Source of the DNA: Methyloglobulus morosus KoM1 | Lineage (GTDB): Bacteria; Pseudomonadota; Gammaproteobacteria; Methylococcales; Methylomonadaceae | Direction of reading: 5' to 3' | Assembly (NCBI RefSeq): GCF_000496735.2 | Contig: NZ_AYLO01000064.1 | Location: 1 to 50,029, forward strand | Length of the DNA stretch: 50,029 bases | Shown here: positions 1 through 50,029 of the stretch, piece by piece | How the letters are laid out: every line of letters begins with the position of its first letter | Numbering within the stretch: the first letter of the stretch is position 1 | Made by a program: the position numbers and the translations under genes | The notes under the pieces: generated by a model | Told to the model about the DNA's origin: nothing | What the model saw: the letters and a program-made list of their open reading frames with translations, nothing else | Database searches by the model: none

Positions 1-209
1 GTACTTAATGAGAATTTGGTTTTTTTTGCTCGGTAATATTTTGCCATATTGCTCTCTGCCTAGTTATAAACACTGGTTTTTGATGAAAGTACATAGCCAG
101 TACAGAGATACTATAAATCTTTGCTGAGTTGTCCTCTGCGCCAAACACGTTCAGTACATCAGATGAAAGTCTCCAAGCTTATACATGATCAATATGTCAG
201 TATGGTTAA

Positions 210-236
210 CTCTAAAAATTGTGGGCAATTTTAGAG
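210..236. repeat. hairpin-forming inverted repeat
   Basis: The arm CTCTAAAAATTG (210-221) pairs with CAATTTTAGAG (226-236) around a TGGG loop, giving an 11-bp stem with one bulged A. Neither side is followed by a T tract, so a simple intrinsic terminator is unlikely. The role is unknown. It could be a protein-binding palindrome or a decayed repeat. Confidence 0.5.
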
Positions 237-386
237 TCGAAAATTGCAATTGAACCTACCGTAAGCTTAAGGCCTTGGGATGAATTATATTATTTTAGTA
301 CATCTCCCGTGATTGGCGAGCTTTATGCAATAACTCCTAAAATTTCTTCTGGATTTTACGCCTTCAGAGAATATACAGGCTAAGTT

Positions 387-563
387 CCGTAGGTTGGGTT
401 AGGCGCACAAAACAAATCACGCTAAGATTTCAATCAGATTGTCCGTGCGCCGTAACCCAACATTGGGCGGCAATTCAACCTCCGAACGTTGGGTTACGAC
501 GCGCCCAAACACCTTAACACGCTTTATTGCCCTACAGTTTGCGCGTCTAACCCAACCTACCGG
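387..563. repeat. palindromic GTTGGGTTA repeat element (REP/MITE-like)
   Basis: An outer inverted repeat (left arm TAGGTTGGGTTAG near 390-402, right arm CTAACCCAACCTA near 547-559) encloses an inner one (CGTAACCCAAC at 451-461 and GTTGGGTTACG at 488-498). The element is about 175 bp, carries four copies of the core and encodes no protein. Repeats with this GTTGGGTTA-type core recur in intergenic DNA of many bacteria. The right edge lies 6 nt from the stop codon of the response regulator gene, so on the minus strand it would form the 3' end of that operon transcript. Mobility by a trans-acting transposase is inference. Confidence 0.7.
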
Positions 564-569
564 AATATC

Positions 570-1268
570 TTATTCAGAAGCATCCAACTTGTAGCCAAAC
601 CCGCGCACAGTCTTTAGAAGTTTTAAGTCAAAATTATCATCGATTTTTCGCCGCAACTGGCGGATGTACACATCCACCACATTGGTCAGGGGGTCGGCGC
701 TGTAGCCCCAGACTTGTTCCAGGATACGGGTGCGGCTTAATACCTTGCCGGGGACGCGCATAAAGCACTCCAGCAAGGCGAATTCCTTGGGGGTTAGGTC
801 GATTAGGGTGTCCCCGCGCCGCACTTCATGGGTCTCCCCGTTCAATATCAGGTCCGCTATCTGGAGCTCCCGGGTCTCGGGTTTAATATCGCCGCCGCGC
901 CGACGCATCAACACTTCAATCCGGGCCAGCAGTTCTTCAAAAGCGAAGGGCTTGGTCATGTAATCATCGGCTCCCGAACGCAAGCCGGTCACTTTGTCCT
1001 GCACGGTTTCCCTTGCCGTCAACATGAGGATAGGGGTGTCTATGCCAATGCTACGTAGCTGCTCGCAAACCTGTATGCCATTAAGGTCGGGCAGGCCCAA
1101 GTCCAGGATGATAGCCTGGAATTGTCCCTCAGTCCCCAGTGCTATGGCTTCCAGGCCGCTGCGTGCCACTTCGACGGCATAACCTTCTGCCTTTAGCCCG
1201 CGTTGGACAAAATCGACAATCCGCTGGTCGTCTTCTACAAGCAGGATCCGTGTATAACCAATATCCAT
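570..1268 (-). CDS. OmpR/PhoB-family response regulator
   Basis: A two-component transcription factor of 232 residues. The N-terminal receiver domain (about residues 6-118) has the acidic pair ED at 12-13, the phosphoacceptor Asp56 in ILDLGLP, Thr84 and the conserved Lys106 in TKPF. A C-terminal winged-helix DNA-binding domain (about 130-229) ends in the typical VRGFGYKL motif. All switch residues are present, so it should be phosphorylated normally. It is the last gene of a four-gene minus-strand operon, 32 nt after an intact sensor kinase that is its likely partner. The targets cannot be read from the sequence. Expected location is the cytoplasm, bound to DNA. The assignment to the family is secure and the pathway is unknown. 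Confidence 0.95.
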   Translation of the reverse strand: MDIGYTRILLVEDDQRIVDFVQRGLKAEGYAVEVARSGLEAIALGTEGQFQAIILDLGLPDLNGIQVCEQLRSIGIDTPILMLTARETVQDKVTGLRSGADDYMTKPFAFEELLARIEVLMRRRGGDIKPETRELQIADLILNGETHEVRRGDTLIDLTPKEFALLECFMRVPGKVLSRTRILEQVWGYSADPLTNVVDVYIRQLRRKIDDNFDLKLLKTVRGFGYKLDASE

Positions 1269-1300
1269 TAGCGTTTTATCTGTAGGTTAGTGTCCATGGA

Positions 1301-2899
1301 CTAGCTGCCATTTTGCCCCGCCGGAAGCAACGGAAGTGTAACAGTGAACGTCGAGCCTATGTTCTCCGTACTGGCAACCGTAATACTTCCGCCGTGTGCG
1401 TTTAAGATAGATTTTGCCATCGGCAAGCCCAGTCCGGTGCCATCGTTCCGCGAACGTCGGGCATTCTGGCTGCGGAATTGACGGTCAAAAATACGGTCCA
1501 AATCTTGGGTGGGTATGCCTATGCCTTGATCGGTTAGGGTAAAGACGGCTTCTTTGTCGTCTGTGCTTAACGCGATCCCGATGTGCCCTCCGAGTTTGGA
1601 ATATCGGCAAGAGTTATCGCCCAGGATGAACAGTACTTGTCGCAACCGCTGTTTGTCGCCGCGTACCCAGATGGGTTCGTTCGAGGCATCCAAGGAAATC
1701 GAAATCGAGTTCTCTGCGGCCATTACTTGAAAATTCTCGACGGCGCTGACCACGAGGTCGGTCAGGTCTACGCTATCCCATTCAAATTGTAGGTTGGCGG
1801 TTTCGGCACGGGCTAAAAAGAAGAGGTCGTTGACGTACTTCCCCAACTGCATCGATAACTCAAGAATACGGAGCAAAGCATCTTTATATTCCTCTGCATT
1901 ACGTTCCTGGCCTCTAAGGGTAACCTCCGCCTCGCCGCGAATGATGGTTATCGGGGTTCGTAGTTCATGGCTAAGGTCGGCCAAAAACGTCCGTCTCTCG
2001 CTATCCATGCGTTTTAATTCTTCATTTAACCCATGGAGTTCAAAAGTCCGGTCAGCCACCCGTTTTTCCAACAAGGCATGTCCCTCACGCAGCTTATCTT
2101 GCTGAAGTTCCAGCTTGGATGCCATCTGGTTGAAGTGATTGGCGAGATAGGCGAATTCATCTCGGGTATCGAGAGAAATGCGATAATGCAAATTGCCCGA
2201 CGCTATTTCTTCGGTGCTTTTCATCAATGTTTCGATAGGTTTCCTGACACCGTGCAGGAGAAACACCCCGGACATCAAGCTAAACATCGCCGCCACTACT
2301 GATGCCAGGATGGCAATCCAACGCGACTGGGCAACCAAATTCTCCAGTTCTTGCTTGGCATTTGCGGCTTTTTCGCGTTCTGCGTTGATGGCGGCATCGA
2401 TCAGGGGCTGGAATTTTCCGTCGATTTCTTCTTCGGAAAATTTCGAGAGCGTCTGCACTGCCATTTCGTTTTTGCCTTGTTGACGTAAGCGTTCGACTTC
2501 ATCAAACCAATACTCGCTGGCATCCAGGAACGCCGTGAAATGGGCAACCCTGGACATCTCGGCAGGTTTGTCCTGCATATCACCAATTAAATTCCCAGTG
2601 GCTGGCGTTTGTATTGCTGTGTTTCTAAGTTCCTGCATCGCTTCGTATAGGCGATTTTTGGAAGATGCTACGCCCGCTTCCGCCGTTGGGCTGGACGTTA
2701 TCAGCCTGTCCATCCGCTGCTTGAAATGGCGATAGGCTTCTTGGGACAACCGCTCATAACGGTCAAAAGCCTCATACGCCGTTTGGCTGCGCTGAAAATA
2801 CCGGGAAACTTGGTTTGAGCCCCAGTAGAGGGCGATCCCTAAAAACAAGACAAATCCGAACGAAACAACAATGACAACAGTCAGGCGAAAACGAAACAT
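1301..2899 (-). CDS. membrane sensor histidine kinase (intact)
   Basis: A 532-residue kinase. TM1 is about residues 7-27, followed by a periplasmic helical region of about 165 residues, TM2 about 193-216, HAMP about 217-270, HisKA with the H-box LSHELRTP (phosphoacceptor His311), and a HATPase_c domain with N-box DNSCRYS, G1 DQGIGI and G2 GTGLGL. The stop codon of the upstream lipoprotein gene lies only 5 nt before its ATG, so the two are very probably translationally coupled. The response regulator follows 32 nt downstream. The periplasmic part has no domain I recognise beyond a four-helix-bundle look. It should phosphorylate the neighbouring OmpR-type regulator. In this operon it contrasts with the upstream kinase, which lacks the histidine. 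Confidence 0.95.
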   Translation of the reverse strand: MFRFRLTVVIVVSFGFVLFLGIALYWGSNQVSRYFQRSQTAYEAFDRYERLSQEAYRHFKQRMDRLITSSPTAEAGVASSKNRLYEAMQELRNTAIQTPATGNLIGDMQDKPAEMSRVAHFTAFLDASEYWFDEVERLRQQGKNEMAVQTLSKFSEEEIDGKFQPLIDAAINAEREKAANAKQELENLVAQSRWIAILASVVAAMFSLMSGVFLLHGVRKPIETLMKSTEEIASGNLHYRISLDTRDEFAYLANHFNQMASKLELQQDKLREGHALLEKRVADRTFELHGLNEELKRMDSERRTFLADLSHELRTPITIIRGEAEVTLRGQERNAEEYKDALLRILELSMQLGKYVNDLFFLARAETANLQFEWDSVDLTDLVVSAVENFQVMAAENSISISLDASNEPIWVRGDKQRLRQVLFILGDNSCRYSKLGGHIGIALSTDDKEAVFTLTDQGIGIPTQDLDRIFDRQFRSQNARRSRNDGTGLGLPMAKSILNAHGGSITVASTENIGSTFTVTLPLLPAGQNGS

Positions 2900-2904
2900 G
2901 AGTT

Positions 2905-3477
2905 TTATTTTGCTTCTTCGTTCTCATCCAGGTGCTTTTCCATAGACCTGATGGCTTCTAGCTTTTCTCGTAACAGGCGGGTTTCATTTTTTTTCTCCCC
3001 GTTGTTGCTTTTCGATTCCGGTCCGGATGGTTCTGATCTTTGGCTACATTCCTGCGAGCCGTGCCTTCTTGAGGCATTGTTCAAGCGTTTTAAAATCTCC
3101 GTGTCTATGGTGACAAGTCGCTGTAATCTTGCATCGGGCATGTTTCCTGGAGGGATAGAATTTACGCCAGACAGTATCCTGGAAATATCGCCGCAGGCAT
3201 CGGATAGCAAACGGCCTATCATCAAGCGTAAGTAAATGTCAGGGTTAGGGGATATTTTTTGCTGTTTAAGCAAGCTGCGGCAAGTCTTCGCGCGTGTAGA
3301 GCTTGGCATCGTTGCCATGCCGGATCCGAAAGCTTGCAGTTCATCAAAGTCTGATTGTAAGTAGGAACTGTTGTAACGGTTGGAATATCCGTATCCAGAA
3401 TTAAATTCGGCACATCCAGCCAGCAGTAAAAGGCTGAGTGCTAATGTTATCGGTCGTATAGCGGTAGATGGTTGCAT
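2905..3477 (-). CDS. small QseG-like lipoprotein
   Basis: A 190-residue protein starting with a lipoprotein signal peptide: a hydrophobic stretch at about 10-20 and lipobox LLAGC with Cys22 as the lipidated residue. The mature part begins with an Asn/Ser/Tyr-rich linker. It then has a helical segment with two cysteines and a charged C-terminal helix (LLREKLEAIRSMEKHL) likely to form a coiled coil. It lies between two sensor kinase genes, 22 nt after the first and 5 nt before the second. In E. coli the lipoprotein QseG sits between kinase GlrK (QseE) and regulator GlrR. The size, the position after a GlrK-like kinase and the helical C-terminus suggest a functional analogue. Sequence identity to QseG is not obvious by eye, so the name stays tentative. 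Confidence 0.75.
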   Translation of the reverse strand: MQPSTAIRPITLALSLLLLAGCAEFNSGYGYSNRYNSSYLQSDFDELQAFGSGMATMPSSTRAKTCRSLLKQQKISPNPDIYLRLMIGRLLSDACGDISRILSGVNSIPPGNMPDARLQRLVTIDTEILKRLNNASRRHGSQECSQRSEPSGPESKSNNGEKKNETRLLREKLEAIRSMEKHLDENEEAK

Positions 3478-3499
3478 AATGATATTTGTACCCGATTGT

Positions 3500-5065
3500 T
3501 CAGGCTCCGCCGGCTAGCGGTAGCTGAACGCGGATACGAGCCCCTTGTTGGTCTTCCCTTGAATCAATAATATCGACATTGCCCTGATGGTTGGAAACAT
3601 ATTCTTTAACGATGGCAAGGCCTAATCCTGGCCCCTCGCTATTATCGTCGGGTTGGGGTGCTTTGCCACGGAAAAACGGCTCGAACACATGCGCCCGTTC
3701 ATCGGGTGCAATACCGATACCTTCATCTTCGATTTCCAGTTCCATCTGGGAGCCTGAATCACGTAACATGATGCGGATTTCGCCGCCCGTTGGTGAGAAC
3801 TTCACCGCATTTGACATGAGTTGTTCAATAATGCTTCGCAATTGATCGTGAATCCCGGAAATTTCGACCGGCCTGACCAGTTTTTTCAAGCGTATCGATT
3901 TGCTGTGCAAACGGGGTTGGAAGCTTTCGATGACCGATTCAAGCAAGACTTTCATATTGACAGTTTCCTTGCGGTTCAGTTCGGGCTTCGAGTTGATCTG
4001 GCTATAACGGACCAATTCCTCGGACACTGTTTTCAGCTTGTCAACATTGTTGCACAATAATAACGCGATGTTCTGTCTTGCAGGGTCTTGTTTTTCATTG
4101 GCCTCGTTCGCAAGCAGTTCTGCACCTTCACGAAGGCTTTCCAAAGGCATGTCGATTTCGCGAGCCACATTGTGCATGAACTGTTGTTTTGAAACCTCCA
4201 GCTCAATCAAATGTGTCCGCAGCCATTCCAGGCGATTGCCCAGATAACGCAGGTCAGAAGGCCCTTCAACATCAATGGGTTTATCCAGTTCGCCCGACCC
4301 TAAACAGCGGATACTGGCATCAAGTTGCCGCATTGAGCGCGAAAGTATAATTAGAAGTATGGCAATAAAGACAAAAGAGATGGCCAGTAGAACTGCGCCT
4401 TTGGTTAATAGCCCTTGTTCAAGGGATACGGATTGTTGGCGCAATTCGTTGAATTCATGTTCAACATAGCCTTCGAATTCACGCGAAAGGTTATTGGAAG
4501 ATTCCCGAAGCCCTTGGAATGCTTCATCGACGGGTAATGTGAGGTCTTTCTCAGTTGGCGAGTTAATGATTTGCTGATAAATCAGGCTTTCTTTTTCTGA
4601 TAATTCATTGACAGATAAGGCGATTTTGTTATTGACGTGCAATTTCTGCAAGGCGCTCAAGGCTTGGTTGAACGATGCCCGTGTGCTTTCATAAGATTGC
4701 CGCTCGTAAGGTTGGCGCAAGGTTGGGTCCGACAGGAGCAGGAACAGCCGGGCTTTCCGCTCGATATCGGATGTTTTTTGCAAAACCAGGCGAATCGCTT
4801 TGGTTTGTTCGAAAACCTGGGAATTGATAGTCCTCCCTAATGCTGAGGTTTCGCGCATACCAAAAGCGGCGTACATTACGGCTAAAAAAAGCGGGATCAC
4901 GGCAATTACAAAACCCAGTACAATCAACGATTTTAGCGATAAAAGTTTCTTGAACTTTAATCGCCTGGAAACAGGTATGCACAGTTCCTCTAGCTTCGGC
5001 CAAAGCGATGCCAAATTCAGTTTACTGAGAATATCAAGACCGAAATGGGTAATGCGTTCTTTCAT
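3500..5065 (-). CDS. GlrK/QseE-like sensor kinase lacking the phosphoacceptor histidine
   Basis: A 521-residue membrane protein. TM1 is about residues 43-66, a helical periplasmic domain spans about 67-220, TM2 about 222-242, then a HAMP-like linker, a HisKA-like dimerisation helix and a complete HATPase_c domain (N-box NAVKFS with Asn419, G1 DEGIGI, G2 GPGLGL). At the H-box, where SHELRTP is expected, it reads AREIDMP: residue 302 is Arg, encoded by CGC at 4162-4160, one base from CAC. The Leu-Arg-Thr of the motif is also changed. The following PLESLREG matches the GlrK style. It therefore looks able to bind ATP but not to autophosphorylate. It is the first gene of the operon. It could act as a phosphatase, an allosteric partner of the second kinase, or a scaffold for the lipoprotein. 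Confidence 0.9.
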   Translation of the reverse strand: MKERITHFGLDILSKLNLASLWPKLEELCIPVSRRLKFKKLLSLKSLIVLGFVIAVIPLFLAVMYAAFGMRETSALGRTINSQVFEQTKAIRLVLQKTSDIERKARLFLLLSDPTLRQPYERQSYESTRASFNQALSALQKLHVNNKIALSVNELSEKESLIYQQIINSPTEKDLTLPVDEAFQGLRESSNNLSREFEGYVEHEFNELRQQSVSLEQGLLTKGAVLLAISFVFIAILLIILSRSMRQLDASIRCLGSGELDKPIDVEGPSDLRYLGNRLEWLRTHLIELEVSKQQFMHNVAREIDMPLESLREGAELLANEANEKQDPARQNIALLLCNNVDKLKTVSEELVRYSQINSKPELNRKETVNMKVLLESVIESFQPRLHSKSIRLKKLVRPVEISGIHDQLRSIIEQLMSNAVKFSPTGGEIRIMLRDSGSQMELEIEDEGIGIAPDERAHVFEPFFRGKAPQPDDNSEGPGLGLAIVKEYVSNHQGNVDIIDSREDQQGARIRVQLPLAGGA

Positions 5066-5637
5066 TGTTTTCCATGTTTGATTGTCAAAAGGATCCCTCT
5101 CTCCAATAAACTGTTCGGGAGGCCAAACCGCATGGCGCTAAGGCCTAAGGCTACCGTGATTTTTCAAGCAACATTTTAACCTAAATATTGTATACGCTGA
5201 TTGTTGATTGAGTTCTATGAGGTTGGTAGATTTTTATCTCCTATGGGATTCTACAGCCAGATTGCTTGTGCAATGCATTGATAGGGGATGACGGCCTATC
5301 GCTAATCGGATAATACGGTGATATTCTGAAGAAATGCTTATGTCCATACAAGCACAACAGAAGATGATAGTTACAAAACCTACTTGTTAGGAATGCAGTA
5401 AAATTGGGTGTTCCTTAAGGGTTGAAATTATTTCTTTGGGAGACTTTCCTTCTGGCAAGTCTGGCATCAATTTCGGCCGTTGTGCCGAGGCTGGGAATTG
5501 GCCCTTGAAATGAGATGTCAAAGCAAATACCAATTTTGAATCACAATAACGGCCTGATGTCTATTTCTCGATAGACAAATTGTTGATTAAAACTTTTTTT
5601 GGTATATAATCGCTTGTTCTTTAGTTACGTCTGAAAC
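5066..5637. other. intergenic region between the signalling operon and tRNA-Trp
   Basis: No coding region is convincing on either strand. It should contain the minus-strand promoter of the kinase operon, but I find no well-spaced -35/-10 pair for it. A TACAAT-like -10 on the minus strand near 5190 lacks a good -35. Small inverted repeats occur (GATAGG at 5280-5285 with CCTATC at 5295-5300) and could be an operator. The right end carries the tRNA-Trp promoter, listed separately. The tuf gene that often sits here in gammaproteobacteria is absent. Confidence 0.6.
5583..5610 (+). promoter_or_regulatory. sigma70-type promoter of tRNA-Trp / secE-nusG
   Basis: The -35 TTGATT (5583-5588) and a perfect -10 TATAAT (5605-5610) are separated by 16 nt. 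The tRNA starts 28 nt after the -10, leaving a short 5' leader. This is the only strong promoter seen before secE, so the tRNA and secE-nusG are probably made from one transcript. Confidence 0.75.
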
Positions 5638-5713
5638 AGGTCAGTAGTTCAATTGGTAGAATGGCGGTCTCCAAAACCGTTGGTTGGGGGTTCGAGACCC
5701 TCCTGGCCTGCCA
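5638..5713 (+). tRNA. tRNA-Trp (anticodon CCA)
   Basis: A full cloverleaf of 76 nt. The acceptor arm AGGTCAG (5638-5644) pairs with CTGGCCT (5703-5709), followed by discriminator G and an encoded CCA end. The anticodon stem GCGGT/ACCGT encloses a seven-base loop with CCA at 5671-5673. The T-loop shows GGTTCGAGACC-type sequence. It reads UGG codons. It lies 53 nt upstream of secE and is probably processed out of the same transcript. Confidence 0.97.
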
Positions 5714-5766
5714 CTCAGTCGATAACAAAAACATACATACGTTACCTAAATTTAGAAATTAACGAC

Positions 5767-6144
5767 ATGAGCACACAAGCAGAAGCGCAAACGCCGGTTT
5801 TTGATATAGTCAAGCAAGTTTTTTCGGTTTTTCTCGTGGTTGCCGGTGTTTTTGCGTTCTATTTCTTCTCAGAAGTCTCTGTTTTATACCGCGTTATAGG
5901 CCTATTGGTCGTGGCGTTGGTCGTTTTGGGTTTAATGCTTACTACAGATTTAGGCCGCAATATCTGGGCCTTCTTCCTGGAATCAAGGCTGGAAGTTAGG
6001 AAAGTGGTTTGGCCTACCCGTGAGGAGACTACCCGCACAACTATGCTGGTGTTTGCTATGGTGTTCACCGTGGGCTTGATTTTGTGGTTGCTGGACATGG
6101 CGCTGTTCAAAGGTGTGCAGCTTTTGACTGGACAGGGCGGTTAA
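5767..6144 (+). CDS. secE: preprotein translocase subunit SecE
   Basis: A 125-residue inner-membrane subunit of the SecYEG translocon that clamps SecY. It has the long gammaproteobacterial form with three membrane segments (about residues 15-32, 38-56 and 93-115). Before the last segment comes the conserved cytoplasmic amphipathic helix with [12 protein letters not shown]. The start is taken at MSTQAEAQ, because an in-frame upstream start would lie inside the tRNA. nusG follows after 4 nt, the classical secE-nusG pair. Length is close to E. coli SecE (127). Confidence 0.97.
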
Positions 6145-6148
6145 CGAT

Positions 6149-6682
6149 ATGGCATTACGGTGGTATGTTGTTCACGCTTATTCGAATTTTGAAGGGAAAG
6201 TTAAGCAGGCCCTGGAAGAGAGGATAAAACGCGAAGGGCTAGAGCAATTTTTTGGAAAGATCCTGATACCCACGGAAGAAGTCGTCGAAATGCGGATGGG
6301 TCAGCAGCGCAAAAGCGATAGGAAATTTTTTCCAGGTTATGTGCTAGTGCAGATGGAGTTGACGGATGAAACGTGGCATTTGGTGAAAGATGTCCCCAAG
6401 GTTTTGGGTTTTATCGGAGGCACATCGGACAGGCCTGCCCCTATATCAGAAAAAGAAGCAATGACAATACTGAATAGGGTTGAGGAAGGGGTCAATAAGC
6501 CCAGACCAAAAGTTCTGTTTGAGGCGGGAGAAGTTGTCAGGGTCATTGATGGGCCATTTAAAGATTTTAATGGTGTCGTCGAAGAAGTGAATTACGAAAA
6601 AAATAAGCTGAAAATATCGGTGCTGATTTTTGGCCGTTCAACATCGGTTGAATTGGCTTTTGGGCAAGTTGAAAAAATCTAA
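6149..6682 (+). CDS. nusG: transcription termination/antitermination factor NusG
   Basis: A 177-residue factor that binds the RNA polymerase clamp, suppresses pausing, and links polymerase to Rho or to the ribosome through S10. The N-terminal NGN domain begins with [12 protein letters not shown] and has the [10 protein letters not shown] strand. The C-terminal KOW domain (about residues 125-175) has [13 protein letters not shown] and ends with FGQVEKI. Length is near that of E. coli (181) with no insertion domain. It follows secE by 4 nt. A hairpin with a T tract lies downstream, before rplK. Confidence 0.97.
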
Positions 6683-6715
6683 GTAACCTGTGTCGTTCGT
6701 GCATTGAATTTGTTG

Positions 6716-6743
6716 AATCCCTTCCTTGGAGGTAGGGATTTTT
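6716..6743 (+). terminator. intrinsic terminator or attenuator between nusG and rplK
   Basis: AATCCCTTCC (6716-6725) pairs with GGTAGGGATT (6731-6740) with one T-T mismatch around a TTGGA loop, followed by a short T run. The T tract is modest, so partial termination is likely. It would separate secE-nusG from the ribosomal protein genes, as in E. coli. No clear new promoter before rplK was found. Confidence 0.6.
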
Positions 6744-6791
6744 GTGTCTAAGGGGAGCTGAAATGCGTTTGTACCCATATCGGAGAGAAAA

Positions 6792-7223
6792 ATGGCAAAG
6801 AAAATAACTGCATACATTAAGTTGCAGGTCAAAGCCGGTGAGGCTAATCCCAGTCCGCCAGTCGGTCCAGCCTTGGGCCAGCGCGGTGTCAACATCATGG
6901 AATTCTGCAAGGCGTTCAATGCAAAAACGCAGGACGTTGAAAAAGGCTTGCCTTTGCCAGTCGTTATCACGGTATACAGCGACAAGAGTTTTACTTTCAT
7001 TACCAAAACGCCACCAGCGTCAATCCTGTTGAAAAAGGCAGTTGGCATTAAGAGTGGCAGTAGCAATCCCAACACTAAGAAAGTGGGTACTGTAACGGTC
7101 GCCCAGTTGGAAGAAATAGCGAAAACCAAGATGGATGACCTGAATGCGGCAAACCTTGAAGCTGCCGTGAAAACGATAGCAGGCAGTGCGCGTAGTATGG
7201 GTCTGAATGTGGAGGGGATGTAA
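6792..7223 (+). CDS. rplK: 50S ribosomal protein L11
   Basis: A 143-residue protein of the GTPase-associated centre that binds 23S rRNA together with the L10-L12 stalk. It is required for RelA-dependent stringent signalling in characterised bacteria. The N-terminal domain has the proline-rich [17 protein letters not shown] segment, and the C-terminal RNA-binding domain ends with [12 protein letters not shown]. The RBS GGAGAG lies upstream of the ATG. The stop codon overlaps the start of rplA (TAATG), so the two are translationally coupled. In E. coli, L1 represses this pair through the rplK leader. A matching site is not resolved here by eye. Confidence 0.98.
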
Positions 7224-7918
7224 TGGCACAGTTAACCAAAAAAGCAAAAGCAGTCAAGGCAAAAGTCGATAAGACCAAGCAATATTCGGTTGCGGAAGCT
7301 GTGCAGCTTTTGAAGGAGCTAAGCACCTCGAAATTTAATGAGGCAATTGATGTCAGCGTCAACCTCGGTGTTGATCCACGTAAATCCGACCAGAACGTCC
7401 GCGGCGCAACTGTCCTGCCAAACGGTACGGGTAAAACCGTGAGGGTCGCAGTTTTTACTCAAGGCCCTAATGCAGAAGCGGCTAAAGCGGCGGGCGCAGA
7501 TATTGTCGGTATGGATGACCTGGGCGACTTGGTCAAAAAAGGCGAAATGAATTTTGACGTGGTGATCGCGTCCCCCGATGCCATGCGGGTTGTCGGTCAA
7601 TTAGGCCAAATATTGGGGCCGAGAGGTTTGATGCCGAACCCCAAGGTTGGAACGGTAACGGCGGATGTTGCCACAGCGGTAAAAAATGCCAAATCAGGTC
7701 AGGTACGGTATCGCACGGACAAGGGCGGTATTATTCATTGCACGCTCGGGAAAATCAATTTTGATGCGGCCTCAATTCAAGGCAATCTTGAAGCCTTGCT
7801 AGCAGACTTGAGGAAAGCCAAACCGACTGCCGCCAAAGGAACGTACATAAAAAAGATTACACTTTCTTCAACAATGGGGCCTGGCCTTTGGTTGGATTCA
7901 AGTAGCCTTGGAGGCTAA
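7223..7918 (+). CDS. rplA: 50S ribosomal protein L1
   Basis: A 231-residue protein of the mobile L1 stalk, which helps release E-site tRNA and in many bacteria represses translation of its own operon. Recognisable are the N-terminal KAVKAKVDK region, GRVDPRK-like GVDPRKSDQ, the [16 protein letters not shown] signature in the middle and a terminal TLSSTMGPG. Its start overlaps the rplK stop by one base. It is close to E. coli length (234). A structured leader without ORFs follows before rplJ. Confidence 0.98.
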
Positions 7919-8108
7919 GGAATGAATTAAAGAACTTTGGGTTGCCACGGCATTAATCGTCGGCAACCGTCAAAGACCGCAGGTGCCGAAAGGCTTAATG
8001 TTCCTGCGTAGACGGAAACCCTGGCCTGAATAGGTAAAAGGAACCGTAGGGGTATCCACTGGGATACGTTTGTAAATCTGAGTGATCAGATCATTAGGGA
8101 GGTCACCT
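7919..8108 (+). promoter_or_regulatory. L10-type autoregulatory leader of rplJL
   Basis: About 190 nt without a gene and with several stems. GGTTGCC pairs with GGCAACC (near 7938-7968). CGCAGG pairs with CCTGCG (near 7978-8010). A further GTATCC...GGATAC stem lies near 8051-8066. In enterobacteria and beyond, the L10-L12 complex binds a leader in this position to repress rplJL translation. The position and stem order match that class. The kink-turn details were not verified, so identity as the Rfam L10 leader is an inference. Confidence 0.7.
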
Positions 8109-8603
8109 GTGGCATTAAATTTAGAGGGCAAAAAAGCGGTTGTGGAAGAGGTTTCCAAATACGCCGCCAAAGCCCACTCTGCCGTCGCAGCAGAATACCG
8201 TGGATTGACGGTTTCGGAATTGACAGAACTCCGTAAAACCGCCAGGGAAACGGGTGTTTATGTGCGCGTGGTAAAAAATACACTGGCTAAAAGGGCTGTT
8301 GCCGGGACTGAATTCGAGTGTATGCAGGATGGCCTGGTAGGGCCGCTGCTGATTGCATTCTCGATGGAAGATCCAGGTTGTGCGGCACGCTTGATTAACG
8401 ATTTTGCTAAAGCTCACGATAAGCTGGTAACGAAAGTTGTCGCAATCGGTGGGCAGTCTTTTGGTCCATCGGAACTTGCGCGGCTGGCGCGTTTGCCGAC
8501 CCGCGACCAAGGTATTAGCATGCTGATGTCAGTCATGAAAGCGCCTGTTGAGAAGCTGGTTCGCACTTTGGCTGCCGTCAGGGACGAAAAGCAAGCAGCC
8601 TAA
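8109..8603 (+). CDS. rplJ: 50S ribosomal protein L10
   Basis: A 164-residue protein that forms the base of the ribosomal stalk and carries the L7/L12 dimers on its C-terminal helix. It starts with GTG giving MALNLEGKKA. The strong RBS AGGGAGG (8096-8102), 6 nt before the GTG, and the family N-terminus decide for this start over an in-frame ATG at 8082. The conserved AEYRGLTVSELTELR and VVKNTLAKRA segments are visible. Length equals E. coli L10 (165) to within one residue. It follows the structured leader and precedes rplL by 45 nt. Confidence 0.97.
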   Translation: MALNLEGKKAVVEEVSKYAAKAHSAVAAEYRGLTVSELTELRKTARETGVYVRVVKNTLAKRAVAGTEFECMQDGLVGPLLIAFSMEDPGCAARLINDFAKAHDKLVTKVVAIGGQSFGPSELARLARLPTRDQGISMLMSVMKAPVEKLVRTLAAVRDEKQAA

Positions 8604-8648
8604 GGCTACCTAAACCAGTTAAATATTAAAGAATTTAGAGGAAATACA

Positions 8649-9017
8649 ATGGCAATTGGAAAAGAAGACATTCTGGAAGCGGTGTCGAAAATGACTGTGA
8701 TGGAAATTGTTGATTTAATTTCGGCAATGGAAGAAAAATTTGGCGTGTCCGCAGCTGTGGCTGTTGCGGCGGCTCCAGTCGCTGCCGCCGCAGCGGTTGA
8801 AGAACAAACGGAGTTTGATGTCGTCATGACCAGCTTTGGTGAAAATAAGGTTGCGGTCATCAAGACAGTCCGCACCATCACCGGCCTGGGGCTTAAGGAA
8901 GCGAAAGATGCAGTTGAAGGAGTGCCGACAACCCTTAAAGAAGGTGTTTCAAAGGCCGAAGCGGAAGAGATCAAGAAGCAGCTTCTTGAAGCGGGCGCGA
9001 CTGTCGATATTAAGTAA
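8649..9017 (+). CDS. rplL: 50S ribosomal protein L7/L12
   Basis: A 122-residue acidic stalk protein present in several copies per ribosome, which recruits translational GTPases. The N-terminal dimerisation domain is about residues 1-35. The alanine-rich hinge ([16 protein letters not shown]) is about 36-52. The C-terminal factor-binding domain contains [16 protein letters not shown] and ends with GATVDIK. The RBS AGAGGAAA lies just upstream. The stoichiometric excess over L10 seen in other bacteria would need its own efficient initiation, which the good RBS allows. Confidence 0.98.
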
Positions 9018-9056
9018 GGGTTTCATGCAAGACAAGGCGTTAGCCTGACACAATCC

Positions 9057-9087
9057 GGTCGGTGGCAATGTTGTCATCGACCTTTTT
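9057..9087 (+). terminator. attenuator-like hairpin between rplL and rpoB
   Basis: GGTCGGTG (9057-9064) pairs with CATCGACC (9075-9082), one G-T pair included, and five T follow directly. The position matches the partial terminator that sets the ribosomal protein to RNA polymerase ratio in E. coli (rplL-rpoB attenuator). Conservation of function is inference. Confidence 0.6.
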
Positions 9088-9147
9088 CTGTTTGCGGTAA
9101 GCGGGCAGAAAAAAATCATCCATAGCGAAAAAAGGTCTGGAAGCAAT

Positions 9148-12100
9148 ATGTCCTACTCTTTTACAGAAAAAAAGCGTATCCGTAATAACTTTGGGAAAAG
9201 TATAGAAGTACTTGAGGTTCCCTATCTCCTGGCGACACAAATCAACTCTTATGCGGAATTTTTACAGGCTGGCATGCCACCTGCAAAGCGTATAGACAAT
9301 GGGTTGCATGCAGCATTTTCCAGTGTTTTCCCCATCGAAAGCCATTCCGGTTATGCTGTCCTGGAGTATATTAGTTATCGCCTAGGCGAACCCACTTTTG
9401 ATGTAAGGGAGTGCCAGCAGCGGGGCGCGACTTACGCGGCGCCATTGCGCGTACTGGTGCGCTTGGTGATCTACGACAAGGAATCGCCAGCTAATGCTAA
9501 GGTCGTAAAAGACATCCGTGAGCAGGAAGTTTTCATGGGTGAATTGCCCCTCATGACCGATAACGGTACGTTCGTCATCAACGGGACTGAACGCGTTGTC
9601 GTGTCGCAGTTGCACCGTTCACCGGGTGTTTTCTTTGATCACGATAAAGGCAAGACGCATTCTTCGGGCAAGTTGTTGTTCAATGCCCGTGTCATCCCTT
9701 ATCGTGGTTCGTGGCTGGATTTTGAATTCGATCATAAAGACTGCGTCTATGTGCGTATAGACCGCCGCAGGAAAATTCCTGCCACTATTTTGTTGAGGGC
9801 CTTGGGTTACGATAATGAGGAGATGATTAAGATCTTCTTCGACACGAACCTATTCACCTTAAGTCCTGAAAAATGCTTATTCCATATTATCCCAGACCGG
9901 ATGCGCGGGGAGATAGCTGCCTTCGACATCAAGCATGAGGATAAAGTGTTGGTGGAGGAAGGTCGCAGGATTACCGCCAAGCATATCCGAGAGATGGTTA
10001 AAGCGGGGCTTGTCGAAGTCGAAGTGCCTAAGGAATACCTAGTGGGTAAAGTGGTTGGGCATAACTTGATTGACCCGAATACAGGTGAGATCGTGGCTAA
10101 AGTCAATGACGAATTGACTTCAGCGATGCTGGATCGCTGTATTGAAAATGGGATTCAGGAAATCAATACTTTATTCGTTAATGACCTGGATAACGGGCCA
10201 TATATGTCCAACGCGATGCGCCTGGATGCGACCAGTAATACGCTCGAAGCATTGGTCGAAATTTATCGTATGATGCGGCCTGGCGAGCCGCCCACCAAAG
10301 AATCTGCCGAAAATCTGTTCCAGAATTTGTTCTTTACCGACGAACGTTACGATTTGTCTACCGTCGGTCGGATGAAGTTCAACCGCCGATTGGGTCGGCA
10401 GGAAATTACTGGCACCGGTACATTGACCAACGACGACATTATTGATGTCCTTAAAGAGCTGATCAATATCCGTAACGGTGACGGCAACGTAGACGACATC
10501 GACCATTTAGGCAACCGGCGTGTGCGTTCGGTCGGCGAAATGATCGAAAATCAGTTCCGCGTCGGCTTGGTCAGGGTCGAAAGAGCCGTAAAAGAACGGT
10601 TGACACTGGCTGATTCCGAGGGCTTGGTGCCGCAGGAAATCATCAATGCAAAACCGGTTTCCGCCGCCGTCAAGGAGTTTTTTGGTTCAAGCCAGCTTTC
10701 GCAATTCATGGACCAAAACAACCCTCTGTCTCAAGTGACCCACAAGCGCCGCGTATCGGCTTTGGGCCCTGGTGGTTTGGCGCGGGAGCGTGCAGGCTTT
10801 GAGGTACGGGATGTACATGCTACCCACTATGGTCGGGTTTGTCCGATTGAAACGCCAGAAGGGCCTAATATTGGCTTGATCAATTCCTTGTCAGTCTATG
10901 CAAGGACGAACAATTATGGTTTTTTGGAAACGCCTTATAGGAAAGTGATTGACGGCAAGGTAACCGACCAGGTCGATTATTTGTCAGCCATCGAAGAAGG
11001 TGAGTTCGTTATTGCACAGGCCAGTGTTGCCGTAGATACAAGCGGAAAGTTGGTTGATGGTTTAGTTTCATGTCGACATAAGGATGAATTCACGTTAGCG
11101 ATGTCCGACACCGTTCAATATATGGACGTGTCGTCAAAGCAAATCGTGTCGGTTGCCGCTTCCATCATTCCATTTCTTGAACACGATGACGCCAACCGTG
11201 CGCTCATGGGTTCAAACATGCAACGCCAGGCCGTACCCACCTTGCGGTCAGAAAAACCGTTGGTAGGTACAGGAATGGAGCGGACAGTTGCCAAGGATTC
11301 TGGGGTTACGGTGGTCGCTGATCGTGGCGGGCGTATTGAAGCCGTTGATGCGGCTAGGATCGTAGTGCGCGTGAATGATACGGAAACGGAAACCGGTACG
11401 CCGGGCGTCGATATTTACAACCTGACCAAATACACCCGCTCGAACCAGAATACCTGCATCAACCAAAAACCGTTGGTCAAGAAAGGCGACATCGTCAATG
11501 CCGGCGATATTTTGGCGGACGGCCCTTCCACTGATATGGGCGAGTTAGCGTTAGGCCAGAATATGTTGGTCGCTTTCATGCCTTGGAACGGTTACAACTT
11601 CGAGGATTCCATCCTGGTTTCTGAACGGGTCGTCAAGGAAGACCGTTTCACGACTATTCATATCGAAGAAAAAACCTGTGTCGCTCGGGACACCAAGCAC
11701 AGCCCAGAAGAAATTACCGCCGACATTCCGAATGTCAGTGAAGAAGCCTTATCTAAGCTGGATGAGTCAGGTATCGTATATGTAGGCGCAGAAGTCAAAG
11801 GCGGCGATATTTTGGTAGGAAAGGTGACTCCAAAGGGCGAGACCCAACTTACGCCTGAAGAAAAATTACTGCGTGCTATTTTCGGTGAGAAAGCGGCCGA
11901 TGTGAAGGACACGTCCTTGCGCGTACCTAGCAGTATTGAAGGAACCGTCATCGACGTACAAGTGTTCACCCGTGACGGGGTCAAGAAAGATAAGCGTGCG
12001 CTCGATATAGAAGACCAGGAAATCAAGCGTTATAGAAAAGACTTGGACGACCAACTAAAAATCCTGGAAGGTGACATATTTGACCGTGTAGCGAAGATGT

Positions 12101-13224
12101 TATTGGGCAAAGAGGCCAAATCAGGTCCTGGACAATTGAAAGCGGGGACTGAGATAACACAAGCCTACCTGGACAGCCTGAAGCATTCGGAATGGCTGAA
12201 AATCAGGATGAAAGACGAAGACCTGAACGTCCAACTTGAGGCGGTTAGCCAGCAGGTCGAACAGCAACGGAAAGCTTTTGACGAAAAATTTGAAATAAAG
12301 CGCAAGAAAATCACGATGGGCGATGATTTGCCGCCGGGCGTACTGAAGATGGTTAAGGTTTATTTGGCGGTCAAGAGGCGGATTCAGCCGGGTGACAAAA
12401 TGGCAGGTCGCCATGGAAATAAGGGCGTTATCTCCATGATCCGTCCAGTTGAAGATATGCCTTATACCGCTGACGGCAATCCAGTCGATATTGTCTTGAA
12501 TCCGCTGGGCGTACCGTCCCGAATGAACGTCGGGCAGGTATTGGAAACCCATTTGGGTTGGGCGGCGAAGGGCCTAGGTATCAAGATTGGCAAAATGTTG
12601 GAAGCGAGAGCCAAGGTAGTTGAAATCAGGGAATTCCTGGACAAGATATATAACAGCAGCGGACGCAAAGAAGACTTGGATTCCTTTACGGACAAGGAAA
12701 TCTTGGAAATGGCTGCCAACTTGGTCGATGGTGTGCCCATGGCAACCCCGGTGTTTGATGGCGCGAGTGAAGATGAAATACGCACCATGTTGCGGTTGGC
12801 GGAATTGCCAGAATGCGGCCAAATTACCTTATATGATGGCTTGACGGGCGAACCGTTTGAACGTCAAGTTACGGTCGGCTATATGTATATGCTCAAGCTA
12901 AATCACTTGGTTGACGACAAGATGCACGCCCGTTCAACCGGCCCTTACAGTCTGGTCACCCAACAGCCATTGGGCGGTAAAGCCCAATTCGGTGGGCAAC
13001 GGTTTGGTGAAATGGAGGTCTGGGCGCTGGAAGCGTATGGTGCGGCTTATACGTTGCAGGAAATGCTCACCGTCAAGTCCGATGACGTGACAGGTCGGAC
13101 GCGCATGTATAAAAACATTGTCGATGGCGACCACAAGATGGAAGCCGGAATGCCGGAATCGTTTAATGTATTGATTAAAGAAATCCGTTCGTTGGCTGTC
13201 AATATCGAGTTGGAGCGGGAGTAA
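9148..13224 (+). CDS. rpoB: DNA-directed RNA polymerase subunit beta
   Basis: The 1358-residue beta subunit, which forms one pincer and half of the active centre. The rifampicin region [15 protein letters not shown] is intact. Gln519, Asp522, His532 and Ser537 correspond to E. coli 513, 516, 526 and 531 and are all wild type, so no resistance change is seen. Further family motifs are [14 protein letters not shown], the [15 protein letters not shown] segment, [15 protein letters not shown], and [13 protein letters not shown] near the C-terminus. Slightly longer than E. coli (1342), with no frameshift. It is preceded by an attenuator-like hairpin and followed by rpoC after 72 nt. Confidence 0.99.
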
Positions 13225-13296
13225 CTTGCCTAAAAGCAAAACCAACTGATAGCTTGTTCTGGTACTGACCAGAAAATACTTAAAGAGGATAGATTC

Positions 13297-16200
13297 TTGA
13301 AAGATTTAATGAATTTCTTAAAGCGCCAAGGGCGTACCGATGATTTCGACGGCATCCGTATCGGCTTAGCTTCGCCCGACATGATCCGTTCCTGGTCTTA
13401 TGGCGAGGTAAAAAAACCGGAAACGATCAATTACCGCACCTTCAAGCCTGAACGGGACGGCTTGTTCTGTGCGAAGATTTTTGGGCCGGTCAGCGACTAT
13501 GAATGCCTATGCGGTAAGTACAAACGGTTGAAGCACCGTGGGGTAATCTGTGAAAAGTGCGGCGTTGAAGTGACGCTATCCAAGGTGCGCCGCGAACGGA
13601 TGGGACATATCGACTTGGCGAGCCCGGTTGCCCATATCTGGTTTTTAAAATCGCTGCCTTCCCGTATCGCCCTGCTGTTGGACATGACCCTCCGTGAGAT
13701 TGAACGTGTCCTCTATTTTGAATCTTTTGTCATCTTGGATTCAGGCACAACCCCATTGAATAAGGGTCAATTGCTGACAGACGATGAATATCTCGATGCG
13801 GTAGAGCAGTATGGCGATGACTTCACCGCAAAAATGGGTGCAGAAGCCATCTATGACCTGTTAAAAGCGATTGATTTAAAGGAAGAGGTCAATATCTTAA
13901 GGGAAGAAATTGGCGCAACAAATTCAGAAACAAAAATCAAAAAAATCTCAAAGCGCCTGAAAGTGATGGACGCTTTATTGAGTTCTAGGAATCGTCCCGA
14001 ATGGATGATCCTGAAAGTGCTGCCTGTCCTGCCGCCCGAATTGCGCCCACTAGTTCCTTTGGACGGAGGTCGTTTTGCAACCTCTGACCTGAACGATTTG
14101 TATCGCAGGGTCATCAACCGAAACAACCGCTTGAATCGGTTGTTGGACTTGAGTGCGCCTGACATTATCGTCCGCAACGAAAAGCGCATGCTACAGGAAT
14201 CTGTTGATGCATTGCTGGATAATGGTCGTCGTGGACGCGCAATTACTGGCACTAATAGAAGGCCGCTGAAATCCCTTGCCGATATGATTAAAGGCAAACA
14301 AGGTCGTTTCAGGCAAAACCTGTTAGGTAAACGTGTCGATTACTCTGGTCGTTCTGTGATCGTGGTTGGGCCAACATTACGCCTCCACCAATGCGGTTTG
14401 CCCAAAAAAATGGCCTTAGAATTGTTTAAGCCGTTTATTTTCAGTAAATTACAATTCCGCGGACTTGCCACGACCATCAAGGCGGCAAAAAAGATGGTTG
14501 AAAGGGAGGGTCATGAGGTTTGGGATATCCTCGAAGAAGTCATTCGCGAACACCCTATCCTATTGAACCGTGCTCCTACCCTGCACAGGTTGGGAATACA
14601 AGCATTTGAGCCGACCCTGATCGAAGGGAAAGCTATCCAGCTTCATCCTTTGGTGTGTAGCGCATTCAATGCTGACTTTGACGGCGATCAGATGGCGGTA
14701 CATATTCCGTTGTCCATTGAAGCGCAATTAGAAGCGCGAACCTTAATGATGGCGACAAACAATATCTTGTCGCCGGCCAATGGCGAGCCGGTCATTAATC
14801 CGTCACAGGACGTGGTTTTGGGGCTTTATTACATTAGTCGCGAAAAGATAAACGCCAAGGGTGATGGCGGCATTTTTGTCAATGTTGGCGAAGTCCACAA
14901 GGCCTTGCTTGCCAAATCCGTTGAATTGCAATCAAAAATTCAATTACGCATCACAGAAAAAGTAACGAATGAGCAGGGTGAAACAGTCGATAAGACCCAT
15001 CGTGTATCGACAACTGTGGGTCGCGCATTGATTTGGGAAGTCGTGCCGGATCGAATGCCGTTTGAATTGGTCAACTGTGATATGACCAAAAAGAACATTT
15101 CGCGTTTGGTCAATTATAGCTACCGACATTTAGGAAACAAAGACACGGTTGTTCTCGCTGACCAGATCATGTATTTGGGCTTCAGGTATGCCACGATTTC
15201 GGGGGTGTCTTTCGGTATAGAAGACATGGCGATACCCGCTAAAAAGGCCGATATCATCACCTCAGCGGAAGCCGAAGTGGGTGAGATCCAGTCGCAGTAT
15301 GCCTCTGGCTTGGTGACTGACGGAGAACGCTATAATAAGGTCGTGGATATCTGGTCCCATGCGAATGATCAGGTGGCTAAGGTGATGATGGACGGTTTGG
15401 GTGAAGAGTCCGTCATAGATGCCGACGGCAAATCCGTGAAACAAAAGTCATTCAATTCGATCTTTATGATGGCTGAGTCGGGTGCTCGGGGTTCGGCGGC
15501 GCAAATTCGACAATTGGCGGGTATGCGCGGTTTGATGGCGAAACCGGACGGCTCGATTATTGAAACCCCAATCACTGCGAATTTTAGGGAAGGTCTCGAC
15601 GTATTGCAGTACTTCATTTCGACGCATGGTGCCCGCAAGGGGTTGGCCGATACCGCATTGAAGACAGCAAACTCAGGTTACTTGACCCGTAGGTTGGTCG
15701 ATGTTGCACAGGATCTAGTTATTATTGGTGCGGATTGCGGGACCTCAGATGGTTTGATAATGACTCCAATTATTGAAGGGGGCGATGTTGTTGACCCGCT
15801 TTCAGAACGTGTGCTCGGTAGGGTTGCTGCTGTTGACATTTTGGATGCCACAGGCGAAAACCTTATCGTCCCTAGAGGCACCTTATTGGATGAGCGGTGG
15901 GCGGCAATTTTAGATGAAAACAGCGTTGATAGGGTGTTGGTTCGTTCCATTATTACCTGTGAAAACAGGCATGGTGTTTGCGTCGCTTGCTATGGTCGTG
16001 ATTTAGGTCGTGGCCATTTGGTCAATGTGGGTGAGGCGGTTGGCGTTATTGCCGCCCAATCCATCGGTGAACCCGGCACTCAATTGACCATGCGGACTTT
16101 CCACATCGGCGGTGCGGCATCTCGATCCGCAGCAATCAGCAATGTACAGGTTAAATCTGCTGGCACTTTGCGACTAAATAACCTGAAATCGGTCGTCAAC

Positions 16201-17505
16201 CGTGAAGGCAACCTGATCGCGGTTTCAAGGTCGGGTGAGGTTGGGGTCGTTGACGAATATGGCCGTGAGAGGGAGCGTTACAAAATACCTTATGGAGCGG
16301 TGCTGTCAGTAAAAGAAGGGGACAGGGTCAAGGCCGGCGACATTATCGTGACGTGGGATCCCCACACCCATCCGGTCATAACTGAAGTTGACGGTGTTGT
16401 TGAGTTGATACATTTTGTTGACGGCGTGACCGTGCAAAAACAATCCGACGAAGTCACAGGCTTGAGTTCCCTGGTCGTTACCGATCCCAAGCAAAGGGGG
16501 AGTGCAGGCAAAGAGTTACGGCCAATGGTTAAATTGTTGGGCGCGAATGGGGATGCTATTTTCCTTCCTGGCACAGAAATCCCGGCGCAATACTTCTTGC
16601 CGACTGGGGCCATTGTCGGGATTAAAGACGGCGGGGAAGTGAAAGTGGGTGACGTTCTCGCCAGGATTCCACAAGAATCCAGTAAAACCCGTGATATTAC
16701 CGGTGGTTTGCCGCGCGTGGCCGATTTGTTTGAAGCACGTAAGACCAAAGATCCGGCGATCTTGGCAGAAACAAGTGGAACGGTATCATTTGGCAAGGAA
16801 ACCAAAGGCAAACAGAGAGTTATTATCACCGACTCGACCGGTGAGCAGGTGGAAACCCTAATATCAAAATGGCGACATATCACCGTATTTGAGGGCGAGT
16901 ATGTTGAAAAAGGCGAGACGATTGCCGAAGGGGAATTGACGCCGCACGATATTCTTAGGCTGCGTGGCGTTGAAGAATTGGCTAACTATCTGGTTAAGGA
17001 AATTCAAGACGTATACCGTCTGCAAGGGGTTAAGATCAACGATAAGCATATCGAAGCGATCATTCGCCAGATGCTTAGGAAAGTCGAGATTACGGCACCT
17101 GGGGATACCTCGTTCCTGAAAGGAGATCAGATTGAACGTGCTTTGTTAAGGGAAGAGAATGATAAGATTGAAAAAGAAGGGAAAATCCCTGCCAGTTATG
17201 AATCGATTTTATTAGGCATTACCAAAGCCTCATTGGCTACCGAATCTTTCATATCAGCTGCATCCTTCCAAGAAACTACCCGTGTCTTGACTGATGCCGC
17301 AGTTCGAGGCTTGGGCGACAGTTTGCAAGGATTAAAAGAAAATGTGATAGTTGGGCGTTTGATACCGGCTGGAACTGGTTTGGCCTATCATGAAGCCAGG
17401 AAAAACAGGCAAGCCCAGAGTCAAGGTGTGGATACCGAAGTGACCCCAACGGTAGATACAGATGATGTCGAAGAAGCCCTGAAGCAGGCATTAAATAATG
17501 GCTAA
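13297..17505 (+). CDS. rpoC: DNA-directed RNA polymerase subunit beta'
   Basis: The 1402-residue largest subunit. The catalytic loop NADFDGDQ carries the three magnesium-binding aspartates at 460, 462 and 464, the same numbering as E. coli. The N-terminal zinc finger ([20 protein letters not shown]) and the second cysteine cluster ([13 protein letters not shown]) are complete. The bridge/trigger region shows [19 protein letters not shown]. The start codon is TTG (reading (M)[11 protein letters not shown]), with AGAGGA 8 nt upstream. The homologous E. coli gene also uses a non-ATG start (GTG). A promoter for the str operon begins 24 nt after the stop. Confidence 0.99.
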
Positions 17506-17528
17506 GATAGTAAGCAATGAAATACAGC

Positions 17529-17557
17529 TTGACCTCATTATTGTTAGCAAGTATTAT
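17529..17557 (+). promoter_or_regulatory. sigma70-type promoter of the str operon
   Basis: The -35 TTGACC (17529-17534) and -10 TATTAT (17552-17557) are separated by the optimal 17 nt. The sequence directly after the -10 (GCTCTGC) is GC-rich, as in stringently controlled promoters. The predicted start near 17564 leaves a leader of about 110 nt before rpsL. It is the best promoter seen ahead of rpsL-rpsG-fusA-tuf and, given the tight spacing, possibly of the S10 genes too. Confidence 0.75.
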
Positions 17558-17672
17558 GCTCTGCTCACATGGGCTTAAGCAATTGAGCAAAGTCGAACTA
17601 CCAAATTATAGTCGTTAAGTTAGGCGATTTTGAGTATTAAGACACCACCACTGTATTTGGAGTAAGGAAAAT

Positions 17673-18050
17673 ATGGCAACGATCAACCAATTGGTTCGTA
17701 AGCCGCGTGCAAAAAGAATAGAAAAAAGCAATGTACCCGCATTGGAGGCTTGTCCGCAACGCAGGGGTGTGTGTACGCGCGTTTATACGACAACACCTAA
17801 AAAACCGAATTCGGCGCTTCGCAAAGTGGCTAGGGTGCGTTTGACCAATGGTGCGGAAGTCAGTAGTTATATCGGTGGTGAAGGCCATAACCTTCAGGAG
17901 CACTCTGTTGTTTTGATCCGGGGTGGTCGTGTAAAAGATTTGCCTGGGGTTCGGTATCATGTCGTGCGTGGTAGCCTTGATGCGTCAGGTGTAAATAACA
18001 GGAAGTGCGGTCGTTCTAAATACGGAACCAAACGTCCGAAAGGTAAATAA
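17673..18050 (+). CDS. rpsL: 30S ribosomal protein S12
   Basis: A 125-residue decoding-centre protein that monitors codon-anticodon pairing. The loop [16 protein letters not shown] carries the lysine corresponding to Lys43 of E. coli, and [13 protein letters not shown] carries the second classical lysine, so both streptomycin-resistance positions are wild type. The RBS GGAGTAAGG lies before the ATG. First gene of the str operon, with rpsG 14 nt behind it. In E. coli that gap is about 100 nt and holds the S7 repressor site, so the short spacing here is notable. Confidence 0.98.
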
Positions 18051-18064
18051 TCAGTTGGTGAAGA

Positions 18065-18535
18065 ATGTCCAGAAGAAGAGTCGCTACTAAAAGAGAAATT
18101 ATTCCAGATCCGCGGTTTGGCAGCATTACGTTGACCAAATTTATGAACATGATTATGGAAAGTGGCAAGAAATCAGTTGCAGAAGGAATTGTATACGGTG
18201 CTTTGGATGTGATTGAAAAGAAAGGCCATAGCGAGCCTTTGGATGTCCTCTCTAAAGCATTGGAAAATGTTCAGCCTAGGGTTGAGGTTAAATCGCGCCG
18301 TGTCGGCGGCGCAACCTATCAGGTGCCCGTTGAAGTCCGTCCTTCAAGGCGTATGGCATTAGCGATGCGCTGGCTGATAGATGCTTCCCGTAAACGGAAT
18401 GAGAGGACGATGTCGTCCAAGCTTGCGGGTGAATTGATGGATGCGTTTGAAAGCAGGGGTTCTGCCGCTAAGAAGCGTGAAGATACCCACAGAATGGCGG
18501 AAGCCAATAAGGCGTTCTCCCACTACCGCTGGTAA
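18065..18535 (+). CDS. rpsG: 30S ribosomal protein S7
   Basis: A 156-residue primary binder of the 16S rRNA 3' major domain, lining the E-site and the mRNA exit channel. It begins with [12 protein letters not shown] and contains the [20 protein letters not shown] region, and ends with KAFSHYRW. The length matches the short form of the family. The 14-nt gap to rpsL leaves little room for the S7-binding element that regulates this operon in E. coli. fusA follows after 27 nt. Confidence 0.98.
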
Positions 18536-18562
18536 AGATTGAAAAAAAATTAGGCTTAAGAG

Positions 18563-20659
18563 GTGGCTAGGAAAACGCCAATAGAGCGTTATCGCAATAT
18601 CGGGATAATGGCTCATATTGATGCGGGAAAGACCACTACCACGGAACGGGTGCTGTATTACACAGGGGTATCTCACAAGATAGGTGAGGTGCACGATGGT
18701 GCTGCAACCATGGATTGGATGGAGCAAGAGCAAGAAAGAGGGATTACGATTACATCTGCTGCGACAACGTGTTTTTGGAGTGGCATGGAAAAGCAGTTTC
18801 CGCAGCATCGTATTAATATCATTGATACGCCGGGGCATGTTGATTTTACCATTGAGGTGGAACGGTCTTTGCGGGTGCTTGACGGGGCTTGCGCGGTTTT
18901 TTGCGCGGTAGGCGGGGTTGAGCCGCAGTCGGAAACGGTCTGGCGGCAAGCAGACAAGTACCATGTTCCGCGATTGGCATTTGTCAATAAGATGGACAGG
19001 TCGGGAGCGGACTTCCTGAGAGTAGTTAAGCAGATTGGGTTACGGCTTGGAGGTAAGGCTGTCCCTATGCAGTTGCCGATTGGTGCTGAAGAGCATTTTC
19101 AAGGTGTAGTCGATCTGGTCAAAATGAAGGCCATTTATTGGGATGATGCCAATATGGGCATGACCTTTAAAGAAACGGAAATTCCGACAGGCATGCTGGT
19201 AAGTTGCAATGAATGGCGAGAACGCCTGATTGAAGCGGCAGCGGATGCTAATGAAGAATTGATGGGCAAATACCTGGAAGAAGGTGTTTTGACCGATGAA
19301 GAAATAAAGCAAGGTATAAGGCAGCTCACGTTAGCCAACCAGATAGTTCCTGCTTATTGTGGTTCGGCATTCAGGAATAAAGGCGTTCAAGCCATGTTGG
19401 ATGCCGTCATTGAGTACCTGCCTTCGCCAGTCGACATTAAGGCGATTAAGGGAATTCTGGACGATGAAATGACGGAAGCGGAGCGTCCGGCGTCGGATGA
19501 CAAGCCCTTTGCGGCCTTGGCATTCAAGATTGCGACTGACCCGTACGTTGGGACGCTCACTTTTTTCAGGGTGTATTCTGGAATCCTAAGTTCTGGGGAT
19601 GCGGTCTACAACTCGGTAAAAAAGAAAAAAGAACGCATCGGTCGTATCGTGCAGATGCATGCCAATAGTCGGGAAGAAGTAAAAGTCGTTTGTGCAGGGG
19701 ATATAGCGGCTGCGATAGGGTTAAAAGATGTGACTACAGGGGAAACGCTTTGCGACCCGAATCATATCATTGTCCTTGAACGAATGGATTTTCCAGATCC
19801 CGTAATTTCGGTTGCGGTAGAGCCGAAAACCAAGGCCGACCAAGACAAAATGAGCGTCGCTTTGGCGAAGCTGGCTCAAGAAGACCCTTCGTTCAGGGTG
19901 CATACGGACGAAGAATCTGGGCAGGTCATCATATCGGGGATGGGTGAGCTCCATCTTGAGATTATTGTTGATCGGATGAAAAGGGAGTTTGGTGTGGATG
20001 CCAGCGTTGGGGCACCGCAAGTGGCTTACCGTGAAACCATTCGCAGCACAGTTGAGCAAGAAGGGAAATTTATTAGACAATCAGGTGGCAAAGGCCAATA
20101 TGGTCATGTCTGGTTGCGGTTGGAGCCCAAAGTAAATGGTTCTGGCTACGAATTTATAAATGAAATTGTTGGCGGAGTGATTCCAAAGGAATATATTCCG
20201 GCAGTAGATAAGGGGATTCAGGAGCAGCTAAAAAGCGGTGTCTTGGCAGGTTATCCCGTTTTGGATGTAAAGGTTTCCCTGTTTGATGGCTCGTATCATG
20301 ACGTTGATTCGAGCGAGATGGCATTCAAGATTGCAGGTTCCATGTGTTTTAGGGAAGGTGCAAGAAAGGCAAATCCGGTTCTGCTCGAGCCTATCATGAA
20401 AGTGGAAATCGTCACCCCTGAAGATTATATGGGTGATGTGGTCGGCGATGTCAATAGGCGGCGCGGGCTGATACAAGGCATGGATGACACGCCATCAGGG
20501 AAAACGATTAGTTGCGAAGTACCGCTAGCGGAAATGTTCGGTTATGCAACTGATTTGCGTTCGGCAACGCAGGGGCGAGCTACATACAGTATGCAGTTTG
20601 AGAAATACAATGAAGTGCCTGCATTTATTGCAGAAGCAATTATTAAAAAATCATCATAA
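18563..20659 (+). CDS. fusA: elongation factor G
   Basis: A 698-residue translocase GTPase. The G1 motif [12 protein letters not shown] (about residues 17-28), the switch region with [11 protein letters not shown]3 DTPGHVDF and G4 NKMDRSGAD are all present. Domains II to V follow, with the domain IV segment [13 protein letters not shown]. The start is GTG giving [15 protein letters not shown], as in the family. The purine-rich AAGAGG touches this GTG instead of lying 5-9 nt before it, so the effective RBS is probably the weaker AGG at 18552-18554 or coupling from rpsG. Slightly shorter than E. coli (704). Confidence 0.98.
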
Positions 20660-20688
20660 TTTGAATGTAACATAAAAGGTATTGAGTC

Positions 20689-21879
20689 ATGGCTAAAGAA
20701 AAATTTTCACGTAGTAAGCCCCACGTCAACGTCGGTACAATCGGTCACGTTGACCACGGAAAGACAACGCTGACCGCCGCTTTAACGACAGTAATGGCTA
20801 AATTGCACGGTGGTGCAGTTAAGGCGTTCGACCAAATCGACAATGCGCCTGAAGAGCGTGCACGTGGTATCACGATTGCGACTTCGCACGTCGAATATGA
20901 ATCTGCGGCTCGCCATTATGCACACGTTGACTGTCCCGGGCATGCCGACTACGTCAAAAACATGATTACTGGCGCAGCTCAGATGGACGGTGCAATTTTG
21001 GTTTGTTCTGCAGCCGATGGCCCAATGCCGCAAACTCGTGAACACATCCTGTTATCGAGGCAGGTAGGTGTTCCTTATATTGTCGTGTTCCTTAACAAAG
21101 CCGACATGGTGGACGATGCTGAATTGATCGAACTGGTCGAAATGGAAATCAGGGAGTTGCTGGATATGTATGAATTCCCAGGCGATGACACCCCGATTAT
21201 TATTGGATCTGCCCTAAAAGCCCTTGAAGGTGAGGACAGCGAGTTAGGTATTCAGTCTGTCGTCAAACTGGTTGAAGCATTAGATAGTTACATTCCATTG
21301 CCTGAGCGTGCTGTTGACGGTTCTTTCTTAATGCCAATCGAAGACGTATTCTCAATCTCAGGCCGTGGTACCGTGGTAACAGGCCGTATCGAGCGCGGTA
21401 TTATCAAGGTCGGTCAAGAAGTCGAAATCGTTGGCATTAAACCCACTATGGTAACTACTGTTACCGGTGTGGAAATGTTCCGCAAATTGCTCGACCAAGG
21501 CCAGGCGGGTGACAACGTAGGTTTGTTGCTCAGAGGCACGAAGCGTGATGAAGTGGAGCGTGGGCAAGTCCTCGCTCATAAAGGCACCATTAAGCCACAC
21601 AAGAAATTTAAGGCCGAAATTTACGTATTGTCAAAAGATGAAGGTGGTCGCCATACACCATTCTTTGACGGTTACCGCCCTCAATTTTATTTTAGGACAA
21701 CGGATGTTACTGGTGCCGTTAAGCTGCCTGAAGGTACCGAGATGGTCATGCCTGGTGACAATATCGCGGTTGAAGTCACGCTGATCAATCCTATAGCTAT
21801 GGAAGAGGGCTTGCGTTTTGCAATCCGTGAAGGTGGACGTACCGTGGGCGCTGGGGTTGTTGCATCCATCATCGAATAA
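20689..21879 (+). CDS. tuf: elongation factor Tu
   Basis: A 396-residue GTPase that delivers aminoacyl-tRNA. The G1 motif [10 protein letters not shown] (about residues 17-26), [14 protein letters not shown] switch region, [12 protein letters not shown] and SALK motifs are all complete. Domains II and III follow, with [13 protein letters not shown] and the terminal [15 protein letters not shown]. It is the only tuf copy in the window, and none lies upstream of tRNA-Trp/secE. rpsJ follows after only 29 nt, so str and S10 gene groups are joined. Confidence 0.99.
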
Positions 21880-21908
21880 ATTGTTGCACCTTAAATCGAG
21901 TAGAAGAA

Positions 21909-22220
21909 ATGACAAACCAAACTATCAGAATCCGGTTGAAATCGTTTGACCACAAATTGATTGACCAATCGGCTGGTGAGATAGTAGAAACAGCAAGGCG
22001 GACAGGTGCCCAAGTTAAGGGGCCTATACCTTTGCCTACTAAAAAAGAACGCTTTACGATTTTGATCTCACCGCATGTCAATAAAGATGCGCGGGATCAG
22101 TATGAGTTAAGGACATACAAAAGGTTGCTTGATATCGTCGAGCCGACTGACAAAACAGTCGATGCGTTGATGAAATTAGATCTCGCCGCCGGTGTAGATG
22201 TCCAGATTAAATTGAATTAA
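21909..22220 (+). CDS. rpsJ: 30S ribosomal protein S10 (NusE)
   Basis: A 103-residue protein of the small-subunit head that also serves as the transcription factor NusE, bridging to NusG. It has the family segments [31 protein letters not shown] and [11 protein letters not shown]. The length is identical to E. coli. It heads the S10 genes, but its upstream gap is just 29 nt and has a RBS (AGAAG) and no room for the long S10 leader through which L4 regulates the operon in E. coli. Confidence 0.98.
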
Positions 22221-22241
22221 GAAAAATAGAGGTTTCGGCAG

Positions 22242-22892
22242 ATGTCAATAGGTCTTGTGGGTCGAAAATGCGGTATGACCAGAGTGTTTGGTGAGGATGG
22301 CGTTTCCGTGCCCGTTACTGTGCTACAAGTTGATTCCAACAGAATTGCCCAGATCAAAAGCGTTGAGGTTGATGGTTACCGCTCGATTCAAGTCGCGGTA
22401 GGTGACAAAAAGTCCTCGCACGTCACTAAGGCAATGGCTGGTCATTATGCCAAGGCTAATATGACCGCAGGCAGAGGATTGTGGGAGTTCCGGTTAGATG
22501 AAAACGAAGGCCAAGATTTAGCGGTTGGCTCTGAATTGCCCGTCAGTATTTTCTCGGCGGGACAAATGGTTGACGTGCAAGGAAAAAGCATTGGTAAAGG
22601 TTTTGCTGGTGGCATCAAGCGCCATCATTTCCACATGCAAGACGCTACCCATGGTAACTCCCGTTCTCATCGGGTATTGGGTTCAATCGGTATGAACCAA
22701 ACGCCGGGGCGCGTATTTAAAGGTAAAAAAATGGAGGGTCATTTGGGGGATGTGAAAAGAACAACACAAAACTTGACTATCCATTCCATTGATACTGAAC
22801 GGAACTTAATTCTAGTCAAAGGTGCAGTACCTGGTGCTAAAGGCGGTGATGTAGTCGTTACACCCGCAACAAAAATGCGAAATAAAGGTTAA
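22242..22892 (+). CDS. rplC: 50S ribosomal protein L3
   Basis: A 216-residue early-assembly 23S rRNA binder whose loop reaches the peptidyl transferase centre. It starts with [15 protein letters not shown] and has the glutamine-bearing [19 protein letters not shown] segment, the site methylated by PrmB in E. coli, then [10 protein letters not shown]. It follows rpsJ by 21 nt and precedes rplD by 2 nt, so translation is probably coupled. Confidence 0.98.
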
Positions 22893-22894
22893 TC

Positions 22895-23512
22895 ATGGCT
22901 TTGCAAATTCCAGCTTTAAGTGGAAGTAATTCCAGCAACATTGACGTGCAAGAGACGGTCTTTGGACAATCTTATAACGAGACGTTAATACATCAGTTAG
23001 TGACCCGGTATCTGGCCGGAGCGCGGGCGGGCACAAAAGCCCAGAAAACGCGGTCTGACGTAAGCGGCGGCGGGGCTAAGCCTTGGAAACAAAAAGGAAC
23101 GGGTCGTGCGCGCTCAGGTTCTACCCGAAGCCCGATATGGCGAACTGGTGGTGTTGTGTTTGCGGCAAGGCCCAGGGATTACAGCCAAAAATTGAATAAA
23201 AAAATGTTTCGCGTCGGCATCCGTTCTATCCTTTCTGAATTGCTTAGACAAAACAGGTTGGTGGTCAGTGACTCTATTATTCCTGCCACGCCCAAGACTA
23301 AAGAATTTAATGCCAAGCTAAAAGATGTCGATGCAAGGCGTGTGTTGATTATTGTGGATAAGATTGAGGAAAATCTTGCCTTGGCATCGCGGAACATCCC
23401 CAATGTGGAGATTGTTGAGGCGGTAAACTTAAGTCCAGTCTTGTTGGTGGCTGCCGATAAAATTATTGCGACATCTGCTGCAATCAAGAGTTTGGAGGAG
23501 CATTTAGCATGA
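22895..23512 (+). CDS. rplD: 50S ribosomal protein L4
   Basis: A 205-residue assembly protein with a long loop lining the nascent peptide tunnel (KPWKQKGTGRARSGSTRSP). E. coli L4 also represses its own operon at the S10 leader. Here that leader is missing because tuf abuts rpsJ. It lies 2 nt after rplC, and its stop overlaps the start of rplW by 4 nt (ATGA). Confidence 0.98.
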   Translation: MALQIPALSGSNSSNIDVQETVFGQSYNETLIHQLVTRYLAGARAGTKAQKTRSDVSGGGAKPWKQKGTGRARSGSTRSPIWRTGGVVFAARPRDYSQKLNKKMFRVGIRSILSELLRQNRLVVSDSIIPATPKTKEFNAKLKDVDARRVLIIVDKIEENLALASRNIPNVEIVEAVNLSPVLLVAADKIIATSAAIKSLEEHLA

Positions 23513-23802
23513 GTAATTACCAGTTGAGTGATATCTTGGATGCGCCGGTCATTTCAGAAAAAAGCACAATTGCCGCTGAAAAAGACAACCGATTTGTCTT
23601 CAGGGTGAAAAAGCAAGCGACTAAGATTCAGGTCAAAAAGGCTATAGAAGCTATGTTTAGCGTTGAAGTGGATTCGGTTCATGTGCTAAATGTTAAAGGC
23701 AAGAAAAAGCGCTTTGGCAAAACCCTGGGGCAGCGTTCAGATTGGAAAAAAGCCTATGTCAAACTCAAGCCCGGCCATGACATTAGCTTTGCAACTCCAT
23801 AG
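23509..23802 (+). CDS. rplW: 50S ribosomal protein L23
   Basis: A 97-residue protein at the exit of the nascent peptide tunnel, the docking site for signal recognition particle and trigger factor. The family start DAPVISEKST and the VHVLNVKGKKKRFGK loop are visible. It overlaps rplD by 4 nt and precedes rplB by 38 nt. Confidence 0.97.
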   Translation: MSNYQLSDILDAPVISEKSTIAAEKDNRFVFRVKKQATKIQVKKAIEAMFSVEVDSVHVLNVKGKKKRFGKTLGQRSDWKKAYVKLKPGHDISFATP

Positions 23803-23840
23803 TTTATTTAAGATAAAGAGACAATAGGAAACGGTACAAA

Positions 23841-24662
23841 ATGGCTATTGTAAAGTCAAAACCGACATCACCAGGTTCGCGCTTTGTAGTGCGAGTCAAG
23901 AGCGAAGGTCTTCATAAAGGAAAGCCTTACGCGCCCTTGTTGAGTAAGCTCAGTAAAAGTGGTGGTCGGAATAACCAGGGTCGAATAACGACACGGCATG
24001 TAGGCGGTGGACACAAACAGCACTATCGAATGATCGACTTTAAGCGTAACAAATTCGATATACCTGCGGTTGTAGAACGTCTTGAGTATGACCCAAATAG
24101 GACGGCAAATATTGCCTTGATCTTATTTAAAGATGGTGAGCGCCGTTACATTATCGCGCCTAAAGGACTTGTGGTAGGTCAAGAACTTGTTTCGTCTGAA
24201 ACCGTTCCGGTAAAGCCAGGTAATTGTATGCCATTGCGAAATGTACCAATGGGTACAGTCGTCCATTGCGTGGAGTTAAGGCCTGGCAAAGGCGCGCAGC
24301 TAGCCCGAAGTGCTGGAGCATCAGCACAATTGGTTGCGAGGGATGGTGCCCATGCGACGATACGGTTGCGCTCAGGCGAGATGCGGAAAGTCTTGGCGGA
24401 TTGCCGCGCCGTGATTGGAGAGGTGTCAAATTCAGAACATAATTTGGCATCGTTAGGAAAAGCGGGAGCTACGCGTTGGCGAGGTGTCAGGCCAACAGTT
24501 CGAGGCGTTGTAATGAACCCTGTAGACCATCCGCACGGTGGTGGTGAAGGAAGAACGTCAGGAGGGCGTCATCCTGTCTCCCCTTGGGGAACGCCCACGA
24601 AGGGCTATAAAACTAGAAAAAACAAACGCACTGATAGCATGATTATCAGGCGCAGAAAATAA
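23841..24662 (+). CDS. rplB: 50S ribosomal protein L2
   Basis: A 273-residue protein needed for peptidyl transferase activity and subunit joining. The C-terminal signature [17 protein letters not shown] includes the histidine essential for function in E. coli. The N-terminal [13 protein letters not shown] and [14 protein letters not shown] are typical. The length equals E. coli. rpsS follows after 18 nt. Confidence 0.99.
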
Positions 24663-24680
24663 GATAAGAGAGGTATATCC

Positions 24681-24953
24681 GTGCCACGGTCAATTAAAAA
24701 AGGTCCATTCATCGATCATCATCTTCTAAAGAAAGTCGAAGATGCTGTTCATGCAAATAATCGCAAGCCGATTAAGACGTGGTCTAGAAGGTCGATGATT
24801 ATCCCAGATATGTTGGGGTTGACGATAGCCGTTCACAATGGGCGGTTACATATACCCGTACTCGTCTCTGAAAACATGATAGGACATAAACTGGGCGAGT
24901 TTGCGCCGACCCGTACCTACAAAGGCCATGTGGCTGACAAGAAATCTAAATAA
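24681..24953 (+). CDS. rpsS: 30S ribosomal protein S19
   Basis: A 90-residue head protein that forms a dimer with S13 near the A-site. It starts with GTG ([15 protein letters not shown]) and has AGAGAGG 9 nt upstream. Family segments [15 protein letters not shown] and [14 protein letters not shown] are present. It lies between rplB and rplV, with a 12-nt gap to the latter. Confidence 0.98.
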
Positions 24954-24965
24954 GGTTGTTGTGTA

Positions 24966-25301
24966 ATGGAAGTTTCAGCGAAATTAAGTAATGCACCATT
25001 ATCTGCCCAAAAAGCGCGGCTGGTTGGGGATTTGATCCGTGGCTTACCTGTAGAAAAAGCACTGAATACATTGAGATTTAGTTCAAAGAAAGGTGCGGCG
25101 ATTGTCAAAAAAATTCTTGAGTCGGCTATAGCTAACGCCGAGCATAACGACAGTGCCGACATAGATGAATTAAAGGTGTCAACTGTATTTGTCAATGAAG
25201 CGGCAACCATGAAAAGATTTAAGGCAAGAGCTAAAGGACGTGCAAATCATATCCTTAAAAGAACCTGTCACATTACAATTAAAGTTTCGGAACACGGGTA
25301 G
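24966..25301 (+). CDS. rplV: 50S ribosomal protein L22
   Basis: A 111-residue protein with a beta-hairpin that lines the exit tunnel, the site of macrolide-resistance changes in other bacteria. It has [24 protein letters not shown] and the C-terminal [18 protein letters not shown] hairpin-bearing segment with no obvious insertion or deletion. rpsC starts 7 nt after its stop. Confidence 0.97.
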
Positions 25302-25308
25302 GCAGAAA

Positions 25309-25980
25309 ATGGGACAAAAAGTACATCCAATCGGCATTCGACTTGGCATAGTAAAGGATTGGAACTCAAGATGGTATGCGAATAGCCATGATTACCCTTT
25401 GTTCCTGAATCAAGATTTGGAAGTCAGGCAATTCCTTAAAACAAAATTGGCACATGCTTCAGTAAGTCACATCCAAATTAACCGGCCAGCTAACAATGCC
25501 CATATCACAATCCATACCGCAAGGCCAGGGATTGTTATAGGCAAAAAAGGCGAAGATATAGATGTGCTGAGACAACAAATATCCAAAATGATTGGGGTGT
25601 CAGTGCAGCTGAATGTGGAAGAAATCAGGAAGCCGGAGCTTGATGCCTATTTGGTGGCAGAAGGTGTGGCGCAGCAACTCGAAAAACGAATTATGTATCG
25701 CAGGGCAATGAAACGTGCAGTAACAAATACTATGCGGCTTGGTGCGGAAGGCATAAAAATCATGGTTGGCGGACGTTTAAATGGTGCCGAGATCGCCCGT
25801 ACCGAATGGTATCGGGAAGGTCGGGTGCCTTTGCATACCTTAAGGGCGGATATTGATTACGCTACTGCTGAAGCCAATACAACTTATGGAATTATTGGCA
25901 TAAAAGTATGGATATTTAAAGGCGAAGTATTTGATATGGATACGCACAATGCCGCCATTAATTCTGATGCCAAGAAATAA
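25309..25980 (+). CDS. rpsC: 30S ribosomal protein S3
   Basis: A 223-residue protein at the mRNA entry tunnel with helicase-like function. The start [13 protein letters not shown] is the family N-terminus. A longer frame opens at 25240 but lies inside rplV and is rejected. The KH-type domain has [14 protein letters not shown], and the C-terminal domain has [20 protein letters not shown] little shorter than E. coli (233) at the C-terminus. rplP follows after 15 nt. Confidence 0.97.
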
Positions 25981-25995
25981 GTAAAGAGAAGGGTC

Positions 25996-26409
25996 ATGCT
26001 GCAACCAAAAAGAACAAAATTCCGTAAACAACACAAAGGTCGAAACAACGGTGTTGCCGTCCGTGGATCATCCGTCAGTTTTGGCGAATATGGCTTAAAA
26101 TCCATTAGTCGTGGCAGGTTAACTGCCCGTCAAATCGAATCTGCCCGTCGGACAATTACACGGCACGTTAAACGTGGCGGCAAGATTTGGATACGTATAT
26201 TTCCTGACAAGCCAATTACCAAAAAACCTTTAGAAGTACGTATGGGAAAAGGTAAAGGTAGTGTAGAATACTGGGTTGCACAAATTAGGCCCGGCACGAT
26301 GTTATACGAGATACAAGGCGTTTCTGAAGAATTAGCTCGTGAGGCGTTTACCCTAGCTGCAGCTAAGCTGCCATTGAAAACTCTGTTCACAGCTCGGACG
26401 ATAATGTAA
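25996..26409 (+). CDS. rplP: 50S ribosomal protein L16
   Basis: A 137-residue protein that positions A-site tRNA in the large subunit. It starts [17 protein letters not shown]. The [12 protein letters not shown] segment bears the arginine-to-lysine-rich loop near the peptidyl transferase centre. The stop overlaps the rpmC start by one base (TAATG). Confidence 0.98.
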
Positions 26410-26609
26410 TGAAGGCGAAAGATTTACGTAAAAAAACCAAGGAAGAATTGGGTGCATTGCTTATCGAACTTTCCAAGGAAAGATTTAACTTAAAGATGCA
26501 AAAAGGCACAGGTCAGCTTTCTCGGCCGGATCAGGTCAAGAAAGTAAGGCGTGATATAGCGCGCGTCCACACCCTTATCACTGAAATGGCGAGATCGACA
26601 CATGGTTGA
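26409..26609 (+). CDS. rpmC: 50S ribosomal protein L29
   Basis: A 66-residue two-helix protein next to L23 at the tunnel exit. It starts [14 protein letters not shown] and has the conserved [20 protein letters not shown]. It overlaps rplP by one base and rpsQ by 8 bases, showing the compact S10 arrangement. Confidence 0.97.
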
Positions 26610-26865
26610 AAATGAAGTCAAACTGCGGACAATAACCGGGAAGGTAGTCAGCAACAAAATGGACAAAACCGTAACGGTCTTGGTGGAGCGTGTGGTCAAG
26701 CATCCGGTTTATGGCAAGTATATTAAGCGTTCAACGAAATTGATGGCGCATGATGAACAAAACGTTTGCCAAGAAGGCGATCTGGTATCGATCACGTCAT
26801 GTAGGCCGTTATCTAAACACAAGGCATTTAAATTGGTTGAAGTTTTGGAAAGTGCCAATCGGTAA
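26602..26865 (+). CDS. rpsQ: 30S ribosomal protein S17
   Basis: An 87-residue OB-fold protein that stabilises the 16S rRNA 5' domain. [18 protein letters not shown] and [13 protein letters not shown] are the family motifs, and [16 protein letters not shown] closes the fold. The start overlaps rpmC by 8 nt. It is the last gene of the S10 group. rplN, the first gene of the spc group, follows after 34 nt without an obvious promoter. Confidence 0.97.
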
Positions 26866-26899
26866 GTGTTGCGGTTACACAGTTAAATAGGAAATAATC

Positions 26900-27268
26900 A
26901 TGATTCAGATGCAAACTAACCTTGATGTTGCCGACAATAGCGGGGCAAAAAAGGTCATGTGTATCAAAGTATTAGGAGGGTCGCATAGACGGTATGCGGG
27001 CATTGGTGACATCATCAAGGTGAGCATAAAAGATGCTATTCCTCGTGGCAGGGTTAAAAAGGGCGAGGTTTACAATGCGCTGGTCGTTAGGACAGCCAAG
27101 GGCGTACGCAGGGCAGATGGTTCCGTTATCCGTTTTGATGGTAATGCTGCGGTCATCCTCAACAATAACTTGCAGCCGCTAGGTACCCGTATTTTTGGGC
27201 CAGTGACCCGTGAATTAAGGGGTGAGAAGTTTATGAAAATTATCTCGCTTGCTCCAGAAGTGTTATAG
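26900..27268 (+). CDS. rplN: 50S ribosomal protein L14
   Basis: A 122-residue interface protein that contacts 16S rRNA helix 44 and the silencing factor RsfS. It starts [27 protein letters not shown], and the [13 protein letters not shown] segment ends the family profile. First gene of the spc group. No clear terminator or promoter separates it from rpsQ. Confidence 0.98.
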
Positions 27269-27277
27269 GGGACGCGC

Positions 27278-27595
27278 ATGTTAAAGATTAAAAAAGGTGA
27301 TGATGTTGTCGTTCGCACCGGAAAAGACAAGGGCAAAAGTGGCAGGGTAACGCAGATTTTGAAAGACAACAAAATCTTGGTCGAAGGTATTAATCAGGCC
27401 AAAAAAAGTCAAAAACCCAATCCAAATGCAGGGATAACGGGTGGAATTATCGCTAAAGATATGCCAATTGATGCCTCTAATGTTGGTATCTACAATCCTA
27501 CAACCAAAAAAGCGGATCGTGTAGGGTTCAAGGTCTTGGAAGATGGCAAGAAAGTTCGGTATTTCAAGTCAACAAACGAAATTGTTGACGTTTAA
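27278..27595 (+). CDS. rplX: 50S ribosomal protein L24
   Basis: A 105-residue KOW-domain protein that starts large-subunit assembly. The KOW motif reads [19 protein letters not shown], followed by [15 protein letters not shown]. It lies 9 nt after rplN and 11 nt before rplE. In E. coli the S8 repressor site sits around the start of the next gene. Whether it is kept here cannot be judged by eye. Confidence 0.97.
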
Positions 27596-27606
27596 GGTTT
27601 AGGATC

Positions 27607-28146
27607 ATGGCTAGATTAGAGTCCGTTTATAAAGAAACAATTCTCCCAGAATTGGTAAAACAATTTTCCTACAAGTCTGTTATGCAGGCGCCACGGATCA
27701 CCAAAATCACGCTTAATATGGGTGTGGGCGAAGCCGTTGCAGACAAGAAGACTTTGCAATCTGCTGTTGCCGATATGGAAAAAATTTCTGGGCAAAAGCC
27801 GGTGATTACCCTGGCAAGAAAATCCATCGCTGGTTTTAAAATCCGTGATGATATGCCAATAGGTTGCAAAGTGACTTTGCGTAGTCAAAGGATGTATGAA
27901 TTCCTCGATAGGCTTATCAATATCTCTATACCAAGGATTCGTGATTTTAGGGGCTTAAGCCCAAAAAGTTTTGATGGTCGTGGCAATTATTCGATGGGCG
28001 TGAAAGAACAGATCATTTTCCCTGAAATTGATTATGACAAAATAGATGTGTTGCGTGGTATGGACATCACCATTACGACGACTGCGAAAACAAATGAAGA
28101 AGGGTTGGCGTTATTAAAGCTCTTTAACTTTCCGTTTAAGAATTGA
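27607..28146 (+). CDS. rplE: 50S ribosomal protein L5
   Basis: A 179-residue protein of the central protuberance that binds 5S rRNA and contacts P-site tRNA. The segments [30 protein letters not shown] and [21 protein letters not shown] are diagnostic. The length equals E. coli. rpsN follows after 9 nt. Confidence 0.98.
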
Positions 28147-28155
28147 GATTTAGAT

Positions 28156-28461
28156 ATGGCGAAAAAATCCATGATTGCCCGTGAAAACAAGCGCAAGAAA
28201 TTGGCGTTAAAGTTTGATGTAAAACGTCAAGTATTAAGGGAAACCATAAGGTCTCCTAAGTCTTCATTTGAACAGAAAGAATCGGCACAACTGCAATTAC
28301 AAAAGATGCCCAGAGATTCGAGTGCGGCTCGTATCAGGAATCGTTGCGGCCTGACAGGTCGTCCCCACGGATATTACCGGAAATTTGGTTTGAGCAGGAA
28401 TAAGTTGCGGGAAGCGACCATGCGTGGTGATGTTCCTGGAATGGTTAAGGCCAGTTGGTAA
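28156..28461 (+). CDS. rpsN: 30S ribosomal protein S14
   Basis: A 101-residue head protein of the long, zinc-free form. The CxxC pairs of the short form are absent, and [22 protein letters not shown] shows a single cysteine. It starts [17 protein letters not shown]. It sits between rplE and rpsH, with a 28-nt gap to the latter. Confidence 0.97.
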
Positions 28462-28489
28462 TGGGTACTAAAGGTTTGGAGACAAAACA

Positions 28490-28885
28490 ATGAGCATGTC
28501 AGACCCTATAGCGGATATGTTGACTCGGATTAGAAATGGTCAATCTGCGGGTAAAAAATCGATACAACAGCCATCATCCAAAGTAAAGCTGTCTATCGCT
28601 AAGGTTTTGAAGGATGAAGGTTATATAACTGATTTTCGCGTCGAAACAGTGGGCAACCATAGTGAGATGATAATCGACCTTAAGTACCATAAAGGTACTC
28701 CAGTGATTGAAGAAATTAAAAGAATAAGTCGGCCTGGTTTGCGAATTTATAAGTCCAAAGATGAACTTCCAAAAGTGTTGGGCGGTTTGGGTATCGCTAT
28801 CGTGTCTACTTCAAATGGCGTCATGACGGATAGGGCTGCAAGAGCCAAAGGTCATGGCGGTGAAATTATTTGTACAGTTTGTTAA
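28490..28885 (+). CDS. rpsH: 30S ribosomal protein S8
   Basis: A 131-residue central-domain binder that in E. coli also represses the spc operon. It begins [17 protein letters not shown] and ends in the classical [15 protein letters not shown]. The rplF ATG lies 12 nt beyond its stop. Confidence 0.98.
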
Positions 28886-28897
28886 TGCAGGCGTTTT

Positions 28898-29431
28898 ATG
28901 TCCAGAATTGCTAAGGCTCCCGTTACTATCCCGAAAGGTGTTGATGTCAAATTGACTGGCAACAATATGACTGTTAAAGGAAGTAAAGGTGAATTGTCAT
29001 TCGATTTCAACCCGGCGGTTGGAATTACGGTTACTGATAATGTTATCCAGATGCAGTGGGATAAAGACAATAAGAACTCCGTAGCCCAAGCGGGAACGGC
29101 GCGAGCTATTGCCAACAGTATGGTAAGAGGTGTCTCTGATGGTTTTGAAAAGAAATTGACTCTAATTGGCGTTGGTTATAGGGCGCAAGCTAAAGGTAAT
29201 GTGCTTAGTCTGTCTTTAGGTTATTCGCATCCGGTTGATTTTGACGTTCCGGCTGGAATTACAGTTGAAACGCCTTCCCAAACTGAAATTTTAGTTAAAG
29301 GCAGCGACAAGCAACAGGTTGGCCAAGTTGCCGCAAAAATTAGGGCTTATCGCCCGCCTGAGCCATACAAGGGCAAAGGCGTCAGGTATGCCGATGAGAA
29401 TGTGGTGAAGAAAGAAGCCAAGAAAAAGTAG
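28898..29431 (+). CDS. rplF: 50S ribosomal protein L6
   Basis: A 177-residue protein near the sarcin-ricin loop and the factor-binding site. Two similar domains are seen. [17 protein letters not shown] starts the first, and the second has the family signature [14 protein letters not shown] near the C-terminus. The length is identical to E. coli. A 52-nt gap, one of the longer ones in this group, precedes rplR and shows no clear structure. Confidence 0.98.
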
Positions 29432-29483
29432 CGGCTTGAAATAGATAAGGTCGAAGTAGATTTAGTTTGAAATAGGTCAGTAA

Positions 29484-29837
29484 ATGGACAAGAAAAACAC
29501 CCGGTTAAAGCGTGCGACTAAATTGCGCTGCAAAATTAGGCAGCAAAAAGCAATTCGCCTATCTATACATAAGACAACGCAGCATATTTATGCGCAAGTC
29601 ATTAGCGGGGATGGTACGACAACGCTAGCAAGCTCGTCCACTAACCAGTCAGAAATCAAAAGTGGATTGAAGAACACCGGTAATATTACTGCTGCTGCAG
29701 AAGTGGGTAAGTCTATCGCACAGAAAGCCATTGCAGCGGGTATTACGGAAGTTGCGTTTGATCGTTCTGGCTTTAAGTATCATGGTCGTGTTAAGGCTTT
29801 GGCAGATGCTGCCCGTGAAGCCGGATTAAAGTTTTAG
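29484..29837 (+). CDS. rplR: 50S ribosomal protein L18
   Basis: A 117-residue 5S rRNA-binding protein of the central protuberance. The [16 protein letters not shown] strand and the terminal [24 protein letters not shown] are diagnostic. The same length as in E. coli. rpsE follows after 9 nt. Confidence 0.98.
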
Positions 29838-29846
29838 GAGAATAAA

Positions 29847-30353
29847 ATGTCTACAGCACCTGCACAAGGTAGTACAGATGGTTTGCAAGAAAAGCTGGTT
29901 AACGTAAGGCGTGTTGCCAAAGTGGTCAAAGGTGGTCGCGTATTTGGTTTTGCAGCCCTAACTGTGGTCGGAGATGGCGAAGGGCGTGTTGGTTACGGTG
30001 TCAGTAAAGCGCGTGAAGTGCCTATCGCTATCCAAAAGTCATTGGAACAAGCCCGTAAGAATATGCGTAAAGTCGCATTGAAAGGCGATACTTTACAATA
30101 TCCGATTATGAACACAACGGGAGCGGCGAAAGTGTATATGCAGCCTGCATCGGAAGGTACCGGCATTATTGCCGGCGGTGCGATGCGTGCGGTGTTTGAA
30201 GTTGTCGGTGTGCATAATGTACTTGCTAAATGCATAGGTACAAACAACCCGATCAATGTGGTCAGGGCGACTATCAATGGCCTGACCGGAATGCATAACG
30301 CAAACCAAATAGCGGCGAAACGCGGTTTGACCGTTGAACAAATAATTGGATAG
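29847..30353 (+). CDS. rpsE: 30S ribosomal protein S5
   Basis: A 168-residue protein that contributes to decoding accuracy and lines the mRNA entry. [19 protein letters not shown] begins the double-stranded RNA-binding domain, and [18 protein letters not shown] the C-terminal domain. The classical ram and spectinomycin loop region looks ordinary. rpmD starts 4 nt after the stop. Confidence 0.98.
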
Positions 30354-30357
30354 TGCA

Positions 30358-30543
30358 ATGGCTGGTAATAAGTTAAGCGTCACGATGACGAAAAGCAAAT
30401 TCGGAAGATTGCCCGTTCATCAAGAATGTCTAAAGGGTTTGGGTTTGAAGAGGATCAACCAGACTGTTGAAGTTCTTAATACACCAGAAAACCGGGGTAT
30501 GATTAACAAGATATCCTATATGTTGCGAGTCGAGGAAAAATAA
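30358..30543 (+). CDS. rpmD: 50S ribosomal protein L30
   Basis: A 61-residue small protein. The start is taken at [16 protein letters not shown]. The longer frame from 30346 would begin inside rpsE and has no family support. The [24 protein letters not shown] region is typical. The stop overlaps the rplO start by one base (TAATG). Confidence 0.96.
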
Positions 30544-30977
30544 TGTTTTTGAACACTATCCAAGCAAGCGAAGGGTCAAGAAAAAAAGCAAGACGAGTTG
30601 GCAGAGGTATTGGTTGCACTAAAGGCAAGACCTGTGGCAAAGGCCATAAAGGCCAAAAAGCCCGTAGTGGCGGGTTCCATAAAGTTGGTTTTGAAGGCGG
30701 TCAGATGCCTTTGCAACGACGTTTGCCTAAAATTGGCTTTATATCAAGATCAGCAAAATATTCTGCGGAAGTAAGGCTGGGTGAATTGGAAAAGCTGGGT
30801 TTGCATAGTGTTGATTTAGCCATATTGATCGAAAACAACATTGTCCCTGCCTTTACTCAAAAAGCGAAAGTCATTAAGTCTGGTGAAATAACCAGATCGG
30901 TTACGCTTAAGGGCATTAACGTGACAAGCGGTGCAAAGCTGGCAATTGAAGCGGCTGGTGGCAAGGTCGAGGTTTAA
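30543..30977 (+). CDS. rplO: 50S ribosomal protein L15
   Basis: A 144-residue late-assembly protein with an extended glycine-rich N-terminal tail (RRVGRGIGCTKGKTCGKGHKG) that penetrates 23S rRNA, and a globular C-terminal part with SGAKLAIEAAGGKVE. The length equals E. coli. The secY GTG follows immediately after its stop. Confidence 0.98.
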   Translation: MFLNTIQASEGSRKKARRVGRGIGCTKGKTCGKGHKGQKARSGGFHKVGFEGGQMPLQRRLPKIGFISRSAKYSAEVRLGELEKLGLHSVDLAILIENNIVPAFTQKAKVIKSGEITRSVTLKGINVTSGAKLAIEAAGGKVEV

Positions 30978-32303
30978 GTGAACACCCCAAAAACTGCGAT
31001 GCCAACCTATAAATCAGGTGGTTTTTCTGAGTTACAGTCCAGGTTATTATTTGTATTTGGTGCATTTGTCGTTTATCGAATAGGTGCCCACATTCCTGTT
31101 CCTGGCATCGATCCAAAAGCGCTGCAAGTCATGTTTGAACAACAGAGTGGTTCCATTCTTGATATGTTCAACATGTTCTCCGGAGGTGCCTTGATGCGCT
31201 TAAGTCTTTTTGCGCTCGGAATTATGCCCTATATTTCTGCATCTATTATTATGCAGTTGATGACGGTCGTTATTCCAGCCATGGAGCAGCTAAAAAAAGA
31301 AGGCGAGTCTGGAAGAAAAAAGATTTCTCAGTATACGCGGTATGGAACAGTAGTGCTGGCGACATTCCAAGCGATAGGGATATCTTTGGCATTACAGAAC
31401 CAAACGGCTGGTGGTTTGTCAGTGGTATTGGCTCCTGGTATTAGCTTTATTGTTGTGACGACTATCACTTTGGTGACCGGTACAATTTTCCTGATGTGGC
31501 TGGGTGAGCAAGTGACCGAGCGGGGCATAGGGAATGGTATTTCCTTAATTATTTTCGCAGGTATCGTTTCGGGCTTACCCAAAGCAGTAGGTGGAACTTT
31601 GGAACTAGCGCGCACTGGCGAAATGAACGGTGGGTTTATTATTCTCCTGTTTTTGATTGCGATATTGGTTACGGCTTTGGTTGTTTTTGTGGAGCGCGGT
31701 CAAAGGCGGATTACCATCAATTATCCAAAGCGGCAACAAGGTAGGAAAATGTATGCAGGGCAGACTAGTTTTTTACCCTTAAAGCTGAATATGGCGGGTG
31801 TAATTCCCCCGATTTTTGCTTCAAGTATTATATTGTTTCCTGCGACAATTGCCGGCTGGTTTGGTAACACTGAGGGTTTTACTTGGTTGCAAGATATCGC
31901 GACGATGTTGTCGCCAGGGCAGCCCGTGTATGTGTTGTTTTATGCCTCTGCTATTATTTTCTTTTGCTTTTTTTATACGGCATTGGTCTTTAATTCAAAA
32001 GAAACGGCGGAAAACCTTAAAAAATCAGGCGCTTTTTTGCCAGGTATTAGGCCCGGCATACAAACTAGTGCTTACATAGACAAGGTGATGACACGCTTGA
32101 CTTTAATTGGCGCTATTTATATTACCTTAGTTTGCTTATTGCCTGAATTTCTGATCGTTTACTGGAATGTACCCTTTTATTTTGGCGGGACTTCTTTGTT
32201 AATTATTGTTGTTGTCGTGATGGATTTTATTTCACAGATGCAGACTCATGTCATGTCCCAGCAGTATGAAGGGCTGATGAAAAAAGCAAACTTGAAGAAA
32301 TAA
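30978..32303 (+). CDS. secY: preprotein translocase subunit SecY
   Basis: The 441-residue protein-conducting channel of the inner membrane, with ten membrane segments. Visible are the first transmembrane helix ([23 protein letters not shown]), the plug region behind it, [14 protein letters not shown], the cytoplasmic loop [15 protein letters not shown], and the C-terminal [12 protein letters not shown]. It starts with GTG directly after the rplO stop (TAAGTG). Together with secE at 5767 two of the three SecYEG subunits are in the window. rpmJ follows after 26 nt. Confidence 0.98.
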
Positions 32304-32329
32304 AACTAACTGAATAGTAGGAGTTGTTT

Positions 32330-32443
32330 GTGAAGGTACGTGCCTCAGTCAAAAAAATTTGCAGAAATTGCAAAGTCGTTAAGAGAAGTGGTGTTGTTAG
32401 GGTTATCTGCATAGATGGAAGACACAAACAACGGCAAGGATAG
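32330..32443 (+). CDS. rpmJ: 50S ribosomal protein L36
   Basis: A tiny gene of 37 codons plus stop. It starts with GTG ([15 protein letters not shown]) with TAGGAG 8 nt upstream. It has the zinc ligands Cys11, Cys14, Cys27 and His32 (C+ form) and ends DGRHKQRQG. The position between secY and rpsM is the classical one. Confidence 0.97.
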
Positions 32444-32453
32444 AAAGCAGTTG

Positions 32454-32482
32454 TTGCTGTAATAGAATAATAATGCTAAAAT
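32454..32482 (+). promoter_or_regulatory. extended -10 promoter of the alpha operon
   Basis: The -35 TTGCTG (32454-32459), a 17-nt spacer and the -10 TAAAAT (32477-32482) preceded by TGC, an extended -10. It lies between rpmJ and rpsM. The predicted start near 32489 leaves about 32 nt of leader before rpsM, in the region where S4 acts on the alpha operon of E. coli. I could not confirm the pseudoknot. Confidence 0.6.
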
Positions 32483-32520
32483 TTTCAGTTAACTTTAGAT
32501 CCTATTCAATGGAGTACTAG

Positions 32521-32877
32521 ATGGCACGTATTGCCGGGATAAACATACCAGAACATAAGCACGCGGTGATCGCACTCACCTCTATTTATGGTATTGGCCG
32601 TCAGACAGCAAGTGATATTTGTGGGAAAGTCGGCATATTGACATCCGTAAAGATAAAAGACCTAACTGAAGACCAGTTGGAGGCTATCCGGGGTGTTGTG
32701 TCTAAGATGACGGTTGAAGGCGATCTTCGTCGTGAAGTGTCCATGAATATCAAAAGGTTGATGGATCTTGGCTGCTATCGTGGCATTCGACATAGGCGTG
32801 GCTTGCCTTTAAGGGGGCAGCGCACCAGAACAAACGCTCGTACTCGCAAGGGTCCGCGGAAACCAATTAAAAAATAA
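32521..32877 (+). CDS. rpsM: 30S ribosomal protein S13
   Basis: A 118-residue head protein whose tail contacts P-site tRNA and which bridges to L5. It has [25 protein letters not shown] and the C-terminal [17 protein letters not shown] tail. The length equals E. coli. It opens the alpha group rpsM-rpsK-rpsD-rpoA-rplQ, with rpsK 21 nt behind. Confidence 0.98.
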
Positions 32878-32898
32878 GATAGCAATAAGGTTTGATTA

Positions 32899-33285
32899 AT
32901 GGCAAGTCCAGCACGTACAAGAAAACGGGTAAAGAAAGAAGTTGCAGATGGCATTGTCCATGTCCATGCCTCTTTTAATAACACCATCATTACGATTACC
33001 GACAGAAAAGGTAATGCGCTTTCGTGGGCAACATCCGGGGGGTCAGGTTTTCGGGGCTCCAGGAAAAGCACCCCGTTTGCTGCCCAGGTTGCCGCTGAAA
33101 AGGCAGGTACAGTTGCATTAGAATTTGGCATGAAAAACCTTGATGTGCATATTAAAGGGCCGGGCCCAGGGCGAGAATCTGCAGTGCGTTCCTTAAATAA
33201 TTTAGGTTTTAAAATTAATAACATCATAGATGTGACGCCCATTCCACATAATGGTTGCCGTCCACCTAAGAAACGCCGCGTGTAA
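32899..33285 (+). CDS. rpsK: 30S ribosomal protein S11
   Basis: A 128-residue platform protein near the Shine-Dalgarno helix. [21 protein letters not shown] and the terminal [18 protein letters not shown] are diagnostic. The C-terminal asparagine-glycine (HNG) is the isoaspartate-prone site known in E. coli. rpsD follows after 13 nt. Confidence 0.98.
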
Positions 33286-33298
33286 AGGAGCTGTATAA

Positions 33299-33919
33299 AT
33301 GGCAAGATATTTAGGCCCCACATGTAAATTAAGCAGAAGAGAAGGAACAGATCTTTTTCTAAAAAGCAGGGGCAAATCCTTAGAAGGAAAATGCAAGCTT
33401 GATCAAAGACCTGGGCAACACGGTACTAAACGTAACAGAAGCTCTGACTATGCGCTCCAGTTAAGGGCAAAACAGCGTTTGCGTCGGATCTATGGTATTC
33501 TGGAAAAGCAATTCAGGAATTATTATAAGTCTGCCGATATGAAAAAAGGGGCGACTGGTGAAAACCTGTTGAACTTGCTTGAGTCGCGGCTGGATAATCT
33601 TGTCTATCGTATGGGCTTTGCCGCCACTCGAGCAGAAGCTAGGCAGTTGGTCAGCCATAAATCTATACAAGTCAATGGTGCGTCGATCAATATACCCTCA
33701 TACCAACTGTCAGTTGGTGATGTATTGTCAGTCAGGGAAAAATCCAAAAAGCAACAACGCATTATTGATGCTTTGGTTGTGGCTGAACAATATGGTTTTC
33801 CTACTTGGGTTGAAGTTGACTCAAAAAAGATGACGGGAACATTTAATTCTTTGCCGGATCGCGTTGATCTGGGTAGCGATATCAACGAACAGTTGGTCGT
33901 GGAATTATATTCAAAATAA
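33299..33919 (+). CDS. rpsD: 30S ribosomal protein S4
   Basis: A 206-residue assembly initiator that binds the 16S 5' domain. In E. coli it also represses the alpha operon and acts as an antiterminator. It is the zinc-free form (single cysteine near the N-terminus, [15 protein letters not shown]). The S4 RNA-binding domain has [28 protein letters not shown]. Exactly the E. coli length. Confidence 0.98.
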
Positions 33920-33940
33920 TTGCGGTTCTGAGGAATATAC

Positions 33941-34954
33941 ATGCAGAATTCTTTTGCTGGCTTGTTAAAGCCTCGGTTAGTTGAAGTCGTAAGCAAGACA
34001 CCTAATCATTCACGTATTGTTATTGAACCTTTGGAAAGGGGGTTTGGGCACTCATTGGGTAATGCCCTGCGTAGGGTGTTGCTTTCCACTATCCCGGGTT
34101 GCGCTGTTACAGATGTTGAGATCGACGGTGTTCAACATGAATACACCACCATTGAAGGTGTTCAAGAAGACGTCATTGATATACTATTGAACCTGAAAAA
34201 GCTGGCTATCGTACTGCATTCAAGGGATGAAGTTGAGCTGACCCTCACCAAAAACGGTGAAGGTAGCGTGACTGCTGCAGATATTGCCCTGCCACATGAT
34301 GTAGAAATTATAAACCCTGATTTGGTCATTGCAAATTTGACCCAATCCGGTGTTTTGAACATGAAACTCAGGGTGCGACGAGGTCGCGGTTATGAACCAT
34401 TTAGCGTGCGTAAAACGAATTCAGATTATGTGCCTGTGGTTGGTGCCTTGCATTTAGATGCTTCTTACAGTCCAGTAGCCAAAGTTGCCTATCATGTTGA
34501 AAGTATGCGTGTTGAACAGCGGACCAACTTGGATAAATTAATTATCGAACTAGAAACAAACGGTACAGTTGATCCAGAGCAAACCATTAAATTGGCAGCA
34601 ACTATATTGCATGACCAATTGTCCGTTTTTGTTGATTTTGAACGGGTTGTTCAACCACAAATAGAAGATGTATCAGTTACCGAAGATGAAATTGATCCGG
34701 TATTGCTGCGTCCAGTAGATGATCTAGAGTTGACTGTACGTTCGGCAAATTGCTTGAAAGCAGAGAACATATTTTATATTGGTGATTTAATCCAGCGGAC
34801 TGAAGTCGAGTTATTGAAAACGCCAAACCTTGGCAAAAAATCGCTAACCGAAATAAAAGACATCTTAGCTTTGAAAGGCTTGTCGTTGGGTATGCGTCTT
34901 GATAACTGGCCACCAGAAAGCCTTGCTGACCAATCCCATACCATTACCCATTAG
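33941..34954 (+). CDS. rpoA: DNA-directed RNA polymerase subunit alpha
   Basis: A 337-residue subunit that starts polymerase assembly as a dimer. The N-terminal domain has [24 protein letters not shown]. The flexible linker and the C-terminal domain carry the UP-element and activator-binding helix [12 protein letters not shown] (the arginine equals E. coli Arg265), followed by [15 protein letters not shown] few residues longer than E. coli (329) at the C-terminus. rplQ follows after 14 nt. Confidence 0.99.
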
Positions 34955-34968
34955 AAACAGGTTTAGCA

Positions 34969-35337
34969 ATGAGACATCGTAAAAGCGGTAGACAATTAAA
35001 TATGAATAGCAGCCATAGAAAGGCGCTATTCAGCAACATGGCTAACTCATTGTTTAAGAATGAGTTAATTAAGACGACATTACCAAAAGCAAAAGAATTA
35101 CGCCGTGTGGCTGAACCGTTAATTACCTTATCAAAAGAAGATAGCGTAGCCAAACGTCGTCTCGCATTTGCAAGATTACGTGACCGTGACATGGTGACTA
35201 AATTATTTAACGAATTGGGGCCGCGTTACAAAAATCGCCCCGGTGGTTATCTTAGGATTATGAAATGCGGTTTTAGGCCGGGAGATGACGCGCCTATGGC
35301 ATATGTTGAGTTGGTTGACAGGCCGACTCAGTCTTAA
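34969..35337 (+). CDS. rplQ: 50S ribosomal protein L17
   Basis: A 122-residue protein near the tunnel exit. It begins [21 protein letters not shown] and ends [17 protein letters not shown]. Last gene of the large expression cluster. A perfect hairpin terminator lies 13 nt after the stop. Confidence 0.98.
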
Positions 35338-35350
35338 TTGATGACTTAAA

Positions 35351-35387
35351 AGCATAAAAAAACCGGCATTGCCGGTTTTTTTATGCT
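35351..35387. terminator. bidirectional intrinsic terminator between rplQ and fdxA
   Basis: A perfect 17-bp inverted repeat (35351-35367 and 35371-35387) around an ATT loop, with a GCCGGC-type GC core flanked by A7 on one side and T7 on the other. It therefore has a T tract in either direction. It ends both the plus-strand ribosomal transcript and the converging ferredoxin transcript, whose stop codon is at 35407. Confidence 0.95.
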
Positions 35388-35406
35388 TGTCGCCAGAAGG
35401 AAAGAG

Positions 35407-35730
35407 TTATTTTTCCAATAATTCTAATTTACCCGGTTTACCGTTCCAGTCATCAGCATCCGGCAAAGGTTTCGTTACTTCTGTGATGACAGGCCACAGC
35501 TTGGATAGCTCTGCATTCAGTTGAATAAATTGTTCTTGCCCTTCGGGTACTTCATCCTCAGCGAAGATGGCGTTGGCAGGGCATTCCGGTTCGCATAAGG
35601 TGCAATCGATGCACTCGTCAGGGTCGATCACCAAAAAATTGGGGCCTTGATGAAAGCAATCGACCGGACACACGTCCACACAGTCGGTGAATTTACATTT
35701 GATACAGTTTTCGGTGACTACAAAAGCCAT
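35407..35730 (-). CDS. fdxA: seven-iron ferredoxin (FdI type)
   Basis: A 107-residue electron carrier with a [3Fe-4S] and a [4Fe-4S] cluster. Cysteines at 9, 12, 17, 21, 25, 40, 43, 46 and 50 follow the Azotobacter ferredoxin I pattern, with the CxxC spacing broken in the first cluster and CxxCxxCxxxCP in the second. The C-terminal extension of about 50 residues is typical. It is a single-gene unit converging on rplQ. The partner enzyme cannot be told from the context. Confidence 0.95.
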
Positions 35731-35804
35731 TATTTTCTACCAGGATAAATTAAGGATTGTTTATATTTCAATTATTTTAGCAGAATTTAACAGCCTATAG
35801 AACA

Positions 35805-35831
35805 GAAAAGGCAGGTTATTTAAGCCTGCCT
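35805..35831 (-). terminator. intrinsic terminator of the TPR gene
   Basis: AGGCAGG (35809-35815) pairs with CCTGCCT (35825-35831). Read on the minus strand, the hairpin is followed by TTTTCTG. It lies 43 nt past the stop of the TPR gene and before the ferredoxin promoter region. Confidence 0.7.
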
Positions 35832-35873
35832 AATTTGCGAATTTTCGTTTTCTATAGCCGGAGCGTCTCGTTT

Positions 35874-36560
35874 TTATTTCAGGCTTGCAGAATTGAATAG
35901 CGACAAGAAAGCATTTTTTACGCCATTGATTTTACGGTTTTTGGTATTGGCGAGAGCGAGTTTTACTTCGTCTTTTAGCTTGTTGTCCGCGAAAAGCTGA
36001 TCATCTCTGGACGGTGCCGATAACGCCTTCTCAAAATATATTTCAGCTTCTGTAGGGTGGTTATTCGCCCGTAGAAAATCGCCGTAAAAGTAATTGGCAT
36101 CAATGCCATTTGGATTGATTTTAAGTGCAGCCTGGAACATTTGCTCTGCCTTTTCGGTATCGCCGAAAGCGATAGGCCATTTAGGAGCCATATAGTAGAG
36201 CGTGCCTAGTGTCACATAAGCCGAACCGTTCGCAGTTTGAGGGTTCATTTTAATGGACTGGAGCAATAAATCTCGTGACTTATGGATAGCATTCAAGGCA
36301 GTAAAACCATCTTGCAATTCGGCATTTGTAGCCAATATGACAGCTTGCCAAAAAAGCAGTTCAGAGGAATTCGGATGCTGCTCGGTTAATTTCGTGGCTT
36401 TTTTCAGCAAGGCATCATAAGCGCCTTCTTGGCTGCTTTTAGGTAGGGTGTAATAGATTGACGCCCACTCGGATTCGATTGCTTGAACAGAATTAGCCAC
36501 GCCATCTGCATAGCATTGAAGTGAGAGTAGCAGTAATGCAACAAAAGTTGTTTTTTTCAT
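35874..36560 (-). CDS. exported TPR-repeat protein
   Basis: A 228-residue protein. The start is taken at the ATG giving MKKTTFVALLLLSLQCYA, a signal peptide with cleavage probably after CYADG. An in-frame TTG six codons upstream was rejected. The mature part has helical repeats of the tetratricopeptide type. AEQMFQAALKINPNGIDANY and AEIYFEKALS are recognisable at about residues 135-195. TPR arrays mediate protein contacts, here in the periplasm. A similarly arranged family of single-TPR periplasmic proteins is known in gammaproteobacteria, but its function is not established. It forms its own unit with a terminator. Confidence 0.85.
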   Translation of the reverse strand: MKKTTFVALLLLSLQCYADGVANSVQAIESEWASIYYTLPKSSQEGAYDALLKKATKLTEQHPNSSELLFWQAVILATNAELQDGFTALNAIHKSRDLLLQSIKMNPQTANGSAYVTLGTLYYMAPKWPIAFGDTEKAEQMFQAALKINPNGIDANYFYGDFLRANNHPTEAEIYFEKALSAPSRDDQLFADNKLKDEVKLALANTKNRKINGVKNAFLSLFNSASLK

Positions 36561-36632
36561 ACATTCACTATAGAACAATATTGGCTATTATTCAATAGGC
36601 TTCTGAAATATATGCTTATTAAGTCAAAATAT

Positions 36633-37109
36633 TTATTTATTTCGCCAGTTTTTGTATGGGTTTATGGCCAAATTGTTGTTGTAATAACGCAAATCATGGG
36701 TGACTTCAGCACCTAACCAAGGCGGTTTCATGAAATGTTGCCCAGCTTCATGGAGTTCAATCTCTGCTACAACCAAACCTTGGTTATCGCCAGCAAACTC
36801 GTCAATTTCCCAAATATTGTTTTCATTGGGGACAAAATACCGTGTTTTTTCTATTAGCGGTTTATTGCACAGCATAGTGAGGATTTGCTCCGCATCGGCT
36901 AAAGGGATTTCATATTCAAATTCTAGCCTTTCTGTGCCGATGGTCGCACTTTTAATATTTAACCAGGCTTGAGTGTCGGCAATGCGTACCCGAATCGAAC
37001 TGGTTGGCAGGGAGCTTAAATAACCTTGTTTGTAAGTGGCGGATTTTTGGATATGGTCGCGCCAACCTTCGTTAGCCACCAAAAATTTATGTTCGATTTC
37101 TAACGCCAT
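36633..37109 (-). CDS. CYTH-domain triphosphatase-like protein
   Basis: A 158-residue single-domain protein starting MALEIEHKFLV. The ExExK signature at the N-terminus is the family hallmark of the triphosphate tunnel fold. Further conserved charged strands are IRVRIADTQAWLNIK, FEYEI, KTRYFV and WEIDEFAGDNQGLVVAEIEL. Bacterial single-domain CYTH proteins often hydrolyse inorganic triphosphate. The frame runs further upstream to 37208, but that part overlaps the CDGSH gene and has no family similarity. No CHAD domain is attached. The start is only 10 nt after the CDGSH stop, so the two are probably one transcript. Confidence 0.9.
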   Translation of the reverse strand: MALEIEHKFLVANEGWRDHIQKSATYKQGYLSSLPTSSIRVRIADTQAWLNIKSATIGTERLEFEYEIPLADAEQILTMLCNKPLIEKTRYFVPNENNIWEIDEFAGDNQGLVVAEIELHEAGQHFMKPPWLGAEVTHDLRYYNNNLAINPYKNWRNK

Positions 37110-37119
37110 GATTGTTTTT

Positions 37120-37353
37120 TCATTTTTTACATTGTTGCTGGTCGCAATAAGGGGGGGTACGGGTTTCAGAACAACCGCATAAAGCAATAGTTCCCGTTGT
37201 GCCGGCATAAAATTTCACTGATTTCTTGCTCGATTTTTCTCTGTGGGAATGGTCACATAACGGCATGCTTTGGCTATAGCCGCAACTGCACCATGAATAA
37301 CGCTGCCCAATTTGTACCTCAAGTGGTAATGGATTGTTAGTTTTTGTAGTCAT
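37120..37353 (-). CDS. CDGSH-type iron-sulfur protein with one degenerate motif
   Basis: A 77-residue protein with two mitoNEET-like cluster motifs. The first, CSCGYSQSMPLCDHSH, has the three cysteines and the histidine that ligate a [2Fe-2S] cluster. The second, CGCSETRTPPYCDQQQ, keeps the cysteines but has Gln where the ligand His is expected and is followed by another Cys. Bacterial tandem CDGSH proteins normally ligate with 3Cys-1His in both motifs. The downstream gene is CYTH. A run of seven G (plus strand, 37151-37157) lies just before the altered motif, but the following TPPYCD is in frame, so a sequencing frameshift is unlikely. Confidence 0.85.
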   Translation of the reverse strand: MTTKTNNPLPLEVQIGQRYSWCSCGYSQSMPLCDHSHREKSSKKSVKFYAGTTGTIALCGCSETRTPPYCDQQQCKK

Positions 37354-37469
37354 TGTGTATTTATCGTATGATAGCTATATATAGTTATATATAAATTGAT
37401 TTTAATGCTGATCAATATTCTATAACGGATTTTAAATCGTACTGAAACATTAGTGATATTTTCGGTGAC
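37354..37469. promoter_or_regulatory. divergent AT-rich intergenic region
   Basis: A 116-nt region between the minus-strand CDGSH-CYTH unit and the plus-strand glycosyltransferase. It contains the TA-rich stretch CTATATATAGTTATATATA near 37375-37393. On the plus strand TTGATT (37396-37401) and TATAAC (37421-37426) are 19 nt apart, a weak promoter candidate. Other signals were not resolved. Confidence 0.35.
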
Positions 37470-38624
37470 ATGCCGCGTATTGTTTGGATCAACAAAAGCG
37501 ATTGGCTAAAGCCAGGGCCCATCGTTTACATGGGTTTGCTCAATGCGCTGGCGTTCGTTCAGATGGGTTTGCCTACCGATTATTTTATAGGGGCAGGGCC
37601 TGATTCCGATACGAATGAAGATTTGGCCGATTTTTACGGGCAGCAACCCCATGATTTGCTTGCCATCCATCGCATCAAGGATCAAAAGCGTGGGCAGCGC
37701 CGCGTTTATAGCGTTGCTTTGGAAAACTTGGCGGCTTATTGCAGCCGAGGCGAAAAGGTCGTGGTGCTTACGCGAGAAATAGGCGCGTTATCTCTGTTAT
37801 TAAGGCTCAAAGCAAAGTACCCCAAATTAAAAGTGCTGTACGAGGCGCATGATTATTATTTGACGACTCGGTATCTTAAAAAGCAAGGCCTTTCCATTTC
37901 GGATTTGCGTAGGTGCTGGTCGGAATGGATGTTGATACCAAAAACAGACGGCTTGATTTGTCTTACTGAGCATCAACGCGCTTTATACCAACAAGGTTTC
38001 CCGAAATTACCTATTATTGCGCTTCCTTTGGGCTGTTTGACACCTACGAAAAAATCAACGTTAGAGCAACGCAGATTACACAGGCGCATCGTTTATATTG
38101 GGCATTTGCACCATTTCAAAGGTGTGGAACTGATATTTGACTTGGCGGGGCGGTTAAAGCACGGCAATGTTCAATTGCAAAGTTTTGGCGGCAATGCGGA
38201 TGAGATAAGGTCCTTACAAAACAAGGCTGAGCAGGAAGGGCTGGGGGAGGTATTACAATTTAAGCCTTTTATCAGCCCTAAGTCGTTGCATGAGATTCTG
38301 GACAATGAAATCAGTTTGGGTTTGATGCCGCTGCTGGACACGTTTTATAACCGATACTTGACTTGCCCTGTCAAGGCATTGGACTTTCTTGCGCATGGTC
38401 TACCAGTGCTTGCCAGCGATTTGCCCAGCACACGGGGCGTGTTGTGTGAGGCTGGGTTTTATTGCTCCAGTAAAAGTGTGACTGACTTTGCCCGTAACGC
38501 ACTTATGCTGCTGGATGACCCGGCACTATATGAATCGGCAAGTGCGGTCAGTTATGGCAGGCGGGACGAATTGCAGTGGCAGTTACGCGCACAAGCCATA
38601 TTGGATTTTGTCGAAAAGGGTTAA
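37470..38624 (+). CDS. GT4-family glycosyltransferase (orphan)
   Basis: A 384-residue enzyme with GT-B fold. The N-terminal domain (about 1-200) shows no signal peptide. The C-terminal donor-binding domain has YIGHLHHFKGVELIFDLAGRL and the motif KALDFLAHGLPVLASDLPS, corresponding to the EALAxGxPV segment of GT4 retaining transferases that hold the sugar-nucleotide. No other polysaccharide or O-antigen genes are nearby, so acceptor and product are unknown. The start ATG at 37470 has only a weak RBS. Confidence 0.8.
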   Translation: MPRIVWINKSDWLKPGPIVYMGLLNALAFVQMGLPTDYFIGAGPDSDTNEDLADFYGQQPHDLLAIHRIKDQKRGQRRVYSVALENLAAYCSRGEKVVVLTREIGALSLLLRLKAKYPKLKVLYEAHDYYLTTRYLKKQGLSISDLRRCWSEWMLIPKTDGLICLTEHQRALYQQGFPKLPIIALPLGCLTPTKKSTLEQRRLHRRIVYIGHLHHFKGVELIFDLAGRLKHGNVQLQSFGGNADEIRSLQNKAEQEGLGEVLQFKPFISPKSLHEILDNEISLGLMPLLDTFYNRYLTCPVKALDFLAHGLPVLASDLPSTRGVLCEAGFYCSSKSVTDFARNALMLLDDPALYESASAVSYGRRDELQWQLRAQAILDFVEKG

Positions 38625-38828
38625 TCAAGCAAACAGAATCCAATCTATCTCGATTTGACGTCGTGTATTCCGAGTAGCCACCCAAGCTTATGCAATCGGA
38701 TAAGCTGGAGTACAATTGCGTGGCGGCGAATAAGCATTTTTAAAGCAGGGAAAAAGGTTATTGCCATGCTGCATTCCATCCGGTGTTTAAGCTATCGGTT
38801 TGTTTAGGAAAACAGGAGAGAATCAACC

Positions 38829-39524
38829 ATGCCATCAGTTTTAATTACCGGGGCCAATCGCGGCTTAGGGTTAGAGTTTTGTCGCCAATATGCCGATGCA
38901 GGTTGGAAAGTTATTGCTTGTTGTCGCAATCCAGCACAAGCTGAGGCATTAAATGCGTTGCGCCAATCTCACGACTTTGTACAGATTGAAGCATTGGATG
39001 TGGCAGATTTCGGTCAAATCGACGATTTGTCGAAAACATTGCTGGATGCCTCCATTGATGTGTTAATCAATAATGCGGGCGTTTATGATGACCAGCGCGG
39101 CAATGGTTTTGGGCAATTGGATTATCAGGCTTGGCAGCACTCTCTACTAATCAACACGTTAGCTCCTGTGAAAATGGCGGAATCTTTTTCGCCCCAAATC
39201 AAGCGTAGCGGTAAAAAATTGATCGTCAATATTAGTAGCCTGATGGGCAGCCTTGCCGATAACGGCAGTGGCGGCAGCATTTTGTATCGTTCAAGCAAGG
39301 CGGCGTTAAATGCGTCAATGAAAAGCTTATCGATTGACTTAATGAATCAAAATATCGGCGTATTAATCCTTCACCCAGGCTGGGTACAAACCGATATGGG
39401 CGGCGCAAATGCCTTGATCGACAGCAAGACCAGCGTAAGTGGTATGCGCGCCGTGATAGACGGTTTTACCCTGGCGCAATCCGGCGCTTTTATTAAATAT
39501 GACGGCACCCCCATGCCTTGGTAG
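38829..39524 (+). CDS. short-chain dehydrogenase/reductase
   Basis: A 231-residue classical SDR. The cofactor loop TGANRGLGLEF is at residues 7-17. The NNAG motif, the catalytic serine in NISSLMGS, and YRSSK (Tyr-x-x-x-Lys) are all present. It resembles the C-factor/sniffer-like subgroup of carbonyl reductases, with an intact Rossmann fold and likely NADP(H) preference. The RBS GGAGAG lies before the ATG. The DUF3455 gene follows 6 nt later and is probably co-transcribed. The substrate is unknown. Confidence 0.9.
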   Translation: MPSVLITGANRGLGLEFCRQYADAGWKVIACCRNPAQAEALNALRQSHDFVQIEALDVADFGQIDDLSKTLLDASIDVLINNAGVYDDQRGNGFGQLDYQAWQHSLLINTLAPVKMAESFSPQIKRSGKKLIVNISSLMGSLADNGSGGSILYRSSKAALNASMKSLSIDLMNQNIGVLILHPGWVQTDMGGANALIDSKTSVSGMRAVIDGFTLAQSGAFIKYDGTPMPW

Positions 39525-39530
39525 ATAAAA

Positions 39531-40049
39531 ATGTTCAATAAGTTGGTTTACTCAATTTTTTTCTTATTACAGTCTTTTTTCGTTGTCGTCAGTGCGGGCG
39601 ATGTGACGATCCCAGGCGCAATCGAAGTGCCAGGGGGAAATAGTGCGTATTTGACGGTCCATGCCAAAGGCGACCAGATTTTCCATTGCACTCTCAAAAC
39701 GGGTGAATATTCCTGGAAATGGTATGCGCCTGAAGCAAAGCTATACGATACGCAAAACCAAGCCTTGGTCGGCAGTCACGGCGCGGGTCCAAGTTGGACG
39801 CACAAAGATGGCAGCAGCGTTAAGGCGAAGGGCGTCCAGAAAATCGATGCGCCCGATAAGTCGGCTGCACCTTGGTTGTTGCTTGAAGCCATAGAACATG
39901 AGGGCGATGGCTTACTGGCCCAAACCAATTATATTCAACGCATCAATACCCAAGGCGGGGTTGCCCCATCATCCGGTTGTGATGCCAATCATCTCGGATC
40001 GGAGAAGCGTGTTCCCTATAGCGCTGATTATAACTTCTACCGCAAATAA
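39531..40049 (+). CDS. secreted DUF3455 protein
   Basis: A 172-residue protein with a signal peptide of about 22 residues (hydrophobic VYSIFFLLQSFFVVVSAG). The mature part fits the DUF3455 family: GNSAYLTVHAKGDQIFHC near the start, the central GAGPSWTHKDGSSVKAKG and the C-terminal QRINTQGGVAPSSGCD. The family is common in proteobacteria and has no assigned function. Two cysteines could pair. It ends 11 nt from the converging hda gene without a visible terminator. Confidence 0.85.
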   Translation: MFNKLVYSIFFLLQSFFVVVSAGDVTIPGAIEVPGGNSAYLTVHAKGDQIFHCTLKTGEYSWKWYAPEAKLYDTQNQALVGSHGAGPSWTHKDGSSVKAKGVQKIDAPDKSAAPWLLLEAIEHEGDGLLAQTNYIQRINTQGGVAPSSGCDANHLGSEKRVPYSADYNFYRK

Positions 40050-40060
40050 CGGTCGCTAGG

Positions 40061-40762
40061 CTATTTGCCGTCCCGTTCCAACACTTGCTTCAAAAATGGA
40101 ATAGTCAACTTGCGCTGGGCGGCCAATGACGCCTTGTCCAATTCGTCAAACATTGGCCACAAAGATGACAAATTCCTGTCGTAATGGGTCAGCAGGAATC
40201 GTGCGACTTGTGGTGTAATGTCAAAGCCCATTTGTTGCGCTTTATGGGTCAACGCGGCGATTTTGTCATTATCGTCCAGGGGCTGAATTTTTATCGACAA
40301 TCCCCAGTTGATACGGGTTTGCAGGTCAGCCAAGGTGAAGGCCAGGGCGTTGGGCGGACGGGTTGCGGATAGGACCAGCCTGTGGTTGCGGTCACGATGG
40401 TGATTAAAAAAATTAAAAAAGGCCAATTCCCAATCGGCAAGCCCCATTAATGCCTCAATATTGTCCAGGCAAACAAGCTCGAACGCTTCAAGTCCGTTCA
40501 GTAACTCGGGTTCGCTTGAAATGGAAGTTGATAAATCCAAGTAAAAGGCACGGATGCCTTGGTTGAATGCATCCTGGCAGCAAGCCTGCAATAAATGGCT
40601 TTTGCCATGACCCTTGTCGCCCCAAAGGAAAATAAGTTGTTCGCCTGCGCCTGCAACCGATTTCCTTAATTGGACGATAATTTCCTGGTTGCTGCCGGGA
40701 CAAAAATCGTCAAATGTTTGGTTGGACCTGAATTCAAATGTTACGGGTAGCTGTTCAGCCAT
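40061..40762 (-). CDS. hda: DnaA-like regulatory inactivator Hda
   Basis: A 233-residue AAA+ protein that, with the beta clamp, stimulates hydrolysis of DnaA-bound ATP and prevents re-initiation of replication. The N-terminal EQLPVTFEF fits the clamp-binding motif. The Walker A GDKGHGKS is at residues 48-55, Walker B LVCLDNIEAL around Asp100, and ATRPPNAL the sensor region. It lacks the DnaA helix-turn-helix domain. It is the last gene of the cluster arsC / wrbA / DUF2069 / hda. Its ATG follows the DUF2069 stop directly. Confidence 0.93.
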   Translation of the reverse strand: MAEQLPVTFEFRSNQTFDDFCPGSNQEIIVQLRKSVAGAGEQLIFLWGDKGHGKSHLLQACCQDAFNQGIRAFYLDLSTSISSEPELLNGLEAFELVCLDNIEALMGLADWELAFFNFFNHHRDRNHRLVLSATRPPNALAFTLADLQTRINWGLSIKIQPLDDNDKIAALTHKAQQMGFDITPQVARFLLTHYDRNLSSLWPMFDELDKASLAAQRKLTIPFLKQVLERDGK

Positions 40763-41730
<968 letters not shown>

Positions 41731-41748
41731 TTAAAGGAATCTCTGGTC

Positions 41749-41811
41749 GCGCCCTTCGATAGGCTCAGGGCGAAAGTAATCATTCTGTTCATGGGGGGGG
41801 CGAACCATGAA
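41749..41811. repeat. REP-like palindromic element between wrbA and arsC
   Basis: It has the core CGCCCTTCGATAGGCTCAGG (from 41749), followed by GCGAA and then an inverted repeat TTCATGG (41788-41794) / CCATGAA (41805-41811) around an eight-G run. The TTCGA(C/T)AGGCTCAGGGCGAA core recurs in diverged form at 49952-50010. It contains no coding sequence. It resembles the extragenic palindromes that are scattered in many proteobacteria. Confidence 0.7.
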
Positions 41812-41834
41812 TGGAATCATAAGTTCATCGATTG

Positions 41835-42182
41835 TTAAAGGATGCCAAGCACATTTTCCGGTGGACGACCAACCGCCGCCTTGCCATTGGCGACTACAAT
41901 GGGACGTTCAATCAAGATAGGATGGCTGACCATGCCGTTGATTAAGGCTTGGGTATCCAATGCACTGTTGTCCAAGCCGTTGGCCTTATATTCGGCTTCC
42001 TGTTTACGCATTAAAGCGCGGGGTTCGATACCCAGTTTTTCCAGAATATCAGCCAATTCGGCAGGGCTGGGCGGTGTCTTCAAGTATTCAATGACTTCCG
42101 GTTCAATGCCTTTGTCTTTCAGTAATTGCAGGGTTTGCCGTGATTTCGTGCAACGTGGGTTGTGGTAAATTTTTACGGACAT
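41835..42182 (-). CDS. ArsC-family arsenate reductase-like protein
   Basis: A 115-residue thioredoxin-fold protein. It starts MSVKIYHNPRCTKSRQ, with Cys11 in the HNPRCTKS active-site loop. The middle HPILIERPIVV supplies the arginine triad region. Members of this family reduce arsenate using glutathione. The chromosomal paralogue next to wrbA/hda in gammaproteobacteria (YfgD-like) is often of unproven activity, and no ars operon is present here. The frame extends to 42212, but the ATG at 42182 has the better RBS spacing. Confidence 0.9.
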   Translation of the reverse strand: MSVKIYHNPRCTKSRQTLQLLKDKGIEPEVIEYLKTPPSPAELADILEKLGIEPRALMRKQEAEYKANGLDNSALDTQALINGMVSHPILIERPIVVANGKAAVGRPPENVLGIL

Positions 42183-42268
42183 AGTGATCCACCTGTTCAA
42201 AACGAATATCAATCAATCTTCAATATGAGCGATTATAATAGCATTCTCACCTATCCTGGATTTTTATT

Positions 42269-43153
42269 GTGGCAATAACTATCACCAAAGAACGGCTATT
42301 AGACCGTGCCAAGCAATACGGCTTATTGGCACGGCTGGATCGGCCTATCGGCATCCTTATCCTGCTTTGGCCTGCGCTTTGGGCCTTATGGATAGCTAGC
42401 GGGGGCAAGCCTGACCCATTGGTGTTGACCGTGTTCTGCCTGGGCGTGGTGTTGATGCGGTCGGCGGGTTGCGTCATCAACGACTATGCCGACCGCGAAT
42501 TTGACCCGCACGTGGAACGCACCAAACTAAGGCCAATCGCATCCGGCAAAGTCCAGGCTAAAGAAGCGTTGGTCGTTTTCGTCACGCTATGCCTGTGTGC
42601 ATTCGGACTGGTTTTATTGTTGAATACGTACACTATTTTATTGTCCTTCGGAGGGGCGTTTTTAGCGGCCAGTTATCCTTTTATGAAGCGGTATACGCAG
42701 TTGCCGCAAGCCTATCTGGGCATAGCCTTTGGTTGGGCGGTGCCGATGGCGTTTGCAGCCCAACAAAACCAACTTCCTGCCGTAGCCTGGGTCATGTATT
42801 TGGCGGTGGTGTTATGGGCATTGGTGTACGATACCATGTACGCGATGGTCGATAAGGATGACGATTTGAAGATCGGCGTTAAATCTACTGCCATCCTGTT
42901 TGGTGATTTCGACCGCCACATCATGGCGGCATTGCAGTTGGTGATTATCGGCTTATTGATGACAGTTGGATTGATGCAGCAATTAAGCTGGCCTTATTAT
43001 CTGGGCTTAACGGTAGCGACCGGATTGTCCGTTTATCAGCAGGGTTTGATTTTCCGTCGGGACAAGAAACGATGTTTCCAGGCGTTCTTAAATAATAACT
43101 GGTTTGGTTTGGCGGTGTTTGCGGGGATTTTTTTGGAATATGGCATTAAATAA
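42269..43153 (+). CDS. ubiA: 4-hydroxybenzoate polyprenyltransferase
   Basis: A 294-residue inner-membrane enzyme that attaches the polyprenyl tail to 4-hydroxybenzoate in ubiquinone biosynthesis. The first aspartate-rich motif [12 protein letters not shown] and the second DKDDDLKIG (preceded by YDTMYAMV) bind the magnesium diphosphate. Eight or nine hydrophobic segments are visible. It starts with GTG ([12 protein letters not shown]). The usual ubiC partner is not next to it. The 3' end overlaps the converging hydrolase gene by 8 nt. Confidence 0.95.
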
Positions 43154-43640
43154 CGGATAAAAAACGATCAAACTCATTCCGCAACAAAGGTATTTGGCTC
43201 ATCAAACGGTGGCCGTCATCGAGCATTAACAGGCGACAACGGTACTGCTGGCAGAATCTCCAGGCGTTTTCAGGGGGTACGATGTCATCCTGCCAGCCGT
43301 GGAATACCCAGGTCTGTCCTAACGGCTTGAATTCATGTCGCAGATAATCCGGTAAGTAGAAAGCAGGCGCTAATAAGAAAAGCCCCGATACAGGAAGGGT
43401 TTCCGCAGCAACGGTTGCTACATAAGCGCCCATGCTGGAGCCGATCAGAACGATTTTGGAATAGTTCGAGAAATCCATCGCCAGCAGTTGCTTAACCCGT
43501 TCATCTGGATTTATTTCATCCCGATAATCAGGGCTTTCCATCTTGTAACCATGACGTTTGGCAACGTCGGCAAAAGCCAGCGTTTTTTCTCCCCAAGGAG
43601 TGCTATCTTTGCCGTGGTTGTAAATGACCAGTTTGTTCAT
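43146..43640 (-). CDS. YqiA-like alpha/beta hydrolase
   Basis: A 164-residue small esterase-like protein. The nucleophile elbow GSSMG contains the serine at residue 69. The acid is likely in [12 protein letters not shown], and the histidine in DDGHRLM near the C-terminus completes a triad. The size and the [11 protein letters not shown] start fit the YqiA/YcfP group. Its 3' end overlaps that of ubiA by 8 nt on the opposite strand. The zinc metallopeptidase gene 38 nt upstream is likely in the same transcript. Confidence 0.85.
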
Positions 43641-43678
43641 GATTTTTGGTGATTCTGTTTGTCTGTTAAAGACAGCAA

Positions 43679-44554
43679 TTATAAGTTATTCGCCTTAAAC
43701 GTATCACATTGGCCCAAATCCCCCGTTTGCGCACCAACGGTAAACCAGCGCATCCGTTGTGCCGATGAGCCGTGGGTAAAGGACTCCGGCACCACATAAC
43801 CCTGCGATTGTTTCTGCAAACGGTCATCGCCAACGCCACTGGCAGCACCCAACGCTTCTTCAAGGTCGCCGGGTTCCAGGATCTTGCGGAATTGATTGGC
43901 CTTATTTGCCCAAACACCTGCAAAGCAGTCAGCCTGCAATTCCATCCGCACTTGTAATTGCTTGCCTCGAGTTTCACCGGCGCGTTGCTGGGCGGTTTGC
44001 ACTTGGCTGGCTATGCCCAGTAGGTTTTGGACGTGATGTCCAACTTCATGGGCGACCACGTACGCTTGGGCGAAATCGCCCGGCGCATCGTACTGTGAGG
44101 AAAGGTCATTGAAAAAACTCATGTCGAGATAAAGCTTACGGTCGCCAGGACAATAGAACGGCCCCATCGCCGATTGTGCGTAGCCACAGGCAGATTCTAC
44201 CTGGCCGCTGAAAAGCACCAGTTTCGGGTCTTCGTAATGGCGGCCTAGTTGTTGGAATATAGCTCCCCATGTGTCTTCGGTGTCCGCCAAAACCACTGAC
44301 ATGAATTTCTTTGTCCGTTCATCCTCAGGGCTGGATTGAATGGCCCCTCCGGTTTGCGACGGCGCTAAACTGGACAATTGGCCTATGGTATTTATTACGA
44401 CCCTGGGGTCAACGCCTAACAAAAGGGCGACCACGGCAGCCGCAACCATTCCTAAGCCGCCGCCCGGAAATCCAGTGCTACCCAGGCCTCTGCCTAACCC
44501 CGAACTACGGCGGTCTTCGATATTCTCACTTTCCCGTCCATCGTCCTGGCGCAT
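43679..44554 (-). CDS. ypfJ: neutral zinc metallopeptidase (YpfJ family)
   Basis: A 291-residue membrane-anchored protease-like protein. A short cytoplasmic, Gly/Arg-rich tail is followed by a TM segment (about 34-50). The conserved GACGYA-like SACGYAQSAMGPFYCPGD segment comes next, and the zinc motif HEVGHH at 169-174, with Glu170 catalytic. The C-terminal ELQADCFAGVWA supplies the third ligand. The RBS GAGGT lies 7 nt before the ATG. The length is close to E. coli YpfJ (287). Confidence 0.92.
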   Translation of the reverse strand: MRQDDGRESENIEDRRSSGLGRGLGSTGFPGGGLGMVAAAVVALLLGVDPRVVINTIGQLSSLAPSQTGGAIQSSPEDERTKKFMSVVLADTEDTWGAIFQQLGRHYEDPKLVLFSGQVESACGYAQSAMGPFYCPGDRKLYLDMSFFNDLSSQYDAPGDFAQAYVVAHEVGHHVQNLLGIASQVQTAQQRAGETRGKQLQVRMELQADCFAGVWANKANQFRKILEPGDLEEALGAASGVGDDRLQKQSQGYVVPESFTHGSSAQRMRWFTVGAQTGDLGQCDTFKANNL

Positions 44555-44732
44555 AAAATTACCTCGTGGTATTTATTTGGGGTTGACCAAAGTGACTTGA
44601 TAAAAGTATTTTTTGGTTAAGAAAAATAAATCTTGCTGTTTTAGTATGCAATGAATTGGCTTAAGAAAGCACGGGTAAGCCTCCAGATAAGTTCGGGGTG
44701 GGAGGAGCGCTTTGATTCCGTTCCTCAGTATC

Positions 44733-45536
44733 CTATAGACAAATTTTAAGCGCCTCTTTCGCTTCATCCCAGTACGCATCAAGCTCCGAGAGTTGACAGT
44801 CCCTTAAGTCGCGACCTGTAGATTCGACTCGCTGTTCTATGTATTGAAAACGACGGGAGAATTTTTTGGTGCTGTGCTTGAGTGCTAATTCAGGGTTAAT
44901 TTTTAAGTGACGCGCCAAATTAACTGTCACCAATAACAGGTCGCCGATTTCTTCCTCGATGTGGGCTTGGTTGCCTGAAGCCCAGGCTTCTTTGACTTCA
45001 TCCAGTTCTTCTTGCACCTTATCGAAAACGGGCTCGATAGTCGCCCAGTCAAAGCCAAAGTTGGCGGCACGATTTTGGATTTTCTCGCATTCGAGTAGGG
45101 CAGGGAGGCTACCCGCAACGCCGTCCAATACGCTAAGTTGAACGGAAGCCTTGTTTTTTTCTTGGCGTTCGTCCGCTTTGGCCTGTTCCCAGGCTTGATG
45201 GCGTTCTTCATCGCTTGCATAAACGGCATCTGCAAATACGTGGGGGTGTCGCCGAATCAATTTGTCACAAATGGTTTCCGAGACTTCTTCAAAAGTGAAG
45301 TGGTTACGTTCGGCAGCAATTTGTGCATGGAAGGCGACTTGCAGCAATAAATCCCCTAGCTCGGCGCGTAAATCATCCATGTCATTGCGCTCAATGGCAT
45401 CGACAACTTCATACGCCTCTTCGATAACGTAAGGGATTAAGCTGCGAAAATCCTGTTTGATATCCCAAGCGCAACCATCTTCCGGTTGGCGCAATCGCGC
45501 CATGATATCTAAGAGTTGTTGGGTATTTTTTAGCAT
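44733..45536 (-). CDS. mazG: nucleoside triphosphate pyrophosphohydrolase MazG
   Basis: A 267-residue enzyme that hydrolyses (d)NTPs to monophosphates and influences ppGpp and nucleotide pools. Two MazG domains are seen. The first carries EEAYEVVDAIE and ELGDLLLQVAFHAQ (about 36-75), and the second EVKEAW with EEIGDLLLVTVNLARH (about 165-205), giving the metal-binding ExxE..ExxD pattern twice. It lies 15 nt after the pfkB-family gene and is the last gene of gcvH-dgkA-pfkB-mazG. Length is close to E. coli (263). Confidence 0.95.
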   Translation of the reverse strand: MLKNTQQLLDIMARLRQPEDGCAWDIKQDFRSLIPYVIEEAYEVVDAIERNDMDDLRAELGDLLLQVAFHAQIAAERNHFTFEEVSETICDKLIRRHPHVFADAVYASDEERHQAWEQAKADERQEKNKASVQLSVLDGVAGSLPALLECEKIQNRAANFGFDWATIEPVFDKVQEELDEVKEAWASGNQAHIEEEIGDLLLVTVNLARHLKINPELALKHSTKKFSRRFQYIEQRVESTGRDLRDCQLSELDAYWDEAKEALKICL

Positions 45537-45551
45537 TCGGTGCCAAGGTTA

Positions 45552-46484
45552 TCAAAAGGATGTGCCAAAATTTTCAAAATACCGTTGCTGGAAATCTTCC
45601 ATAGAGAACGAATGGTTCTGGGTGCCATTATGTTCTATTTTTATGGCGCCCATCAATGAGGCAATGCGGCCTGTTGTTTCCCAAGGCAATCCGTTCATCA
45701 GGCCATATAAAAGCCCGGCACGATAAGCATCACCACAGCCGGTAGGGTCTACAATGCTTTTCGGTTTGGCGGCGCGAACATAGATGCACTCACCATCGGC
45801 ATAGATTTTGGAGCCTTGGGCGCCCAATGTAATGATTAAGGCATCTACTTTTTTTGCGATTTCCTCAAGGGACAAGCCGGTACGTTCCTGCATCAGTTCG
45901 GATTCATAGTCATTTAAGGTTAACCAAGTCGCTTGCTCTATAAACTGCAATAGCTCGTCGCCGTTAAACATCGGCATGCCCTGGCCGGGATCAAAAATAA
46001 AAGGAATGTCGAGTTCCTTAAATTGTTTGGCGTGCAATAGCATGCCGTCCTTACCGTCTGGTGAGACGATTCCAATCCTGATGCCCCCATCAGTGGGGAT
46101 TGAGTTGAGATGCGAATAATTCATTGCCCCAGGATGAAAAGCGGTAATCTGGTTACCGGCTTCATCCGTCGTTATATAAGCTTGCCCGGTGTAACTGTTG
46201 TCCTGAACTTTGATATATTCGCTAGATAAGCCGTTTTGCCCAAGCCATTGGGCATAAGGTTCAAAGTCGTGCCCAACTGTCGCCATGATCAATGCTTTCT
46301 CGCCCAGTAACTTCAGGTTAAAGGCGATATTGCCAGCACAGCCGCCATATTCGCGGCGCATGACCGGGACGAGGAAAGAAACGTTCAGGATGTGTACTTT
46401 TTCAGGCAGGATGTGATTTTCGAATTTGTCATGGAACACCATAATGGTGTCATACGCCATAGAACCACAGATTAACGCACTCAT
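45552..46484 (-). CDS. PfkB-family carbohydrate/nucleoside kinase
   Basis: A 310-residue ribokinase-fold enzyme. The start MSALICGSMAYDTIM follows the family. The first PfkB signature region appears as YGGCAGNIAFNLKLLG. The second, DPTGCGDAYRAGLLYG, carries the catalytic Asp252. It resembles the group annotated as adenosine kinase in proteobacteria, but substrate identity is uncertain. The ATG overlaps the dgkA stop (ATGA), so it is translationally coupled. Confidence 0.88.
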   Translation of the reverse strand: MSALICGSMAYDTIMVFHDKFENHILPEKVHILNVSFLVPVMRREYGGCAGNIAFNLKLLGEKALIMATVGHDFEPYAQWLGQNGLSSEYIKVQDNSYTGQAYITTDEAGNQITAFHPGAMNYSHLNSIPTDGGIRIGIVSPDGKDGMLLHAKQFKELDIPFIFDPGQGMPMFNGDELLQFIEQATWLTLNDYESELMQERTGLSLEEIAKKVDALIITLGAQGSKIYADGECIYVRAAKPKSIVDPTGCGDAYRAGLLYGLMNGLPWETTGRIASLMGAIKIEHNGTQNHSFSMEDFQQRYFENFGTSF

Positions 46485-46855
46485 TGTATCCCCCGTAAAA
46501 ATAAGATAGAACCCCAGGTTATTCCCGCCCACACCAGCGACAGCATGACGGCTGCAGAACCGATGTCTTTGGCTCGTCCCGACAGTTCATGATGTTCAAA
46601 GCCCACTCGGTCAACGACAGCCTCAACCGCTGAATTGAGCAGTTCGACCAATAGTACCAGCACCATGCTGCCGACTAGCAGAAGTTTTTCTATGATGGAC
46701 TCGCCGAACCATAAGCCCAAAGGCGTGGTCACCAAAAACAGTAAGACTTCCTGCCTGAAGGCTTCTTCATGTTGCCAGGTTGCCTTGAAGCCGTAATAAG
46801 AAAATACACAGGCATTGAGGATACGTTTGATGCCTTTTACATTTTGGTTAGCCAT
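46481..46855 (-). CDS. dgkA: diacylglycerol kinase
   Basis: A 124-residue trimeric inner-membrane kinase that recycles diacylglycerol to phosphatidic acid. The catalytic and magnesium-binding motif ELLNSAVEAVVDRVG is present, with EEAFRQE near the N-terminus and three membrane segments (about 35-50, 55-75, 98-118). The length is near E. coli (122). Its stop overlaps the next ATG. gcvH lies 39 nt upstream. Confidence 0.96.
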   Translation of the reverse strand: MANQNVKGIKRILNACVFSYYGFKATWQHEEAFRQEVLLFLVTTPLGLWFGESIIEKLLLVGSMVLVLLVELLNSAVEAVVDRVGFEHHELSGRAKDIGSAAVMLSLVWAGITWGSILFLRGIQ

Positions 46856-46894
46856 TCGTCGTTACAATCATATTTTGTTAGGGGATGGGCATGC

Positions 46895-47278
46895 TCAGTC
46901 ATTAATCAGGTTCTGGTATTCTGCGCCGCTCATGAGTTGGTCCAGATCCGTTAAGTCATCTGCTTTGATACAAAAAAGCCAAGCGCCATAAGCATCGTCA
47001 TTGACCAATTCAGGCTCGTCGATAACGGCTGTATTGACAGCCAAAACCTCACCTGAAACGGGGCTGAACAAGTCCGATGCGGTCTTGACGGATTCTACGA
47101 CGGCGCATTGTTCTTGTGCTGCCAGCTTTCGTCCCAATTCAGGCAGCTCGATGAAAACCAAGTCGCCTAATTCCTGCTGTGCAAAGTCGGTGATACCCAC
47201 CCGGACGGTATTGTCATTTTCGAGTCGCGCCCATTCATGCGAAGGTGCGTATTTTAAGTCAGTCGGCAAATTCGTCAT
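46895..47278 (-). CDS. gcvH: glycine cleavage system H protein
   Basis: A 127-residue lipoyl carrier that shuttles the aminomethyl group between the P, T and L proteins. [17 protein letters not shown] contains the lipoyl lysine Lys65. The start [20 protein letters not shown] and the length match the family (E. coli 129). No gcvT or gcvP is in the window, so this is a separate copy or the system is split. It heads the operon with dgkA. Confidence 0.95.
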
Positions 47279-47421
47279 TTAAGTTTCCAACGGTTTGGGT
47301 TATGTTCTCTTCTCTTCTTGAGCTTTAGGTTAAAGCCCAGCTATCAGGGCAATAATTATTCTTTAAGCCCGTGGCTAGGCATTATACTTTAAGCGTCTTT
47401 TATTAACGACCTGTCTGTGAC

Positions 47422-48456
47422 ATGCATTTTCCTTACGGCAACAAAATTTCGCTGAAACCGATCCTGATTTTACTGGCGTGCTGTTTTTTTGCAGGTGCGA
47501 ATGCGGGTGACGATGATGCCGTCGGTCAGGAAGCACAGGATAAGCATATAGGCATAGGCGGCCAGCCAATTGTGGTAATCGATAGCGTAGCACAAACAAA
47601 ATCAGGTCTAAAGACTTTGCGGGTGAAAACTATCCAACACCAGGCAGAATTCGAGGCGATGGGTAAAGTCATCAGCATCCAGCCATTACTGGCACTAAAG
47701 GAGCGCTACCTGGTTGCCCAAGCCGAACTCAACGGTGCCAAATCTCGGTTGAAACAGTCAGGGCAAAGCCTTAAACGTCAGCAGGATTTATTTAGGCATG
47801 GTGTATCGGCCAAACGGTCTTTACAGGAACATGAGGCGTTGGGCTCAGCGGATCAAGCCTTGCTGGATGCCAGCTATGCACGGCATTTGGCGATAGCCAA
47901 TGAAGCCCGGCTCTTGTGGGGTGAAACGCTGGCCCAATGGGTGTTGTCCGATAAGGCCGTTCAAGTGAATGATTTTTTATCGGGAGGGCGGCGGCTCTTG
48001 CAAATTACTTTGCCTGCCAATAAACAATTGACGAGCGAAATTGATACTATAGTAATAGAGCCATCCGGTCAGCGTAGCAAGGCCCGTTCTGCAACATTGA
48101 TTTCCAGGTCTAGCCAAGCCGACAACACCCTACAAGGTCAAAGCTATTTTTTTCAGGCTAACGGTGATGACCTGAGTATCGGCATGAAAGTAACGGCCTG
48201 GATACCCGAACCAGGATTGGGGGAGAGCGGGGTTATCGTCCCGGAATCGGCATTGGTCTGGTACATGGATCAGGTTTATGTTTACATTAAGGTTGCCAAA
48301 GATAGGTTCGCCCGACGTGCCATCAAGAATATCGAGTCAGTTCCTGACGGCTATTTTGTAAAAGATGATATAAGGGCAAACGAGGAAATCGTAACAACAG
48401 GAGGGCAAATGTTACTGTCTGAGGAGTTACGGGGACGGATACCGGATGAAGATTGA
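47422..48456 (+). CDS. periplasmic membrane-fusion-type adaptor protein (orphan)
   Basis: A 344-residue exported protein with a signal peptide (hydrophobic ILILLACCFFAGANAG, about 14-29). A coiled coil around 95-140 (RYLVAQAELNGAKSRLKQSGQ) and the C-terminal GVIVPESALVWYMDQVYVYI and NEEIVTTGGQMLLSEELR segments fit the HlyD/RND membrane-fusion architecture. No inner-membrane pump or outer-membrane factor is adjacent, unlike typical efflux or CusB-type operons. A TATACT -10-like site lies at 47383-47388, with no good -35 found. Confidence 0.8.
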   Translation: MHFPYGNKISLKPILILLACCFFAGANAGDDDAVGQEAQDKHIGIGGQPIVVIDSVAQTKSGLKTLRVKTIQHQAEFEAMGKVISIQPLLALKERYLVAQAELNGAKSRLKQSGQSLKRQQDLFRHGVSAKRSLQEHEALGSADQALLDASYARHLAIANEARLLWGETLAQWVLSDKAVQVNDFLSGGRRLLQITLPANKQLTSEIDTIVIEPSGQRSKARSATLISRSSQADNTLQGQSYFFQANGDDLSIGMKVTAWIPEPGLGESGVIVPESALVWYMDQVYVYIKVAKDRFARRAIKNIESVPDGYFVKDDIRANEEIVTTGGQMLLSEELRGRIPDED

Positions 48457-48629
48457 ATATTCAGCCTTTAAAAAAATTGAGCACCGACAATAAGGATTTT
48501 GAGGCATAATCGTCCATTTTTACGGGATATGCGTGAGTTGAAATTGATCCCCATTAGGTAATGATAAGCTGCGTCCGTTTGAATCCATCCAAATCCGAAT
48601 GATCTGTGTCCCGTAACGAGTAGAAATTA

Positions 48630-49040
48630 ATGACCATGTTCACCATCACTAAAGAAGTCTATTTTTGCTACGGTCACCGTCTGATGAACCATGCCGGCAA
48701 GTGCCGTAATTTGCACGGGCATAGCGTCAAGGCGGCTATCTCTGTCGTGCAGGAAACGTTGAACGAACAAGGCATGGTGTGTGATTTTGCCGACATCAGG
48801 GAGTGTGTTGAGACATATATTGACGGGCATTTGGACCACAATTTCCTGCTACATAAAGATGATCCACTTATCCCTGCGCTGAAAGCAAACAACGAACGCT
48901 TTTGTGCGCTGGATGAACATCCGACAGCGGAAGTCCTGAGCAAAATGATTTATCTGCACTTAAAGGAAAGCGGTTTTAATGTGTCCCAAGTGGTGCTGTG
49001 GGAAACGGCCAGTGCCTATGCTAGTTACAAGGAAGGTTAA
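48630..49040 (+). CDS. queD: 6-carboxytetrahydropterin synthase / PTPS-like protein QueD
   Basis: A 136-residue tunnel-fold enzyme. QueD makes 6-carboxy-5,6,7,8-tetrahydropterin for queuosine and other deazapurines. Zinc ligands His16 (CYGHR), His29 and His31 (NLHGHS) are present, Cys25 is the candidate catalytic residue, and CDFADI and LDHNFLL complete the signature. A second start codon two residues later is also possible. QueC, QueE and QueF are not nearby. DUF1249 follows after 9 nt. Confidence 0.9.
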   Translation: MTMFTITKEVYFCYGHRLMNHAGKCRNLHGHSVKAAISVVQETLNEQGMVCDFADIRECVETYIDGHLDHNFLLHKDDPLIPALKANNERFCALDEHPTAEVLSKMIYLHLKESGFNVSQVVLWETASAYASYKEG

Positions 49041-49049
49041 TCTACAATC

Positions 49050-49478
49050 ATGAGCTTTTTAAACCCCATCAACAAATCCCTTTGCCTAGAGCAAGTTTGT
49101 GCGTCTAATTATGAAAAGCTATTCCGGTTAATTCCCGACCTGCGTGAAATCAAGGACAATGCCATTGGTTTGGCAAGCAATAATACGACCCTGCATCTAC
49201 AAATTATCGAACAAACCGCCTATACACTGACCATCGAATTAAGTCATTGCTTTAACAAAAAAACAGATGAATTGTTGGAGCCTGCCGTCAGGATCAGGAT
49301 TTACTTGGATGCCCAGTTGGCGGAAGCATTAAGCGACCACGCCAGGGCTAGCGTAAACCAGGTATTCAAAGATTTTGGCTTGTGCCGTGAAATCATGAAC
49401 TACAAATGGCGGCTCAATTATTTTTTGCAAAAATGGCTAGACCATTGCCTGACTAAAAATTACCAATTCAACACCTAG
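49050..49478 (+). CDS. DUF1249 protein (YqiB-like)
   Basis: A 142-residue cytoplasmic protein of the DUF1249 family with no known function. Conserved features include the CASNYEKLFRLIPDL start and the C-terminal NYKWRLNYFLQKWLDHCL. It lies between queD (9 nt before) and the UPF0260 gene (6 nt after), so the three form a small operon. Confidence 0.9.
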   Translation: MSFLNPINKSLCLEQVCASNYEKLFRLIPDLREIKDNAIGLASNNTTLHLQIIEQTAYTLTIELSHCFNKKTDELLEPAVRIRIYLDAQLAEALSDHARASVNQVFKDFGLCREIMNYKWRLNYFLQKWLDHCLTKNYQFNT

Positions 49479-49484
49479 TTGCTT

Positions 49485-49919
49485 ATGGCACTGAATTTTT
49501 GGCAAACCAAAACGCTAACGGAAATGACCCATGACGAATGGGAATCTTTGTGCGACGGCTGCGGTAAGTGTTGTCTCCACAAGCTGGAGAACGAAGAGAC
49601 GGGCGAGATTTGCTATACCAATGTCGCCTGCCGCTTGTTGAGCTTGAATACCTGTCGATGTACTCATTACCAGGAGCGCACCCAGTTAGTGCCGGCGTGT
49701 CTTGACCTCAGGCAACACGAAATCTCAGGATTTAGCTGGTTGCCGTCCACCTGCGCTTATCGTCTGCTTGCTGAAGGCGAAGATTTGCCTCTTTGGCATC
49801 CCTTGGTTTCCGGTAAGCCGGGCACTGTGGTTGATGCTGGCGTTTCCATCAGGAGTTTTGCGATTGCAGAATCGCAAGTCGATGACTTGGAAGATCATGT
49901 GATTAAGTGGTTAGAATAG
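49485..49919 (+). CDS. UPF0260 (YcgN-like) cysteine-cluster protein
   Basis: A 144-residue protein of the YcgN family. Cysteines at 23, 26, 29 and 30 in CDGCGKCC, followed by CRLLSLNTCRC and CAYRLLAEGEDLPLWHPL, give a likely zinc or iron-sulfur site. The function is not established. The start is set at MALNFWQTKTL. An in-frame TTG two codons earlier is less likely. It is the third gene of queD-DUF1249-UPF0260. Confidence 0.92.
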   Translation: MALNFWQTKTLTEMTHDEWESLCDGCGKCCLHKLENEETGEICYTNVACRLLSLNTCRCTHYQERTQLVPACLDLRQHEISGFSWLPSTCAYRLLAEGEDLPLWHPLVSGKPGTVVDAGVSIRSFAIAESQVDDLEDHVIKWLE

Positions 49920-49951
49920 CGGCTTATAGATTCGGCCTTTTAATGTCTGAA

Positions 49952-50010
49952 CCGTTCGTGCTGAGCTTGTCGAAGCACACACCGCCTTTTGACAGGCTCA
50001 AGGCGAACGG
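49952..50010. repeat. REP-like inverted repeat at the end of the window
   Basis: The left arm CCGTTCGTGCTGAGCTTGTC (from 49952) and the right arm near 49982-50010 are imperfect inverted copies, with the right arm reading GACAGGCTCAAGGCGAACGG. The core is shared with the element at 41749-41811. Extragenic palindromes of this CCGTTCG...GAGCTTGTC type are common in proteobacteria. It lies 32 nt beyond the UPF0260 stop. Confidence 0.75.
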
Positions 50011-50029
50011 AAACTTAATACTTCACAAG

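Follow-up and report, generated by a model that had tools for sequence, protein, structure and literature searches.

A branch of QseE-type sensor kinases that has lost its phosphoacceptor histidine is retained with a QseG-like lipoprotein and an intact second kinase

Results

A cluster of two sensor kinases, a lipoprotein and a response regulator

The window (the whole stretch of DNA that was analysed, 50,029 nt of Methyloglobulus morosus KoM1, contig NZ_AYLO01000064.1 of assembly GCF_000496735.2) contains a four-gene cluster that spans positions 570-5065 on the minus strand, with intergenic gaps of 5 to 32 bases:

3500-5065, minus strand: HK1, a QseE/GlrK-type sensor with a dead phosphoacceptor site, 521 aa
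2905-3477, minus strand: QseG-like lipoprotein, 190 aa, with lipobox Cys22
1301-2899, minus strand: HK2, an intact sensor kinase (SHELRTP, ATP site), 532 aa
570-1268, minus strand: OmpR-type response regulator, 232 aa

Note that inverted repeats are present around GTAGGTTGGGTTA at window positions 386-560, downstream of the regulator gene; these resemble REP or MITE elements. On its other side the cluster faces tRNA-Trp and secE-nusG, with HK1 as the gene nearest to them.

HK1 carries arginine at the phosphoacceptor position

The initial annotation had described HK1 as a sensor kinase with arginine at the phosphoacceptor position and with intact ATP-site motifs (Asn419, DEGIGI and GPGLGL), and both descriptions were confirmed; plus-strand GCG at 4160-4162 is CGC on the minus strand. 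The relevant positions of HK1 are:

4160-4162, minus strand: Arg302 codon CGC, phosphoacceptor His position
4148-4150, minus strand: Met306 codon, position His+4 (Thr in 39/39 canonical QseE rows)
3809-3811, minus strand: N-box Asn419, retained
3710-3727, minus strand: G1 box DEGIGI, residues 447-452, retained
3617-3634, minus strand: G2 box GPGLGL, residues 478-483, retained

The motif at the site is NVAREIDMPLESLREG, as compared with, for example, HVSHEIKTPL in relatives of QseE, so that Arg302 and Met306 stand in place of the phosphoacceptor histidine and the threonine at His+4. HK1 scores below the curated cut-off for Pfam HisKA (PF00512; 13.5 versus 26.9 bits) and above that for HATPase_c (PF02518; 88.8 versus 26.4 bits).

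HK1 is related to QseE

Residues 43-516 of HK1 match the QseE-type chain 9m08_C (E 8.7e-38). In a 117-row tree built without the His-box columns, all 78 HK1 rows form one branch within canonical QseE (SH-aLRT 100), the tree being a quick LG+G4 reconstruction with long-branch warnings in which the position of truncated rows is unsure. Eight near copies or partial canonical sequences (L017, L018, L031, L177, L220, L225, L226 and L228) were excluded from the tree and from the canonical counts, as was L185, an HK1 with Leu at the site that is cut by a contig end; the matches at L194 and L195 are other kinases. As judged from these alignments, HK1 descends from a QseE kinase.

The canonical gene order, in which a histidine-bearing QseE is followed by the lipoprotein and an AAA-type regulator, is found at L173, L174 and L176 of the window's order, and the order in E. 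coli K-12 is glrK-qseG-glrR. The operon of the window has HK2 and an OmpR-type regulator where the NtrC-type QseF/GlrR would be expected. At E 1e-120 a close QseF is absent from the window's genome; it is present in only 1/63 HK1-bearing genomes of the window's family and in none of the three genomes with short-form HK1, and in all 11 f4 genomes that have both HK1 and a canonical QseE match.

HK1 was not found in the seven other genomes of the window's genus, two of which are less than 90% complete, and secE/nusG are absent from the fetched flanks of other HK1 loci. For window positions 1-5700 this suggests gain by transfer or relocation in the window's genome. A class-wide search of 369 sampled genomes at E 1e-80 matched nothing beyond the window's genome and a single canonical QseE from the same order.

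The histidine has been lost across the HK1 branch

Among the 73 HK1 rows in which the domain is retained (a count that leaves out the five truncated HK1s, for which the site has no state), 68 have a residue other than histidine at the phosphoacceptor position, as compared with none of the 39 canonical QseE rows. The residues are R (51 rows), L (5), H (5), E (3), N (2), T (2) and one each of K, C, I, Y and D; Arg is carried by, among others, the isolates Methylobacter tundripaludum SV96, Methylomonas sp. LW13 and Methylovulum miyakonense HT12. With eleven residue types at the site, we rejected the idea that Arg is a conserved functional residue. The expectation that homologues would share the change was borne out for the absence of histidine, while Arg itself is not the conserved feature. 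We likewise rejected a sequencing error or recent mutation, because the absence of histidine is branch-wide. The earlier view of HK1 as an established pseudokinase is thus upheld by 68 of the 73 homologous rows and, in addition, by dN/dS values well below 1 in both halves of HK1 in 13 close pairs.

The initial annotation had held that histidine-bearing orthologues with the same gene order would refute a pseudokinase, and such orthologues do exist in 5/73 rows (L142-L145 and L158). L142-L145 are four close Methylomonas-type sequences that read HEIEAP, to which the named loci L091 and L099 are identical there, and L158 reads HEINRP; at His+4 these rows have Ala or Arg. The tree nests them within Arg clades. 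Scored as histidine or not, the site changes three times, with one loss and two regains; if regain is denied, 15 losses are required. We therefore rejected these orthologues as evidence of an active family. The phosphoacceptor histidine, on this reconstruction, was lost near the base of the HK1 branch.

Phosphatase activity of HisKA kinases uses the residue at His+4. Thr occupies this position in all 39 canonical rows and in just 8 of the 73 HK1 rows (L148, L160, L164, L165, L167, L168, L175 and L183); Asn occurs there in none, which leaves 65/73 rows with neither. The suggestion that HK1 might act as a phosphatase is accordingly unsupported for most members, the protein of the window with its Met included. 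By the usual rules for HisKA proteins, the losses at His and His+4 would make HK1 no kinase and, for the most part, no phosphatase.

The ATP pocket and the periplasmic sensor of HK1 are retained

The ATP pocket of HK1 has been kept, with the N-box Asn in 71/73 rows, the Asp in 73/73 and glycine 480 of the G2 box in all 70 rows that have a letter there; the Glu at His+1 is present in 70/73. Note that in L167 and L168 the N-box Asn is also gone (Leu), and ATP binding may be lost there.

Mean pairwise identities differ between the three kinase groups (the five truncated HK1s and L158 were excluded from this comparison). For HK1 they are 0.700 in the sensor, 0.496 in DHp and 0.622 in CA, for canonical QseE 0.274, 0.549 and 0.428, and for HK2 0.621, 0.808 and 0.650, respectively. 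Conservation of the sensor exceeds that of the core in 88.8% of 2556 HK1 pairs; the corresponding shares are 0.3% of 703 pairs for canonical QseE and 11.0% of 3081 pairs for HK2. In the 13 close pairs dN/dS is 0.02-0.18 across both halves of HK1, and 0.06-0.18 in the core. These low values in both halves argue that the kinase half, where retained, is still under selection, though not for phosphoacceptance. We rejected a contrast in dN/dS between sensor and core as uninformative, because HK2 goes in the same direction in 10/11 close pairs; in these alignments HK1 and HK2 are set apart by their long-range identities and not by that contrast.

Some HK1 proteins have no kinase half

The kinase region is missing from HK1 in five genomes (L198, L199 and L200 of genus g49, and L179 and L184 of genus g48), in all of which the lipoprotein gene still follows HK1, and in four of which HK2 follows as well. 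HK1 at L198-L200 consists only of a transmembrane segment, the periplasmic bundle and a second transmembrane segment; Pfam detected no HAMP, HisKA or ATPase domain in these three proteins, and their BLAST match reaches residue 239 of HK1 at most. The lipoprotein gene lies immediately next to this short HK1 or overlaps it, and is followed by HK2 (44% identity) and the regulator (66% and 65%; that of L200 is cut by a contig end).

In L179 and L184 the sensor and HAMP region are present at 61% and 56% identity, and HK1 then finishes with some 70 further residues, which in L179 include a trace of the first DHp helix. There is no room for a kinase domain at these two loci because the lipoprotein frame begins there. 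L184 continues with HK2 and the regulator, and the contig of L179 ends after the lipoprotein gene. HK1 is full-length at L155 and L154, from two further g48 genomes, where the site has R and E, respectively. Since the g49 and g48 sets are separate on the tree, each with long branches, the kinase half has likely, though not certainly, been lost twice. Heterodimerisation of HK1, which the initial annotation had raised, is possible; it cannot need the kinase half everywhere, because five genomes are without it.

The lipoprotein resembles QseG and the docking segment is conserved

The lipoprotein gene is present at 76/79 HK1 loci; the exceptions are L185, at a contig end, and two extra HK1 copies, L175 and L183. 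In a profile comparison (hhalign) the lipoprotein matched the canonical QseG set with a probability of 99.9 (E 2.4e-34, 22% identity), and Cys22 of the lipobox is invariant in 38 lipoprotein rows. With VIA-align, QseG chains took rows 1-4 for the lipoprotein model with Z of 9.3, 9.0, 8.8 and 7.8, the next, unrelated protein having Z 6.7; these QseG rows cover 124-133 residues at a large rmsd of 8.7-15.4, and Z values in this range are common for helical proteins. For these reasons the claim of QseG-likeness is carried by the profile match. Foldseek alone did not match the model to QseG and returned nothing at E 0.001, and QseG was not among the matches when PDB sequences were searched with the lipoprotein alone.

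The segments equivalent to the QseE-QseG contact are:

4721-4762, minus strand: HK1 residues 102-115, ERKARLFLLLSDPT, equivalent of the QseG-docking helix of QseE
2923-2964, minus strand: lipoprotein C-terminal motif KLEAIRSMEKHLDE, equivalent of the QseE-contact helix of QseG

In Salmonella, as described in PMC12691602, QseG binding was abolished by R70A and reduced by R73A in QseE, and L209D and R219A in QseG each abolished QseE binding. HK1 residues 102-115 align without gaps to the docking segment of QseE, and the docking residues R70, R73, L78 and D80 of the QseE periplasmic helix have their counterparts in HK1. The equivalent of R70 is Arg in 75/75 alignable HK1 rows, the five truncated forms included (the rows gapped there are L158, at a contig end, and the extra copies L175 and L183). 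The equivalent of R73 is Arg or Lys in 74/76 rows and that of D80 is Asp in 71/77; all five truncated HK1s keep the E, R, R and D of the segment. On the side of the lipoprotein, a C-terminal KLEAIRSMEKxLDE motif is nearly invariant among 76 homologues, in which the equivalent of L209 is Ile in 75/76 and that of E213 is Glu in 76/76; a conserved equivalent of R219 is absent from these homologues. From the conserved contact residues we infer that the lipoprotein would dock on HK1.

The extra HK1 copies (L175:6992-8413 and L183:6989-8503, in genomes G078 and G077) have Asn or Asp at the His position and Thr at His+4, no lipoprotein gene nearby and a docking segment that is not alignable.

HK2 is intact and is inherited together with HK1

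The phosphoacceptor of HK2 lies at:

1967-1969, minus strand: HK2 His311 codon (His in 79/79 rows)

The Glu at His+1, the Thr at His+4 and the N-box Asn are, like the histidine, each present in 79/79 HK2 rows. A model of HK2 has four long helices ahead of the kinase core (mean pLDDT 78, pTM 0.41).

HK1 and HK2 occur together in 76/79 genomes that hold either, and neither is found in 232 of the 311 genomes of the window's order. (Three short HK1s of genus g49 are below the search threshold, yet were counted as HK1, and G075, G081 and G088, which exceed the HK1 threshold by canonical QseE alone, were not.) HK1 occurs without HK2 in G112 (75% complete), and HK2 without HK1 in G214, where the contig ends inside the lipoprotein gene beside HK2, and in G091 (72% complete). 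A canonical QseE match is present in 26 f4 genomes; 11 of these have HK1 and 12 have HK2, those 11 included. By gene content, then, HK1 accompanies HK2 more than canonical QseE. The co-occurrence of HK1 and HK2 is partly due to shared descent.

In seven f4 genomes (G057, G074, G077-G080 and G105) the HK1-lipoprotein pair is apart from the HK2 gene, both being present. On the tree the unlinked forms take more basal positions than the linked ones (SH-aLRT 97, 92 and 96), and therefore the partnership of HK1 and HK2 seems older than their linkage; the order in which the unlinked arrangement came first and the operon later seems to hold to the extent that these three branches do.

Discussion

HK1 as a probable co-receptor

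We think it rather more probable than otherwise that HK1 is a kinase-dead QseE that survives as a co-receptor or antenna with the QseG-like lipoprotein and feeds HK2 and the regulator. The lipoprotein would dock on the periplasmic bundle of HK1, and HK1 and HK2 would share one inner-membrane complex, a mixed dimer or higher oligomer held through membrane and periplasmic helices. HK1 would shift HK2 between kinase and phosphatase states, and the OmpR-type regulator would be phosphorylated by His311 of HK2, such that the envelope signal comes from HK1 and the phosphate chemistry is done by HK2. Co-inheritance, the formation of the operon and the truncated forms point to contact between HK1 and HK2; forms that lack DHp or CA have persisted, which argues that membrane or periplasmic helices can carry the coupling. 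In full-length HK1 the kept ATP pocket suggests a continuing role for nucleotide binding, possibly in switching conformation; this pocket and the purifying selection on the core argue that the kinase half still serves a purpose in these proteins. Both of these features also count against a co-receptor, as do the shared descent behind part of the co-occurrence, the histidine in 5/73 rows, the absence of the lipoprotein beside L175 and L183 and of an alignable docking segment in them, the unconserved equivalent of R219 and the failure of Foldseek to match QseG.

The main rival, to which we give a much smaller chance, is trans-phosphorylation within a mixed HK1-HK2 dimer, with His311 of HK2 receiving phosphate from the intact ATP-binding domain of HK1, which would then be a kinase that has no acceptor of its own. 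An ATP pocket that is intact in nearly all full-length HK1s, the Glu at His+1 in 70/73 rows and purifying selection on the core speak for this reading; yet DHp, the dimerisation domain, has the lowest mean identity within HK1 (0.496), HK1 and HK2 share just about 23% identity in and around DHp, and five genomes dispense with the HK1 kinase half. We regard it as improbable that HK1 serves the regulator of the operon, or QseF, by acting as a phosphatase or by drawing off phosphate as a sink. Kinase folds without the histidine can retain phosphatase activity, and several of the eight rows with Thr at His+4 are basal, but the protein of the window has Met there, 65/73 rows have neither Thr nor Asn, a close QseF accompanies HK1 in just one of the 63 HK1-bearing genomes of the window's family, and there are HK1 forms without a cytoplasmic half.

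No better odds attach to a DivL-like arrangement, in which the cytoplasmic fold of HK1 would bind the phosphorylated regulator and report to HK2, so that information runs inward from the regulator. The kept histidine-kinase fold and ATP pocket agree with it and DivL itself is a precedent (PMC5361649), although constraint on HK1 is concentrated on the periplasmic sensor and five genomes do without the cytoplasmic half. Least probable of all, and in our view very unlikely, is that HK1 is a functionless, decaying relic or that the Arg is an error. The many residue types at the His position and the truncation of HK1 in two genera could be read as decay; dN/dS of 0.02-0.18 in 13 close pairs, a mean sensor identity of 0.700 over 2556 pairs and retention with HK2 in 76/79 genomes that hold either speak against it.

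As to what a co-receptor of this kind might control, the neighbouring genes offer some hints. In 41/69 HK1-bearing loci scanned, HK1 adjoins a divergently transcribed gene whose product has about 1220 aa (fewer where the gene is cut), for example at L153:8764-12423; the window's genome has a relative of it on another contig (G000:C13:217-3789, 63%). Pfam gave no match for two examples of this protein and PDB sequence searches gave none for the examples tested; its motifs seem to resemble those of clan-A glycosidases. Among 77 loci scanned, flanking genes for a sugar transferase recur in 19, for polysaccharide export in 15 and for a Wzc-like protein in 7. A surface polysaccharide may be what is controlled, a guess that we hold to be possible, if doubtful. 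Polysaccharide genes are also seen near HK1 or the HK2-regulator pair at L102, L105, L191, L194, L195 and L196.

Comparison with known systems

Both dead histidine kinases (DivL and a ChrS variant) and the QseE-QseG pair are already known. With the QseE-QseG-QseF (GlrK-QseG-GlrR) system of enterobacteria, as described in PMC12691602, the HK1 cluster shares the kinase family, a periplasmic sensor with a QseG-docking segment and a lipoprotein gene directly downstream; in contrast to that system it has no phosphoacceptor histidine and no QseF, and has a second kinase and an OmpR-type regulator instead. The QseE survey in PMC12691602 left out genomes without operon-encoded QseG/QseF, and therefore would not have retained the HK1 form. 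In the open-licence PMC literature we found no branch of dead QseE that has retained QseG and become associated with a different kinase.

The HK1 branch offers a graded natural series that leads from canonical QseE through loss of the histidine, loss of both the histidine and the His+4 residue, and a kinase core reduced to a stub, to forms with no cytoplasmic domain. Because the intact partner kinase is kept throughout, the job of a dead sensor kinase becomes directly testable. The branch would also show how an outer-membrane lipoprotein sensor module has, over evolution, exchanged one downstream kinase for another.

The histidine is said to be missing from about 1% of histidine kinases, few of which have been studied (PMC5361649). 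DivL of Caulobacter, which has a histidine-kinase fold with Tyr at the His position, modulates a partner kinase (PMC5361649), and HK1 is like pseudokinases of this type in that the histidine is lost and the kinase fold retained. However, DivL, as described there, senses a phosphorylated regulator by way of its cytoplasmic half, whereas HK1 is organised around its periplasmic sensor and a lipoprotein, and a cytoplasmic kinase half is absent from some of its relatives. The ChrS pseudokinase of evolved Corynebacterium glutamicum is a kinase-dead sensor that raises output via HrrS; PMC9491836 reports that native ChrS and HrrS heterodimerise, and in that study truncated ChrS was not seen to do so. 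That variant arose by a laboratory frameshift in the ATPase domain and retains its histidine (PMC9491836), whereas the dead state of HK1 is natural and branch-wide.
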